DNA of 64,000 bases from Tropicimonas sp. IMCC34011 (lineage in GTDB: Bacteria > Pseudomonadota > Alphaproteobacteria > Rhodobacterales > Rhodobacteraceae), in contig NZ_QMEJ01000005.1 of assembly GCF_003390865.1 (NCBI RefSeq), positions 310,001 through 374,000 on the forward strand, read 5' to 3'. Below are positions 1 to 64,000 of this stretch, one piece after another; within the stretch, counting starts at the first letter, position 1, and the number at the start of each line of letters is the position of its first letter. A program made the position numbers and the translations under genes. The notes under the pieces are model-generated. The model was not told the DNA's origin, searched no databases, and was given only the letters and a program-made list of their open reading frames with translations.

Positions 1-312
1 CTCGCCCCGGCCGAGCCGCATCGCATCACCGAGGTCGAGGGACCGGGCGACGTCGGCGCAGGTCTCCTTGCGAACGAGCACGTTGTAGCGTGGCGCGAGG
101 ATGCCCTCACCGGCCTCCGCGAAGGTGCGGTAGAGCATGTCGGCGATGGAGAGGTTCAGGACGCGGTCTCCGAGGAATTCCAGCCGCTGGTTGGACGGCC
201 TCTGATCGGTCGTCATCGAGGGATGCGTCACGGCAAGGACGAGCAGTTCGGGCTGGGCGAACTCATGCCCGAGCCGGCGCTCGAACGCCTTCAGCTCCGT
301 CGAGAGCTTCAT
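1..312 (-). CDS. rnc: Ribonuclease III, N-terminal part (gene runs off the left edge)
   Basis: Endoribonuclease that cuts double-stranded RNA during rRNA and mRNA processing. About 104 residues are visible, covering the start of the RNase III catalytic domain. The signature helix [12 protein letters not shown] carries the metal-binding Glu and Asp, and it is followed by the typical [13 protein letters not shown] stretch; the double-stranded RNA-binding domain lies outside the window. The ATG at 312 overlaps the lepB stop by four bases (ATGA), which implies translational coupling. The lepB-rnc order is the usual alphaproteobacterial one, with era expected next. Only the C-terminal truncation by the window edge is unusual. 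Confidence 0.93.
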
Positions 313-1097
313 ACGATCTCCTCGAAGAAGCGGTCGGCCCTCCACGTCCAGAAGAAGAAGAGCGAGCGCCCGGCAGCCGAGAAGATGACACGGTCCGCCC
401 GGCCGATCAGGTTCTCGGCCGGCACCATGCCGACGCCGCGCGCGAGCTGGTCCACGCGGCTGTCGGTGGAGTTGTCCCGGTTGTCGCCCATGAAGAAGTA
501 GTGGCCCTCGGGCACGGTATAGACGGGCGTGTTGTCGTTCGGACCCATGCCGATGTTGAGGATCGAATGGGAGACGCCGTTGGGCAGCGTTTCGATGAAC
601 TTTTCCTTGCTGCAGGTGCCGCCCTGACCGACGGGGCCGTTGGCGCAGCGCGGGGTCAGCCGCTGAGGGCCCTGCGGCGCCATCACCTCATCGAACGTTC
701 CGTCCGGCTCGGTCTGCACCTCCTCGCCGTTGAGATAGAGGATGCCGTCCCGCATCTGGATCCGGTCGCCGGGAAGGCCGATCAGCCGCTTGATGAAGTC
801 GGTCCCGTTCACCGGGTGACGGAAGACGACGACATCGCCGCGCTCGGGCTCGGAGGAGACCCAGCGCCCGTCGATGAAGGTGCAGAGCGAGAAGGGACAG
901 GAATATTGCGAATACCCGTAGGCGAACTTGTTGACGAACAGGAAATCCCCGATCAGCAGGGTATCCTTCATCGAGCCCGAAGGAATCCAGAACGGCTGAA
1001 ACAGCAGCGTTCTGAAGATACCCGCGATCAGCAGGGCATAGACGACCGTCTTGACGGTTTCCCACAGGCCGTCCTTGACCTCTGCCTTGCTCGTCAT
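309..1097 (-). CDS. lepB: Signal peptidase I
   Basis: Membrane-bound serine/lysine peptidase that removes signal peptides from Sec- and Tat-exported proteins. The 262-residue product has one N-terminal membrane segment (about residues 14-33). It is followed by the catalytic IPSGSM motif (Ser42 by alignment to E. coli Ser90), [21 protein letters not shown] with the general-base lysine (Lys103), and [12 protein letters not shown] chose the ATG at 1097 because it has an AGGGG ribosome site about eight bases upstream and gives the expected short cytosolic N-terminus; the frame stays open to an ATG at 1181. It sits between acpS and rnc, overlapping rnc by four bases. Confidence 0.95.
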
Positions 1098-1221
1098 GAC
1101 GCGTCGCCCCTGCCTTTGGAAATTGCGCCCCGGCACTGGCGGGGCTTCGCGTCTCTTGGTCCGCAGGGGCTGGGCTGTCAAGCGCGGCCCGGACGCACGC
1201 GAAAACGGCTGGCCGCGCGGG

Positions 1222-1626
1222 TCACCTTGGCCGCGGGCGCGCTTCGATGACGACGAAGGCCTGCGCCCAGGGGTGATCGTCGGTCAGGGTGACGTGAACG
1301 ATCGCCTCGTGCCCCTCGGGTGTCATGCTGGCGAGGCGCTCGGCAGCCCAGCCGGTGAGATGCATGACAGGCTGTCCGGTGGACAGGTTGGACACGGACA
1401 TGTCCTTCCAGGCGATCCCCATGCGAAGGCCGGTGCCGAGCGCCTTCGAGCAGGCCTCCTTGGCGGCCCAGCGTTTGGCATAGGTGCCCGCCGTGTCCCG
1501 CCGACGCTCCGCCTTGCGCTGTTCGGTCTCGGTGAAGACACGGTTGCGGAACCGGTCGCCGAAGCGCTCCAGCGTCGCCGCGATGCGGTCGATATTCGCA
1601 AGATCGGTGCCGATTCCCAAGATCAT
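1222..1626 (-). CDS. acpS: Holo-[acyl-carrier-protein] synthase
   Basis: Transfers 4'-phosphopantetheine from coenzyme A to apo-ACP, activating fatty-acid synthesis. The 134-residue product has both family signatures: [12 protein letters not shown] near the N-terminus (Asp8 binds Mg2+) and [14 protein letters not shown] (Glu57 and the Lys before it). Length is normal for the AcpS type. The ATG at 1626 has an AGGA ribosome site eight bases upstream. In this order it usually lies between pdxJ and lepB; here two CAP-domain genes separate it from pdxJ, so it may need its own promoter. I saw no clear one. Confidence 0.95.
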
Positions 1627-1938
1627 GGCCAGCGTCCTAGGGGCGCATCCGCTGGTCGTCCAGTGCGCCGCCGTCTTAGGGGTTTGGTCTCGCCGGCGCG
1701 GTTCTTTTCACGGGTGCCCGACCCGGTGGGGGAGGATCGCCGCGCAGAAAGGAGGTTCGAGGCCTCTCCTCGTCAGCTGGAGGTGGCGTATCGCGGTCGG
1801 CGAGGACACGGGGCCTCGTTTGCCGATGCGAAGGAACGGCGCCTGAAGCGCCGGGCGCAGCCTGCGGGCGCCGGTCCTTTTTCGTGCGACGGGATTGGCG
1901 TTGCCCGTCATACGGAGAAAAGAATGCGCCGCGGCTCG
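1627..1938. other. Gap between acpS and the first CAP-domain gene
   Basis: About 310 bases with no gene I can support. A 67-codon minus-strand frame at 1708-1911 has no ribosome site and an arginine/proline-rich composition typical of chance frames in high-GC DNA. The only structure seen is the hairpin listed at 1831-1853. Confidence 0.5.
1831..1853 (-). terminator. Possible terminator after the CAP-domain gene pair
   Basis: Read on the minus strand, a 6-bp stem CGGCGC/GCGCCG with a five-base loop is followed directly by TTCCTT. It lies about 85 bases past the stop of the first CAP gene. The T-tract is broken by two C, so it would be a weak terminator. Confidence 0.4.
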
Positions 1939-2409
1939 TCAGATGGGGCGGCCGAGCACCAGGACCCAGACGGGCATACCGTCCTCCGACACGGCGACGG
2001 CGACGCCGGCCTCCATCATGCGGTCGTCCAGCATGGCCCGCCGATGGGACCGGGAGCGCATCCATGCGGCGGCGACCTGTTCGGGCGTCTCGTAACTCCA
2101 GGCGAGGTTTTCGCCGGCAAGCGTATAGCGGTACCCCGTCTGCCGAACGCGGGAGGAGACGCCGGCGGCGCCCCGATGGATCGTCCTCCCGGTCCGGGCG
2201 ACCCAGCAGGCCTGCTTCTGCGCAGCTTCGGCGAGGCGCGCGTCGTGGCTGAGCGGGCCGGCACCGACGCGGGATCGCAAGCCGTCGGTCAGATCCATCA
2301 CCCGCGATGACAGCGCGTCTGCTTGGGAGGGAATGATGCAGGCGCCGACCTGTGTCGCTCCGAGGGAGAGGAAGATCGCGGCGCTGATGGCATTGAATAC
2401 GCGAGGCAT
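1939..2409 (-). CDS. Secreted CAP-domain (SCP-like) protein, copy 1
   Basis: Predicted exported protein of 156 residues: a hydrophobic signal peptide (about residues 1-23, cleavage near VGA) and one CAP/SCP domain. Recognisable CAP elements are the histidine in TIHRGA, the GENLA glutamate and the AAWMRSRSHRRAM segment, where the family GHRxN box has become SHRRA. A cysteine just after the signal and one in the ACW motif are shared with the neighbouring paralogue, suggesting a disulfide; VGAC could also be read as a weak lipobox. CAP proteins have diverse and mostly unknown bacterial roles, so no specific function is assigned. It follows copy 2 by 158 bases and ends ahead of acpS. Confidence 0.8.
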   Translation of the reverse strand: MPRVFNAISAAIFLSLGATQVGACIIPSQADALSSRVMDLTDGLRSRVGAGPLSHDARLAEAAQKQACWVARTGRTIHRGAAGVSSRVRQTGYRYTLAGENLAWSYETPEQVAAAWMRSRSHRRAMLDDRMMEAGVAVAVSEDGMPVWVLVLGRPI

Positions 2410-2492
2410 GGGAGAGTCCTTCGCAGTGGGGTTCTGTGTGTCCCACTCGAGGATGAGGCCGACCTCTTAAAAAAGAATGAGCGCAGCCGGGC

Positions 2493-2509
2493 GTTGACCT
2501 GAAGTCAAC
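2493..2509. promoter_or_regulatory. Perfect inverted repeat, possible operator
   Basis: GTTGAC and GTCAAC flank five bases (CTGAA), giving a 17-base palindrome in the gap between the two CAP genes, about 85 bases upstream of copy 1. An overlapping CTTAAG follows at 2509-2514. The size fits a dimeric regulator site; no regulator can be named from sequence. Confidence 0.35.
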
Positions 2510-2567
2510 TTAAGATTGTGCTGGATCATGCCGAGGGGGTGGCAAGAACACGCCGCCTGAACTGGCG

Positions 2568-3050
2568 CTAGCGAGGGCGTGCCATCACAATGACCCAATA
2601 TGGCCTTCCATTCGGCGCAACCGCGTAACCGAGCCCGTATTCATTCAGCTTTTGGTTGAGCAGGTTTCGGCGATGACCGGACGATCGCATCCAGGCTGTC
2701 AGCACCTCCCCAGTCGTGTCGTATCCCTGTGCGATGTTCTCGGCGGCGCCGGAATAGGCGTATCCGGCACTTTCTATGCGGTTCGTCATCCGCGAACGAC
2801 CGGCGCCCCGATGGGAGAGGGTGTCCGTTCGCGCCATCCAGCAGGCATGTGACATCGCGGCGCGGGAGAGTCGCGGCTCGTGCCTGAGGGCGGGCAGGCC
2901 GGCGCTGGTGCGGATGGTCCGAAGCTCCGCGGTCATCGTCTCGGTCAGCGCGTCGAACCCGGCCGGATAGGTGCAGGCGGGTTGAGCATGGGCGACGGGG
3001 GAGAGCGTCAGGAGAAGCCCGACGAGGGCTGCGAGTGCGGCATGGCGCAT
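2568..3050 (-). CDS. Secreted CAP-domain (SCP-like) protein, copy 2
   Basis: Predicted exported protein of 160 residues with a signal peptide (about 1-22, cleavage after AHA) and a CAP/SCP domain. It keeps the canonical elements better than its neighbour: LSHRGAG, AENIAQGY and WMRSSGHRRNLLN. The paired cysteines (QPAC near the mature N-terminus and ACW) are conserved with copy 1, and the two proteins align over their full length, so they are a tandem duplication. The ATG at 3050 has a GGAG ribosome site about a dozen bases upstream. It starts 77 bases downstream of pdxJ, so co-transcription with pdxJ is likely. Function unknown. Confidence 0.82.
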   Translation of the reverse strand: MRHAALAALVGLLLTLSPVAHAQPACTYPAGFDALTETMTAELRTIRTSAGLPALRHEPRLSRAAMSHACWMARTDTLSHRGAGRSRMTNRIESAGYAYSGAAENIAQGYDTTGEVLTAWMRSSGHRRNLLNQKLNEYGLGYAVAPNGRPYWVIVMARPR

Positions 3051-3127
3051 GGGACGAAGATCTCCGGGGTTCCTGCCTCTTCGGGCCAGCCTAGTCGCCC
3101 CGGCGCCCTGCCGCTACCGCCGGGGGC

Positions 3128-3880
3128 TCATCCAGCGCGGGCGGCATCCATCCGGCGACGCATCTCGCCGATGGCCTCCTCGAGCCCGACGAAGATCGCC
3201 TCCCCGATCAGGAAGTGCCCGATGTTGAGCTCCCGGATCTCGGGCAGCGCCGCGACGGGGGCGACCGTGTCGTAGGCGAGACCGTGACCTGCATGGACCT
3301 CGAGGCCGAGGCTGTGGGCGAGGGCAGCCATGTCTGTGATCCGAGCCAGCTCGGCATCGCGATCCTCGAAGCGACCCAGGGCGTGGGCATCGCAATACGC
3401 GCCGGTATGCAGCTCCACCACCTGCGCGCCGATCCGCGCGGCCGCCTCGATCTGCCGGCGGTCGGCCGCGATGAAGATCGACACGCGGGAGCCGGCCTCA
3501 CGCAAGGGGGCGATGAAATGGGCGAGGCGGTTTTCGTCCTGCGCCACTTCGAGCCCGCCCTCGGTCGTGCGTTCCTCCCGCTTCTCCGGCACGATGCAGA
3601 CGGCGTGGGGTCTGTGGCGAAGCGCGATGGCCTGCATCTCGTCCGTCGCGGCCATCTCGAGGTTGAGCGGAACACTCAGCGCCGTCATCAGCGCATCGAT
3701 GTCGGCATCCGCAATGTGCCGCCGGTCCTCCCGCAGGTGCGCCGTGATCCCGTCCGCCCCGGCTGCCTCGGCGAGTTTCGCGGCGCGGACAGGGTCGGGA
3801 ACGCCGCCGCCGCGCGCGTTCCGCACCGTGGCGACGTGATCGATGTTGACCCCGAGCCTCAGATCGTCGGTCGCCGCCAT
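3128..3880 (-). CDS. pdxJ: Pyridoxine 5'-phosphate synthase
   Basis: Condenses 1-deoxyxylulose 5-phosphate with 3-amino-1-hydroxyacetone 1-phosphate to form pyridoxine 5'-phosphate, the last ring-forming step of the DXP-dependent vitamin B6 pathway. The 250-residue product matches the family throughout: [57 protein letters not shown] and [10 protein letters not shown]. The ATG at 3880 has an AAGGA ribosome site at good spacing. It heads the minus-strand cluster pdxJ, CAP, CAP, acpS, lepB, rnc and is divergent from the lipoprotein gene at 4053. Confidence 0.96.
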
Positions 3881-4052
3881 GATGTATCCTTCCGTCTGCC
3901 GAGCCGCATGCCTGCCGCGTTCCTAGACGAGCGGGCGGGAGGCGAAAAGGGATCACATCGGCGTCCGGCTCGCCCCGCACAATTGCGCGGACGTGGGGGA
4001 GACGCTATGCCCCCTTGGCCTGAATGACCAAGCGGGAGCTTCGCCAGACGCC

Positions 4053-4661
4053 ATGCGCCAGACGTTTTCGACCATGATACGCCCGCTCACCCGGGGCCTT
4101 CTCGCCGGCGTGTTCGTCGCCGGCCTTGCTGCCTGTTCGCCCACCAAGGACCTGAACGAGCCGCTCGAGCCTCTCGGGGACTTCGCCGTTGGCTACACCA
4201 TCGTCGTGGCCGACAATGCGCAGAAGGTCGGCCCCTCGCGCACCGCGACGCCGGAGGAATGGGAAGCCTCGCTCAAGAGCGCGCTCGACCAGCGCTTCAA
4301 ACGGTTCGAGGGCGACAAGCTTTATCACGTCGCGGCCAGTATCGACGGCTACGCGCTCGCGGTGCCCGGCATCCCGATCGTGCTGTCGCCGAAATCGGCG
4401 CTGGTCGTCTCGGTCAGCGTCTGGGATGATGCCGCGCAGGCCAAGCTCAACGCCGAGCCCAAGCAGATCGTCGCGCTGGAGCGCCTGTCGGGGGAAACCG
4501 TCGTCGGCTCGGGTCTCACGCAGTCGAAGGAAGAGCAGATGCGCAACCTGTCGCAGAACGCCGCGCGCCTGATCGAGCGGTGGATGCGGGAGAACGGGCA
4601 ATGGTTCGGCGCCGAGCCGATCGCGCCCCTGACCACCGGAGCGGACAGCGCGGACGACTGA
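4053..4661 (+). CDS. Putative outer-membrane or periplasmic lipoprotein
   Basis: A 202-residue protein with a lipoprotein signal sequence: a basic N-terminus, a hydrophobic stretch and the lipobox GLAAC, with the lipidated cysteine near residue 28. The mature part has no transmembrane segment and no domain I recognise. It resembles uncharacterised Rhodobacterales lipoproteins in layout, but that is an impression from sequence only. Start choice: ATG at 4053 follows a GGGAG by about 14 bases; ATG at 4074 is also possible and keeps the lipobox, while the open frame from 3993 adds an implausible N-terminus. It is divergent from pdxJ and followed by a separate tuf promoter. Confidence 0.75.
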
Positions 4662-4758
4662 CGTCTCCAAGGGAGGCGGGGCGGCCGGGCTCCGGCGGGA
4701 CCTGGCCGGACCATCCTTCTTCGCGCGCCCCTGCGCGCGCGGGATCCGTCGAACGCGC

Positions 4759-4787
4759 TTGATTTCCCCGTCCGGAGACTTTAACCC
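4759..4787 (+). promoter_or_regulatory. Promoter candidate for the first tuf gene
   Basis: TTGATT, a 17-base spacer and TAACCC lie about 60 bases upstream of the tuf start. The spacing matches the promoter candidates before other translation genes in this window. The -10 is weak by E. coli standards. Confidence 0.5.
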
Positions 4788-4848
4788 GCCTGCGGACCTG
4801 AACCCGGTGGGGCGTTGCCGCCCGCGATAATTGAGAAGGCGCCTTTGG

Positions 4849-6024
<1,176 letters not shown>

Positions 6025-6063
6025 TCCAGAGGCGAGGGGCTTCGGCTCCTTGACGAAATTCGG

Positions 6064-6091
6064 CGGCCGTCCCCTCGGGGGCGGCCGTTTT
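6064..6091 (+). terminator. Rho-independent terminator after the first tuf gene
   Basis: An 11-bp GC-rich stem (CGGCCGTCCCC with GGGGGCGGCCG, one T-G wobble) closed by a two-base gap is followed by TTTT. It lies 40 bases past the tuf stop codon. Confidence 0.85.
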
Positions 6092-6236
6092 CCTTTGGCG
6101 GGGTTGCCTTTGCGCGGTCGGAAGCGCAAGTGTGGGACCCGCAAGCGATGGAGGGTGACATGGAGTACCGCGCGATCTGATCCGCCCCGGCCCTGAAGAT
6201 GGGCCGCCTTTTCAGACCATCGCACGGAGTCCGTCC

Positions 6237-6887
6237 ATGCCGACCCTTTCCGATCCGCGGGCCATGTACCCGCTGACCCTCGCCGGCGCGCCGCACGAGG
6301 GGCTCGTTCACCTCGCCGCCGCCATCGACCATCCCAATATCGAGGTAGGCGATCATGCCTACGCCTCGAGCTTCGATCCGCCGAAGGACTGGGCCGCGCG
6401 ACTGGCGCCCTACCTCTATCCCGGCGCGCCGGAGCGTCTCAGGATCGGCCGGTTCGCCCAGATCGGCCACGGGGCGACCTTCGTCACCGCCTCCGCCAAT
6501 CATCCGATGGCCGGTCCCAGCACCTATCCCTTCGCGATCTTCGCGCCGGAAACGATGGCGGCCTTCAAGGCGGAGCTCGAGGCCCTGCCGGATACCGAGA
6601 TCGGCCCCGATTGCTGGATCGGGCACAACGCCCTGATCCTGCCGGGCGTCACGCTCGGGGCCGGCGTGATCGTCGGGGCAGGGGCCGTCGTCGCGAAGGA
6701 TGTCCCGCCCTATGCGATCGTCGCCGGCAATCCCGCCCGCGTGATCCGGATGCGGTATTCGCCAGAGGAAGTGTCGCTCCTGATGAAAATCGCGTGGTGG
6801 GACCGATCGTCGGAAGAGATCGCGGAGCTCATCCCTCACCTCGCGTCGGGGGATGTCGCGGGGCTGGCCTGCGCGGTCGGTTTGTAA
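6237..6887 (+). CDS. CatB-like hexapeptide-repeat acetyltransferase
   Basis: A 216-residue left-handed beta-helix acyltransferase of the xenobiotic acetyltransferase (XAT/CatB-like) type, which moves acetyl from acetyl-CoA to a hydroxyl group. Visible features are hexapeptide turns ([53 protein letters not shown], broken here by family-typical segments), the catalytic-type histidine in SANHPM, and the C-terminal [10 protein letters not shown] motif. The ATG at 6237 has GGAG seven bases upstream. Real substrates of chromosomal members are mostly unknown; chloramphenicol resistance should not be assumed. It is convergent with the methyltransferase-like gene, with a strong hairpin between them. 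Confidence 0.85.
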
Positions 6888-6896
6888 GGAGAACGG

Positions 6897-6925
6897 GGGC
6901 GGGGCGAGAATGAGGCGCCCCGCCC
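6897..6925. terminator. Hairpin between convergent genes
   Basis: A perfect 10-bp stem (GGGCGGGGCG with CGCCCCGCCC) and nine-base loop fill the 49-base gap between two convergent genes. There is no T-tract on either strand, so intrinsic termination is uncertain; it may instead protect 3' ends. Confidence 0.4.
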
Positions 6926-6936
6926 GGGCGCGCCTC

Positions 6937-7803
6937 CTACCCCGGCCGCCTGAACTGGAAGGCGCGGCGCTTGCCGGGGTTGGCGCGTAGTCCGTCGATG
7001 GTCTCCTGAAGGCGATCGGCCAGCCCCCATTCCCTGAAGCGCTCCCGGGCCGCCTCCAGATCCGACAGGAGCGCTTCGTCGCTTGCGTCTGCGGTGCGCC
7101 CCGCTTCGAGGATGTCGCTCGTCACTGGCGCCGTGCAGAGGAAGACGAGTGTGTCCCGCGGGGCGTGGGCGATCGGGCGGAAGCAGCCGGCCATGCGCTC
7201 CATCTGCGCCGGGACCCAGGGCTGGGACCAGTGCAGGTAATCCTGCTGGACGAGTAGGGAGCGGCCCGGGACGAGATGCGGCATGAACGCGGCGGACATC
7301 GCATCCATCGTCCCCGCCGCCTTGCTGGCATCCATGACGAGCATCTCGATGGGTCCGCCATCCCACGTCATCCCGTCGATCTCCCCGCGATGATAGGTGA
7401 TGGCGGGGGCCCAGGGCGCGAGCAGCGACTGCGCGAGCGGCAGGATGTCCTCTCCGTCGAAAGGCTCGACGCCCTGCTTGTAGAGGATGGAGGATTTCAC
7501 CTTCTCATCCGCGGTGAAGCGGTCGAAGGCGTGGATCCCGCTCCCCAGCCCCGCGGCGCGGTGGCCCTCGGCAAGGCGGGCGGTGGAGCCCCCGGCGAAG
7601 CATCCAAGATCCACGATCTCCCCCGCTCCCTCGCACCAGAAGGCGGCAAGCCAGTAGTAGAGCTTCTGTTCCGCCTCTGAGAGCATGGTGGGCACGGCCC
7701 GCGCATCTCCCAGTGCCCGGCGTCCAAGTCCCTCCCAGGGGGCCTTCGCGAAGGCGGCCAGCAGCCGGTCCTCGTCATCTGTGGGGGGTAACGTAGCGTC
7801 CAT
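6937..7803 (-). CDS. Probable SAM-dependent methyltransferase
   Basis: A 288-residue soluble protein with a Rossmann-like glycine motif, EIVDLGCFAGGSTARLAEG, that fits motif I of class I SAM-dependent methyltransferases. It is followed by IHAFDRF at the expected acidic position and later LVMDASKAAGTMD. This layout resembles the Methyltransf_24 group that acts on small molecules or sugars, but the substrate cannot be told. Start choice: ATG at 7803. A longer frame from a GTG at 7869 has no ribosome site and would run into the tRNA-Trp promoter. No ribosome site is obvious for 7803 either, so the start is uncertain. Confidence 0.65.
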   Translation of the reverse strand: MDATLPPTDDEDRLLAAFAKAPWEGLGRRALGDARAVPTMLSEAEQKLYYWLAAFWCEGAGEIVDLGCFAGGSTARLAEGHRAAGLGSGIHAFDRFTADEKVKSSILYKQGVEPFDGEDILPLAQSLLAPWAPAITYHRGEIDGMTWDGGPIEMLVMDASKAAGTMDAMSAAFMPHLVPGRSLLVQQDYLHWSQPWVPAQMERMAGCFRPIAHAPRDTLVFLCTAPVTSDILEAGRTADASDEALLSDLEAARERFREWGLADRLQETIDGLRANPGKRRAFQFRRPG

Positions 7804-7859
7804 GAGCAAGGGGGTAGCAGGGACCCGTGGAGCGCACCAGAGAATGCGACGAAAGCTGC

Positions 7860-7888
7860 TTGATTTCACCCGGTGGGTGCCGTAGGCC
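7860..7888 (+). promoter_or_regulatory. Promoter candidate for tRNA-Trp
   Basis: TTGATT, a 17-base spacer and TAGGCC end 12 bases before the mature tRNA 5' end, which is the distance expected for a tRNA promoter with a very short leader. Confidence 0.6.
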
Positions 7889-7900
7889 CACAGCCGGCCT

Positions 7901-7976
7901 AGGGGTATAGCTCAGTTGGTAGAGCATCGGTCTCCAAAACCGAGGGTCGTGGGTTCGAGTCCCTCTGCCCCTGCCA
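7901..7976 (+). tRNA. tRNA-Trp (anticodon CCA)
   Basis: Complete cloverleaf of 76 bases. The acceptor AGGGGTA pairs with TGCCCCT (one G-T pair), the D arm is GCTC/GAGC, the anticodon arm is TCGGT-CTCCAAA-ACCGA and the T arm contains GTTCGAGTC. The 3' GCCA is encoded. The anticodon CCA reads UGG. Its place just before secE-nusG is common in alphaproteobacteria. Confidence 0.98.
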
Positions 7977-8078
7977 GTTTGCCGCGCACGCGCCGCGGCG
8001 CCGCGGGTTGAATTTCGCGGAGCAGGTCCGTACCTGCGGCACGACGCTCAATCTGCGCACACGGAGAGAAGACGGTCC

Positions 8079-8270
8079 ATGGCCAATCCGCTGCAGTTCA
8101 TCCAGCAGACCCGCAACGAGGTCGCCAAGGTCGTCTGGCCGACGCGGCGCGAAGTCGTGCTGACCACCATCATGGTCCTCATCATGGCCACCCTAGCGGC
8201 GATCTTCTTCTTCTTCGTCGACATGGGGATCCGCACCGGACTGACGGCGATTCTCTCCATTTTCGGCTGA
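8079..8270 (+). CDS. secE: Protein translocase subunit SecE
   Basis: Small membrane subunit that clamps SecY in the SecYEG protein channel. At 63 residues it is the short single-span form found in most bacteria. It begins with an amphipathic helix carrying the conserved KVVWPTRREV motif (about residues 17-26) and has one transmembrane segment from about residue 30 to 48. It lies between tRNA-Trp and nusG in the usual order; secY is in the spc block at 36521. Confidence 0.96.
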   Translation: MANPLQFIQQTRNEVAKVVWPTRREVVLTTIMVLIMATLAAIFFFFVDMGIRTGLTAILSIFG

Positions 8271-8287
8271 CATCTTTCGCGGGGGCC

Positions 8288-8316
8288 TTGAACCGGCCGC
8301 CGCATGGCGCTAGGGA
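8288..8316 (+). promoter_or_regulatory. Promoter candidate for nusG and downstream ribosomal genes
   Basis: TTGAAC, a 17-base spacer and TAGGGA lie in the secE-nusG gap, about 90 bases before the nusG start. A 7-bp inverted repeat (GGCGTGC 8339-8345, GCACGCC 8359-8365) lies in the predicted leader. Confidence 0.5.
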
Positions 8317-8408
8317 CCGCGAACCTCATTCGGCGGCTGGCGTGCATCGATTCGCGGAGCACGCCGCTTTGCGTTTGAGGAACTTGGTTAGGAAGACAGG
8401 GCAGGGTC

Positions 8409-8942
8409 ATGGCGAAGCGGTGGTATTCGGTCAGCGTCCTCTCGAATTTCGAGAAGAAGATCGCCGAGCAGATCCGGACCGACGTGGCGACGGCCGGTCT
8501 CGAGGACGAGATCGACGAGGTGCTCGTTCCGACCGAAGAAGTGATCGAGGTGCGGCGCGGCAAGAAGGTGACCGCCGAGCGGCGCTTCATGCCCGGCTAC
8601 GTGCTCGTTCACATGGAGATGACCGACCGCGGGTATCACCTGATCAGCTCGATCAACCGCGTGACGGGCTTCCTCGGGGCGCAGGGCAAGCCGATGCCGA
8701 TGCGCGACGCCGAAGTGAACCAGATCCTGAACCGCGTCGAAGAGGGCGAGCAGCAACCGCGCTCCCTCATCAGCTACCAGATCGGCGAGCAGGTCAGCGT
8801 CACCGACGGGCCGTTCGAAGGCTTCGCCGGCAATGTCGAGGATGTGGACGACGACAACCAGCGCCTGAAGGTGATGGTGTCGATCTTCGGCCGCGCGACG
8901 CCGGTCGAACTGGAATTCACGCAGGTCGCGAAAGCGTCCTGA
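8409..8942 (+). CDS. nusG: Transcription termination/antitermination factor NusG
   Basis: Binds RNA polymerase, suppresses pausing and couples transcription to Rho or to the ribosome. The 177-residue product has the NGN domain ([18 protein letters not shown] through the GYVLVHMEM core and VTGFLG) and a C-terminal KOW domain ([23 protein letters not shown]). Length and both domains are typical. It precedes rplK by about 106 bases in the conserved secE-nusG-rplK order. Confidence 0.97.
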
Positions 8943-9048
8943 CGTCGAGAGCCGTGGGAGGCGGAGCGGGCGCGCCCGCGAGGCCGGACCACGACAACGA
9001 AGAACGGGGTGCGGCGCGCCGTTGCCCCGGTTGGTAAGGAGAAATGGC

Positions 9049-9501
9049 ATGGCCAAGAAACTGGCTGGCACCATGAAGCTGCAGATCCCCGCCGGCAAGG
9101 CGAACCCGTCGCCCCCCGTGGGCCCGGCGCTCGGTCAGCGCGGCATCAACATCATGGAATTCTGCAAGGCGTTCAACGCCAAGACGCAGGAGATGGAGCC
9201 CGGTTCGCCGTGCCCCACCGTGATCACCTATTACCAGGACAAGTCCTTCACGATGGACATCAAGACGCCCCCGGCGTCGTTCTATCTGAAGAAGGCCGCC
9301 GGCCTGAAGCCGCAGGGCAAGCGCAACCGTCCGCGCGGCGCCGAAAATCCGGGCCGCGAGACCGTCGCGACCGTGACCACCGCGCAGGTGCGCGAGATCG
9401 CGGAAGCCAAGATGCGCGACCTGAGTGCGACCGATGTCGAGCAGGCGATGAAGATCATCCTCGGCTCCGCGCGGTCGATGGGTATCGAGGTGAAAGGGTA
9501 A
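9049..9501 (+). CDS. rplK: 50S ribosomal protein L11
   Basis: Binds 23S rRNA at the GTPase centre together with the L10-L12 stalk. The 150-residue product shows [29 protein letters not shown], split between the N-terminal and linker regions, and the C-terminal RNA-binding [11 protein letters not shown] end. The internal [18 protein letters not shown] segment makes it slightly longer than E. coli L11. The ATG at 9049 follows TAAGGAGA; an upstream in-frame ATG at 9022 lacks one. Three bases separate it from rplA. Confidence 0.97.
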
Positions 9502-9504
9502 GTC

Positions 9505-10227
9505 ATGGCAAAGATCGGTAAACGCACCCGCGCTGCCCGTGAGGCCGTGGCAGGCAAGGAGAACATCGCGGTCGAGGAAGCGATTTCCATCGTGAAATCC
9601 AATGCCAGCGCGAAGTTCGACGAGACCATCGAGATCGCCGTCAACCTCGGCGTCGACCCCCGTCACGCCGACCAGATGGTTCGCGGCAAGGTCTCCCTCC
9701 CGAACGGGACCGGCAAGGAAGTCCGCGTCGCGGTCTTCGCCCGTGGCGACAAGGCCGAGCAGGCCACCGCCGCCGGTGCCGACATCGTCGGCGCAGAGGA
9801 CCTGATGGAGAGCATCCAGGCTGGCAAGATCGACTTCGATCGCTGCATCGCCACGCCGGACATGATGCCCATCGTCGGTCGCCTCGGCAAGATTCTCGGC
9901 CCGCGCAACCTGATGCCGAACCCCAAGGTCGGAACGGTGACGCCGGACGTCGCCGCGGCCGTGGAAGCGGCCAAGGGCGGTGAGGTCCAGTTCAAGGTGG
10001 AGAAGGCCGGCGTCGTCCATGCCGGCATCGGCAAGGCGTCCTTCGACGAGGCCAAGCTGATCGAGAACGTGCGCGCCTTCGTGGATGCCGTCGCCAAGGC
10101 GAAGCCCGCCGGTGCGAAGGGCTCCTACATGCAGCGCGTGTCGCTGAGCTCCACGATGGGGCCGGGCGTGTCGGTCGATATCTCCTCCGCCCTCGCGGCG
10201 CCGGAGCAGGCCACGGCCGCCGAATGA
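9505..10227 (+). CDS. rplA: 50S ribosomal protein L1
   Basis: L1-stalk protein that helps deacylated tRNA leave the E site and, in many bacteria, represses its own operon by binding the L11 mRNA. The 240-residue sequence has the typical [13 protein letters not shown] start, [24 protein letters not shown], the [21 protein letters not shown] core and the C-terminal [10 protein letters not shown] segment. It follows rplK by three bases, consistent with coupled translation. Confidence 0.97.
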
Positions 10228-10498
10228 GATTTCGCGCTCCCGTCCTACGGGGCGGGGCGCGAATGGCGGGGCCCTTTTCGAAGGGCTTCGTCCTGTCCGA
10301 GACGGAGGGTGGGGCCGAAAGGTCCGGTAATTCCTTCCCGAGATGGGGAAACCGAGACGAGATTTCCGTGTGGGCTCTTGCCCCTCGGGCGATCTGGGAT
10401 CGGGACCCTGTGCGGACCCGAACGGTTCCTGAGCCCGCAAGGGCGAAGGGATCAAATTGAGCCGGGGGGCGAAAGCCCCTCACACTTGGAGTAAAACT
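10228..10498 (+). promoter_or_regulatory. L10 operon leader region (probable)
   Basis: About 270 bases without a gene separate rplA from rplJ. In many bacteria this gap carries the L10(L12)4 binding site that represses rplJL translation. What is visible is a 6-bp GGGGGC/GCCCCT stem with a GAAA tetraloop (10465-10480) just ahead of the rplJ ribosome site, and several shorter GC-rich repeats. Assignment as an L10 leader rests on position and this hairpin. Confidence 0.45.
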
Positions 10499-11017
10499 GT
10501 GGATAGAGCCCAGAAAGAGAAAGTGGTCGAGGAACTCGGCCAGATCTTCGAAAGCTCTGGCGTCGTGGTGGTTTCCCACTACGAAGGTCTCACGGTCGCC
10601 GAGATGCAGGACCTCCGGGCGCGTGCGCGCGACGCCGGCGGCTCCGTGCGCGTTGCCAAGAACAGGCTTGCCAAGATCGCCCTCGAGGGGACGCCCGCTG
10701 CTTCCATTGCGGACTACCTGACGGGCATGACCGTGCTCACCTATTCCGAAGACCCCGTGGCAGCTGCCAAGGTGGTCGAGGACTTCGCCAAGACGAACAA
10801 GAAGTTCGAAATCATTGGCGGTGCAATGGGTGGGTCGGCCCTCGACCGGGCCGGTGTCGAAGCCGTGTCGAAACTGCCGTCGCGCGAGGAGCTCATCGCT
10901 TCCATCGCCGGCTGCATCGGCGCACCCGCTTCGAACATCGCCGGTGCGATTGGCGCGCCCGCTTCGAACATCGCGAGCATTCTCAGCACCATCGAGGAGC
11001 GCGGCGAGGCCGCGTGA
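10499..11017 (+). CDS. rplJ: 50S ribosomal protein L10
   Basis: Anchors L7/L12 dimers to the ribosome through its C-terminal helix. The 172-residue product starts with GTG at 10499, supported by GGAG about nine bases upstream and by the family start [13 protein letters not shown]; the open frame reaches back to 10457 without family similarity. Near the C-terminus the peptide IGAPASNIA occurs twice in tandem (bases about 10917-10982), a feature I associate with Rhodobacterales L10. The C-terminal SILSTIEE helix is where L12 binds. Confidence 0.95.
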
Positions 11018-11088
11018 GACGACGCGAGACCGGCGCGGGGTTGATCCTCGCAACGCCGGGACACATCTAAGCAAACGGAAAAGTAATC

Positions 11089-11469
11089 ATGGCTGATCTG
11101 AAAAAACTCGCCGAAGAGATCGTGGGTCTCACCCTTCTCGAGGCGCAAGAGCTGAAAACCATCCTCAAGGACGAGTACGGCATCGAGCCCGCCGCTGGCG
11201 GCGCGGTGATGATGGCCGGTCCGGCCGGCGATGCCGGCGGCGCTGCCGAAGAAGAGAAGACCGAGTTCGACGTGATCCTGAAGGCCGCTGGCGCTCAGAA
11301 GATCAACGTCATCAAGGAAGTCCGCGGCATCACGGGCCTCGGCCTGAAAGAAGCCAAGGAGCTCGTCGAAGCTGGCGGCAAGGCCGTCAAGGAAGGCGTC
11401 TCCAAGGACGAAGCCGAAGAGATCAAGACCAAGCTGGAAGCTGCCGGCGCCGAGGTCGAGGTCAAGTAA
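11089..11469 (+). CDS. rplL: 50S ribosomal protein L7/L12
   Basis: Multi-copy stalk protein that recruits and stimulates translation GTPases. The 126-residue product has the N-terminal dimerisation domain, an alanine/glycine hinge (about residues 38-55) and the globular C-terminal domain with [31 protein letters not shown] and the [19 protein letters not shown] end (family consensus). It lies 71 bases after rplJ and is normally made in excess over L10; the hairpins downstream may limit read-through into rpoB. Confidence 0.97.
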
Positions 11470-11478
11470 TCACGCGCC

Positions 11479-11547
11479 GGGGCGGTGTTCCGCCCCAGGT
11501 GACGTGCGAGACGACGGCCGGGCCGGGGAGTTATCCCGGGCCCGGCC
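11479..11547 (+). promoter_or_regulatory. Two hairpins in the rplL-rpoB gap
   Basis: The first, 7-bp GGGGCGG/CCGCCCC with a TGTT loop, starts nine bases after the rplL stop. The second pairs GGCCGGG with CCCGGCC (11516-11522 and 11541-11547) with a further inner stem. Neither has a T-tract. In E. coli this gap holds an attenuator and an RNase III site, so a similar role here is an inference from position. Confidence 0.4.
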
Positions 11548-11742
11548 TGAGCCCTTCTCGGACAGGGCCCGCGCCGCGTCGTGCGGTCGGACCCTGTCCA
11601 AGGCGAGGCTCCCCGAAGGGGTTCGGGCGCGGCCGGTGGGACGGCCGCAGGAATGGAACCCCGCCGCCTTCATTCGTGAGCGGCGCTCGCGTCCGGCCCC
11701 GGGACGCTGGCGATCCGCGACAGACGAAAGGTGTCTTACGGC

Positions 11743-15906
<4,164 letters not shown>

Positions 15907-15982
15907 GGCGTTCCTTCACGGCCGCTGCCCGCGCGGCGGCCGTCCGGCCCTCTCCCCACCGCCCCTGTTTTAGGAAATCGCA

Positions 15983-20227
<4,245 letters not shown>

Positions 20228-20253
20228 TCCTGCGGTTCACTTTGAACAGGAAG

Positions 20254-20282
20254 CGCCCCGGCCCAACGGCCGGGGCGTTTTC
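20254..20282 (+). terminator. Rho-independent terminator after rpoC
   Basis: A perfect 10-bp stem, CGCCCCGGCC with GGCCGGGGCG, with a four-base loop CAAC and TTTTC directly after. It ends the nusG-rpoC transcription region. Confidence 0.93.
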
Positions 20283-20337
20283 GTTTGCGGGGCGGGGGGG
20301 ACTGGCGGAGCGGGGCAGGGCGACTAGGTCCCTCCCC

Positions 20338-20616
20338 ATGGATGATGCAGCAAGATCTGTGGCGGTGCGGGTGACGGGGCGCGTTCAGGGCGTGTCCTTC
20401 CGGGCCTGGACGAAAGAGCGCGCCGAGGTGTTCGGGCTAGACGGCTGGGTGCGCAACGAGACGGACGGCAGCGTCTCGGCCTGCCTCTCCGGCCCGCCGG
20501 ACACGGTCGATCGGATGCTCAAGGAGATGCGGCGCGGCCCCTCCCTCGCGCAGGTGGATACCCTCGACGTGCAGGACGCAGGTCCCCCGGCGGCGGGGTT
20601 CTCGGTGCTGAAGTAA
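20338..20616 (+). CDS. acyP: Acylphosphatase
   Basis: Small enzyme that hydrolyses acyl-phosphate bonds in compounds such as acetyl phosphate and carbamoyl phosphate. The 92-residue product has the family signatures RVTGRVQGVSFRAWT, with the phosphate-binding loop and catalytic arginine, and GWVRNETDGSV, with the catalytic asparagine. The ATG at 20338 gives the expected length; the ribosome site is poor, and the same frame is open far upstream on top of rpoC, which is a chance frame. It stands alone between the rpoC terminator and the permease gene. Confidence 0.9.
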   Translation: MDDAARSVAVRVTGRVQGVSFRAWTKERAEVFGLDGWVRNETDGSVSACLSGPPDTVDRMLKEMRRGPSLAQVDTLDVQDAGPPAAGFSVLK

Positions 20617-20731
20617 GGCGCGCGCGCAAGCGCCTAGCGACTGTCATCCGGGCCCTTCCCGTCCGGGGGCTCTTGCCGCTCCCCTGCCGCCGCGCTAGCG
20701 CTTGGCGAACTACACACGCGGACAGGTTCGT

Positions 20732-21649
20732 ATGCTCGGTGACAATGCCCGCGGTGCGCTCTTGATGCTGGGCAGCATGGCTGCCTTCACGCTCAACGAC
20801 ACGGCGATCAAGATCCTGTCCTCGGACATCCCGCTCTTCCAGACCATCGCACTCCGCGGCGTCGGAACGACCGTCCTTCTCGCGCTACTCGCACTGGCCC
20901 TCGGGCAATGGCGGCAGCTCCGCCTTGCGGGCCGGGACCGTTCGCTCATCGCCTTGCGCGTCGCCGCGGAGATCGTTGCGGCCTTCACCTTCATCGGCGC
21001 GCTCTTCCACATGGAGCTCGCAAACGCGACGGCGATCCTGCAGGCCGTGCCGCTCGCCGTCACGCTTGCCGGTGCGGCGTTTCTCGGCGAGCCGGTGGGG
21101 TGGAAGCGCCTCAGCGCCATCGTCGTGGGTTTCCTCGGCGTCCTGCTGATGGTGCGGCCGGGGACGGAGGGGTTCACGGTGCATTCCCTCCTGTGCCTTG
21201 CGGCTGTCGGAGCCGTCACCGTGAGGGATCTCTGCACACGGCGCCTGAGTGCCGCGGTCCCCTCTATGGTGGTGGCCACCCTCACGGCGGGCGGAGTCGG
21301 CCTTGCAGCGGCGTTCGCAGCGACGGTGAACGGGGGGTGGGCGCCAATGGAGCCGGGAGCGACCGGCATCCTCGCCGGAGCCTCCGCCGCGATCCTCTTC
21401 GGCTACGTCTTTTCGATTCTTGCCATGCGGGTCGGGGAGATCGCAGTCGTCGCGCCGATGCGGTACAGCTCGCTCCTCTGGGCGCTGCTCCTCGGCTGGC
21501 TCGTCTTCGGCGACTGGCCGCGTCCTCTGACGCTCGCTGGCGCGGCAATCGTCGTGACGATGGGTGTGTTCACCTTCTACCGCGAGCGCGCCCTGGGACG
21601 GTCGCGGACCGCGGGACCGCAGGAGGTCCTGATCCGGCCAAGGACGTGA
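20732..21649 (+). CDS. EamA/DMT-family transporter
   Basis: Predicted inner-membrane permease of the drug/metabolite transporter superfamily, 305 residues, with about ten hydrophobic segments arranged as two EamA repeats. The first repeat begins near GALLMLGSMAAFTLNDTAIK (with FTLND in the place of the family entry motif), and the second ends with a short basic tail. Substrate cannot be told; relatives export amino acids or metabolites, or import S-adenosylmethionine in some lineages. I chose ATG at 20732, preceded by ACAGG; a TTG at 20702 is in frame. Not part of the ribosomal operon that follows. Confidence 0.85.
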   Translation: MLGDNARGALLMLGSMAAFTLNDTAIKILSSDIPLFQTIALRGVGTTVLLALLALALGQWRQLRLAGRDRSLIALRVAAEIVAAFTFIGALFHMELANATAILQAVPLAVTLAGAAFLGEPVGWKRLSAIVVGFLGVLLMVRPGTEGFTVHSLLCLAAVGAVTVRDLCTRRLSAAVPSMVVATLTAGGVGLAAAFAATVNGGWAPMEPGATGILAGASAAILFGYVFSILAMRVGEIAVVAPMRYSSLLWALLLGWLVFGDWPRPLTLAGAAIVVTMGVFTFYRERALGRSRTAGPQEVLIRPRT

Positions 21650-21688
21650 AGGAGGAGGGCTTCATGCTAACAGATCGTGAAGGGTCTG

Positions 21689-21717
21689 TTGACACGCCCT
21701 CCGATTCCCCCTAGAGA
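21689..21717 (+). promoter_or_regulatory. Promoter candidate for the str operon
   Basis: A consensus -35 TTGACA, a 17-base spacer and TAGAGA, about 225 bases upstream of rpsL. It is the best -35 among the promoter candidates in the window and leaves a long 5' leader in which I saw no strong hairpin. Confidence 0.65.
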
Positions 21718-21941
21718 CCGGCCACTCAAGCCGGAGCGGCCTGTTGCCCCGGGATGAGAATACAGAACTGAAGTGGTCACGATCCGGGCAAGATGCCCCG
21801 ATCCTCTGGAATTCCACCGCGTCGTTTCCGCGATCGAGGAAGCGCCTGCGGTCTTTGCGTTTTGCGGACGCGCAATGCGCATTCGATGTGAACTATCCGC
21901 GCGGTACGCGCGCGCCTGATGGAAGCGATACGGGGAACCGA

Positions 21942-22313
21942 ATGCCGACGATCCAGCAGCTGATCCGCAAGCCGCGGCAGCCCAAAGTTAAAAGGTCGAA
22001 GTCGCTGCACCTCGAAGGGTGCCCGCAAAAGCGTGGCGTCTGCACGCGCGTCTACACCACCACGCCGAAGAAGCCGAACTCGGCCATGCGGAAAGTCGCC
22101 AAGGTGCGGCTGACCAACGGGTACGAGGTCATCAGCTACATTCCCGGCGAAAGTCACAATCTCCAGGAGCACTCCGTGGTCCTGATTCGCGGTGGCCGGG
22201 TGAAAGACCTTCCGGGCGTCCGCTATCACATCCTCCGTGGTGTCCTCGACACCCAGGGCGTCAAGGACCGCCGTCAGCGTCGTTCGAAGTACGGCGCCAA
22301 GCGTCCGAAGTAA
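21942..22313 (+). CDS. rpsL: 30S ribosomal protein S12
   Basis: Decoding-centre protein that contacts the codon-anticodon pair and sets translation accuracy. The 123-residue product is the standard length and starts [12 protein letters not shown]. The streptomycin-related lysines are wild type (TTPKKPNSA and [10 protein letters not shown]), so no ribosomal streptomycin resistance is predicted. The [13 protein letters not shown] variant is one I associate with alphaproteobacteria. First gene of the rpsL-rpsG-fusA-tuf group; rpsG follows after 12 bases. Confidence 0.97.
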
Positions 22314-22325
22314 GGAGAAGAAGCG

Positions 22326-22796
22326 ATGTCCCGTCGCCATGCCGCCGAGAAGCGCGAAGTACTGCCGGACGCCAAGTTCGGCTCGATTGTTCTGACGAAG
22401 TTCATGAACAACCTGATGATCGACGGCAAGAAGTCCGTCGCCGAGCGCATCGTCTATTCCGCCCTCGATCGGGTCGAGGGGCGCCTCAAGCGCTCCCCCA
22501 TCGAGGTGTTCGACGAAGCCCTCGACAACGTGAAGCCCTCTGTCGAGGTGCGCTCCCGCCGGGTCGGCGGCGCCACCTACCAGGTGCCCGTCGAAGTGCG
22601 CCCCGAGCGCCGCGAGGCGCTGGCGATCCGCTGGCTGATCACCGCCAGCCGCGCCCGCAACGAGAATACCATGGAAGAGCGTCTGGCCGGTGAGCTGGCC
22701 GATGCCGTCAACTCCCGCGGAAGCGCCGTGAAGAAGCGCGAGGACACCCACAAGATGGCCGACGCGAACCGCGCGTTCAGCCACTACCGCTGGTAA
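22326..22796 (+). CDS. rpsG: 30S ribosomal protein S7
   Basis: Initiates assembly of the 30S head and contacts the E- and P-site tRNAs. The 156-residue sequence is the common length and shows [31 protein letters not shown], the beta-hairpin region and the RAFSHYRW end. A GGAG ribosome site lies in the 12-base gap after rpsL. In E. coli S7 represses the str operon through this gap; the short spacing here leaves no room for the large E. coli-type structure. Confidence 0.97.
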
Positions 22797-22824
22797 CCGA
22801 AATCCCAGCCTGAGGACCCATCCC

Positions 22825-24966
<2,142 letters not shown>

Positions 24967-24968
24967 CC

Positions 24969-25036
24969 TGCGGTGGGCGCCAGCGCCCACCCTACACCAC
25001 CCGACGGTTAGGGTGGGCGCCGCGTCGCCCACCGCA
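24969..25036. repeat. REP-like palindromic doublet
   Basis: Two hairpins, GGTGGGCG-CCAG-CGCCCACC and GGTGGGCG-CCGCGT-CGCCCACC, face each other across a short spacer. Together they form one long inverted repeat: the outer TGCGGTGGGCG matches CGCCCACCGCA, and the inner CGCCCACCCTA matches TAGGGTGGGCG. The layout is that of paired REP/BIME elements. No other copy occurs in this window and no REP-associated transposase is present. Confidence 0.75.
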
Positions 25037-25059
25037 TGAGAGACGACAAGGAGGCCGAG

Positions 25060-26235
<1,176 letters not shown>

Positions 26236-26283
26236 TCAAGAGGCGAGGGGCTTCGGGATCATCCCGAACCACACGGTGAATGG

Positions 26284-26313
26284 CAGGGGGGACGGCAATG
26301 CCGGGCCCCCCTG
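26284..26313 (+). promoter_or_regulatory. Large hairpin in the rpsJ (S10) leader
   Basis: CAGGGGGG pairs with CCCCCCTG and encloses a second stem CGGC-AAT-GCCG, giving about 12 paired positions with a small internal loop. It lies 90 bases before rpsJ with no T-tract. Its place matches where E. coli keeps the L4-controlled S10 leader, but the sequence is not recognisably related. Confidence 0.45.
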
Positions 26314-26403
26314 TCCACCACAAGACTAAGACCGCGACGTGGGGGTGGATGAGCCTCCTCCACCTCTCCGGCTCACGGACACGCCTCGAAAGGCAAGACA
26401 AAG

Positions 26404-26715
26404 ATGCAGAGCCAGAACATCCGTATCCGGCTGAAGGCGTTCGATTACCGCGTGCTGGATGCCAGCACGCAGGAGATCGTCTCCACGGCCAAGCGGACGG
26501 GCGCCCAGGTGCGCGGCCCCATCCCGCTCCCGAACAAGATCGAGAAGTTCACCGTCCTGCGCGGTCCGCATGTCGACAAGAAGTCGCGCGACCAGTGGGA
26601 AATCCGGACGCACAAGCGTCTTCTCGACATCGTAGATCCGACCCCGCAGACGGTGGACGCGCTCATGAAGCTCGACCTTGCCGCCGGTGTGGACGTCGAG
26701 ATCAAGCTTAACTGA
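26404..26715 (+). CDS. rpsJ: 30S ribosomal protein S10
   Basis: 30S head protein that also binds NusB in antitermination complexes. The 103-residue product has the expected [14 protein letters not shown] start, the [20 protein letters not shown] loop and [16 protein letters not shown]. First gene of the S10 block; rplC follows after 12 bases with a GAGGA ribosome site in the gap. Confidence 0.97.
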
Positions 26716-26727
26716 GGAGGACCTTCG

Positions 26728-27612
26728 ATGTTGCGCTCTGGAGTGATCGCACGGAAGGTCGGCATGACCCGCCTCTTCATGGAGGACGGGAAGCAGATCC
26801 CCGTGACCGTATTGCAGCTCGACGAACTTCAGGTCGTCGCGCAGCGGACGGCTGAAAAGGATGGCTACTCCGCCGTTCAGCTCGGCGCCGGCTCGGCCAA
26901 GGCCAAGCGGACCACGCAGGCGATGCGCGGCCACTTTGCCGTCGCCAATGTTGCGCCGAAGCGGAAGATTGCGGAATTCCGCGTCGATGCCGACAATCTG
27001 ATCGGTGTCGGTGAGGAAATCACCGCGAACCACTACTTCGAAGGCCAGTACGTCGACGTCAGCGGGACGTCGATCGGTAAGGGCTTTCAGGGTGCCATGA
27101 AGCGGCACAATTTCGGCGGCCTTCGCGCGTCTCACGGCGTGTCGATCAGCCACCGTTCGCACGGCTCCACCGGCCAGTGTCAGGACCCCGGACGGGTGTT
27201 CAAGGGCAAGAAGATGGCCGGTCACATGGGCGCCGCGCGGATCACCACCCAGAACCTCCAGGTCGTCCGCACCGATGCGGATCGCGGCCTGATCATGGTG
27301 AAGGGTGCCGTGCCGGGCTCAAAGGGTGGCTGGGTCACGATCAAGGATGCCGTCAAGAAGCCGGTGCCCGAGAACGTGATCCTTCCGGCGGCCCTCAAGT
27401 CCGCCGCCCGCGAAGCCGAACGTCTGGCCCAGGAAGCTGCCGATGAAGCCGCCGCCGCGGAGGCCGCCGAGGCCGAGCGTCTGGCCGCTGAGCAGGCCGC
27501 ACAGGAAGAAGCCGCGCTGAAGGAGGCCGAGGCCGATATCGCCGGTGAATCCTCCAAGGCGGACAATTCCGATGCCGAGGGCAATGCGCCCGAAGGAGAC
27601 GAAGACAAATGA
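26728..27612 (+). CDS. rplC: 50S ribosomal protein L3 with long acidic C-terminal tail
   Basis: Early 50S assembly protein reaching the peptidyl-transferase centre. Residues 1 to about 225 are a normal L3, including [13 protein letters not shown] and the [23 protein letters not shown] loop with the glutamine that PrmB methylates in E. coli. The remaining ~70 residues are an alanine- and glutamate-rich helical tail ending [13 protein letters not shown], so the protein is 294 residues against about 209 in E. coli. I regard such tails as a lineage feature of Rhodobacterales; the role is unknown. The stop overlaps the rplD ATG by four bases. Confidence 0.96.
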
Positions 27613-28229
27613 AACTCGACGTGATCAAGCTGGATGGCGGCGAGGCCGGCACCGTGGATCTCGGCGACGAGGTCTTCGGCGTCGAGCCCCGTGCGGACAT
27701 CCTCCACCGCGTGGTCCGCTGGCAGCGCGCTCGCGCGCAGGCCGGCACCCACAAGGTGAAGACCCGCTCCGAAACGAGCTACTCGACCAAGAAGATCTAT
27801 CGCCAGAAAGGCACGGGCGGCGCGCGTCACGGCGACCGCAACGCTCCGATCTTCCGCAAGGGTGGTACCTACAAGGGTCCGACCCCGCGCAGCCATGCGC
27901 ACGACCTGCCGAAGAAGATCCGCAAGCTCGGCCTGAAGATGGCGCTGAGCGACAAGGCCCGTGATGGCAAGCTCGTCATCATCGAGTCCGCGGCTCTCGA
28001 AGAGGTCAAGACGAAGGCCCTCGCCAAGCATGTCGCCGACCGCGGCTGGCGCAAGGTGCTCGTCATCGACGGCGCCGAGGTCGACGGCAACTTCGCCCGC
28101 GCTGCGGCGAACATCGCCGGCCTCGACGTGCTCCCCTCTGTCGGCGCCAATGTCTATGACATCCTCAACCGTGACACGCTCGTGCTCACGAAAGCGGGTG
28201 TCGAAGCTCTGGAGGCCCGTCTGAAATGA
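27609..28229 (+). CDS. rplD: 50S ribosomal protein L4
   Basis: Lines the peptide exit tunnel; in gammaproteobacteria it also represses the S10 operon. The 206-residue protein has the loop [26 protein letters not shown] (tunnel extension, listed from family knowledge) and the C-terminal [15 protein letters not shown]. It overlaps both neighbours by four bases (ATGA), so rplC-rplD-rplW are translationally coupled. Confidence 0.96.
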
Positions 28230-28522
28230 GCGCGAAACCCGACCACTACGACGTGATCCGCAAGCCGATCATCACGGAGAAGGCCACGCTCGCATCGGAA
28301 GCGAACGCGGTTGTCTTCGAGGTCTCCATGAGTGCGGCCAAGCCGCAGATCAAGGAAGCGGTCGAAACCCTGTTCAATGTGAAGGTGAAGGCGGTCAACA
28401 CCACCATCACGAAAGGCAAGACCAAGCGCTTCCGGGGACGCCCCGGCCGCCGCGCTGACGTCAAGAAAGCCTATGTGACCCTCGAGGAGGGGAACACCAT
28501 TGACGTGACAACGGGCCTCTAA
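28226..28522 (+). CDS. rplW: 50S ribosomal protein L23
   Basis: Sits at the tunnel exit and docks trigger factor and SRP. The 98-residue product shows [31 protein letters not shown]-like helix 1 and the [22 protein letters not shown] basic loop in family order. It overlaps rplD by four bases and is followed by a 111-base gap with a hairpin, so it may end a coupled subgroup. Confidence 0.96.
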
Positions 28523-28541
28523 TATCAGGCCCCATCGCAGG

Positions 28542-28573
28542 CGGCCCCGGGCGACCGGGGCCGCTCGCTTTTT
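28542..28573 (+). terminator. Attenuator-like hairpin between rplW and rplB
   Basis: A perfect 9-bp stem CGGCCCCGG/CCGGGGCCG with a GCGA loop is followed, after five bases (CTCGC), by TTTTT. The spacing between stem and T-tract is longer than usual, which suggests partial termination or mRNA stabilisation rather than a full stop, since rplB is expected in the same operon. Confidence 0.5.
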
Positions 28574-28633
28574 CCGACACTGAAGAAGTCCTGCCGGGGT
28601 CTTCCCCGGCAATAGAAACGGAAGACAGAAAGC

Positions 28634-29476
28634 ATGGCACTCAAGTCGTACAATCCGACGACGCCTGGCCAGCGCGGGCTGGTTCTGATCGACCGTTCGG
28701 AGCTTTGGAAAGGTCGCCCCGTCAAATCCCTCACCGAGGGTTTGTCGAAGAAGGGTGGCCGGAACAACACCGGACGGATCACGATGCGCCGCCGCGGCGG
28801 CGGGGCGAAGCGTCTCTACAGAATCGTCGATTTCCGCCGGACGAAGTTCGACGTCTCCGCGACGGTCGAGCGGATCGAATACGATCCCAACCGGACCGCG
28901 TTCATCGCCCTCGTGCGTTATGAAGACGGCGAACAGGCTTACATCCTCGCGCCGCAGCGCCTCGCCATCGGTGACAAGGTCATCGCGGGCAGCCGCGTCG
29001 ACGTGAAGCCGGGCAACGCGATGCCGTTCTCGGGCATGCCGATCGGCACGATCGTCCACAACATCGAGCTGAAGCCCGGCAAGGGCGGCCAGATCGCTCG
29101 CGCCGCGGGCACCTACGCCCAGTTCGTCGGTCGCGACGGCGGCTACGCCCAGATCCGGCTTTCCTCCGGCGAGCTTCGTCTCGTGCGCCAGGAATGCATG
29201 GCCACGGTCGGCGCCGTCTCGAACCCGGACCAGTCGAACCAGAACTTCGGCAAGGCCGGTCGGATGCGCCACCATGGCATTCGTCCTTCGGTCCGCGGTG
29301 TCGTGATGAACCCGATCGACCACCCGCATGGCGGCGGCGAAGGCCGCACCTCGGGCGGCCGTCACCCCGTCACGCCCTGGGGCAAGCCGACCAAGGGTGC
29401 GCGCACCCGCAACACCAACAAGGCGTCGCAGAAGCTCATTCTTCGCTCCCGCCACGCTCGCAAAAAGGGGCGCTAA
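28634..29476 (+). CDS. rplB: 50S ribosomal protein L2
   Basis: Primary 23S rRNA-binding protein needed for subunit joining and peptidyl transferase. The 280-residue sequence starts [16 protein letters not shown], contains the [17 protein letters not shown] region and ends with the functional loop [21 protein letters not shown] including the conserved histidine, then the basic [10 protein letters not shown] tail. It has normal length and is followed by rpsS after three bases. Confidence 0.97.
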
Positions 29477-29479
29477 GCT

Positions 29480-29758
29480 ATGACCCGTTCCGTCTGGAAA
29501 GGCCCCTTCGTCGACGCGTACGTCCTGAAGAAGGCCGAGAAATCCCGGGAATCCGGCCGCAGCGAGGTCATCAAGATCTGGTCGCGCCGCTCCACCATCC
29601 TTCCGCAGTTCGTCGGTCTGACGTTCGGTGTCTATAACGGCCACAAGCATGTGCCGGTGAACGTGTCCGAGGACATGATCGGCCAGAAGTTCGGCGAATA
29701 TGCGCCCACCCGTACCTATTACGGGCACGCCGCCGACAAGAAAGCGAAGAGGAAGTAA
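29480..29758 (+). CDS. rpsS: 30S ribosomal protein S19
   Basis: 30S head protein partnering S13 near the A and P sites. The 92-residue product has [43 protein letters not shown] and [21 protein letters not shown] family blocks (each quoted in part). It is three bases from both rplB and rplV, typical of tight translational coupling in this operon. Confidence 0.97.
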
Positions 29759-29761
29759 GTC

Positions 29762-30142
29762 ATGGGCAAGGAGAAGAACCCTCGCCGCGTGGCGGAGAAC
29801 GAGGCTCTGGCGAAGACCCGCATGCTGCGGACGTCCCCCCAGAAGCTGAACCTCGTCGCGGCCATGATCCGGGGCAAGAAGGTCGAGCGCGCTCTCAGCG
29901 ATCTCACCTTCTCCAAGAAGCGTATCGCCGAGGACGTGCGGAAATGTCTGCAGTCCGCCATCGCGAATGCCGAGAACAACCATAACCTCGACGTCGACGA
30001 GCTCGTCGTCGCAGAGGCCTGGGTCGGCAAGAACCTCGTGATGAAGCGCGGTCGTCCGCGGGCGCGTGGTCGCTTCGGCCGGATTCAGAAGCCGTTCGCC
30101 GAGATCACGATCAAGGTCCGCCAAGTCGAGGAGCAAGCCTGA
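29762..30142 (+). CDS. rplV: 50S ribosomal protein L22
   Basis: Lines the exit tunnel with a long beta-hairpin near the macrolide-binding site. The 126-residue product shows [20 protein letters not shown] and [21 protein letters not shown] at the hairpin tip, with no deletion at the positions linked to macrolide resistance. Its stop shares a base with the rpsC start (TGATG). Confidence 0.96.
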
Positions 30143-30849
30143 TGGGTCATAAGGTCAATCCGATCGGCATGCGCCTGCAGGTCAACCGCACCTGGGACAG
30201 CCGCTGGTACGCCGATACCAAAGAGTACAGCACCCTTCTGCTCGAGGACATTAAGATCCGCGAGTTCATCGAGAAGGAATGCAAGCAGGCCGGCATCAGC
30301 CGGATCATCATCGAGCGCCCGCACCGTAAGTGCCGCGTGACGATCCACACGGCGCGTCCGGGGGTCATCATCGGCAAGAAGGGTGCGGACATCGAGGTCC
30401 TGCGCAAGAAGCTGGCGAAGATCACCGACAGCGAGCTGCACCTCAACATCGTCGAGGTTCGCAAGCCCGAGATGGACGCGGCCCTGGTCGCCGAAAGCAT
30501 CGCGCAGCAGCTCGAGCGTCGTGTCAGCTTCCGTCGTGCCATGAAGCGGTCCGTCCAGTCCGCCATGCGCATGGGTGCGCTCGGCATCCGGGTCAACGTC
30601 GCGGGTCGCCTCGGCGGCGCCGAGATCGCCCGGACGGAGTGGTATCGCGAGGGCCGCGTGCCCCTGCACACCCTTCGTGCCGACATCGACTACGCCCTGG
30701 CCGAAGGTCAGACGCCCTACGGCATCATCGGTGTCAAGGTGTGGATCTTCAAAGGCGAGATCATGGAGCATGACCCCGCCGCGCGCGATCGTCGTGCTCA
30801 AGAGATCCAGGACGGCCCCGCCCCGCGCGGCGGCGGTCGTGGCCGGTAA
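30142..30849 (+). CDS. rpsC: 30S ribosomal protein S3
   Basis: Forms the mRNA entry tunnel with S4 and S5 and has helicase activity. The 235-residue product has [13 protein letters not shown], a KH domain with [12 protein letters not shown], the GCKI-like [22 protein letters not shown] region and the [15 protein letters not shown] motif before a basic glycine-rich tail. The ATG overlaps the rplV stop by one base. Confidence 0.97.
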
Positions 30850-30861
30850 GGAGAGAACGAG

Positions 30862-31275
30862 ATGCTGCAACCAAAGCGCACCAAGTTCCGCAAACAGCAC
30901 AAGGGCCGTATCCACGGCGAGGCGAAGGGCGGGTATGACCTGAACTTCGGCACCTATGGTCTGAAGGCGACCCAGCCCGAGCGCGTCACCGCGCGTCAGA
31001 TCGAGGCGGCCCGTCGTGCCATGACGCGTCACATGAAGCGTCAGGGCCGTGTCTGGATCCGCATCTTCCCCGACGTGCCCGTCACGTCGAAGCCCACCGA
31101 AGTCCGGATGGGTAAGGGTAAGGGCTCCGTCGACTTCTGGGCGGCCAAGGTGAAGCCGGGCCGGATCATGTTCGAGATTGACGGCGTCACCGATGCCGTG
31201 GCCCGCGAGGCACTTCGCCTTGCGTCCATGAAGCTGCCGATCAAGACGCGCCTCGTGGTTCGCGAGGACTGGTAA
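30862..31275 (+). CDS. rplP: 50S ribosomal protein L16
   Basis: Binds near the A-site tRNA elbow and completes late 50S assembly. The 137-residue product begins [16 protein letters not shown] and contains the conserved [22 protein letters not shown] segment (quoted from position order). It is 12 bases after rpsC, has a GGAGAGAA ribosome site and is followed by a strong terminator rather than by rpmC directly. Confidence 0.97.
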
Positions 31276-31304
31276 GGCTGCAGGCCCTGCCATGAAGAGA
31301 TCAG

Positions 31305-31334
31305 GCCCCCGGCGGTTCGTCCGCCGGGGGCTTT
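31305..31334 (+). terminator. Strong terminator after rplP
   Basis: A perfect 11-bp stem, GCCCCCGGCGG with CCGCCGGGGGC, has a five-base loop TTCGT and is followed by TTTG. The short T-tract is offset by a very stable stem. It splits the usual S10-spc transcription unit. Confidence 0.8.
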
Positions 31335-31616
31335 GCCGTTCAATGGGGCAGGGCGCGCAGATTGCAGGCGGGTACACCCCGCCGGACAGTCGGGACGCGT
31401 GCTTCAGTCGCTAGGTCCAGACGCAATGCGCCCCTAGAGCGCAGGGCGCCTTCGCTCCGGTCCGGTGGGGCAGGGCGGCGAGGAAAGAGGCCGGCGTGAC
31501 AGGGCTTGCAATGTTTCCCCGCAGCGCGTAGACGGCCCCCTCATTCACGAACTCCACGGGAATCAGCGTTACCCGCCGACGGGGCGCTCTCGTGATGTTG
31601 AAAGGAAAGGTGACCC
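31335..31616. other. rplP-rpmC gap
   Basis: The gap from the rplP stop to rpmC is 341 bases, unusually long for this cluster, where most gaps are under 20. Beyond the terminator at its left end and the promoter candidate at 31506-31534, I see no gene. Short frames here lack ribosome sites. Confidence 0.5.
31506..31534 (+). promoter_or_regulatory. Promoter candidate for rpmC and the spc genes
   Basis: TTGCAA, a 17-base spacer and TAGACG, about 80 bases upstream of rpmC and downstream of the rplP terminator. Same spacing as the other promoters of translation genes in the window. Confidence 0.5.
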
Positions 31617-31829
31617 ATGGCGAACACCGCCAAGGATCTCAGAGACAAGACGCCCGATGAGCTGCGCGATCAGCTCGTCAGCCTGAAAAAGGAAGCGTTC
31701 AACCTGCGCTTCCAGGTCGCGACCGGCGCGGCGGAGAACACTGCGCGCATGCGTACGGTTCGTCGCGACACTGCCCGTGTCCTGACCATTCTGAACGAAA
31801 AGGCGGCCGGCGCCGCGACGGAGGCCTGA
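31617..31829 (+). CDS. rpmC: 50S ribosomal protein L29
   Basis: Small helical-hairpin protein near the tunnel exit, next to L23. The 70-residue product has the family core [27 protein letters not shown] in two helices and an alanine-rich tail. An AAAGGAAAGG ribosome site precedes the ATG at 31617. It begins a new transcription unit here and is followed by rpsQ after four bases. Confidence 0.96.
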
Positions 31830-31833
31830 GACC

Positions 31834-32067
31834 ATGCCCAAGCGTATCCTCCAAGGCACCGTGACCAGCGACAAGAACGCGGACACCGTGACCGTCCTCG
31901 TCGAGCGCCGCATCACGCATCCGGTTCTCAAGAAGACGATCCGGAAGTCCAAGAAGTACCGCGCCCACGACGAGGGCAACAAGTTCAAGACCGGCGACGT
32001 AGTCCGTATCCAGGAATGCGCCCCGGTGTCGAAGAGCAAGCGCTGGGAGGTGGTCGAGGCCGTATAA
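31834..32067 (+). CDS. rpsQ: 30S ribosomal protein S17
   Basis: Primary 16S rRNA-binding protein of OB fold. The 77-residue sequence starts [21 protein letters not shown] and contains the [23 protein letters not shown] block and [18 protein letters not shown] motif typical of S17. It lies between rpmC and rplN in standard order; a 79-base gap follows. Confidence 0.96.
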
Positions 32068-32146
32068 CGGCCCGGACCACGTTCCGGTTTGAGCGAAACC
32101 CTGGGGATAGGGCGATCAGAGCCCCCCAAAGGTCGGGAGAAACCTA

Positions 32147-32515
32147 ATGATCCAGATGCAGACCAATCTGGATGTCGCTGACAATTCCGGCGCACGCCGG
32201 GTGCAGTGCATCAAGGTCCTCGGCGGGTCCAAGCGTAAATACGCCTCCGTGGGCGACATCATCGTGGTGTCGGTCAAGGAGGCTATTCCGCGTGGCCGCG
32301 TCAAGAAGGGCGATGTCCGCAAGGCCGTCGTCGTTCGGACCGCCAAGGAAGTCCGTCGTGACGACGGAACAGCCATCCGCTTCGACCGCAACGCGGCCGT
32401 CATCCTGAACAATGCGGGCGAGCCTGTCGGCACCCGTATCTTCGGGCCGGTGGTGCGCGAGCTGCGCGCGAAGAACTTCATGAAGATCATCTCGCTTGCG
32501 CCGGAGGTGCTCTGA
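32147..32515 (+). CDS. rplN: 50S ribosomal protein L14
   Basis: Interface protein contacting 16S helix 14 and bound by the silencing factor RsfS. The 122-residue product starts [20 protein letters not shown] and ends [24 protein letters not shown] (family blocks). Its stop shares one base with the rplX start (TGATG), so the two are translationally coupled. Confidence 0.97.
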
Positions 32516-32826
32516 TGGCCGCCAAGCTCAAAAAAGGTGACAAGGTCGTCGTGCTCGCGGGCAAGGACAAGACGCAGACCGGTACGATCCAGTCTGTCGA
32601 TCCCAAGTCCGGCAAGGCTGTCGTGGAAGGCATCAACGTCGCCGTCCGTCACACCCGCCAGAGCCAGCAGCAGCAGGGCGGCCGCCGGCCTGTCCCGATG
32701 CCGATCGAGCTGTCGAACCTCGCCCTCGTCGACAAGAACGGCAAGCCGACGCGCGTCGGTTTCCGCGTCGAGGACGGCAAGAAGGTCCGCTTCGCCAAGA
32801 CCACGGGGGACGTGATCGATGCTTGA
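32515..32826 (+). CDS. rplX: 50S ribosomal protein L24
   Basis: Assembly initiator protein with an N-terminal KOW motif ([20 protein letters not shown]). The 103-residue product contains the [20 protein letters not shown] loop and a conserved [21 protein letters not shown] segment. It overlaps rplN by one base and rplE by eight bases. Confidence 0.96.
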
Positions 32827-33382
32827 TTCGACCACCTACACACCGCGCTTCCGTCAGCTCTACCGCGACGAGATCCGCGGCAAGCTGACCGAGGAGTTTT
32901 CCTACTCCAACGGCATGATGGTGCCGCGTCTCGACAAGATCGTGCTGAACATCGGCGCGGGCTCCGAGGCCGTCCGGGACAGCAAGAAGGCCAAATCCGC
33001 CCAGGATGACCTGACCAAGCTGACCGGCCAGCAGGCCGTCGTCACGCGCGCCAAGAAGTCGATCGCCGGCTTCCGCGTTCGTGAGGAAATGCCGCTCGGT
33101 GCCAAGGTCACGCTCCGCGGTGACCGCATGTACGAGTTCTTCGATCGCCTGATCACGATCGCGCTGCCCCGCGTGCGGGACTTCCGCGGCGTGAAGGGGA
33201 CGAGCTTCGACGGCCGTGGCAACTACGCCATGGGCCTGAAAGAGCACATCGTCTTCCCCGAGATCGAGTACGACAAGGTCGACGAGGTCTGGGGCATGGA
33301 CATCATCATCTGCACCACCGCGAAGACCGACGCGGAAGCCAAGGCGCTGTTGAAGCATTTCAACATGCCCTTTACCAGCTGA
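32819..33382 (+). CDS. rplE: 50S ribosomal protein L5
   Basis: Carries 5S rRNA into the central protuberance and contacts P-site tRNA. The 187-residue protein has [40 protein letters not shown] and the [18 protein letters not shown] block. It begins eight bases inside rplX. Normal length for alphaproteobacteria. Confidence 0.97.
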
Positions 33383-33393
33383 GGAATATCGAC

Positions 33394-33699
33394 ATGGCGA
33401 AAAAAGCAATGATCGAGCGCGAGAAGAAGCGCCAGCGGCTGGTGGAGAAGTACGCCGCCAAGCGGCAGGCGCTGAAGGATATCGCGAACGACGAGAACCG
33501 TCCCGTAGAGGAGCGCTTCAAGGCCCGGCTCAAGCTGGCCGAGCTTCCGCGGAACTCTTCCCCCACGCGGCTTCACAACCGCTGTGCACTCACCGGCCGT
33601 CCGCGTGCGTATTACCGCAAGCTGGGCCTGAGCCGTATCATGCTGCGCGAGCTGGCCTCCGAAGGCCAGATTCCCGGCATGGTCAAGTCGAGCTGGTAA
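33394..33699 (+). CDS. rpsN: 30S ribosomal protein S14 (zinc-free type)
   Basis: 30S head protein. At 101 residues it is the long form without the CxxC-CxxC zinc ribbon; only one cysteine occurs, in the [21 protein letters not shown] block. The N-terminus [14 protein letters not shown] is typical. Found in standard order between rplE and rpsH with short gaps. Confidence 0.97.
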
Positions 33700-33711
33700 G
33701 GAGGGTATGGT

Positions 33712-34101
33712 ATGAACGATCCTCTGGGCGATATGCTGACCCGTATCCGCAATGCGCAGATGCGTGGTAAGTCCACCGTACGCACGCCGGCCTCCAAGGT
33801 CCGCGCGTGGGTGCTCGATGTGCTGGCGAGCGAGGGCTACATTCGTGGCTACGAGCGGATCGAGGACGGGGCGTTCCCCGAACTCGAGATCAGCCTGAAG
33901 TATTTCGAAGGCCAGCCGGTCATTCGCGAGCTGCAGCGCGTCTCCAAGCCCGGCCGCCGGGTGTACATGAGCGTCAAGGACATCCCGTCGGTCCGTCAGG
34001 GCCTGGGCGTGTCCATCGTCTCCACGTCGAAGGGTGTCATGTCGGATCATTCCGCGCGCTCCGAGAACGTGGGCGGCGAAGTGCTCTGCACGATCTTCTG
34101 A
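33712..34101 (+). CDS. rpsH: 30S ribosomal protein S8
   Basis: Central-domain 16S binder; in E. coli it represses the spc operon at rplE. The 129-residue product starts [20 protein letters not shown] and ends with the conserved [27 protein letters not shown] region. A TAAGGAGGGTATGGT ribosome region precedes the ATG. No E. coli-like S8 target hairpin was obvious at rplE. Confidence 0.97.
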
Positions 34102-34113
34102 TAGGAGGGCACG

Positions 34114-34647
34114 ATGTCTCGAATTGGTAAAAGACCGGTCGCGCTGCCCTCCGGGGTTGAGGCGAAAGTCTCCGGCCAGACCGTCGAAGTGAAGGGTCCC
34201 AAGGGCACCCGCAGCTTCACCGCCACCGACGATGTGACGTTGTCCGTCGAAGACGGCGCCGTCAGCGTTACCCCGCGCGGCACGTCCAAGCGGGCGCGCC
34301 AGCAGTGGGGCATGTCCCGCACGATGGTGGCCAATCTCGTCCACGGCGTGAGCGAGGGCTTCAAGAAGGAGCTCGAGATCAACGGCGTCGGCTACCGGGC
34401 TCAGATGCAGGGCAACGTCCTGAAACTGAACCTCGGTTACAGCCACGAGGTGAACTTCGCGGTGCCCGAGGGCGTCACGATCACCGCGCCGAAGGTCACG
34501 CAGATCATCGTCGAGGGGTCCGATCAGCAGCTCGTCGGCCAGGTTGCGGCAAACATCCGCGAATGGCGTGCTCCCGAGCCCTACAAGGGCAAGGGTATCA
34601 AGTACAAAGACGAGTATATCTTCCGCAAGGAAGGCAAGAAGAAGTAA
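34114..34647 (+). CDS. rplF: 50S ribosomal protein L6
   Basis: Binds helix 97 near the sarcin-ricin loop and factor site. The 177-residue protein has two repeated domains: [19 protein letters not shown] at the start and the C-terminal [23 protein letters not shown] (typical L6 end). It lies 12 bases from rpsH and 10 bases from rplR. Confidence 0.97.
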
Positions 34648-34657
34648 GGACGGCAAG

Positions 34658-35017
34658 ATGGCTAACAGTAAAAGAGATCTGTTCCTCAAGCGCCGTCTGC
34701 GCGTTCGGAACAAACTCCGCAAGACGGCCGTCGGGCGCCCGCGCCTGTCGGTTCACCGCAGCAACAAGAACATCAGCGTCCAGCTGATCGACGATGTTCA
34801 GGGTCGCACCCTCGCCGCCGCCTCCTCGCTGGAGTCGGATCTCGGCGTGGTCGGCAAGAACAACGTCGAGGCAGCGGCCAAGGTCGGCGCCGCGATTGCC
34901 GAGCGCGCGAAAGCGGCCGGCGTCGAGGAGTGCTACTTCGACCGCGGCGGGTTCCTGTTCCACGGTGGCATCAAGGCTCTGGCCGATGCTGCGCGTGAGA
35001 ACGGACTGAAGTTCTGA
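34658..35017 (+). CDS. rplR: 50S ribosomal protein L18
   Basis: Binds 5S rRNA with L5. The 119-residue product contains [28 protein letters not shown] (family block) and ends [28 protein letters not shown], the standard C-terminus. I chose ATG at 34658 (MANSKRDL) with GACGG upstream; the frame is open further into rplF but that part is not L18. Confidence 0.97.
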
Positions 35018-35028
35018 GGAGACGGGAT

Positions 35029-35607
35029 ATGGCAAGAGATGACAATCGCCGGGGCAATCGTCGCGATCGCGACGAGAACCCGGAATTCGCCGACCGCCTC
35101 GTGGCGATCAACCGCGTCAGCAAGACGGTGAAGGGCGGTAAGCGCTTCGGTTTCGCTGCGCTCGTCGTGGTTGGTGACCAGAAGGGCCGCGTCGGTTTCG
35201 GCAAGGGCAAGGCCAAGGAGGTCCCCGAGGCCATCCGCAAGGCGACCGAGCAGGCGAAGCGTGGGCTCATCCGCGTTCCGCTGCGCGAGGGCCGCACCCT
35301 GCACCATGACATCGAAGGGCGCCATGGCGCCGGCCGTGTCGTGATGCGGACCGCAGCGACCGGTACCGGCATCATCGCCGGCGGTCCGATGCGCGCGATC
35401 TTCGAGATGCTGGGGATTCATGATGTCGTGGCGAAGTCCATCGGCACGCAGAACCCCTACAACATGATCCGGGCCACGATGGAGGGTCTCTCCCGCGAGA
35501 GCAGCCCCCGTCATGTCGCGCAGCGTCGTGGCAAGAAGGTCTCGGACATCCTCCCCAAGCGTGACGAGGCCCCCGAGGCGTCCGCGCAAGTCTCCGAGGA
35601 CGCGTAA
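35029..35607 (+). CDS. rpsE: 30S ribosomal protein S5
   Basis: Contributes to decoding fidelity and the mRNA entry helicase. The 192-residue product shows the double-stranded RNA-binding-like N-domain ([25 protein letters not shown]), the [17 protein letters not shown] block and the [19 protein letters not shown] segment. A short variable acidic tail follows. Eleven bases after rplR, three before rpmD. Confidence 0.97.
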
Positions 35608-35610
35608 GCC

Positions 35611-35799
35611 ATGGCCAAGACCATCGTCGTCAAGCAGATCGGCTCGCCGATCCGCCGCCCCGCCAATCAGCGCCAGACGCTGATCGGCCTCGGGCTGAAC
35701 AAGATGCACAAGACCCGCGAGCTCGAGGATACCCCCTCGATCCGCGGCATGGTTCGCAAGATCCCGCATCTGGTCGAGATCATCGAAGAGCGCGGCTAA
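35611..35799 (+). CDS. rpmD: 50S ribosomal protein L30
   Basis: Small peripheral 50S protein of 62 residues: [20 protein letters not shown] followed by the L30 signature [20 protein letters not shown] and the [13 protein letters not shown] end. Present and intact here, though L30 is missing from some bacterial lineages. A 141-base gap before rplO follows. Confidence 0.96.
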
Positions 35800-35940
35800 G
35801 CCAAGCATTCGATTCCAGGCGCTTCCCGGGGACCGGGGGGCGTCGCTTCCGTTTCCGTGCACATGTGCGGATCCACCAACAATCAGGCCGCGTCCATCCC
35901 GTCTTCGCTCGTGGGGTGCGTCCGGCAAGGAGAGAGCGAC

Positions 35941-36414
35941 ATGAAACTCAACGAACTCGCGCCGGCAATCGGCTCCTCCCCGAAGAAGAAGCGCATCGCG
36001 CGCGGCCCCGGCTCCGGCAAGGGCAAGACCGCGGGTCGCGGTATCAAGGGTCAGAAGTCCCGTTCGGGCGTGGCGATCAATGCCTACGAGGGCGGCCAGA
36101 TGCCGCTCTACCAGCGTCTTCCGAAGCGCGGCTTCAACAAGCCGAACCGCAAGGAATGGGCCGTCGTCAACCTCGGTCAGCTGCAGAAGTTCATCGATGC
36201 GGGCAAGCTCGAAGCTGGCGATATCGACGAGGACGCGCTGGTCGCATCCGGCCTCGTGCGCCGCAAGCTCGACGGCGTGCGCATCCTCGCCAAGGGTGAG
36301 CTGACCTCCAAGGTCGCGCTCAAGGTGGCCGGCGCCTCCAAGTCCGCGGTCGACGCGGTCGAGAAGGCGGGTGGCTCCATCGAGACGAAGACGCCCCAGG
36401 CTGCGACTGAATAA
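35941..36414 (+). CDS. rplO: 50S ribosomal protein L15
   Basis: Late 50S assembly protein with a long extended N-terminus buried in 23S rRNA. The 157-residue product has [12 protein letters not shown], the glycine-rich [21 protein letters not shown] arm and the [19 protein letters not shown] core. The ATG at 35941 follows AAGGAGAG; the frame is open back to 35857 without similarity. secY follows after 106 bases containing a strong hairpin. Confidence 0.97.
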
Positions 36415-36464
36415 GCGGTTGTGAGGGGGCACCGACCCCCTTACATCTCGCCTTGGTATTCCGG

Positions 36465-36497
36465 CGCCGCCGGGCCGTTTTTACCGGCCCGGCGGCG
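36465..36497 (+). promoter_or_regulatory. Strong hairpin in the rplO-secY gap
   Basis: A perfect 13-bp stem, CGCCGCCGGGCCG with CGGCCCGGCGGCG, with a T-rich seven-base loop, ends 23 bases before the secY start. No T-tract follows, so it does not look like a terminator; it could protect or process the mRNA or limit read-through. A smaller GGGGG/CCCCC hairpin lies at 36425-36440. Confidence 0.55.
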
Positions 36498-36520
36498 TCT
36501 GCATGAAAGGACCGATGCAC

Positions 36521-37894
36521 ATGGCATCAGCAGCAGAGCAAATGGCCGCCAACATGAGCTGGGGGGCGTTCGGCAAGGCGACCGAACTGCGCCGCCGGAT
36601 CCTGTTCACGCTCGGCCTCCTGATCGTCTACCGCCTCGGCACCTACATCCCGGTGCCCGGTATCGACGGCGGCGCCCTGCGCGTCTTCATGGAGGATGCG
36701 GCCAGCGGCATCGGGGGCATCCTTTCGATGTTCACCGGCGGGGCGCTCGGCCGGATGGGCATTTTCGCCCTCGGCATCATGCCCTACATCTCCGCCTCGA
36801 TCATCGTGCAGCTCCTCACGGCGCTCGTGCCCTCGCTCGAGCAGCTCAAGAAGGAGGGCGAGCAGGGCCGGAAGAAGATCAACCAGTACACCCGGTACGG
36901 CACGGTTTTCCTTGCGACGTTCCAGGCCTACGGTCTTGCGGTCTCGCTGCAGGCCGGCGAGGCGAACGGCATTCCCTTCGTCGCTGATCCCGGCCTGTTC
37001 TTCATCGCCTCCTGCGTGGTCACGCTTGTCGGCGGCACGATGTTCCTGATGTGGCTCGGCGAGCAGATCACCGCACGCGGCGTCGGCAACGGCATCTCGC
37101 TGATCATCTTCGTCGGCATCATCGCCGAGATTCCTGGCGCGCTGGCGCAGTTCCTGGCCTCCGGCCGCTCTGGCACGATCAGCCCGGTGCTCATCATCGG
37201 CGTGATCCTCATGGTCATCGCCGTGATCGGCTTCGTGGTGTTCATGGAGCGGGCCCTGCGGAAGATCCACATCCAGTACCCGCGCCGGCAGGTCGGCATG
37301 AAGATGTATGACGGCGGCACCAGCCATCTTCCGGTCAAGGTGAACCCGGCCGGCGTCATCCCGGCGATCTTCGCGTCCTCGCTGCTTCTGCTGCCGACGA
37401 CGATCTCCACCTTCTCCGGTGGCCAGTCCGGACCGGTCATGTCGACGATCCTGGCGTATTTCGGGCCGGGGCAGCCGCTCTACCTGCTGTTCTTCGCCGC
37501 GATGATCGTGTTCTTCACATATTTCTACACCCACAACGTCTCCTTCAAGACGGACGATGTGGCGGACAACCTCAAGAACCAGAACGGGTTCATCCCCGGC
37601 ATCCGGCCCGGCAAGCGCACCGCGGATTACCTCGAATATGTCGTGAACCGCATCCTCGTGCTCGGCTCGGCCTACCTGGCGCTCGTCTGCCTTCTGCCCG
37701 AAATCATCCGCTCGCAGTTCGCGATCCCGTTCTATTTCGGCGGCACGTCCGTCCTGATCGTCGTGTCGGTGACCATGGACACGATCCAGCAGGTCCAGAG
37801 CCACCTCTTGGCCCACCAGTACGAAGGACTTATTGAGAAGTCCCAGCTCCGGGGCAAACGCCGGGGCGGGAGGAAAGGGACAGCACGCCGATGA
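36521..37894 (+). CDS. secY: Protein translocase subunit SecY
   Basis: Pore-forming subunit of the SecYEG translocon in the inner membrane. The 457-residue protein has ten predicted transmembrane helices, with the early [10 protein letters not shown] motif and plug region, and the basic C-terminal tail. Start choice: ATG at 36521 ([15 protein letters not shown]), nine bases from AAAGGA; in-frame ATGs at 36503 and 36515 are spaced worse. The stop overlaps the adk start by four bases (ATGA). Confidence 0.96.
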
Positions 37895-38541
37895 ACATCA
37901 TTCTTCTTGGCCCCCCGGGCGCCGGCAAGGGAACGCAGGCCCGGACGCTCGTGGAGGAGCGGGCCATGGAACAGCTCTCCACCGGCGACATGTTGCGCGC
38001 CGCCAAGGATAGCGGGACCGAGATGGGCAACCGCGTGGCAGACGTCATGGCGCGCGGGGAACTGGTGACCGACGAGATCGTCATCGGCCTGATCGAGGAG
38101 CGTCTTGCCGGCGATAGGCCGGAGGGCGGCTTCATCTTCGACGGGTTCCCTCGCACTCTGGCCCAGGCGGACGCCCTCGGCGAACTGCTCAGGCGCCGGG
38201 GCGAGACGCTCGACGCGGTGATCTCCATGCAGGTCGAGGACGAAGCGCTGGTGCGCCGGGTCTCCGGGCGGTTTACCTGCGGCAATTGCGGCGAGGTCTA
38301 CCACGACGAGACCCGTCCGACGTCGGAGGAGGGGGTCTGCGATCATTGCGGCTCCACCGATCTGCGGCGCCGCGCGGATGACAACGCCGAGAGCCTGAAG
38401 CAGCGCCTCCTGGAGTATTACAAGAAGACGAGCCCGCTCATCGGCTACTACTATGCCAGGGACGAGCTGTCCTCCGTGGACGGGCTTGGCGAGATCGCGG
38501 CGGTGTCCTCGGCCATCTCCTCGATTCTTGACAAAGCGTAA
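37891..38541 (+). CDS. adk: Adenylate kinase (zinc-lid type)
   Basis: Interconverts ATP plus AMP with two ADP. The 216-residue long-form enzyme has the P-loop GPPGAGKGT (residues 7-15), the AMP-binding LSTGDMLRA and GFPRTLAQA segments, and a lid with four cysteines (CGNC and CDHC), which predicts a bound zinc ion. It is translationally coupled to secY by a four-base overlap, a common arrangement. Confidence 0.97.
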
Positions 38542-38550
38542 ACGCTGCGC

Positions 38551-38579
38551 TTGACGTCTCTTGCCGCTGGCAGTATTGG
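38551..38579 (+). promoter_or_regulatory. Promoter candidate for the alpha operon (rpsM-rpsK-rpoA-rplQ)
   Basis: TTGACG, a 17-base spacer and TATTGG, directly after the adk stop codon and about 140 bases before rpsM. Confidence 0.6.
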
Positions 38580-38587
38580 GCGACTTC

Positions 38588-38629
38588 CGCGCGTGGGAAC
38601 CCGATTCCCCCGCGCGTACTCTTATTTTC
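38588..38629 (+). promoter_or_regulatory. Hairpin plus U-rich stretch at the 5' end of the alpha-operon leader
   Basis: CGCGCG-T-GGGAA pairs with TTCCC-C-CGCGCG (11 pairs, one mismatch, five-base loop), followed by TACTCTTATTTT. It begins nine bases after the -10, so it would form at the very start of the transcript. That suggests an attenuator or 5' stabiliser; it could also be a terminator for adk read-through. Confidence 0.5.
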
Positions 38630-38718
38630 GGCCCGGTCGCCTCACGGCACCACCGGGTCGTCTGTTGTGAAAAAAGGTTCTGGCGTTACGGAACCGCAAC
38701 CGGAAAAGGACATATCAC

Positions 38719-39087
38719 TTGGCACGTATCGCTGGCGTCAACATCCCGACGGCGAAGCGCGTTCCCATTGCGCTGACCTACATCCATGGCATCGGCCAGG
38801 ATTCCGCGAAACAGATCTGTGAGGCCGTCGGCATCGACTCGGCCCGCCGCGTGAACGAGCTGTCCGACAGCGAAGTTCTCCAGATCCGTGAGCATATCGA
38901 TGCGAATTTCACCGTCGAGGGCGACCTGCGCCGTGAAGTGCAGATGAACGTCAAGCGGCTGATGGACCTCGGCTGCTACCGCGGCCTTCGTCACCGCCGG
39001 AACCTCCCGGTGCGCGGTCAGCGCACCCACACCAACGCTCGCACCCGCAAAGGCCCCGCAAAGGCCATTGCCGGCAAGAAGAAGTAA
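38719..39087 (+). CDS. rpsM: 30S ribosomal protein S13 (TTG start)
   Basis: 30S head protein contacting P-site tRNA and the bridges to L5. The 122-residue product reads [20 protein letters not shown] from a TTG at 38719, placed eight bases after AAAAGGA; no ATG in frame could give the conserved N-terminus. The C-terminal [17 protein letters not shown] tail is standard. First gene of the alpha block; rpsD is absent from it, as usual in alphaproteobacteria. Confidence 0.95.
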
Positions 39088-39102
39088 GGGAGGACCACGA
39101 AC

Positions 39103-39495
39103 ATGGCACGCGATCGCCGTCAGACCACGCGCAAGAAGGTCTCCAAGAACATCGCCGCTGGTGTGGCGCATGTGAACTCTTCGTTCAACAACACCAAGAT
39201 CCTGATCTCCGACGTGCAGGGCAACGCCATTTCATGGTCGTCCGCCGGCACCATGGGCTTCAAGGGCTCGCGCAAGTCGACCCCCTTCGCCGCCCAGATG
39301 GCCGCCGAAGATGCCGGCAAGAAGGCTCAGGAACATGGCGTGAAGACGCTGGAAGTCGAAGTGCAGGGGCCGGGCTCTGGCCGTGAAAGCGCTCTTCGCG
39401 CCCTCGCCGCGGCCGGCTTCAACATCACCGCGATCCGGGACGTCACGCCCATCGCGCACAACGGCTGCCGCCCGCCCAAGCGTCGCCGCGTCTGA
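39103..39495 (+). CDS. rpsK: 30S ribosomal protein S11
   Basis: Platform protein near the mRNA exit and E site. The 130-residue product contains [41 protein letters not shown] and the C-terminal [18 protein letters not shown]. It follows rpsM by 15 bases with GGGAGGA upstream. A hairpin separates it from rpoA. Confidence 0.97.
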
Positions 39496-39510
39496 TCCGT
39501 CGAGATTATC

Positions 39511-39555
39511 GGGGTCGCCCCGGCTGCCATGCAGGCGGCTTGGGCGCCCCCTTTC
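39511..39555 (+). terminator. Attenuator-like hairpin between rpsK and rpoA
   Basis: A long stem with small bulges: GGGG-T-CGCCC pairs with GGGCG-CCCC, and inside it GGCTGCC pairs with GGCGGCT across the loop ATGCA. It is followed by CCTTTCGTC. The T-tract is poor, so partial termination or 3'-end protection is more likely than a full stop. Confidence 0.45.
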
Positions 39556-39622
39556 GTCATTTTGAACCTCGGGCGTTCGCGGCCACGGACATGGGCCCCG
39601 AACAGGTATGGAGGCGACATAC

Positions 39623-40639
39623 ATGATCCATAAGAACTGGCAGGAACTCATCAAGCCGATGCAGCTTGAAGTGAAGCCTGGCAACGTGCCCCAGCGGTCC
39701 GCGACGGTCGTCGCAGAACCCCTGGAGCGCGGTTTCGGCCTCACCCTCGGCAACGCGCTGCGCCGTGTGCTGATGTCCTCGCTGCAGGGCGCCGCTATCA
39801 CTTCGGTGCAGATCGACAACGTCCTGCACGAGTTCTCTTCGGTTGCCGGCGTCCGCGAGGACGTCACGGACATCGTCCTGAACCTCAAGGGTGTCTCGAT
39901 CCGCATGGACGTGGACGGCCCGAAGCGCGTCTCGATCTCCTACAAGGGGCCCGGCATCGTCACCGCCGGCGACATCTCCGAGAGCGCCGGCATCGAGGTG
40001 CTGAACAAGGACCACGTGATCTGCCACGTGGACGAGGGCGCCAGCGTCTACATGGAGCTGACCGTCAACACCGGTAAGGGCTACGTCGCGGCGGACAAGA
40101 ACCGCCCCGAAGACGCTCCGATCGGGCTGATCCCGATCGACGCGATCTACTCGCCGGTCAAGCGGGTCAGCTATGACGTGCAGCCCACCCGTGAAGGTCA
40201 GGTGCTGGACTACGACAAGCTGACGCTCAAGCTCGAGACCGACGGCTCCGTCAGCCCCGACGATGCCGTGGCCTACGCGGCGCGCATCCTGCAGGACCAG
40301 CTTTCCATCTTCGTCAACTTCGACGAGCCGGAATCGGCCCGTTCTGATGAGGGCGACGATGGCCTCGAGTTCAACCCGCTTCTGCTGAAGAAGGTGGACG
40401 AGCTCGAACTGTCCGTGCGGTCTGCCAACTGCCTGAAGAACGACAACATCGTCTACATCGGCGATCTGATCCAGAAGACCGAGGCAGAGATGTTGCGGAC
40501 GCCGAACTTCGGCCGCAAGTCGCTGAACGAGATCAAGGAAGTGCTCTCGGGCATGGGCCTTCATCTCGGAATGGACGTCGAGGAATGGCCGCCGGAGAAC
40601 ATCGAGGACCTGGCGAAGAAGTTCGAAGATCAGTTCTGA
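39623..40639 (+). CDS. rpoA: RNA polymerase alpha subunit
   Basis: Nucleates polymerase assembly and contacts upstream promoter DNA and activators. The 338-residue protein has the N-terminal dimerisation domain ([19 protein letters not shown], plus [14 protein letters not shown]) and the C-terminal domain with [17 protein letters not shown] and [13 protein letters not shown], including the conserved SANCLK segment that contacts UP elements. The ATG at 39623 follows GGAGG by nine bases; an in-frame ATG at 39608 is less likely. Confidence 0.97.
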
Positions 40640-40761
40640 TCCGACGACAAGGGCAGGGGCGCCGTATGGTGCCCCGCCCCACGATCCGGGCATCTGCCCC
40701 AAGGAGAGCGGCCTGACACGCATCGGCCGCCGGACAAAGCAAAACACGTAAGGAGACCATC

Positions 40762-41178
40762 ATGCGTCACGCCCGCGGATACCGCCGCCTGAACCGCACC
40801 CACGAGCATCGCAAGGCGATGTTCGCCAACATGTCCGGCTCGCTGATCGAGCACGAGCAGATCAAGACGACGCTGCCCAAGGCGAAGGAGCTTCGCCGCA
40901 TCGTCGAGAAGCTCGTCACCCTCGGCAAGCGCGGCGATCTGCATGCGCGCCGTCAGGCCGCCTCGCAGCTCAAGCAGGACATCCACGTCGCCAAGCTTTT
41001 CGACGTCCTCGGCCCGCGCTACGCCGAGCGCCAGGGCGGCTACGTCCGCATCATGAAAGCCGGCTTCCGCTATGGCGACATGGCGCCGATGGCCATCATC
41101 GAGTTCGTGGACCGCGATCCCGATGCCAAGGGCGCGGCCGACCGTGCGCGCCTCGTCGAAGAAGACGCGGACGCTTAA
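40762..41178 (+). CDS. rplQ: 50S ribosomal protein L17
   Basis: Sits near the tunnel exit. The 138-residue product shows [20 protein letters not shown], the [18 protein letters not shown] block and [19 protein letters not shown], all typical of L17. A CGTAAGGAGACC ribosome region precedes the start. Last gene of the ribosomal cluster, closed by a strong terminator. Confidence 0.97.
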
Positions 41179-41226
41179 TCGTTTTTCCTGCGCAATTCGC
41201 GCGGGACAGAGAATGATCTGCATTCA

Positions 41227-41261
41227 AGAGGCGGCCCCATTCCGGGCTGCCTCTTTTTTTT
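41227..41261 (+). terminator. Strong terminator after rplQ
   Basis: An 11-bp stem AGAGGCGGCCC/GGGCTGCCTCT (one wobble pair), a six-base loop and a run of eight T. It closes the ribosomal protein region. Confidence 0.95.
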
Positions 41262-41389
41262 CGGGCATTGCGCAAGGTTGACGTAGGGTCCGCGTGACGG
41301 GAGGGTGACCGGATCGGGTTTTGCGGCAACAAGGGGGCGTAAATGGCCCACATGTCGCCATTAATCTTCCTTAATTGAATCGCGGCGCG

Positions 41390-41416
41390 TTGACCGAAAC
41401 CCTGGCAACCTATCTA
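41390..41416 (+). promoter_or_regulatory. Promoter candidate for luxR
   Basis: TTGACC and TATCTA separated by 15 bases end only seven bases before the luxR ATG, which would give a transcript with almost no leader. An AT-rich inverted repeat ATTAA-N6-TTAAT at 41360-41375 lies just upstream and could bind a regulator. Confidence 0.4.
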
Positions 41417-41423
41417 AAAAGGT

Positions 41424-42035
41424 ATGCCCGGACATATCGGAATAGAGCGTGAACTTGAGAAACTCGGGAAAATGGCTCCCGAGGGATATCATGCGGGTCT
41501 TCATATACGTTTTGTCGCGCCGCTGATCACCGCTTCGACCTATCGCCAGGAATGGGTCGATCATTACACGGCGCGTGGATATGCGCTTCGCGATCCGATG
41601 ATCGCGTGGGGCTTCTCGACGGAAGGGAGTGCGCGTTGGAGCGCGCTCGGAATCCCTGATCCGTTCGGCATTCTGGACGAGGCCGCGAGCTTCGGTTTGC
41701 GGTACGGATGCGTTGTCTCCCGGGGGCCGCTCTCCTCCCGAACCATCGTCGGATGTGCCCGAAGCGACCGTGAGTACCATGACGACGAAATCGCCGCGAT
41801 CGAGGGCGTCGTCACCCGTCTGCACGCGATCACCGAGCCGCCGGAAAAGCTGACACAGGCGCAGAAAGAAGCCCTGCGATTGATCGCGGCAGGGCATCGT
41901 CATGCTGCCGCGGCCGCAAAACTCGACATTTCGGAAAGCGCACTGAAGGCCAGACTGACGTCCGCGCGAGAGCGCCTCATGGCCCGGACGACTGCGGAGG
42001 CAATCCAGAGAGCACAGGAGAACCGCCTCATCTGA
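41424..42035 (+). CDS. LuxR-family quorum-sensing regulator
   Basis: Transcription factor of 203 residues with an N-terminal autoinducer-binding domain and a C-terminal DNA-binding domain. The AHL-pocket residues are present: Trp44 and Tyr48 (EWVDHY), Asp57 (RDP) and the tryptophans at 62 and 72. The C-terminal region from about residue 141 (LTQAQKEALRLIAAG) departs from the standard LuxR helix-turn-helix: ISESALKARL replaces the usual IsxxTVxxH pattern. The ATG at 41424 gives the full ligand domain but sits against AAAAAGGT, too close for a normal ribosome site; ATG at 41472 is an alternative. luxI follows 70 bases downstream. Confidence 0.85.
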   Translation: MPGHIGIERELEKLGKMAPEGYHAGLHIRFVAPLITASTYRQEWVDHYTARGYALRDPMIAWGFSTEGSARWSALGIPDPFGILDEAASFGLRYGCVVSRGPLSSRTIVGCARSDREYHDDEIAAIEGVVTRLHAITEPPEKLTQAQKEALRLIAAGHRHAAAAAKLDISESALKARLTSARERLMARTTAEAIQRAQENRLI

Positions 42036-42105
42036 AGCCGGTCTCCGGTCTGCCTACGGAGGACGGAACGGGGTTTTTAACCAGCAGCAACGAGGAAAGT
42101 CTGCT

Positions 42106-42693
42106 ATGCAAGCCACCACGCTCTCTTTCGAGAACATGCACAATCACGGCGAGCTTTTCGCCAATCTTCTCAGGGCGCGACGGGACTCTTTCATCGTCCG
42201 CAACAACTGGGATCTGCCCCAGGCCATGGGCATGGAGTACGACCAGTACGACACGCCGGCGTCCCGGTGGATCGCGGTGCACGAGGAGGGGCAGGTGCTC
42301 GCCGGTATCCGCCTCACGCCCACAACTGCCCGCTGCGGGATCTATACATACATGATCCGGGACGCTCAGAGGGGCCTTCTGGACTCGATTCCCGCTGATC
42401 TGCTCGACTTCGAGGCGCCGGTGAATGCCGATGTCTGGGAAAGCAGCCGCGTCTTCGTGTCCAACAGCGTGCCGCACAAGATCCGCGGCCTCGTCCATGC
42501 CCAGCTCATCTCCGAGATGTGCAAGGCCGCGCGAGACCTCGGAGCCGAAGAGGTGCTCTGCCTCATTCCCGCAAGCTGGCCCCGGTTCTCCAAGCGCTTC
42601 GGTCTCGATGCGGTGGCTGCCGGGCGCGTGATGCATATCGACGGCGCGGACACCCAGTGCGTGAAGATCACACTGACCTCCATGGTCCACTGA
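42106..42693 (+). CDS. LuxI-family acyl-homoserine-lactone synthase
   Basis: Predicted to make an N-acyl-homoserine lactone signal from S-adenosylmethionine and an acyl donor. The 195-residue product has the invariant LuxI residues: Arg26, Phe29, Trp35, Asp46 and Asp49 (EYDQYD), Arg69 (GIRLTPT), and Glu112 with Arg115 (WESSR). Acyl-chain length cannot be predicted from this. The ATG at 42106 has GAGGAAAG eight bases upstream. It forms a cognate pair with the luxR gene before it; no clear lux-box palindrome was seen in the 70-base gap. Confidence 0.9.
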   Translation: MQATTLSFENMHNHGELFANLLRARRDSFIVRNNWDLPQAMGMEYDQYDTPASRWIAVHEEGQVLAGIRLTPTTARCGIYTYMIRDAQRGLLDSIPADLLDFEAPVNADVWESSRVFVSNSVPHKIRGLVHAQLISEMCKAARDLGAEEVLCLIPASWPRFSKRFGLDAVAAGRVMHIDGADTQCVKITLTSMVH

Positions 42694-42808
42694 CGCTCCG
42701 CTCCGTTCTTCAGGCGGTACGCCTCGCTCGCTAGGCAGGGCAGCGCCTTAGGCGCGATCGGGGCTGAGGGGCCTTCCGTCGCTGCGCTTTGGCGCATAGA
42801 TCAGGGCC

Positions 42809-44155
42809 ATGAGCGATCTATTCAGCCATGGCCCCGGCGGGACTGAGACCGGCCAAGAGACGGCGCAGACGGGCAGGAGCGCACCGCGCCCGCTGGCCGA
42901 CCGGCTGCGGCCGGCGCATCTGTCGGAGGTGATCGGGCAGGATCATCTTCTCGGCCCGGACGGGCCGCTCGGCACCATGCTGGCCGGCGGACAACTCGGT
43001 TCTCTCATCCTCTGGGGGCCGCCCGGCGTCGGCAAGACGACCATCGCCCGGCTCCTGGCCGACGAGACGGACCTTTCGTTCGTGCAGATCAGCGCGATCT
43101 TCTCGGGCGTGCCGGAGCTTCGGAAGGTGTTCGACGCGGCCAAGGCCCGGCGCACGAACGGGCGCGGAACGCTGCTCTTCGTCGACGAGATCCACCGCTT
43201 CAACAAGGCGCAGCAGGACAGTTTCCTGCCTCACATGGAGGACGGCACGATCGTCCTCGTCGGCGCCACCACGGAAAACCCCAGCTTCGAGCTGAACGCC
43301 GCCGTCATGTCCCGCGCGCAGGTCCTCGTCCTGGAGCGACTGGACGACGCCGCGCTTGAGCGGCTCGCGCTCCGGGCGGAGGAGGAGATCGGCCACCCGC
43401 TTCCCCTTACGGACGAGGCCCGGGCGCAGCTCCTGGCGATGTCGGACGGGGACGGGCGGGCGCTTCTGAACATGATCGAGCAGGTGGCGGGCTGGCGCGT
43501 GGACGCGCCGCTCGATGCCACGAAGCTCTCCGCCCGGCTCACGCGACGCGCGGCGCAGTACGACAAGTCAGGCGAGTACCACTACAACCTGATTTCCGCC
43601 CTGCACAAATCCGTTCGCGGCTCGGACCCGGACGCGGCCCTCTACTGGCTTGCCCGGATGCTGAAGGGGGGCGAGGACCCGCGTTACCTCGCCCGCCGGA
43701 TCACGCGGATGGCCGTCGAGGATATTGGCCTCGCGGATCCGCAGGCGCAGGCCTTCTGTCTCGGCGCGTGGGAAACCTACGAGCGGCTCGGCTCACCCGA
43801 GGGGGAGCTCGCGCTTGGCCAGGCCATCGTCTATCTCGCGCTCGCGCCCAAATCGAATGCCGGTTACGCCGCGTTCAAGGCCGCGATGCGTCTGGCGGGG
43901 GAGAGCGGGTCCGAGCCGCCGCCCAAGATCATCCGCAACGCGCCGACGAAGATGATGCGCGATCAGGGGTACGGTCAGGGCTATGCCTACGACCACGACG
44001 CCGAGGACGCCTTCAGCGGTCAGAACTACTTTCCCGACGGGATGGAAAGACCTGGGTTCTACGACCCGGTGGATCGCGGCTTCGAGCGCGATCTGGCCAA
44101 GCGGATGGACTATTTCGGCAAGCTCCGGGCCAAGCGGCAGGGGGAGAGCGGTTGA
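42809..44155 (+). CDS. rarA: Replication-associated recombination ATPase RarA (MgsA)
   Basis: AAA+ ATPase related to clamp loaders and RuvB; acts at stalled replication forks. The 448-residue protein has PLADRLRPAHLSEVIGQDHLL, Walker A GPPGVGKT (about residues 70-77), Walker B LLFVDEIHRFNKAQQD, the sensor ATTENPSFELN and the C-terminal tetramerisation domain with NYFPDGM. Independent promoter not identified. crcB begins 31 bases downstream. Confidence 0.94.
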   Translation: MSDLFSHGPGGTETGQETAQTGRSAPRPLADRLRPAHLSEVIGQDHLLGPDGPLGTMLAGGQLGSLILWGPPGVGKTTIARLLADETDLSFVQISAIFSGVPELRKVFDAAKARRTNGRGTLLFVDEIHRFNKAQQDSFLPHMEDGTIVLVGATTENPSFELNAAVMSRAQVLVLERLDDAALERLALRAEEEIGHPLPLTDEARAQLLAMSDGDGRALLNMIEQVAGWRVDAPLDATKLSARLTRRAAQYDKSGEYHYNLISALHKSVRGSDPDAALYWLARMLKGGEDPRYLARRITRMAVEDIGLADPQAQAFCLGAWETYERLGSPEGELALGQAIVYLALAPKSNAGYAAFKAAMRLAGESGSEPPPKIIRNAPTKMMRDQGYGQGYAYDHDAEDAFSGQNYFPDGMERPGFYDPVDRGFERDLAKRMDYFGKLRAKRQGESG

Positions 44156-44186
44156 CACCGCCGGGCCGGGGCGAAATGCACGCGCC

Positions 44187-44573
44187 ATGATCTGGACCTT
44201 TGGACAAGTGGCCCTCGGCGGCGCGATCGGCGCGTCCCTGCGCTTCGGCGTGGGCGTGGCCGTGGCGCGCGTCCTGCCGCTCGGTACGTCCGGCTTTCCC
44301 GTCGCGGTGCTCCTGTGCAACGTCGTCGGATCGGCGCTCATGGGGGCGTTCGTCACGCTGTCGGCGGCCAGGGGGCTGACCCACCTCGCGCCGCTTCTGA
44401 TGACGGGCCTCCTCGGCGGGTTCACGACGTTCAGCTCCTTCAGCCTCGAAGCGGTGACGCTCTGGGAGCGGGGCGCGACCGGACAGGCGGCGCTTTACGT
44501 GGGCATTTCACTGGGTCTGTCTCTCCTGGGGCTCGTCCTCGGGGCGGCATTGATGCGAGGAGCTCTGGCATGA
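44187..44573 (+). CDS. crcB: Fluoride ion channel CrcB/Fluc
   Basis: Small membrane channel that exports fluoride and works as an antiparallel dimer. The 128-residue product has four hydrophobic segments, GGAIGASLRFG near the N-terminus and the signature GLLGGFTTFSSFSLE with the pore phenylalanines. No fluoride riboswitch is evident in the 31-base gap from rarA. The stop overlaps the next gene by four bases (ATGA). Confidence 0.92.
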   Translation: MIWTFGQVALGGAIGASLRFGVGVAVARVLPLGTSGFPVAVLLCNVVGSALMGAFVTLSAARGLTHLAPLLMTGLLGGFTTFSSFSLEAVTLWERGATGQAALYVGISLGLSLLGLVLGAALMRGALA

Positions 44574-45616
44574 GCGGCGTGCAGACGATCACCGTGGGCG
44601 CGGGCGAGGGGGATCAGCGGCTCGATCGCTGGCTCAAGCGCCGCTTTCCACATCTCGCGCAATCGCGCATCGAGAAAATGTGCCGCAAGGGCGAGCTGCG
44701 CGTCGATGGGGGCCGTGTGAAGAGCGGGGCGCGCATCGAGGAGGGCCAGTCCGTCCGCGTGCCGCCCCTGCCGGAGCCCGGCGAGGTGAAGAGCGCGCCG
44801 AAGCCGAAGGTCACGGACGAGGATGCGGAGATGATCCGCCGCGCTGTCCTGTTCCGGGACGACACGATGATCGTCCTGAACAAGCCTGCCGGCCTGCCGA
44901 GTCAGGGCGGGAGCGGGCAGGGCGGACGTCATGTCGACGGCCTTGCCGAAGCCCTGTGTTTCGACCTCGACGAGAAGCCGCGCCTCGTTCACCGACTGGA
45001 CAAGGATACGTCCGGCATTCTCGTTCTCGCCCGCACCCGGCTTGCGGCGAAGGGGCTCGGGGAGGCGTTCCGCCACCGCACCACACGCAAGATCTACTGG
45101 GCCGCCGTCGCCGGCGTTCCCGTGCCCCGAATGGGCACGATCCGGTTCGGCCTGATGAAGGCGGCCGGCCACGGCGCGGGTGGCGAGGGGGAGCGGATGA
45201 TCTGCGTTCATCCCGCCGAGATCGACAGCACACCCGACGCCAAGCGCGCCACCACGGACTACGCGGTCCTGTCGGCCCTCGGCGGCCGCGTCAGCTGGGC
45301 CGCGCTCGTCCCCGTCACCGGCCGCACGCATCAGCTTCGCGCGCATATGGCCGAGCTTGGCCATCCGATCATGGGCGACGGGAAATACGGGGGATCGGGG
45401 CAGGAAAACCTCGGCGATGGCTGGGGCGCCAGCATGGGGGGCGATCTGTCCCGCAAGCTGCATCTGCATGCCCGCTCCCTGTCGCTGACCCATCCCGAGA
45501 CCGGCGCGCGGATGAATTTCGTGGCCCCCCTGCCGGAGCACATGGCCCGGACCTGGGATACCCTCGAATGGCGCGCGGGCGACGTGCCGGACGATCCGTT
45601 CCGGGAGGAGGAATGA
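44570..45616 (+). CDS. RluC/RluD-family 23S rRNA pseudouridine synthase
   Basis: Converts specific uridines of 23S rRNA to pseudouridine. The 348-residue protein has an N-terminal S4 RNA-binding domain (RLDRWLKRRFPHLAQSRIEK) and the catalytic HRLDKDTSGILVLAR motif with Asp144. The C-terminal TGRTHQLRAHMAELGHPI segment is standard for this family. RluC is the likelier member, but RluD cannot be excluded by eye. Four-base ATGA overlaps join it to crcB upstream and the HAD gene downstream. Confidence 0.9.
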   Translation: MSGVQTITVGAGEGDQRLDRWLKRRFPHLAQSRIEKMCRKGELRVDGGRVKSGARIEEGQSVRVPPLPEPGEVKSAPKPKVTDEDAEMIRRAVLFRDDTMIVLNKPAGLPSQGGSGQGGRHVDGLAEALCFDLDEKPRLVHRLDKDTSGILVLARTRLAAKGLGEAFRHRTTRKIYWAAVAGVPVPRMGTIRFGLMKAAGHGAGGEGERMICVHPAEIDSTPDAKRATTDYAVLSALGGRVSWAALVPVTGRTHQLRAHMAELGHPIMGDGKYGGSGQENLGDGWGASMGGDLSRKLHLHARSLSLTHPETGARMNFVAPLPEHMARTWDTLEWRAGDVPDDPFREEE

Positions 45617-46299
45617 GCGCCCCCCTTCAGCTTGTCGTCTTCGACATGGACGGAACCCTGGTCGATTCCCAGGCGCATATCCTGATGGCGATGACGGAGG
45701 CGTTCCAGTCCGCAGGGCGTCCCGTGCCGGAAGTGGCCGCGATCCTCGGCATCGTCGGCCTCTCGCTGCCGCAGGCGGTCGAGGTGCTCGTGCCGGGCAT
45801 CGCGGAGATCGACCGGGATGCGATGGTCGAGGCCTACAAGCGGAGTTTCCGCGCGCAGTTCGCGGGCGAGGGGAGCCACGCGCTCGCTCCGTTCTATCCC
45901 GGCACGCGGGAGATCGTGGACCGGCTCGCCGGGGAGGACGAGGTCCTTCTGGGGCTTGCCACCGGCAAATCCCGCAGGGGCGTCGACAGGATTGTCGAGG
46001 CGCACCGCATGCAGGGGCTGTTCCAGACCGTCCAGACCGCGGACGATCATCCGTCCAAGCCCGCGCCGGGGATGCTGCTCGCCGCCCTTGCGGAGACGGG
46101 CTGCGAGGCCGCGCATGCGGTGATGATCGGCGATACGACCTACGACATTGAGATGGGCCGCGCCGCGGGCTTCCGCACAATCGCTGTGAGCTGGGGGTAT
46201 CACGCCCCCGAGCGTCTCGCCTCCGCCGAGCCTGACATGATCGTGGACAATGCGGCCGGCCTGATGCGCGGATTGAACGAGATATGGGGGCGCCGATGA
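45613..46299 (+). CDS. HAD-family phosphatase (phosphoglycolate-phosphatase-like)
   Basis: Haloacid-dehalogenase hydrolase of subfamily IA, 228 residues. Motif I is VVFDMDGTLVDS (Asp11 nucleophile, Asp13), motif II lies in LGLATGKSR, motif III is the KPAPGML lysine and motif IV GDTTYDIEMG. The cap region resembles Gph and pyrophosphatase-type members; the substrate is not determined. GAGGAGGA upstream of the ATG is a strong ribosome site. Overlaps both neighbours by four bases. Confidence 0.88.
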   Translation: MSAPLQLVVFDMDGTLVDSQAHILMAMTEAFQSAGRPVPEVAAILGIVGLSLPQAVEVLVPGIAEIDRDAMVEAYKRSFRAQFAGEGSHALAPFYPGTREIVDRLAGEDEVLLGLATGKSRRGVDRIVEAHRMQGLFQTVQTADDHPSKPAPGMLLAALAETGCEAAHAVMIGDTTYDIEMGRAAGFRTIAVSWGYHAPERLASAEPDMIVDNAAGLMRGLNEIWGRR

Positions 46300-47012
46300 G
46301 CGAATGGCGGGCGAAGCGATTCTGGACGGCATCTTCCGTCGAGGCCGAAAAGGCGGGCTTCCGGGTCGAGCTGGACGGGCGGCCGATCCGGACGCCAGCG
46401 AAACAGCTTCTCGTGCTGCCATCGGAGGCGCTCGCCCGCGCCGTCGCGGCGGAGTGGGACGTGCAGGGCGACGTGATCGATCCGGGCACCATGCCCGCCA
46501 CCCGCGCCGCCAATGCCGCGCTCGACAAGGTCGCTCCGAACCGTGACGGCCTCCTCGAGGGGCTGGCGAGCTACGGTGCGACGGACCTTCTGTGCTACCG
46601 CGCCGAGACGGACGATCCCTTGCGCGCGCTGCAGGACGACGCCTGGGATCCGCTACTGACCTGGGCCGAAGCAAGCTTCGGCGCCGCGCTGGTCCCGACC
46701 AGCGGTGTCGTGCCCGTGGATCAGGACGCAGCGTCACTTTCCCGGCTTTCCGCGATTCTGGAGCAGCAGGACGACTTTTCCCTGACCGCGCTGTCCGAAC
46801 TCGTCTCCCTGTCCGGCTCTCTCGTGATCGGCCTCGCCGTGATCGAGGGCCTGTTGCCGGACGAGGAACTCTGGCGCCGCAGCCGCGTCGACGAGGATTG
46901 GCAGGAAAGCCAGTGGGGACGGGACGAGGAAGCCGCCGAGACCGCCGCCCTCAAGCGCGCTGAATTTCTCCGGGCCGCCGAATTCTACCGCCTCTCGCGC
47001 CCCGGCGCCTGA
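46296..47012 (+). CDS. ATP12-family F1-ATPase assembly chaperone
   Basis: Member of the ATP12 family, whose mitochondrial representative chaperones the F1 alpha subunit; alphaproteobacteria carry the bacterial form. The 238-residue product shows KRFWTASSVEAEKAGFRVELDGRPIRTP (family block), AVAAEWDVQGDVIDPGTMP and TDLLCYRAE. It ends the crcB-rluC-HAD-ATP12 unit, coupled by a four-base overlap to the HAD gene. ATP synthase genes are not in the window, so the role is inferred from family only. Confidence 0.9.
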   Translation: MSEWRAKRFWTASSVEAEKAGFRVELDGRPIRTPAKQLLVLPSEALARAVAAEWDVQGDVIDPGTMPATRAANAALDKVAPNRDGLLEGLASYGATDLLCYRAETDDPLRALQDDAWDPLLTWAEASFGAALVPTSGVVPVDQDAASLSRLSAILEQQDDFSLTALSELVSLSGSLVIGLAVIEGLLPDEELWRRSRVDEDWQESQWGRDEEAAETAALKRAEFLRAAEFYRLSRPGA

Positions 47013-47216
47013 CCTTGCCCCGGGTGCGCTTGCACGTGGCGCGGCGGCATTGAGCCCGGAGCCTGGGCAATTGCTCAATTCCCGGGCGATTGCTGCATTG
47101 ACCCACCGGAACGCCGACCCCTGCCGTTCATGCGAGTACAGCACCCTTGACCTTTTTTTGGGATTCCGCCCAAAGTTGGTGCGCCGGGAGGGGGCAGCCG
47201 CTTTCGCCCGCTGAGG

Positions 47217-47244
47217 TTGGGTCCATCCGACGGGCCCCTATAAA
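47217..47244 (+). promoter_or_regulatory. Promoter candidate for aapJ
   Basis: TTGGGT, a 16-base spacer and TATAAA, about 45 bases upstream of the aapJ start in the 277-base gap after the ATP12 gene. The -10 is the most AT-rich in this gap. No clear sigma-54 or NtrC site was seen. Confidence 0.5.
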
Positions 47245-47289
47245 TTCGGTCTCCGCCAAGTGGGGCCTGTCCATCAGGAAGAGGTAAAC

Positions 47290-48315
47290 ATGAAGACATC
47301 CGTATTTCTCGGCGTTCTTGCGGCCAGCGGCCTGACTGCCGGTATCGCATCGGCGCAGTCCGAGACGCTGCAGGAGGTCCAGGACCGCGGCACGCTGAAC
47401 TGCGGTGTGTCCACCGGGCTTACCGGCTTCTCGTCCCCCAATTCCAACGGTGAATGGGAAGGCTTCGACGTCGCCGTCTGCCGCGCCGTGGCAGGCGCCG
47501 TTCTCGGCGATCCGCAGGCGGTCGAGTTCGTGCCCACGACCGGTCAGACCCGCTTCACCGCGCTCTCCTCCGGCGAGATCGACATCCTGGCCCGCAACAC
47601 CACCTGGACCTTCAGCCGCGACAACGACCTGAAGTTCGAGTTCACCGGCGTGAACTATTACGATGGCCAGGGCTTCATCATTCCCAAGGATCTGGGTGTG
47701 TCCTCCGCCAAGGAACTCGACGGCGCCACGGTCTGCATCCAGACCGGCACCACCACCGAGCTCAACCTTGCGGATTACTTCCGCTCCAACAACATGGAGT
47801 ACGAGCCGGTCCCGATCGAGACCAACGCCGAGGCCCAGCAGCAGTACCTTGCCGGCGCCTGCGACGTGTACACCACGGATGCCTCCGGCCTCGCGGCCAC
47901 CCGCGCGACCTTCGAAGATCCCAGTGCCCACGTGATCCTGCCGGAGATCATCTCCAAGGAGCCGCTCGGCCCGCTCGTCCGCCACGGCGACAACGAATGG
48001 GGCGACATCGTCCGCTGGACGCTGAATGCGCTGATCGCTGCCGAAGAGTACGGCGTGACCTCCGCCAACGTGCAGGACATGGCCTCCGCCACGGGTGACA
48101 ACCCCGAAGTGAACCGTCTGCTCGGCACCGAGGGCGACCTCGGCGCGATGATCGGCCTCGACGCCGACTGGGCTGTCCAGGCGATCCTCGCCGGCGGCAA
48201 TTACGGCGAGATCTTCGAGCGCAACATCGGCGAGACCACCCCGGTCGGCCTCGCGCGGGGGCTGAACGCCCAGTGGACCGATGGCGGCCTGCTCTACGCT
48301 CCGCCGTTCCGGTAA
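47290..48315 (+). CDS. aapJ: General L-amino-acid ABC transporter, periplasmic binding protein
   Basis: Captures a broad range of L-amino acids, with glutamate, glutamine and aspartate typical, for the AapQMP/BztBCD permease. The 341-residue precursor has a signal peptide (residues 1-22, cleavage after ASA) and the type-3 solute-binding fold beginning DRGTLNCGVSTGLTGFS. The motif GFDVAVCRAVAGAV and later GTTTELNLADYFR are characteristic of this subfamily. AGGAAGAGG precedes the ATG. Followed by a hairpin-T tract that likely makes it the most abundant product of the operon. Equivalent to bztA of Rhodobacter capsulatus. Confidence 0.93.
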   Translation: MKTSVFLGVLAASGLTAGIASAQSETLQEVQDRGTLNCGVSTGLTGFSSPNSNGEWEGFDVAVCRAVAGAVLGDPQAVEFVPTTGQTRFTALSSGEIDILARNTTWTFSRDNDLKFEFTGVNYYDGQGFIIPKDLGVSSAKELDGATVCIQTGTTTELNLADYFRSNNMEYEPVPIETNAEAQQQYLAGACDVYTTDASGLAATRATFEDPSAHVILPEIISKEPLGPLVRHGDNEWGDIVRWTLNALIAAEEYGVTSANVQDMASATGDNPEVNRLLGTEGDLGAMIGLDADWAVQAILAGGNYGEIFERNIGETTPVGLARGLNAQWTDGGLLYAPPFR

Positions 48316-48331
48316 TATCCCGACAGGGGAA

Positions 48332-48360
48332 GGGCGCGGCCATCGCCGCGCCCTTCTTTG
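48332..48360 (+). terminator. Partial terminator between aapJ and aapQ
   Basis: A perfect 9-bp stem GGGCGCGGC/GCCGCGCCC with a CATC loop, followed by TTCTTTG. Placed right after the binding-protein gene, where such a structure commonly raises its mRNA level over that of the permease genes. Confidence 0.75.
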
Positions 48361-48451
48361 TATCAAGACCCCCAGGACAAGCTGACACCGGCCGCGACGG
48401 CTGATGCCATTCGCGTGCCGACAAGGCCGACCGAATGAAGAGGGCTCCCGT

Positions 48452-49678
48452 ATGTCCGCGATTCCCGACCAGCCGGCGAGGGACAAGTTCCAGCTCAGCC
48501 AGCTCATCTACGACACGCGCTATCGATCGCTCACGATCCAGATCTTCGCGTTCATTCTTCTTGCCATCGCCCTGTTCTGGCTTGGTCGGAACACCGTCAT
48601 CAACCTTGCTGCCCTCGGCAAGGACTTCGACTTCGGCTTTCTCGGCCAGCGCGCCGGGTACGACATCAACCAGTCCCTGATCCCCTACAGTTCCGCGTCG
48701 AGCCACGGCCGCGCGGCGCTTGTCGGCATCCTGAACACGATGCTCGTCGCGGCGCTCGGCTGTACGCTGGCGCTCGTCGTCGGGACCATCGCCGGCGTCC
48801 TGAGGCTCTCGAACAACTGGCTCGTCGCAAAAATCATGACGGTCTACGTCGAGACGTTCCGGAACGTGCCGGTGCTTCTGTGGATCATCGCCTTCTTCGC
48901 GATTCTCAACGAGAGCACGCCCTCGCCGCGGGATTTCGGAGAGAACGGGGATGCCTCGCTCCTCTTCGGCTCCATCGCGATCACCAATCGCGGCGTCTAC
49001 ATCCCGCGTCCCACGCCCCTCGATGGGGCCAGCTGGGCGGTCTGGGTCCTCGTTGCCATCGTCGTGGTGAGCATCGCCGCAATCATCGTCTATCGCGGGT
49101 ACGCCAGGCGTCAGCAGCAGTCGACGGGGCGCATCCTGCCGGTCTTTCGCGTTTCCCTCGCGCTGTTCTTCGTTCCGGCCGTCATCGCCTTCTTCCTCCT
49201 CGGGATGCCGCTTTCCCTCGACTATCCCGAACTCGGCGGCTTCAACTTCCAGGGCGGGATCATGATGCGAAACTCGCTCATCGCCCTCTGGCTCGCGCTC
49301 TCGCTCTATACCGGCGCCTTCATCGCGGAGATCGTGCGCGGCGGCATCCTCTCCGTCTCCAAGGGGCAGACGGAGGCGGCCTTCGCCCTCGGCCTGCGCC
49401 CCAGCCGCACGATGAACCTCGTCATCCTGCCGCAGGCGCTGCGGGTCATCATTCCGCCGCTGATCTCGCAGTTCCTAAACCTGACGAAGAACAGCTCGCT
49501 CGCCATCGCCGTCGGCTACATGGACGTGCGCTCCACGCTCGGGGGGATCACGATCAACCAGACGGGGCGGGAGCTCGAGGGGATGCTCCTTCTCGGGCTG
49601 TTCTATCTCGTCCTGTCGCTGATCATCTCGGCAGGCATGAACTTCTACAATTCGTCCATCAAGCTGAAGGAGCGGTGA
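48452..49678 (+). CDS. aapQ: General L-amino-acid ABC transporter, permease 1
   Basis: Inner-membrane permease that pairs with AapM. The 408-residue protein has several transmembrane spans, a long insertion between the first helices and the core typical of AapQ/BztB, and the EAA loop region EAAFALGLRPSRTMNLVILPQALR that docks the ATPase. I chose ATG at 48452 (MSAIPDQPARD) with AAGAGGG upstream; an in-frame ATG at 48404 is unlikely. The gene ends two bases before aapM. Confidence 0.93.
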   Translation: MSAIPDQPARDKFQLSQLIYDTRYRSLTIQIFAFILLAIALFWLGRNTVINLAALGKDFDFGFLGQRAGYDINQSLIPYSSASSHGRAALVGILNTMLVAALGCTLALVVGTIAGVLRLSNNWLVAKIMTVYVETFRNVPVLLWIIAFFAILNESTPSPRDFGENGDASLLFGSIAITNRGVYIPRPTPLDGASWAVWVLVAIVVVSIAAIIVYRGYARRQQQSTGRILPVFRVSLALFFVPAVIAFFLLGMPLSLDYPELGGFNFQGGIMMRNSLIALWLALSLYTGAFIAEIVRGGILSVSKGQTEAAFALGLRPSRTMNLVILPQALRVIIPPLISQFLNLTKNSSLAIAVGYMDVRSTLGGITINQTGRELEGMLLLGLFYLVLSLIISAGMNFYNSSIKLKER

Positions 49679-49679
49679 G

Positions 49680-50996
49680 ATGAGCGAGATGAACGCACAA
49701 ACCGTTCCCTATGTCCGCGAGAGCATGGTTCCGCAGGCGGAGCCGCCCGTAACCGAACGTGGCGCCGTGAAGTGGATGCGGGAGAACCTCTTCTCATCCT
49801 GGTTCAACGCGATCCTGACGATCATCGGCCTCGCTTTCGTTGCATGGGTGCTGATGCACATCGTCCCGTGGCTCTGGAACTCCATCTGGTTCGCAGGGTC
49901 GCTGACCGCCTGCCGCGAGATCAGGGACGCAACCTGGGGCGCGGGCGCCCCGTCGGCCTGCTTCGCCGTCATTACCGACCGTTGGCAGCAGCTTCTGCTG
50001 GGGTTCTATCCGTCGGAGCTCTACTGGCGGCCGATCACGGCGCTCGTGCTCTTCGGCGTCGCCGTCGCGCCCGTCCTCTTCACCCGCGTGTCGCGGCAAT
50101 TGCTCTGGTTCTCGGCGGTCTATCCCGTCGCGATGGTCTGGCTGCTCTGGGGCGGGACGATCTGGCCCTACCTGCTCGTCATCGCGGGCTTCGCGCTCGG
50201 CGTTCCGGCCTACCGGATCGGGGCGAAGGCCGTCTCTCCGCTTCTCGGCGTGGTCGCGGCCATTGCCGTTCCGATCCTGTTCTGGGTGTTCGTCCTGCCG
50301 CCCCTGTCCGGCGCCTTGTCCAGCGCGCTTCCCATCGGGCTGGAAGCCGTACCGAGCCGTGCGATGGGGGGCTTCATGCTGTCCTTCATCATCGGCGTCT
50401 CGGGCATCGCCCTGTCCCTGCCGCTCGGCATCCTGCTGGCGCTTGGCCGGCAATCGCATTTGATCTTCATCCATGCCGTCTCGGTTGCCTTCATCGAGCT
50501 GATGCGGGGCGTGCCCCTCATCGTGTGGCTCTTCACGGCGTCGCTTCTGCTGAACTACTTCCTGCCACCGGGAACGACGTTCGACCTGACGCTCCGGGTC
50601 GTGATCATGGTGACCTTCTTCGCCTCGGCCTACATGGCCGAAGTGATCCGGGGGGGCCTCGCCGCGCTTCCGAGGGGGCAGTACGAGGCCGCGGATTCGC
50701 TCGGGCTCGATTACTGGAAGGCGATGCGCCTGATCATTCTGCCGCAGGCCCTGAAGATCTCCATCCCCGGCATCGTCAACACATTCATCGGGCTCTTCAA
50801 GGATACGACGCTCGTCGTCTTCATCGGGCTTCTCGATCCGATCGGGCTTTCCAACGCCATCCGCGCCACCACGGACTGGAACGGCATCTACTGGGAGCTC
50901 TTCATCTTCATCGGCGCGCTGTTCTTCATCTGCTGCTTTGCCATGTCCCGCTACTCGATGTATCTGGAGCAAAAGCTCCGGACAGATCACCGCTAA
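49680..50996 (+). CDS. aapM: General L-amino-acid ABC transporter, permease 2
   Basis: Second permease of the transporter, 438 residues. The N-terminal half contains extra membrane segments (as in BztC), and the C-terminal half is the conserved BPD_transp_1 domain with [18 protein letters not shown] and the EAA loop [23 protein letters not shown]. It starts immediately after aapQ, with AAGGAG inside the end of aapQ. aapP follows after 13 bases. Confidence 0.93.
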
Positions 50997-51009
50997 GGAG
51001 GCCCCGGCC

Positions 51010-51819
51010 ATGACCGCCACAGACACCGCCGCACACGCTCCGGCTCCCGCCGGATCCCGGCTCTCCGCGATGGAGGTTTCCGACGAGGTCGCCATCGAGA
51101 TCTCGGACATGAACAAGTGGTACGGCCAGTTCCACGTCCTGCGCGATATCGACCTGACCGTGCATCGCGGCGAACGGATCGTGATCTGCGGGCCCTCCGG
51201 GTCCGGCAAGTCCACCCTGATCCGCTGCATCAATGCCCTCGAGGAGCACCAGAAGGGCCGCATCGTCGTCGACGGGACGGAGCTGTCCTCGGATCTGAAG
51301 AACATCGACAAGATCCGGTCCGAGGTCGGGATGTGCTTCCAGCACTTCAACCTGTTTCCGCATCTGACGATCCTCGAGAATTGCACGCTGGCCCCGATCT
51401 GGGTGCGCAAGGTGCCCAAGAAGGAAGCCGAAGCGACGGCGATGCACTTCCTCGAGAAGGTGAAGATCCCCGACCAGGCCAACAAGTACCCCGGTCAGCT
51501 GTCGGGTGGTCAGCAGCAGCGCGTCGCCATCGCGCGGTCGCTCTGCATGCGCCCGCGGATCATGCTGTTCGACGAGCCGACCTCCGCCCTCGATCCCGAG
51601 ATGATCAAGGAGGTGCTCGACACCATGATCTCGCTCGCGGAAGAGGGCATGACCATGCTCTGCGTCACCCACGAGATGGGCTTCGCCCGGCAGGTCGCGA
51701 ACCGGGTCATCTTCATGGACCAAGGTCAGATCGTGGAGCAGAACGAGCCCGAGGAGTTCTTCAACAACCCGCGCTCGGATCGCACGAAGCTGTTCCTCAG
51801 CCAGATCCTCGGTCACTGA
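51010..51819 (+). CDS. aapP: General L-amino-acid ABC transporter, ATPase
   Basis: Energises the AapJQM system. The 269-residue ATPase has Walker [10 protein letters not shown] (residues 61-69), the Q-loop [11 protein letters not shown], signature LSGGQQQR, Walker [13 protein letters not shown] and the switch histidine in [17 protein letters not shown] lies at good distance before the ATG at 51010; an in-frame ATG at 51070 would remove only a disordered N-terminus. A strong terminator follows. Confidence 0.95.
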
Positions 51820-51848
51820 GACCGGCATTCGTCGGAAGATGAGGGAAA

Positions 51849-51868
51849 GGGGGCCTCGGCCCCCTTTT
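51849..51868 (+). terminator. Rho-independent terminator after aapP
   Basis: A 7-bp stem GGGGGCC/GGCCCCC with a two-base turn, followed by TTTT. It lies between the convergent aapP and sixA-like genes. Confidence 0.85.
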
Positions 51869-51894
51869 CGCGTTTCAGGGTCTTGCCTGCGGGA

Positions 51895-52371
51895 TCAGAC
51901 GAGGTCCTGCGGCGTCACGAACTCGACGAGTTCGCCCGTGCCCGGCTCCACGTCCTCGTGGAAACGGATCACCGACGCGGCCGAAGTGGGGTAGGTCTCC
52001 CAGCGGGGATGATCCGGCGCGGAGCTGACAAGGGCATGCGCCAGATCGCCGATGGCCGGGTTATGCCCGACGAGGAGGATGGTCTCGCCCTCTGCGTCCC
52101 GCAGGATCTGCAAGAGGTCGTCCGTCCGTGCCTCGTAGATCTCCTTGCGGACCTCAAGATCGCCTTCGAAGGCCATCTCCGACAGCGTTTCGCGCGTGCG
52201 GGACGCCGGGGAGCAGAAGATCAGGTCTGGCACCCAGCCCGTCTCCCGGAGCCAGCCGCCCAGCGCGTCGGCCGCAGCCCGGCCGCGCATCGTGAGGGAT
52301 CGGGTCGCGTCGTCCTGGCCGGCAGCGCCGGGTTCGGCCTTCGAATGGCGGATCAGGATGACTGTCTTCAT
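51895..52371 (-). CDS. SixA-like histidine phosphatase
   Basis: Member of the histidine phosphatase (phosphoglycerate mutase-like) superfamily, 158 residues, with the catalytic LIRHSKAEP (His9) and a second histidine in LLVGHNPAI. Size and sequence match the SixA group; E. coli SixA dephosphorylates phosphohistidine on HPr-like NPr. The substrate here is unproven. The start overlaps the argB stop by four bases (ATGA), so the two are translationally coupled. Other small phosphatases share these motifs. Confidence 0.82.
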
Positions 52372-53261
52372 GGCCGGCCCGGATGGACCGGGGCGAGGTG
52401 GTCTTCGCGGATGAGCGAGCCTGCGCCGTGGTCGGTGAACAGCTCCAGAAGGCAGGCATTGGGCGCACGGCCATCGAGGATCACCACGGCGCGCACGCCG
52501 CCGCGGATCGCGGCCAAGGCGGTCTCCGTCTTCGGAATCATTCCCCCGGCGATCACGCCATCTTCGGTCATCCGCTCGACCTCGCCCGGCGTCAGCCGCG
52601 TCACGACGTTTCCGTCCCGATCCTTGACGCCCGCCACATCGGTCAGCAGGAGCAGCCGGTCCGCTTTCAGGGCGGCTGCGACGGCGCCGGCGGCGGTATC
52701 TCCGTTGATGTTGTAGGTCTCACCGTTCGGCCCCGCCCCGATGGGCGCGACGACGGGGATGATCCCGGCATTGTGCAGGGTGTGGAGCACGTCGGGCGAG
52801 ACCTGCGTCGGATTGCCGACCAGCCCCAGCGCCTCGTCCGCCGGTTCGCAGACGATCAGCTTGGCGTCCTTGCCGGAGAGGCCGACCGCACGGCCGCCTT
52901 CGTCGTTGATTGCCTGTGCGATACGCTTGTTGACGCGGCCCGAGAGGACCATCTCGACCACCTCGACGGTGGCCTCGTCCGTCACGCGCTTGCCGCCGAC
53001 GAACTCCGATTCAATTTCAAGCCGCTTCAGCAGGTCATTGATCATCGGGCCGCCACCATGGACGATCACCGGACGCACGCCGACCTGGCTCATCAGGACC
53101 ACGTCGCGGGCGAACATCCGCATCGCGTCATCGTCCCCCATCGCGTGGCCGCCGAACTTGATGACGACGGTGGCGCCCGAATAGCGCTGCAAGTAGGGCA
53201 GAGCCTCTGACAACGTGCGGGCGGTGGCGATCGAGTCGCGGGTCATGTCGCGTCGTTTCAT
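52368..53261 (-). CDS. argB: Acetylglutamate kinase
   Basis: Second enzyme of arginine synthesis: phosphorylates N-acetyl-L-glutamate with ATP. The 297-residue protein shows [28 protein letters not shown], the [25 protein letters not shown] region and [14 protein letters not shown] (allosteric/ATP segment). I chose ATG at 53261 ([10 protein letters not shown]) with GGAAG seven bases upstream; 53282 and 53246 are alternatives. It follows engB in the same direction by 73 bases and is coupled to the SixA-like gene. Confidence 0.95.
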
Positions 53262-53334
53262 CCCTGGCTTCCGAATAGGCACTGCGCCCCGTGTTACTGC
53301 CCCGTGAGCGCGGTGGAAAGGGCGCGGTCCCGGT

Positions 53335-53997
53335 TCACTCCTCGGAAAGACCGTGGGCGATGGCCCGGAGCGTCTCCATGCCTTGGCCCGTCTCGGAGGA
53401 GGTCACGACGATTTCGGGGTAGGCCGCCGGGTGCTTCTGGAGCGCGGCGCGGACCTGTTCGAGGATCCGCTCGCGGTCCGCGGCCTTCACCTTGTCCGCC
53501 TTTGTCAGGACCGTCTGGAACGGCACCGCCGACTTGTCGAGGAGGGACAGGATCTCGGCGTCCACGGCCTTGATGCCATGGCGATGGTCGATCAGCACGA
53601 AGGCGCGCTTCAGGGTCTGGCGACCCTGCAGGTACTGCTTGAGAAGCGCCTGCCATTGCTTGACGACGGCGACGGGCGCCTTCGCGAAGCCGTAGCCCGG
53701 AAGGTCGACCAGAAAGAGGCGCTCCCCACCAACCATGAAATAGTTGATTTCCTGCGTCCGGCCCGGCGTGTTCGATGTGCGCGCAAGCGCCTTCGTGCCT
53801 GTCAGCGCATTGATCAGGGACGATTTGCCGACGTTGGACCGCCCGGCGAAGCAGATTTCCGGCCGGTCCGCGGGGGGCAGGCCGGACATCGCGACGACGC
53901 CCTTGAGGAACTCCGACTGCCCGGCGAAGAGCCGCCGCCCCGCCTCGGCCGCCGCCGGCTCGGGCTCGGCGACGAGGGGGAAGGGAAGCGTGCTCAC
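53335..53997 (-). CDS. engB: Ribosome-assembly GTPase EngB (YsxC/YihA)
   Basis: GTPase needed for late 50S assembly. The 220-residue product has G1 GRSNVGKSS (residues 52-60), DLPGYGFAK (G3), TKADK (G4) and SSETG (G5). The GTG start at 53997 overlaps the yidC stop by four bases (GTGA); the frame is open further but that upstream part lies inside yidC and is not EngB. Consistent with the yidC-engB-argB order often seen in Rhodobacterales. Confidence 0.94.
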
Positions 53998-55823
53998 TTG
54001 GCCTCGGACTTCTTGCGCTTGAAGCCCGAGCGGATGTTGCCGAAGACGTCCGGCCTGGATCCGTGGCTGCGCATGATGAGGTATTGCTGGGTGAAGGTGA
54101 TCGTGTTGTTGGCGATCCAGTAGACCACGAGGCCGCTGGCGAAGCCGCCCAGCATGAACATGAAGACCCACGGCATCCATGCGAAGATCATCGCCTGGGT
54201 GGCATCGGCCGGGGCCGGGTTCAGCTTCTGCTGCAGCCACATGGAGATGCCGAGCAGGATCGGCAGGATGCCGATAAAGATCATGGCAAGGATGGACGAG
54301 GGCTCTGGCGCGGCCCATGGGAAGAGGCCGAACAGGTTGTACAGCGACGTCGGATCGGGCGCGGAGAGGTCCCGGAACGGCCCGAAGAACGGAGCGTGCC
54401 GAAGCTCGATCGTCACGAAGATGACCTTGTAGAGCGAGAAGAAGATCGGGATCTGCAGCAGGAGCGGCAGGCAGCCCGCGGCGGGGTTCACCTTCTTCTC
54501 CCGGTAGAGCGTCATCATCTCCTGCTGGAGCTTCGCCCGGTCGTCACCGGCCCGCTCCTTGAGCTTCTCCATCTCCGGCTGGAGTTCCTTCATCCGCGCC
54601 ATGGAGACGTAGGACTTGTACGCCAGCGGGAAGAGCAGCGCCTTGATGCAGAGCGTCAGCAGGATGATCGCGACGCCCATGTTCCCGATGATGCCGTTCA
54701 GCCAGTGCAGCACGGCGAAGATCGGTTTGGTCAGGAAGAAGAACCAGCCCCAGTCGATGCTGTCGATGAACTTGGTGACGCCGCCCTCTTTCTCGTATTC
54801 GCGGATCGTCTCCCATTCCTTGGCACCGGCGAAGAGACGGCTCTCCTGCGTGACGGTGGCGCCGGCCGGAATGTCCCGCGTGGGATAGACGGTCTGCGTC
54901 TGATAGATGTCCGGCCCTTCCTGGTAGAGCGACACGAGATTGACCGTGTCCGCCTGGGAGGGAATGAGGGAGGTCATCCAGTACTTGTCGGTAAAGCCGA
55001 TCCAGCCGCCGGTGACGTCCTCCTCGGTGACGGCGCGGGCGCCGATGCGGGCGTCCACGTCGAGATCGGCAAGGCTGTCGTAGTCCTCTTCGATGAGCTC
55101 GCCGTTCGCCATGGCGACGACGCCTTCGTGGAGGATGAAGAAGTTGGCGAGATCCGGAAGACCGTGACGCGCGACGAACCCGTAGGGCGCGGCACGGACG
55201 TCGGTCTCCGTGGGGTTCTCGACGCTCTGGGTCACGGTGAACATGTAGTCCGCGTCGACCGCGATCTGCCGCCGGAAGATGAGGCCCGAGGGGCTGTCCC
55301 ATCTCAGGGTGACCGGGCTTTCCGGGGTCAGCGTATCACCGTCCTCGAGGTCCCAGACCGTGTCCGTGCCGGGAACGGCAGCGGCGTCGAGGCCGGCGCC
55401 GGGAGCCCAGCCGTGCAGGGCGTAATACGCGCCCGGCTCACCGGCGGGGGACAGCAGGCGGACGTTGCCGCTGTCCGGATCGAGGGTGTCGTCGTAGGTG
55501 CTGAGCAGCAGATCGTCGATCCGGCCGCCGGCGAGGGAAAGCGACCCGGAGAGCTTCGGCGTTTCGATCGGCACGCGGGGCGCGTCGGGAATGTCCGTCG
55601 CGGGGTCCGTGGTCGTACCCGCGGACATCTCGGCAGGCTGGCCGTCGAGGGCGGGCGGCGACAAGGCGCCGGTCTCCCCTTCGGTGACCTGAACGCCGGG
55701 CGTCGCCGCGGGATCCGAGGGTTGCGGCGCTTGCTGTTCTGGTGGGAACAGCAGGAACCAGCCCAGGATCACGAGGAAGCTGAGCGCTGTGGCTAGGATG
55801 AGATTCTTGTTCTGATCGTCCAT
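53994..55823 (-). CDS. yidC: Membrane protein insertase YidC
   Basis: Inserts and folds inner-membrane proteins alone or with SecYEG. The 609-residue protein has one N-terminal membrane segment, a large periplasmic domain (about residues 50-360) and the conserved C-terminal 60KD_IMP domain with [21 protein letters not shown] and [14 protein letters not shown]. The ATG at 55823 ([12 protein letters not shown]) matches the family; a longer frame to 55880 does not. It is coupled to engB by a GTGA overlap. Confidence 0.96.
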
Positions 55824-55986
55824 CGACGTCCTGATCCGGCGGTTGCGGAGGCGGGGGGGAGGAGCTTCGCGCCGGTTCAATCCGCCATGGCCGCAAAGGT
55901 CAAGGGCCTAGGGGCAAAGCTTCCCCGTGTCGCGGCGCCGCATCCAACCCGTCCAGTCGCCGACGGGACCCGCTCGGACGCCCCTC

Positions 55987-57504
55987 TCAGCCCGTTCGAC
56001 CGATCAGCGGCGGCCGCGAGAGCCGGCCTCGGTAGCGGACGATCCAGGGCAGGGTGTCCTCCACCGGCATCGGGCGGGCGAGGCCGAAGCCCTGCACGTA
56101 CCGGCAGCCGAGCTGGGCCACGGTCGCGTGCTCTTCCGGCGTCTCCACTCCTTCGGCGAGCGTTTCGAGGTCCAGCTGCTCGGCAAGAGAGACGATCGCG
56201 GACACCATCTTGCGCTGCTCGGTATCGCTGTCAGCGCGGCTCACGATACTGCGGTCGATCTTGAGCCGGCAGACGCCGAAGCGGCGGATGGCGGAAATAC
56301 TGGCATTTCCGGTGCCGAAATCGTCGAGATCGATGCTGCAGCCGAGCTCCGCGAGCGCGGTGACGTTACGGACGATCACGTCTTCGTCGGACGCGCAGAC
56401 GACCGTTTCGAGAACCTCGATGGCCAATCGGTCCGGGGCGAGTTCGAATCGGTCGAGTTCCCACCGGATCCGGTCAACGAGGTGCGGGTTGCGCAATTCG
56501 TGCATGGAGAGGTTGAGGGCAACCTGCGGTATGCCCAGATCCGCGCGTTGCCAGAGGCTGAGGGCCTCGAGGGACTGGGTCAGCATCTCCTGCGTCAGAC
56601 GCTCGGTCATGCCGGCGGCGAGGACGACATCGAGAAAGACCGACGGCGACAGGACCCCTCGATCGGGGTGGACCCAGCGCACGAGGCTTTCGAAGCCGGT
56701 GATCTCTCCGGTATCGGTGGAGGTCTGCGGCTGAAAGAACGCGCGGATGGCGCCGGTCTCGAAAGCCTCGTTGATCTCCTTGGCAAGGTCGGCGCGTACG
56801 AGCGACGCCTCCTGGATCGCGGCCGAATAGGCGCGCAGGCAGCCGCGACCGGATCGCCGGGCCTGCCGCAGCGCGAGAAGGGCCGCGTTCACCAGCGCGT
56901 CCCCGCCCGGTCCGGGACTCCTGTGGCCGGGGCAGAATCCAGAGGAGAGGCTGACATAGATCTTCCCGGCGTGGATCGGCAGCGGATCCATGGCGGCGGC
57001 CTGCAGGCGCTCGCCGAAGGCCAGGATGTCGTCGAGGCCCGATTGCCCCAGCCCTTGGGCGAGGACGGCGAAGCGATCGCCGTCCAGGCGGGCGACCGCA
57101 TCGCCGGAGCGGACGGCGTCGGTCAGGCGGCCCGCCATCTGGATCAGGACCTGCTCGGAGCCTCCCGCGCCGAGATCGCGCACGAGTTCATCGAAGCCGT
57201 CGATCTGGAGTGTCACGAGGACGCAGTCCGGGTTCGGCGCGGCGAGCATCGCGTCCGCACGCTCTTCGAGGGCCGTCCGGCTCAGAAGGCCGGTCAGGGC
57301 GTCGCGGTCTTCCGGAGGCCTCCCGGTGCGCGAAGGGACGATCAGGACGAGGGGAAGAAGGACGGCGCAGAAAACGAGGCTGGGCTCCCCGCCGAGCCAA
57401 TAGGCGAGCAGGAGCGCCGCCGGCAGAAGAGCAACGAGATCCGGCCGGCGGAGAAACCGGCCGCCGTGGCGTTCGAGCATGTTCAGGGCATGTGCAATGG
57501 TCAC
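55987..57504 (-). CDS. GGDEF-EAL protein, probable c-di-GMP phosphodiesterase
   Basis: A 505-residue inner-membrane protein with two short N-terminal hydrophobic segments (about residues 23-57), a GGDEF-type domain and an EAL domain. The GGDEF motif is degenerate: the site reads LDGDRF (141-145), so cyclase activity is unlikely. The EAL side keeps its catalytic set: FESLVRW (ESL in place of EAL, Glu272), NLS (Asn331), EVLE (Glu363), DLDDFGTG (Asp394, Asp395), Lys415 and AEGVET (Glu451). I therefore predict c-di-GMP hydrolysis. It lies between ttcA and yidC with gaps of 100 and 163 bases, unusual company for this cluster. Confidence 0.88.
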   Translation of the reverse strand: MTIAHALNMLERHGGRFLRRPDLVALLPAALLLAYWLGGEPSLVFCAVLLPLVLIVPSRTGRPPEDRDALTGLLSRTALEERADAMLAAPNPDCVLVTLQIDGFDELVRDLGAGGSEQVLIQMAGRLTDAVRSGDAVARLDGDRFAVLAQGLGQSGLDDILAFGERLQAAAMDPLPIHAGKIYVSLSSGFCPGHRSPGPGGDALVNAALLALRQARRSGRGCLRAYSAAIQEASLVRADLAKEINEAFETGAIRAFFQPQTSTDTGEITGFESLVRWVHPDRGVLSPSVFLDVVLAAGMTERLTQEMLTQSLEALSLWQRADLGIPQVALNLSMHELRNPHLVDRIRWELDRFELAPDRLAIEVLETVVCASDEDVIVRNVTALAELGCSIDLDDFGTGNASISAIRRFGVCRLKIDRSIVSRADSDTEQRKMVSAIVSLAEQLDLETLAEGVETPEEHATVAQLGCRYVQGFGLARPMPVEDTLPWIVRYRGRLSRPPLIGRTG

Positions 57505-57604
57505 GGCGGCGGTCGCTCCTGCTGGCTCGGCGAATGTCCCGGTCGTCCGCAGGACCCTAGTGCCGGGGTCTCACCGCAAGCTTAATGCCGCCTGTGCCCA
57601 TTGA

Positions 57605-58495
57605 CTAAAATTGTTCTGACGGAGCGTCCGCAGCTTCAGGATGCGCCTCATCGGACGTCCCGGCCGGGGCATTCGGGCGCATCAGGGCCGCGAAATCGAA
57701 GAGCCCAGGGTCCAGGAGGTGGGACGGGCGCGCGTTCATCAGCGACCGGAACATCACCTGTCGACGGCCGGGGGCGTTTTTCTCCCACCCGTCGAGGATC
57801 TGCTTCACCTGCTGGCGCTGAAGCCCGTCCTGCGAGCCGCAGAGATCACAGGGAATGATGGGGTAGTTCATGGCCGTGGCGAAGCGCTCGCAATCGGCTT
57901 CGGCAACGTGGGCGAGGGGGCGGTAGACGAAGAGATCACCTTCCTCGTTCACCAGCTTCGGCGGCATGGTCGCCAGGCGCCCGCCGTGGAAGAGGTTCAT
58001 GAAGAACGTCTCGAGAATGTCGTCCCGGTGATGGCCGAGAACGACGGCGGAGCAGCCTTCCTCACGCGCGATGCGGTAGAGATTGCCCCGACGCAGGCGC
58101 GAGCACAGGGCGCAGAAGGTGCGGCCGGCCGGGATCTTGTCCATTACGATGGAGTAGGTGTCCTGGTACTCGATCCGGTGAGGCACTCCCATGCGCTCTA
58201 GGAACTCCGGCAGGACGGTGGCGGGAAAGCCCGGCTGACCCTGATCGAGGTTGCAGGCGAGGATCTCGACCGGCAGGAGGCCGCGCCACTGCAGCTCCGT
58301 CAGCGCGGCGAGCAGGGTATAGCTGTCCTTGCCGCCAGAGAGGCAGACAAGCCAGCGCGCGCCGCGCTCGATCATGCCGTATTTTTCGATCGCCTCACGG
58401 GTCTCGCGGACGATGCGCTTGCGCAGCTTGCGGAATTCGGTGCTCTGCGGGGCGCCCTCGAAGAGCGGATGGATCTCGTTGGAATCATCGAGCAT
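57605..58495 (-). CDS. ttcA: tRNA 2-thiocytidine synthetase
   Basis: Iron-sulfur enzyme that puts sulfur on cytidine 32 of certain tRNAs. The 296-residue protein has the PP-loop SGGKDS (residues 53-58), the cysteine pair CALC (128 and 131) and the later CDLC (213 and 216), which together fit the TtcA cluster ligands. The start overlaps the yidD end by 11 bases. The C-terminal ~25 residues are a low-complexity tail. Confidence 0.93.
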
Positions 58496-58739
58496 GGGGC
58501 GGCCTCGAGTCGCGGGGTGGGTCCGGTACGGGATCGTAGCCCGATCCGCCGAACGGATGACAGCGCCCGATACGGCGCACCGTGAGCCAGCCTCCCCTGA
58601 CTGCGCCGTGGCGGGACAGCGCCTCCAGTGAATAGGCGGAGCAGGTCGGCTGGTAGCGGCAGTTCCGTCCGACCCAGGGAGACAGGATCAACCGGTAGGC
58701 ATGGACCGGAAGGGACAAAAGTCGGGCGAGGGGGCTCAT
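58485..58739 (-). CDS. yidD: Membrane protein insertion efficiency factor YidD
   Basis: Small peripheral inner-membrane protein that assists YidC-dependent insertion. The 84-residue product carries the signature [23 protein letters not shown] with three conserved cysteines in total and the [15 protein letters not shown] end. The ATG at 58739 overlaps the rnpA stop (ATGA); the frame is open upstream but that part is antisense-like. Part of the rpmH-rnpA-yidD group. Confidence 0.94.
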
Positions 58740-59110
58740 GGAGCCGGCTCGGCACTCTGCTGCGCCCGCGCGGTCCCGTGAATGTTTGCCAATGCGGCGG
58801 AGAGATCGCCGAGGAGGAGGTCCCATTGCCGGCCCGCGGTCGCATCCTTCCGGCCGACGAGGACGTAATCCCAGCCGGGCCGCCCCTCGCCGGGCAGAAC
58901 GAGGCGTGCGATTTCGCGCAGGCGCCGCTTTGCGCGATTGCGGGCGACGGCATTGCCGACCTTCTTGGAACAGGTAAAGCCGACGCGGATCATATCCGGA
59001 TCGGCCTCGCCCGCGCGTCTCTGCCGGGCCTGCAACATGAAGGCGGGCGTGCCGGAACGACGCGCCCGCGATGCGGCTATGAAATCGGCACGCTTCGTCA
59101 GGGTCGCCAT
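58736..59110 (-). CDS. rnpA: Ribonuclease P protein component
   Basis: Protein subunit of RNase P, which matures the 5' end of tRNAs. The 124-residue basic product has the family helix VGNAVARNRAKRRLREIAR with the RNR motif and the preceding GFTCSKK strand. It follows rpmH by 17 bases and is coupled to yidD by a four-base overlap. The RNA subunit gene is not in the window. Confidence 0.94.
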   Translation of the reverse strand: MATLTKRADFIAASRARRSGTPAFMLQARQRRAGEADPDMIRVGFTCSKKVGNAVARNRAKRRLREIARLVLPGEGRPGWDYVLVGRKDATAGRQWDLLLGDLSAALANIHGTARAQQSAEPAP

Positions 59111-59127
59111 CGGCGCCCCGCCGGATC

Positions 59128-59265
59128 TTACGCGCTCAGGGATTTCCGACCCCGCGCGCGACGCGCGTTCAGGATCTTCCGGCCGGCCTTGGTGGCCATG
59201 CGGGCACGGAACCCGTGCCGCCGCTTGCGGACAAGGTTCGAGGGCTGGAACGTACGTTTGCTCAT
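59128..59265 (-). CDS. rpmH: 50S ribosomal protein L34
   Basis: Small basic 50S protein of 45 residues, reading [19 protein letters not shown], then [19 protein letters not shown] and GRKSLSA, the standard L34 sequence. It is below common ORF length limits but unmistakable. It starts the minus-strand rpmH-rnpA-yidD-ttcA run and has a promoter candidate about 90 bases upstream. No dnaA or DnaA boxes were recognised nearby, so this need not be the origin. Confidence 0.96.
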
Positions 59266-59355
59266 GGGCTCGTCTCCGTCAGTGTCCGTCGGTGGGCGCG
59301 CTCGGGCGGGCGCTCTAAGGCGCCGCGGCGCGAGCCCCGGATATTCGAAGCCCGG

Positions 59356-59384
59356 TCCCTAGAGGGTCGGGCGCGCCCTGTCAA
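59356..59384 (-). promoter_or_regulatory. Promoter candidate for rpmH
   Basis: On the minus strand: consensus TTGACA, a 17-base spacer and TAGGGA. It resembles the str promoter candidate at 21689. Confidence 0.6.
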
Positions 59385-59522
59385 CGCATCTCGCTGGCGA
59401 AAACGCCGGCGCCTGGGCGGACCCTGCACGGTCAAGCGCGCGTTACCCGGTCTGGTGCCGGTTTCGCTCGCCTGCACAATAGTGTCTCGCACGTTACGGG
59501 GCATAATCGAAGGACAGCTGTG

Positions 59523-60254
59523 GTGAACAAGGAGAACGAGGCGGGCCGGGGGCGACTTCTCAGGTACGGGGCGCTGGCCGTCATCGCGGCGGTGGCGGTC
59601 ACCGGCGCGGTTCTTCTGCGTGACCAGCTGACCTTCGAGGCGCTGGCTGCGAATCGAGACGATCTCATCGCGTTCCGGGACCGGAACTACCTCTCGGCAG
59701 CGGCAGGCTTCGTCTTCGCCTACGCGCTCATCGTCGCCTTTTCCCTGCCGGGGGCCACCATCGCGACGCTGACGGGAGGCTTTCTCTTCGGCGTCTTTCC
59801 CGGAGTGTTCCTCAACGTCGTGGGAGCGACCCTGGGCGCCACGGCGATCTTCACGGCGGCGAAATGGGGCCTCGGCGCTCAGTTGGCCGCGCGAATGGAG
59901 GCGTCGGAGGGCCTCGTGCGGCGGCTGAAGCAGGGGATAGACCGGAACATGTGGGAGGTCCTCTTCCTGATCCGGCTCGCCCCGGTCGTCCCGTTCTTCG
60001 TTGCCAACATCGTTCCGGCACTGGTCGGGGTGCGGCTTCTGCCGTTCGTGGTGACGACGTTCTTCGGCATCATGCCGGGCGCTCTCGTCTTCACCTCCGT
60101 CGGCAACGGCCTTGGCGCGGTGTTCGAGCGGGGCGGGCGGCCGGACCTGTCGATCCTGTTCGAGCCGCAGATTCTCCTGCCGATCATCGGGCTGTGCGCG
60201 CTTGCCCTTCTGCCTATCATTCTAAAGAGCGTCCGCGGGACGAAAGGGGTCTGA
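59523..60254 (+). CDS. VTT/DedA-family (TVP38/TMEM64) membrane protein
   Basis: Polytopic inner-membrane protein of about 243 residues with the VTT (SNARE-associated Golgi protein) domain. Recognisable parts are GGFLFGVFPGVFLNVVGATLGA, where the family GxFFGxxxGxxxxxxGxxxGA pattern is clear, and RLAPVVPFFVANIVPALVG followed by GIMPGAL. Relatives are lipid scramblase or flippase-like; the cargo here is unknown. Start is one of two adjacent GTG codons (59520 or 59523), both after GAAGGA; I chose the better-spaced second. The next gene starts two bases after the stop codon. Confidence 0.85.
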   Translation: MNKENEAGRGRLLRYGALAVIAAVAVTGAVLLRDQLTFEALAANRDDLIAFRDRNYLSAAAGFVFAYALIVAFSLPGATIATLTGGFLFGVFPGVFLNVVGATLGATAIFTAAKWGLGAQLAARMEASEGLVRRLKQGIDRNMWEVLFLIRLAPVVPFFVANIVPALVGVRLLPFVVTTFFGIMPGALVFTSVGNGLGAVFERGGRPDLSILFEPQILLPIIGLCALALLPIILKSVRGTKGV

Positions 60255-60255
60255 C

Positions 60256-61671
60256 ATGAGAACGATGGAAGCCGATATCTGCGTGATCGGTGCCGGCTCC
60301 GGAGGTCTGACGGTCGCGTCCGGCGCGGCGCAGATGGGGGCTAAGGTCGTCCTGATCGAGGCAAACGAGATGGGCGGGGACTGCCTGAACTTCGGCTGCG
60401 TCCCCTCGAAGGCGCTGATCGCGGCGGCCCGGCATGCCCATGCGATGCGCAGCGGCGGCATCTACGGGATCGCGCCGGTGGAGCCGCAGGTCGATTTCGC
60501 CGCCGTCCACGATCACATTCACGGCGTCATCGCCGCCATTGCCCCGGTGGACAGCCAGGAGCGGTTCGAGGGGATGGGCTGCACCGTCATCCGCGCCCAT
60601 GCCCGCTTCGTCTCCGACCGCGAGGTCGAGGCGGGGGATACCCGCATCCGCGCCCGCCGGATCGTTCTGGCCACCGGCTCACGTCCCGCCGTGCCGCCGG
60701 TCGAGGGGCTGACGGACGGACCTTACCTCACCAACGAGACGCTGTTCGACCTGAAGGAACTGCCGGAGCACCTGCTCATCATCGGCGGCGGCAATATCGG
60801 CTGCGAGATGGCGCAGGCCTTCCGCCGTCTCGGCGCCCGCGTGACCGTCATCGAGGGCGGAACGCCGCTCGCGAAAGACGATCCCGAGAATGCCGCGCTC
60901 CTCCTCGAGACGATGAAGGGGGAGGGCGTGACCTTCGTCACCGGGCATCATGCGGACAAGGTCGAGTGGACCGAAGGCGGCGTCACCGTACGCACCGAAG
61001 CGGGGACCTACAGCGGTTCGCATCTTCTCGTGGCGGCCGGGCGCGCGCCGGCGCTGGACGATCTTGGACTGGAAGCCGCCGGGATCGAACGGGACAAAAA
61101 GGGGCTGAAGGTGGACGACACGCTGCAAACCACCAATCGCCGCGTCTATGCCGTGGGCGATGCGGCAGGCGGAATGCAGTTCACCCACCTCGCCGGATAC
61201 CACGGCTCGACGCTGATCCGGCGGCTGCTGTTCGGACTGCCGGCCAAGGTGAAGACGGCCCATATCCCTTGGGCAACCTATACCTCACCCGAACTCGCCC
61301 AATGCGGCCTGACCGAGAAAGAGGCGCGGGAAGCGCATGGCGATGCCGTCGAAGTCGTCACCAGCACCTATTCGGAGAACGACCGGGCCGAGGCGGAGCG
61401 CCGCACAGAGGGCCGGATCAAGGTGATGGTGGTGGGGGGACGGCCCGTCGGCGCCTCCATCGTGGGGGAGAGCGCCGGAGATCTGATTACGCTCTGGTCA
61501 CTCGCGATCTCCGCGAAGCTGAAGATGTCGCAGATTTCGGGCATGGTGGCGCCCTATCCCACGCTGTCCGAACTGAACAAGCGCGCCGCGGGCGCCTATT
61601 TCTCGCCACGGCTCTTTGATAACCCGAACGTGAAGCGCGTCGTTCGCGCCGTTCAACGTATCCTGCCATGA
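60256..61671 (+). CDS. Mercuric-reductase-like FAD/NAD(P) disulfide oxidoreductase
   Basis: A 471-residue flavoprotein of the class I pyridine nucleotide-disulfide family. It has the FAD fold IGAGSGGLTVASG, the redox-active disulfide GGDCLNFGCVPSKAL (Cys43 and Cys48), the NAD(P) site LIIGGGNIGCEMA and the second FAD segment YAVGDAAGG. The catalytic HisxxxxGlu at the C-terminal interface is altered: PYPTLSE has Tyr where lipoamide dehydrogenase has His. It lacks the extra cysteines and HMA domain of true MerA, so mercury reduction is not indicated. Two bases after the VTT gene; this pairing of VTT protein and flavoprotein recurs in bacteria. Confidence 0.88.
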   Translation: MRTMEADICVIGAGSGGLTVASGAAQMGAKVVLIEANEMGGDCLNFGCVPSKALIAAARHAHAMRSGGIYGIAPVEPQVDFAAVHDHIHGVIAAIAPVDSQERFEGMGCTVIRAHARFVSDREVEAGDTRIRARRIVLATGSRPAVPPVEGLTDGPYLTNETLFDLKELPEHLLIIGGGNIGCEMAQAFRRLGARVTVIEGGTPLAKDDPENAALLLETMKGEGVTFVTGHHADKVEWTEGGVTVRTEAGTYSGSHLLVAAGRAPALDDLGLEAAGIERDKKGLKVDDTLQTTNRRVYAVGDAAGGMQFTHLAGYHGSTLIRRLLFGLPAKVKTAHIPWATYTSPELAQCGLTEKEAREAHGDAVEVVTSTYSENDRAEAERRTEGRIKVMVVGGRPVGASIVGESAGDLITLWSLAISAKLKMSQISGMVAPYPTLSELNKRAAGAYFSPRLFDNPNVKRVVRAVQRILP

Positions 61672-61684
61672 GGCGCAGCCCACA

Positions 61685-63094
61685 GTGACGTTCTTTCGCT
61701 CGCTCTCCGGACGGTTCCTGATCCTCACCCTCGCCTTCGTCATGCTGGCGGAGGTGCTGATCTTCGTGCCGTCGATCGCGCGCTTCCGCGAGGATTACCT
61801 GCTGTCGCGCCTCGAGCGGGCGCAGATCGCCTCCCTCGCACTCCTCGCCTCGGACGACATGCTGAGCCAGGACCTCGAGGCGGAGCTTCTGCAGAATGCC
61901 GGCGTTCTGAACGTTGTCCTCCGCCGGGACGAGATGCGCCAGCTGATCCTCGACAGTCCGATCCCCCAGCCCATCGTGGCGACCTACGACCTGCGCGATC
62001 CGGGCGCCGCCGAGTTGATCAGGGACGCGATCAGCCGCCTGCTCGAACGTGACGAGCAGGTGGTCCGCGTCATCGGCAACCCTGTCCGGGAGGCGGGGCT
62101 CCTGATCGAGGTGACGCTGGAGACGAGCCGCCTGCGCGCGGAAATGATCGACTATGGCCTGCGCATCCTCTTGCTGTCCGCGGTGATCTCCGTCCTTACG
62201 GCCGCACTCCTCTTCTTCGCGGCGCGGGGCTTCATCGTCGCGCCGATCAAGCGTGTGGTCGACGCGATGCAGTCCTACGCCTCGGCCCCAGAGGATGCCC
62301 GCCGGATCATCACGCCCGAGGCGAAGGTTCTGGAGCTGAGGGAGGCGGAAATGGCGCTCCAGACGATGCAGACACAGCTCACGGGGGCCCTCCGACAGAA
62401 GCAGCGACTGGCCCAGCTCGGCGGCGCCGTGGCGAAGATCAGCCACGATTTGCGGAACATCCTCACCACGGCCCAGCTTTTCGCCGACCGCATGGAGAAC
62501 AGCGCGGATCCCGCCGTCGCCCGCGCCGCGCCCAAGCTCGTCAGCTCCATCAGCCGCGCGATCTCGCTCTGCGAGAGCACGCTGGCCTTCGGCAAGGCCG
62601 AGGAGCCGCCCCCGCGCCTCTCCCGCTTCGCTCTCGCCCCTCTGGTCGACGACGTGATCGAGAGCGAGCGACTCGCGGCGGAGAACGAGGATGTGAGCTT
62701 CTCGGTGAACGTGCCCAGCGGCATGACCCTCCGCGCGGACAGCGAGCAGCTCTACCGTGTCCTTGCCAACCTCGTACGCAATGCCCGGCAGGCCATCGTC
62801 GCGACCGGGGAGTTCGGCGAGATCGGCGTCTCTGCCACCGAAAGCGACGACGGCTGGACGCTGATCGTTCAGGATACCGGGCCCGGACTTCCGCCCAAGG
62901 CTCAGGAGCATCTCTTCTCGCCCTTCTCGGGCGGGACCAGAAAGGGCGGCTTCGGTCTTGGCCTGTCCATCGCGGCGGACCTTGTGAAGGGCCATGGCGG
63001 CACGCTCGACCTTGCACGGACGGACGACACCGGCACCACGTTCCGCATCGTCCTGCCCAAGGCGGTCCTGCGCTTCGAAGAGGCTGCAGAATGA
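61685..63094 (+). CDS. Orphan sensor histidine kinase
   Basis: Membrane histidine kinase of 469 residues: transmembrane segments near residues 11-29 and 160-180 flank a periplasmic sensor region of about 130 residues; a HAMP-like linker follows. The H-box AKISHDLRNILTTAQ has the phosphorylated His254, the N-box is in LANLVRNARQAI, and the ATP lid has DTGPGLP and GGFGLGLSIA. No response regulator gene is adjacent, so its partner is elsewhere. It starts with GTG at 61685, 13 bases after the flavoprotein gene, suggesting one operon with the VTT protein and oxidoreductase. Confidence 0.9.
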   Translation: MTFFRSLSGRFLILTLAFVMLAEVLIFVPSIARFREDYLLSRLERAQIASLALLASDDMLSQDLEAELLQNAGVLNVVLRRDEMRQLILDSPIPQPIVATYDLRDPGAAELIRDAISRLLERDEQVVRVIGNPVREAGLLIEVTLETSRLRAEMIDYGLRILLLSAVISVLTAALLFFAARGFIVAPIKRVVDAMQSYASAPEDARRIITPEAKVLELREAEMALQTMQTQLTGALRQKQRLAQLGGAVAKISHDLRNILTTAQLFADRMENSADPAVARAAPKLVSSISRAISLCESTLAFGKAEEPPPRLSRFALAPLVDDVIESERLAAENEDVSFSVNVPSGMTLRADSEQLYRVLANLVRNARQAIVATGEFGEIGVSATESDDGWTLIVQDTGPGLPPKAQEHLFSPFSGGTRKGGFGLGLSIAADLVKGHGGTLDLARTDDTGTTFRIVLPKAVLRFEEAAE

Positions 63095-63107
63095 CCCGAC
63101 TTCCCGC

Positions 63108-63136
63108 TTGCAAACCCTGACCGGGGCCAGTATCCC
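63108..63136 (+). promoter_or_regulatory. Promoter candidate for tRNA-Arg
   Basis: TTGCAA, a 17-base spacer and TATCCC, ending nine bases before the tRNA 5' end. Confidence 0.5.
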
Positions 63137-63145
63137 CGCCGCAAC

Positions 63146-63222
63146 GCGCTGGTAGCTCAGTTGGATAGAGTACCTGACTACGAATCAGGGGGTCGGGGGT
63201 TCGAATCCTCCCCAGCGCGCCA
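63146..63222 (+). tRNA. tRNA-Arg (anticodon ACG)
   Basis: Complete 77-base cloverleaf. Acceptor GCGCTGG pairs with CCAGCGC, D arm GCTC/GAGT, anticodon arm CCTGA-CTACGAA-TCAGG, T loop GTTCGAATC, and encoded GCCA. Anticodon ACG (A34 read as inosine) decodes CGU, CGC and CGA. Confidence 0.97.
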
Positions 63223-63424
63223 CTTTCCCTCATCAGACGCCAGACCGGTTCCTTCGTCGCCACGAAGGATTGCCTCTATGTTCGGTTCGGCCGATTCGAG
63301 CGCGGTCTGATTTGTCGCCAGCCTTACATCTTTCCCCGATCCGATGGCCGGGACAGCTCGAGATGCGAGCCTAGAACTGCATTCCGCAGCCCGGGTTCGC
63401 ATGTCTGCCTCCGGATGGCCGACG
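63223..63424. other. Gap after tRNA-Arg
   Basis: The whole gap to the SDR gene is about 350 bases. This part has no gene I can support. A 7-bp hairpin CCTTCGT-CGCC-ACGAAGG (63251-63268) lies 28 bases after the tRNA without a T-tract. The composition is slightly lower in GC than the flanking genes. No repeat of the tRNA 3' end was found in the remaining window. Confidence 0.4.
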
Positions 63425-63458
63425 TAAAAGAGCCGCGGGCATCGGCGCCCGCGGCTCT
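63425..63458 (-). terminator. Rho-independent terminator after the SDR gene
   Basis: Read on the minus strand, a perfect 12-bp stem AGAGCCGCGGGC/GCCCGCGGCTCT with a six-base loop is followed by TTTAC, about 110 bases past the SDR stop codon. Confidence 0.8.
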
Positions 63459-63568
63459 GGTGTCATCTTAAAGGCTGAAGATCATCCCGTTCGGGCCGGC
63501 TATTGCCGTGCTCCGAAATTAGGGGCCGTCCTTGCACGGCTGTGGGCCTGATCTGAAAAGAGACCGGT

Positions 63569-64000
63569 TCACCAGCAGCAGAAGCCGCCATCGACCAGAA
63601 GATCGACGCCGGTGCAGTAGGAGGCCGCGTCCGACAGCAGGAACACGGCGGGTCCGACCATCTCGTTCACGTCGGCCATGCGCTGCATCGGCGTCTGGTT
63701 TTCGAATTCCTTGGTCTGGTGGACCATCTCGGGCCGGGTGTTCATCGGGGTCGCCGTGTAACCCGGCGAGATCGAGTTCACCCGGATCCCGCGCCCGACC
63801 CACTCCATGGCCATGGATTTCGACATGTGGATCACACCGGCCTTCGACGCATTGTAGTGAACCTGATTGAGACCGCGATTGACGATCACACCGGACATCG
63901 AGGCTATGTTGACGATGGACCCGCCCTTCCCATGTGCCAGCATCGCGCGACCCTCGGCCTGACAGGACAGCCAGACGCCCTTCATGTTGATGTCCATCAG
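63569..64000 (-). CDS. Short-chain dehydrogenase/reductase, C-terminal part (runs off the right edge)
   Basis: About 143 C-terminal residues of an SDR oxidoreductase; the NAD(P)-binding N-terminus lies outside the window. The active site is visible: the serine in NIASMSG and HYNASKAG (YxxxK), followed by RVNSISPGYTATPM and the substrate-loop region. The end LLVDGGFCCW resembles sugar-alcohol or keto-sugar dehydrogenases, but the substrate is a guess. The stop is at 63569; a terminator follows. The ATG at 63997 is internal, since the frame continues past the edge. Confidence 0.87.
   Translation of the reverse strand: MMDINMKGVWLSCQAEGRAMLAHGKGGSIVNIASMSGVIVNRGLNQVHYNASKAGVIHMSKSMAMEWVGRGIRVNSISPGYTATPMNTRPEMVHQTKEFENQTPMQRMADVNEMVGPAVFLLSDAASYCTGVDLLVDGGFCCW

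Follow-up and report, generated by a model that had tools for sequence, protein, structure and literature searches.

The gap between fusA and tuf in Tropicimonas sp. IMCC34011 carries a tail-to-tail (TT) inverted dimer of GTAG-tagged REP-like units, with the heads inside, and this dimer probably represents a local control element that has been retained, and not one that jumped in recently. This verdict rests on the finding of no other copy and no mobiliser in the genome, together with the presence of the same build, with different stems, at the same spot in many related genera. The reading that we favor, with confidence a little below even, is that an old GTAG-tagged REP TT dimer has been maintained as an RNA structure close to the fusA stop, where it would limit or insulate the synthesis of EF-G relative to that of EF-Tu.

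All coordinates refer to the + strand of the window, the whole stretch of 64,000 nt that was analysed. In the list of open reading frames, fusA (EF-G) occupies positions 22825 to 24966, with a TGA stop at 24964 to 24966, and the tuf (EF-Tu) frame begins at an upstream in-frame ATG at 25036. We took the start of tuf as 25060 (gene 25060 to 26235), the ATG that follows the ribosome-binding site AAGGAGG read directly at 25048 to 25054. The resulting gap is 93 bases long, and the hairpins start 5 nt past the fusA stop and end 26 nt ahead of tuf. The P1 hairpin (REP-like unit 1; 24972 to 24991) has an 8-bp stem, GGTGGGCG, the loop CCAG and CGCCCACC, and is followed at 24992 to 24995 by the head CTAC, which is GTAG on the − strand and opposes the head of unit 2. 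The 12-base linker between the heads, ACCACCCGACGG (24996 to 25007), contains three G. The head of unit 2, by direct reading, is TTAG (25008 to 25011), a one-base variant of GTAG, and leads into the P2 hairpin (REP-like unit 2; 25012 to 25033), with an 8-bp stem GGTGGGCG, the loop CCGCGT and CGCCCACC. Each palindromic stem therefore adjoins a GTAG-type head, intact (CTAC/GTAG) in unit 1 and variant (TTAG) in unit 2. Both stems are perfect, and the outer closing pairs P0, formed by TGC at 24969 to 24971 and GCA at 25034 to 25036 and supported by the fold and by covariation, enclose 68 bases. The coordinates and layout in the preliminary description, which had reported a 68-base element with two hairpins that alternatively form one long inverted repeat, are confirmed.

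The element is strongly structured. Positions 24960 to 25050 fold with −58 kcal/mol, versus a mean of −33.4 (SD, 3.2) for dinucleotide shuffles, none of 200 of which equalled it (z of −7.62); the fusA-tuf gap folded alone gives a z of −5.31. The sequence can adopt either of two folds, a pair of hairpins or a single long foldback, of which the latter is the minimum free energy (MFE) structure in this genome.

The assembly of the organism comprises 12 contigs and 3.80 Mb and is rated 99.99% complete. The pattern GGTGGGCGN{0,14}CGCCCACC found just these two hairpins across the 3.8 Mb, with 0 matches of its reversed control, and the wider pattern TAGGGTGNGN{4,18}CNCACC added two places in which the arms are unpaired. 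A DNA similarity search of the genome returned the site, its reverse complement and two chance matches (E of 0.25 and 0.88). The sole match of a covariance model of the dimer was the fusA-tuf site, on both strands. The single-unit pattern GTAGGGTGSGN{2,18}CSCACC matched once, at P1, and GTAGGSCGGGN{2,16}CCCGSC gave 0 matches (4 for its reversed control). Since none of these searches gave a second copy, the element is no longer a repeat in its own genome. The several copies per host that mark a GTAG-tagged REP are thus missing there, and so is the RAYT or Y1 transposase that marks a REPtron or REPIN, the profile PF01797 having no match in the genome at an E of ≤0.001.

These results bear on the preliminary description, which regarded the element as REP-like, mobile and moved by a RAYT. 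The first term holds in kind: the heads are of the GTAG type, the stems are palindromic, the units form a TT dimer, and like units are multicopy in several relatives. Mobility is not supported here, given that the genome-wide search for copies of the arm or of the element, which it had suggested, found no further copy, that the RAYT search by PF01797 was negative at the same threshold, that the second head is TTAG and that 23 of the 53 other genomes of the family have a dimer at the same site.

Other signals were sought at the locus. An intrinsic terminator was rejected, as the stem is followed by no T-tract; terminator-like sites on the + strand were absent from 24600 to 25300, where one lies on the − strand within the end of fusA, and TTTT occurs in 1 of 59 dimer gaps at this site. 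A sigma-70 promoter was likewise rejected, none being found in 24600 to 25300. No Rfam family matched the element at its gathering score; at an E of ≤1 there was a mir-1909 match (E of 0.011, 24.4 bits versus a cut-off of 80). Farther upstream, positions 11620 to 11712 match the Rfam Rhodo-rpoB RNA with 47.1 bits. Among the gaps of the operon, rpsG-fusA (28 bases) is unstructured (z of 0.53), and the tuf-rpsJ gap (26236 to 26385) and the rplW-rplB gap (28523 to 28633) are strongly structured (z of −3.41 and −3.69). By eye, the latter, in the ribosomal-protein operon, contains a hairpin of terminator-like form, GGCGGCCCCGGGCGACCGGGGCCGC, and after it a T-run and another strong hairpin.

To place the element among its relatives, EF-G C termini were located by matching in 98 of the 101 genomes, this one included; each family relative belongs to another genus, and none of the 100 relatives shares the genus of the window. 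Gaps were taken from 54 family genomes (this one included, and leaving out 7 of 60 family relatives with no usable EF-G end), from 15 of 40 genomes of other families of the same class, and from the best 80 matches of a longer list of named loci, a nonrandom sample. Most of the named loci are deposited as Rhodobacteraceae or under genera that we take to belong there (for example, Ruegeria, Sulfitobacter, Salipiger, Palleronia and Phaeobacter). A dimer is present in the fusA-tuf gap of 24 of the 54 family genomes, 35 of the best 80 named loci and 0 of the 15 other-family loci. Letter-shuffled gaps gave means of 0.5 of 54, 0.7 of 80 and 0 of 15, and the reversed core gave 2, 2 and 0. Four gaps among the best 80 named loci are identical to gaps in the 54-genome set, which leaves 130 distinct family loci, 57 with a dimer and 73 without. 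With two mismatches allowed in the heads, 26 of the 54 and 44 of the best 80 named would qualify, a looser count that was not used; two of the accepted rows, L135 and L136, have a linker of a single base and are poor dimers. The position of the dimer is tightly constrained: P1 starts 3 to 8 nt past the fusA stop in all 59 dimers, and P2 ends 21 to 31 nt upstream of the tuf ATG in the 58 dimers with a placed start.

The distribution of the dimer is patchy, with a weak inherited signal. On a 106-locus tree of fusA, built from this one gene by a quick method and with 33 of 103 inner branches open, dimer presence requires 28 changes versus 35.6 ± 2.8 when shuffled (7 of 500 shuffles as low). The type of the P1 stem requires 24 changes versus 25.2 (144 of 500 as low) and that of P2 24 versus 27.0 (47 of 500 as low). 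Presence is therefore weakly inherited, and the stems turn over faster than genera part. According to the preliminary description, a hairpin that was single copy and conserved at this site in all relatives would be a local regulatory structure and not a mobile repeat; the first half of that statement applies in this genome and the second does not, the dimer being found at 57 of 130 distinct loci, a set whose named part is the best 80.

Several dimer-free gaps are only 29 to 46 nt long and have little structure, which indicates that the dimer is dispensable. Dimer-free family gaps of 25 to 110 bases are nonetheless mostly structured, with a median z of −2.23 and 33 of 60 below −2; in other families the median is −0.14, with 1 of 12 gaps below −2. 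The MFE structure contains a hairpin of at least 7 bp in 45 of the 60, and 42 of these 45 hairpins begin ≤15 nt after the stop; the corresponding figures for other families are 6 of 14 gaps, 3 of them with the hairpin near the fusA stop. Because dimer-free family gaps stay structured beside the fusA stop, the comparison points to a hairpin close to this stop as the kept feature, of which the REP dimer is one common version. At ten loci of the family, including one identical pair, fusA and tuf are separated by 536 to 788 bases. Of two such gaps that were inspected, one holds a 177-amino-acid ORF with a lipoprotein-like start (L129, 1797 to 2330) and the other a 217-amino-acid ORF that appears sulfotransferase-like by eye (L193, 1822 to 2475).

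Fifty dimers were aligned, the rows being selected for the two stems P1 and P2 and for the CTAC/GTAG core. Changes on both sides were observed in 15 of 25 pairs, and the covariation score was 0.395 versus 0.133 for shuffled and ≤0.072 for slid alignments, values that are conditional on the selection for the pairs of P1, P2 and the core. The P0 pairs lie outside this selection and are formed in 73.5% of cells versus 58.7% when shuffled, with 0 of 500 shuffles as high. Across the 50 dimers, pairing holds in 90.5% of cells for the long foldback and in 94.2% for the two-hairpin structure. The CTAC head is invariant in these rows, themselves chosen for that core, and the pair of the first GTAG base is kept in 49 of 50, the exception being the TTAG row of the window.

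The stems themselves are diverse. The types found at fusA-tuf are GGTGGG, GGTGCG, GGCGGGG and GCCGGG, plus rarer ones, and in 17 of the 59 dimers the two stems are of different types, which shows that the hairpins change independently, each holding its own pairing. Between close relatives, 5 of 308 stem positions differ versus 27 of 266 other positions, in a set of 8 partly nonindependent comparisons that pools dimers and single hairpins; 4 of the 5 stem differences come from one pair that changed on both sides, seen in two comparisons. Such turnover may proceed by template-switch repair inside the palindromes or by replacement with other REP copies.

GTAG-tagged units are dispersed and multicopy in several relatives. 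Counting both strands, GTAGGGTGSGN{2,18}CSCACC matches 192 times in G018, 64 in G053, 59 in G020 and 49 in G050 (reversed controls, 0 or 1), and GTAGGSCGGGN{2,16}CCCGSC matches 70 times in G020, 36 in G044 and 27 in G043 (reversed controls, 1 to 5). The core pattern SCCTACCN{2,12}GTAGGS gave fewer matches than the reversed control in the majority of family genomes, with 0 matches in G000, where the heads differ, and was therefore used solely together with stem checks. PF01797 matched in 6 of 61 family genomes. Among the REP-rich genomes (G018, G020, G053, G050, G031, G005, G034, G043 and G044), only G044 has a match, and by eye the 1.5 kb around its Y1_Tnp gene (L117) holds no GTAG-REP hairpin. 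G018, G020 and G053 are rich in GTAG hairpins with no PF01797 match.

Dimers of the same form are present at other loci of relatives. Of 60 stretches, 58, from 15 mostly REP-rich genomes, were kept, two (L289 and L295) being without a dimer; in four of the 58 (L267, L277, L298 and L299), one arm is not REP-like. Of these dimers, 30 of 58 lie ≤15 nt after the stop of an ORF of at least 100 codons, some of these ORFs being probably spurious. By eye, GTAG-REP hairpins follow the stops of sucC/sucD-like genes at L237 and L238, the latter being a heads-outside dimer. The linker distinguishes the two groups: at fusA-tuf, 55 of 59 dimers have a linker with no G, regardless of stem type, versus 6 of 58 elsewhere with no G or no C (Fisher P of 2e−21), and among linkers of ≤12 bases the counts are 55 of 59 versus 5 of 24 (P of 1e−10), P values that overstate independence, as the dimers share genomes and ancestry. 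The linker in the window, in which three G occur, belongs to the four that depart from the G-free rule. Since linker composition is specific to the site whatever the stem type, this evidence speaks less for new insertions time after time than for a resident element that had its stems exchanged in situ, or for selection that keeps the linker unstructured.

For 10 of the 25 genomes with a listed fusA-tuf match, this was the sole dimer among the matches listed (G000, G002, G009, G015, G025, G026, G040, G041, G045 and G051), in a scan with strict filters and 52 candidates scored per genome, which weaker dimers may escape. The covariance model behind these matches, R1, draws on dimers from many of the same genomes that it was used to search, and the fusA-tuf matches are therefore partly by construction. 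G047 stands outside the 10, its second match lying beyond the matches listed. Single units occur in some sole-match genomes, with 18 of the first pattern in G009. The other dimers of G043 have the same stems, GCCGGGC/GCCCGGC, as its fusA-tuf dimer, an identity that would fit copying between sites. In G034, GGCGGGG and GCCGG at fusA-tuf differ from GGTGCGTG in two dimers elsewhere.

The architecture resembles that of the GTAG-tagged REP TT dimers of Di Nocera et al. 2013 (PMC3733652), which, as described there, have inward GTAG heads and stems of 6 to 9 bp, occur as homo- and heterodimers, may form a single large foldback and are placed after coding regions. Unlike those REPs as they are presented there, the fusA-tuf element has no second copy, no RAYT found, one TTAG head, a site-specific linker and an orthologous site common to many genera. 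The main text of that paper makes no mention of Rhodobacter, Ruegeria, Roseobacter, Dinoroseobacter, Paracoccus or tuf. A GTAG tetranucleotide adjoining a hairpin is also found in the E. coli REP handled by TnpA-REP (RAYT), an enzyme that, as reported in PMC8266576, tolerates no change in GTAG and requires a bulged stem. In contrast, the fusA-tuf element has perfect stems and one TTAG head, with no Y1 transposase found in the genome, and that strictness implies that the TTAG head would be unsuited to an enzyme of this type. The enzyme of S. maltophilia, according to the same paper, binds head mutants and cleaves them poorly. In titles and abstract openings on REP, RAYT, GTAG and fusA-tuf in Rhodobacteraceae or alphaproteobacteria, a coverage outside which most subscription journals lie, the element is undescribed.

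EF-Tu is required in large excess over EF-G, and for this reason we prefer a reading in which EF-G is damped and tuf is initiated separately. A REP dimer would have become resident between fusA and tuf in Rhodobacteraceae and been held for its hairpins, acting, we infer, in the mRNA. P1 lies so near the fusA stop that a ribosome completing EF-G would have to melt it, and this may slow or limit the final step of EF-G synthesis. The hairpins would also stop terminating ribosomes and exonucleases from passing between the cistrons, and through this separation EF-Tu could be translated independently from its own ribosome site. The proposal draws on E. coli, where REPs located <16 nt after a stop lower translation (Liang et al. 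2015, as summarized in PMC12306157). P1 lies within this distance in every dimer found (59 of 59), although the fusA-tuf element is a dimer and belongs to a different bacterial family. An effect on fusA/tuf expression, as the preliminary description had suggested, is plausible. The evidence for the preferred reading comprises the dimers at the same site across the family, their tight distance from the stop, the covariation, the mixed-type stems, the stems kept in close pairs, the G-free linker, the sole-match genomes and the hairpins in dimer-free gaps. Against it stand the stop proximity of dimers elsewhere, the structured tuf-rpsJ and rplW-rplB gaps, the patchy presence and dispensability of the dimer, the stem identity in G043, the foldback as MFE structure and the atypical linker of the window.

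The main rival, somewhat unlikely in our judgment, is that the hairpins stabilize a 3′ end: after cleavage between fusA and tuf they would block 3′-to-5′ exonucleases and shield the str mRNA that lies upstream of them. Such protection would favor fusA over tuf, contrary to the usual excess of EF-Tu, and we know of no cleavage site at fusA-tuf. A simple 3′-end role is possible, and it agrees with the location just past a cistron, the near absence of TTTT from the dimer gaps, the hairpins in other gaps of the operon and the frequent placement of dimers elsewhere after stops. The malE-malF REPs of E. coli are an analogue of exonuclease-blocking hairpins, and an intercistronic stem-loop is present in puf of Rhodobacter capsulatus, a member of the same family as the organism of the window. 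PMC5927463 cites malEFG and puf as cases of differential decay, and there the puf stem-loop (Chen et al. 1988), which the element resembles by description, is an mRNA decay terminator.

It is rather improbable that the dimer is a functionless REP, selfish or dead, that was inserted or copied time and again into a hot spot behind fusA. The little phylogenetic signal in stem types, the multicopy REPs of relatives, the stems that G043 shares between this site and others, and the frequent stop proximity of dimers elsewhere are what such insertion would produce. The G-free linker is specific to the site, alike there whatever the stem type, and speaks against it, as do the stems kept in close pairs, the 10 of 25 genomes in which the matched dimer is the sole one among the matches listed, and the 55 of 61 family genomes with no PF01797 match. 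A still smaller chance is given to an ancestral, selected cis-RNA of Rhodobacteraceae, in which a four-helix junction (P0, P1, CTAC/GTAG and P2) would set the EF-G:EF-Tu ratio, perhaps sensed by EF-Tu as a tRNA-like fold, the dispersed GTAG hairpins having spread without a RAYT. Gyrase binding has been proposed for some E. coli BIMEs, and a double palindrome within a ribosomal-protein and elongation-factor operon could similarly be a site for gyrase or another protein acting on heavily transcribed DNA. BIMEs and REPs do bind several proteins, as stated in PMC2817692. This role is nevertheless very improbable, as the stem sequences vary and the tie of P1 to the fusA stop would be unnecessary for a function in DNA.

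The function of REPs is usually hard to separate from their genome-wide spread. The retained dimer that we favor sits at one and the same orthologous site of an essential operon in many genera and is often the sole dimer found per genome, among the matches listed, and GTAG-type hairpins are multicopy in relatives where the PF01797 search gave no Y1 transposase. A role of a REP dimer for its host would thus be testable at one locus.
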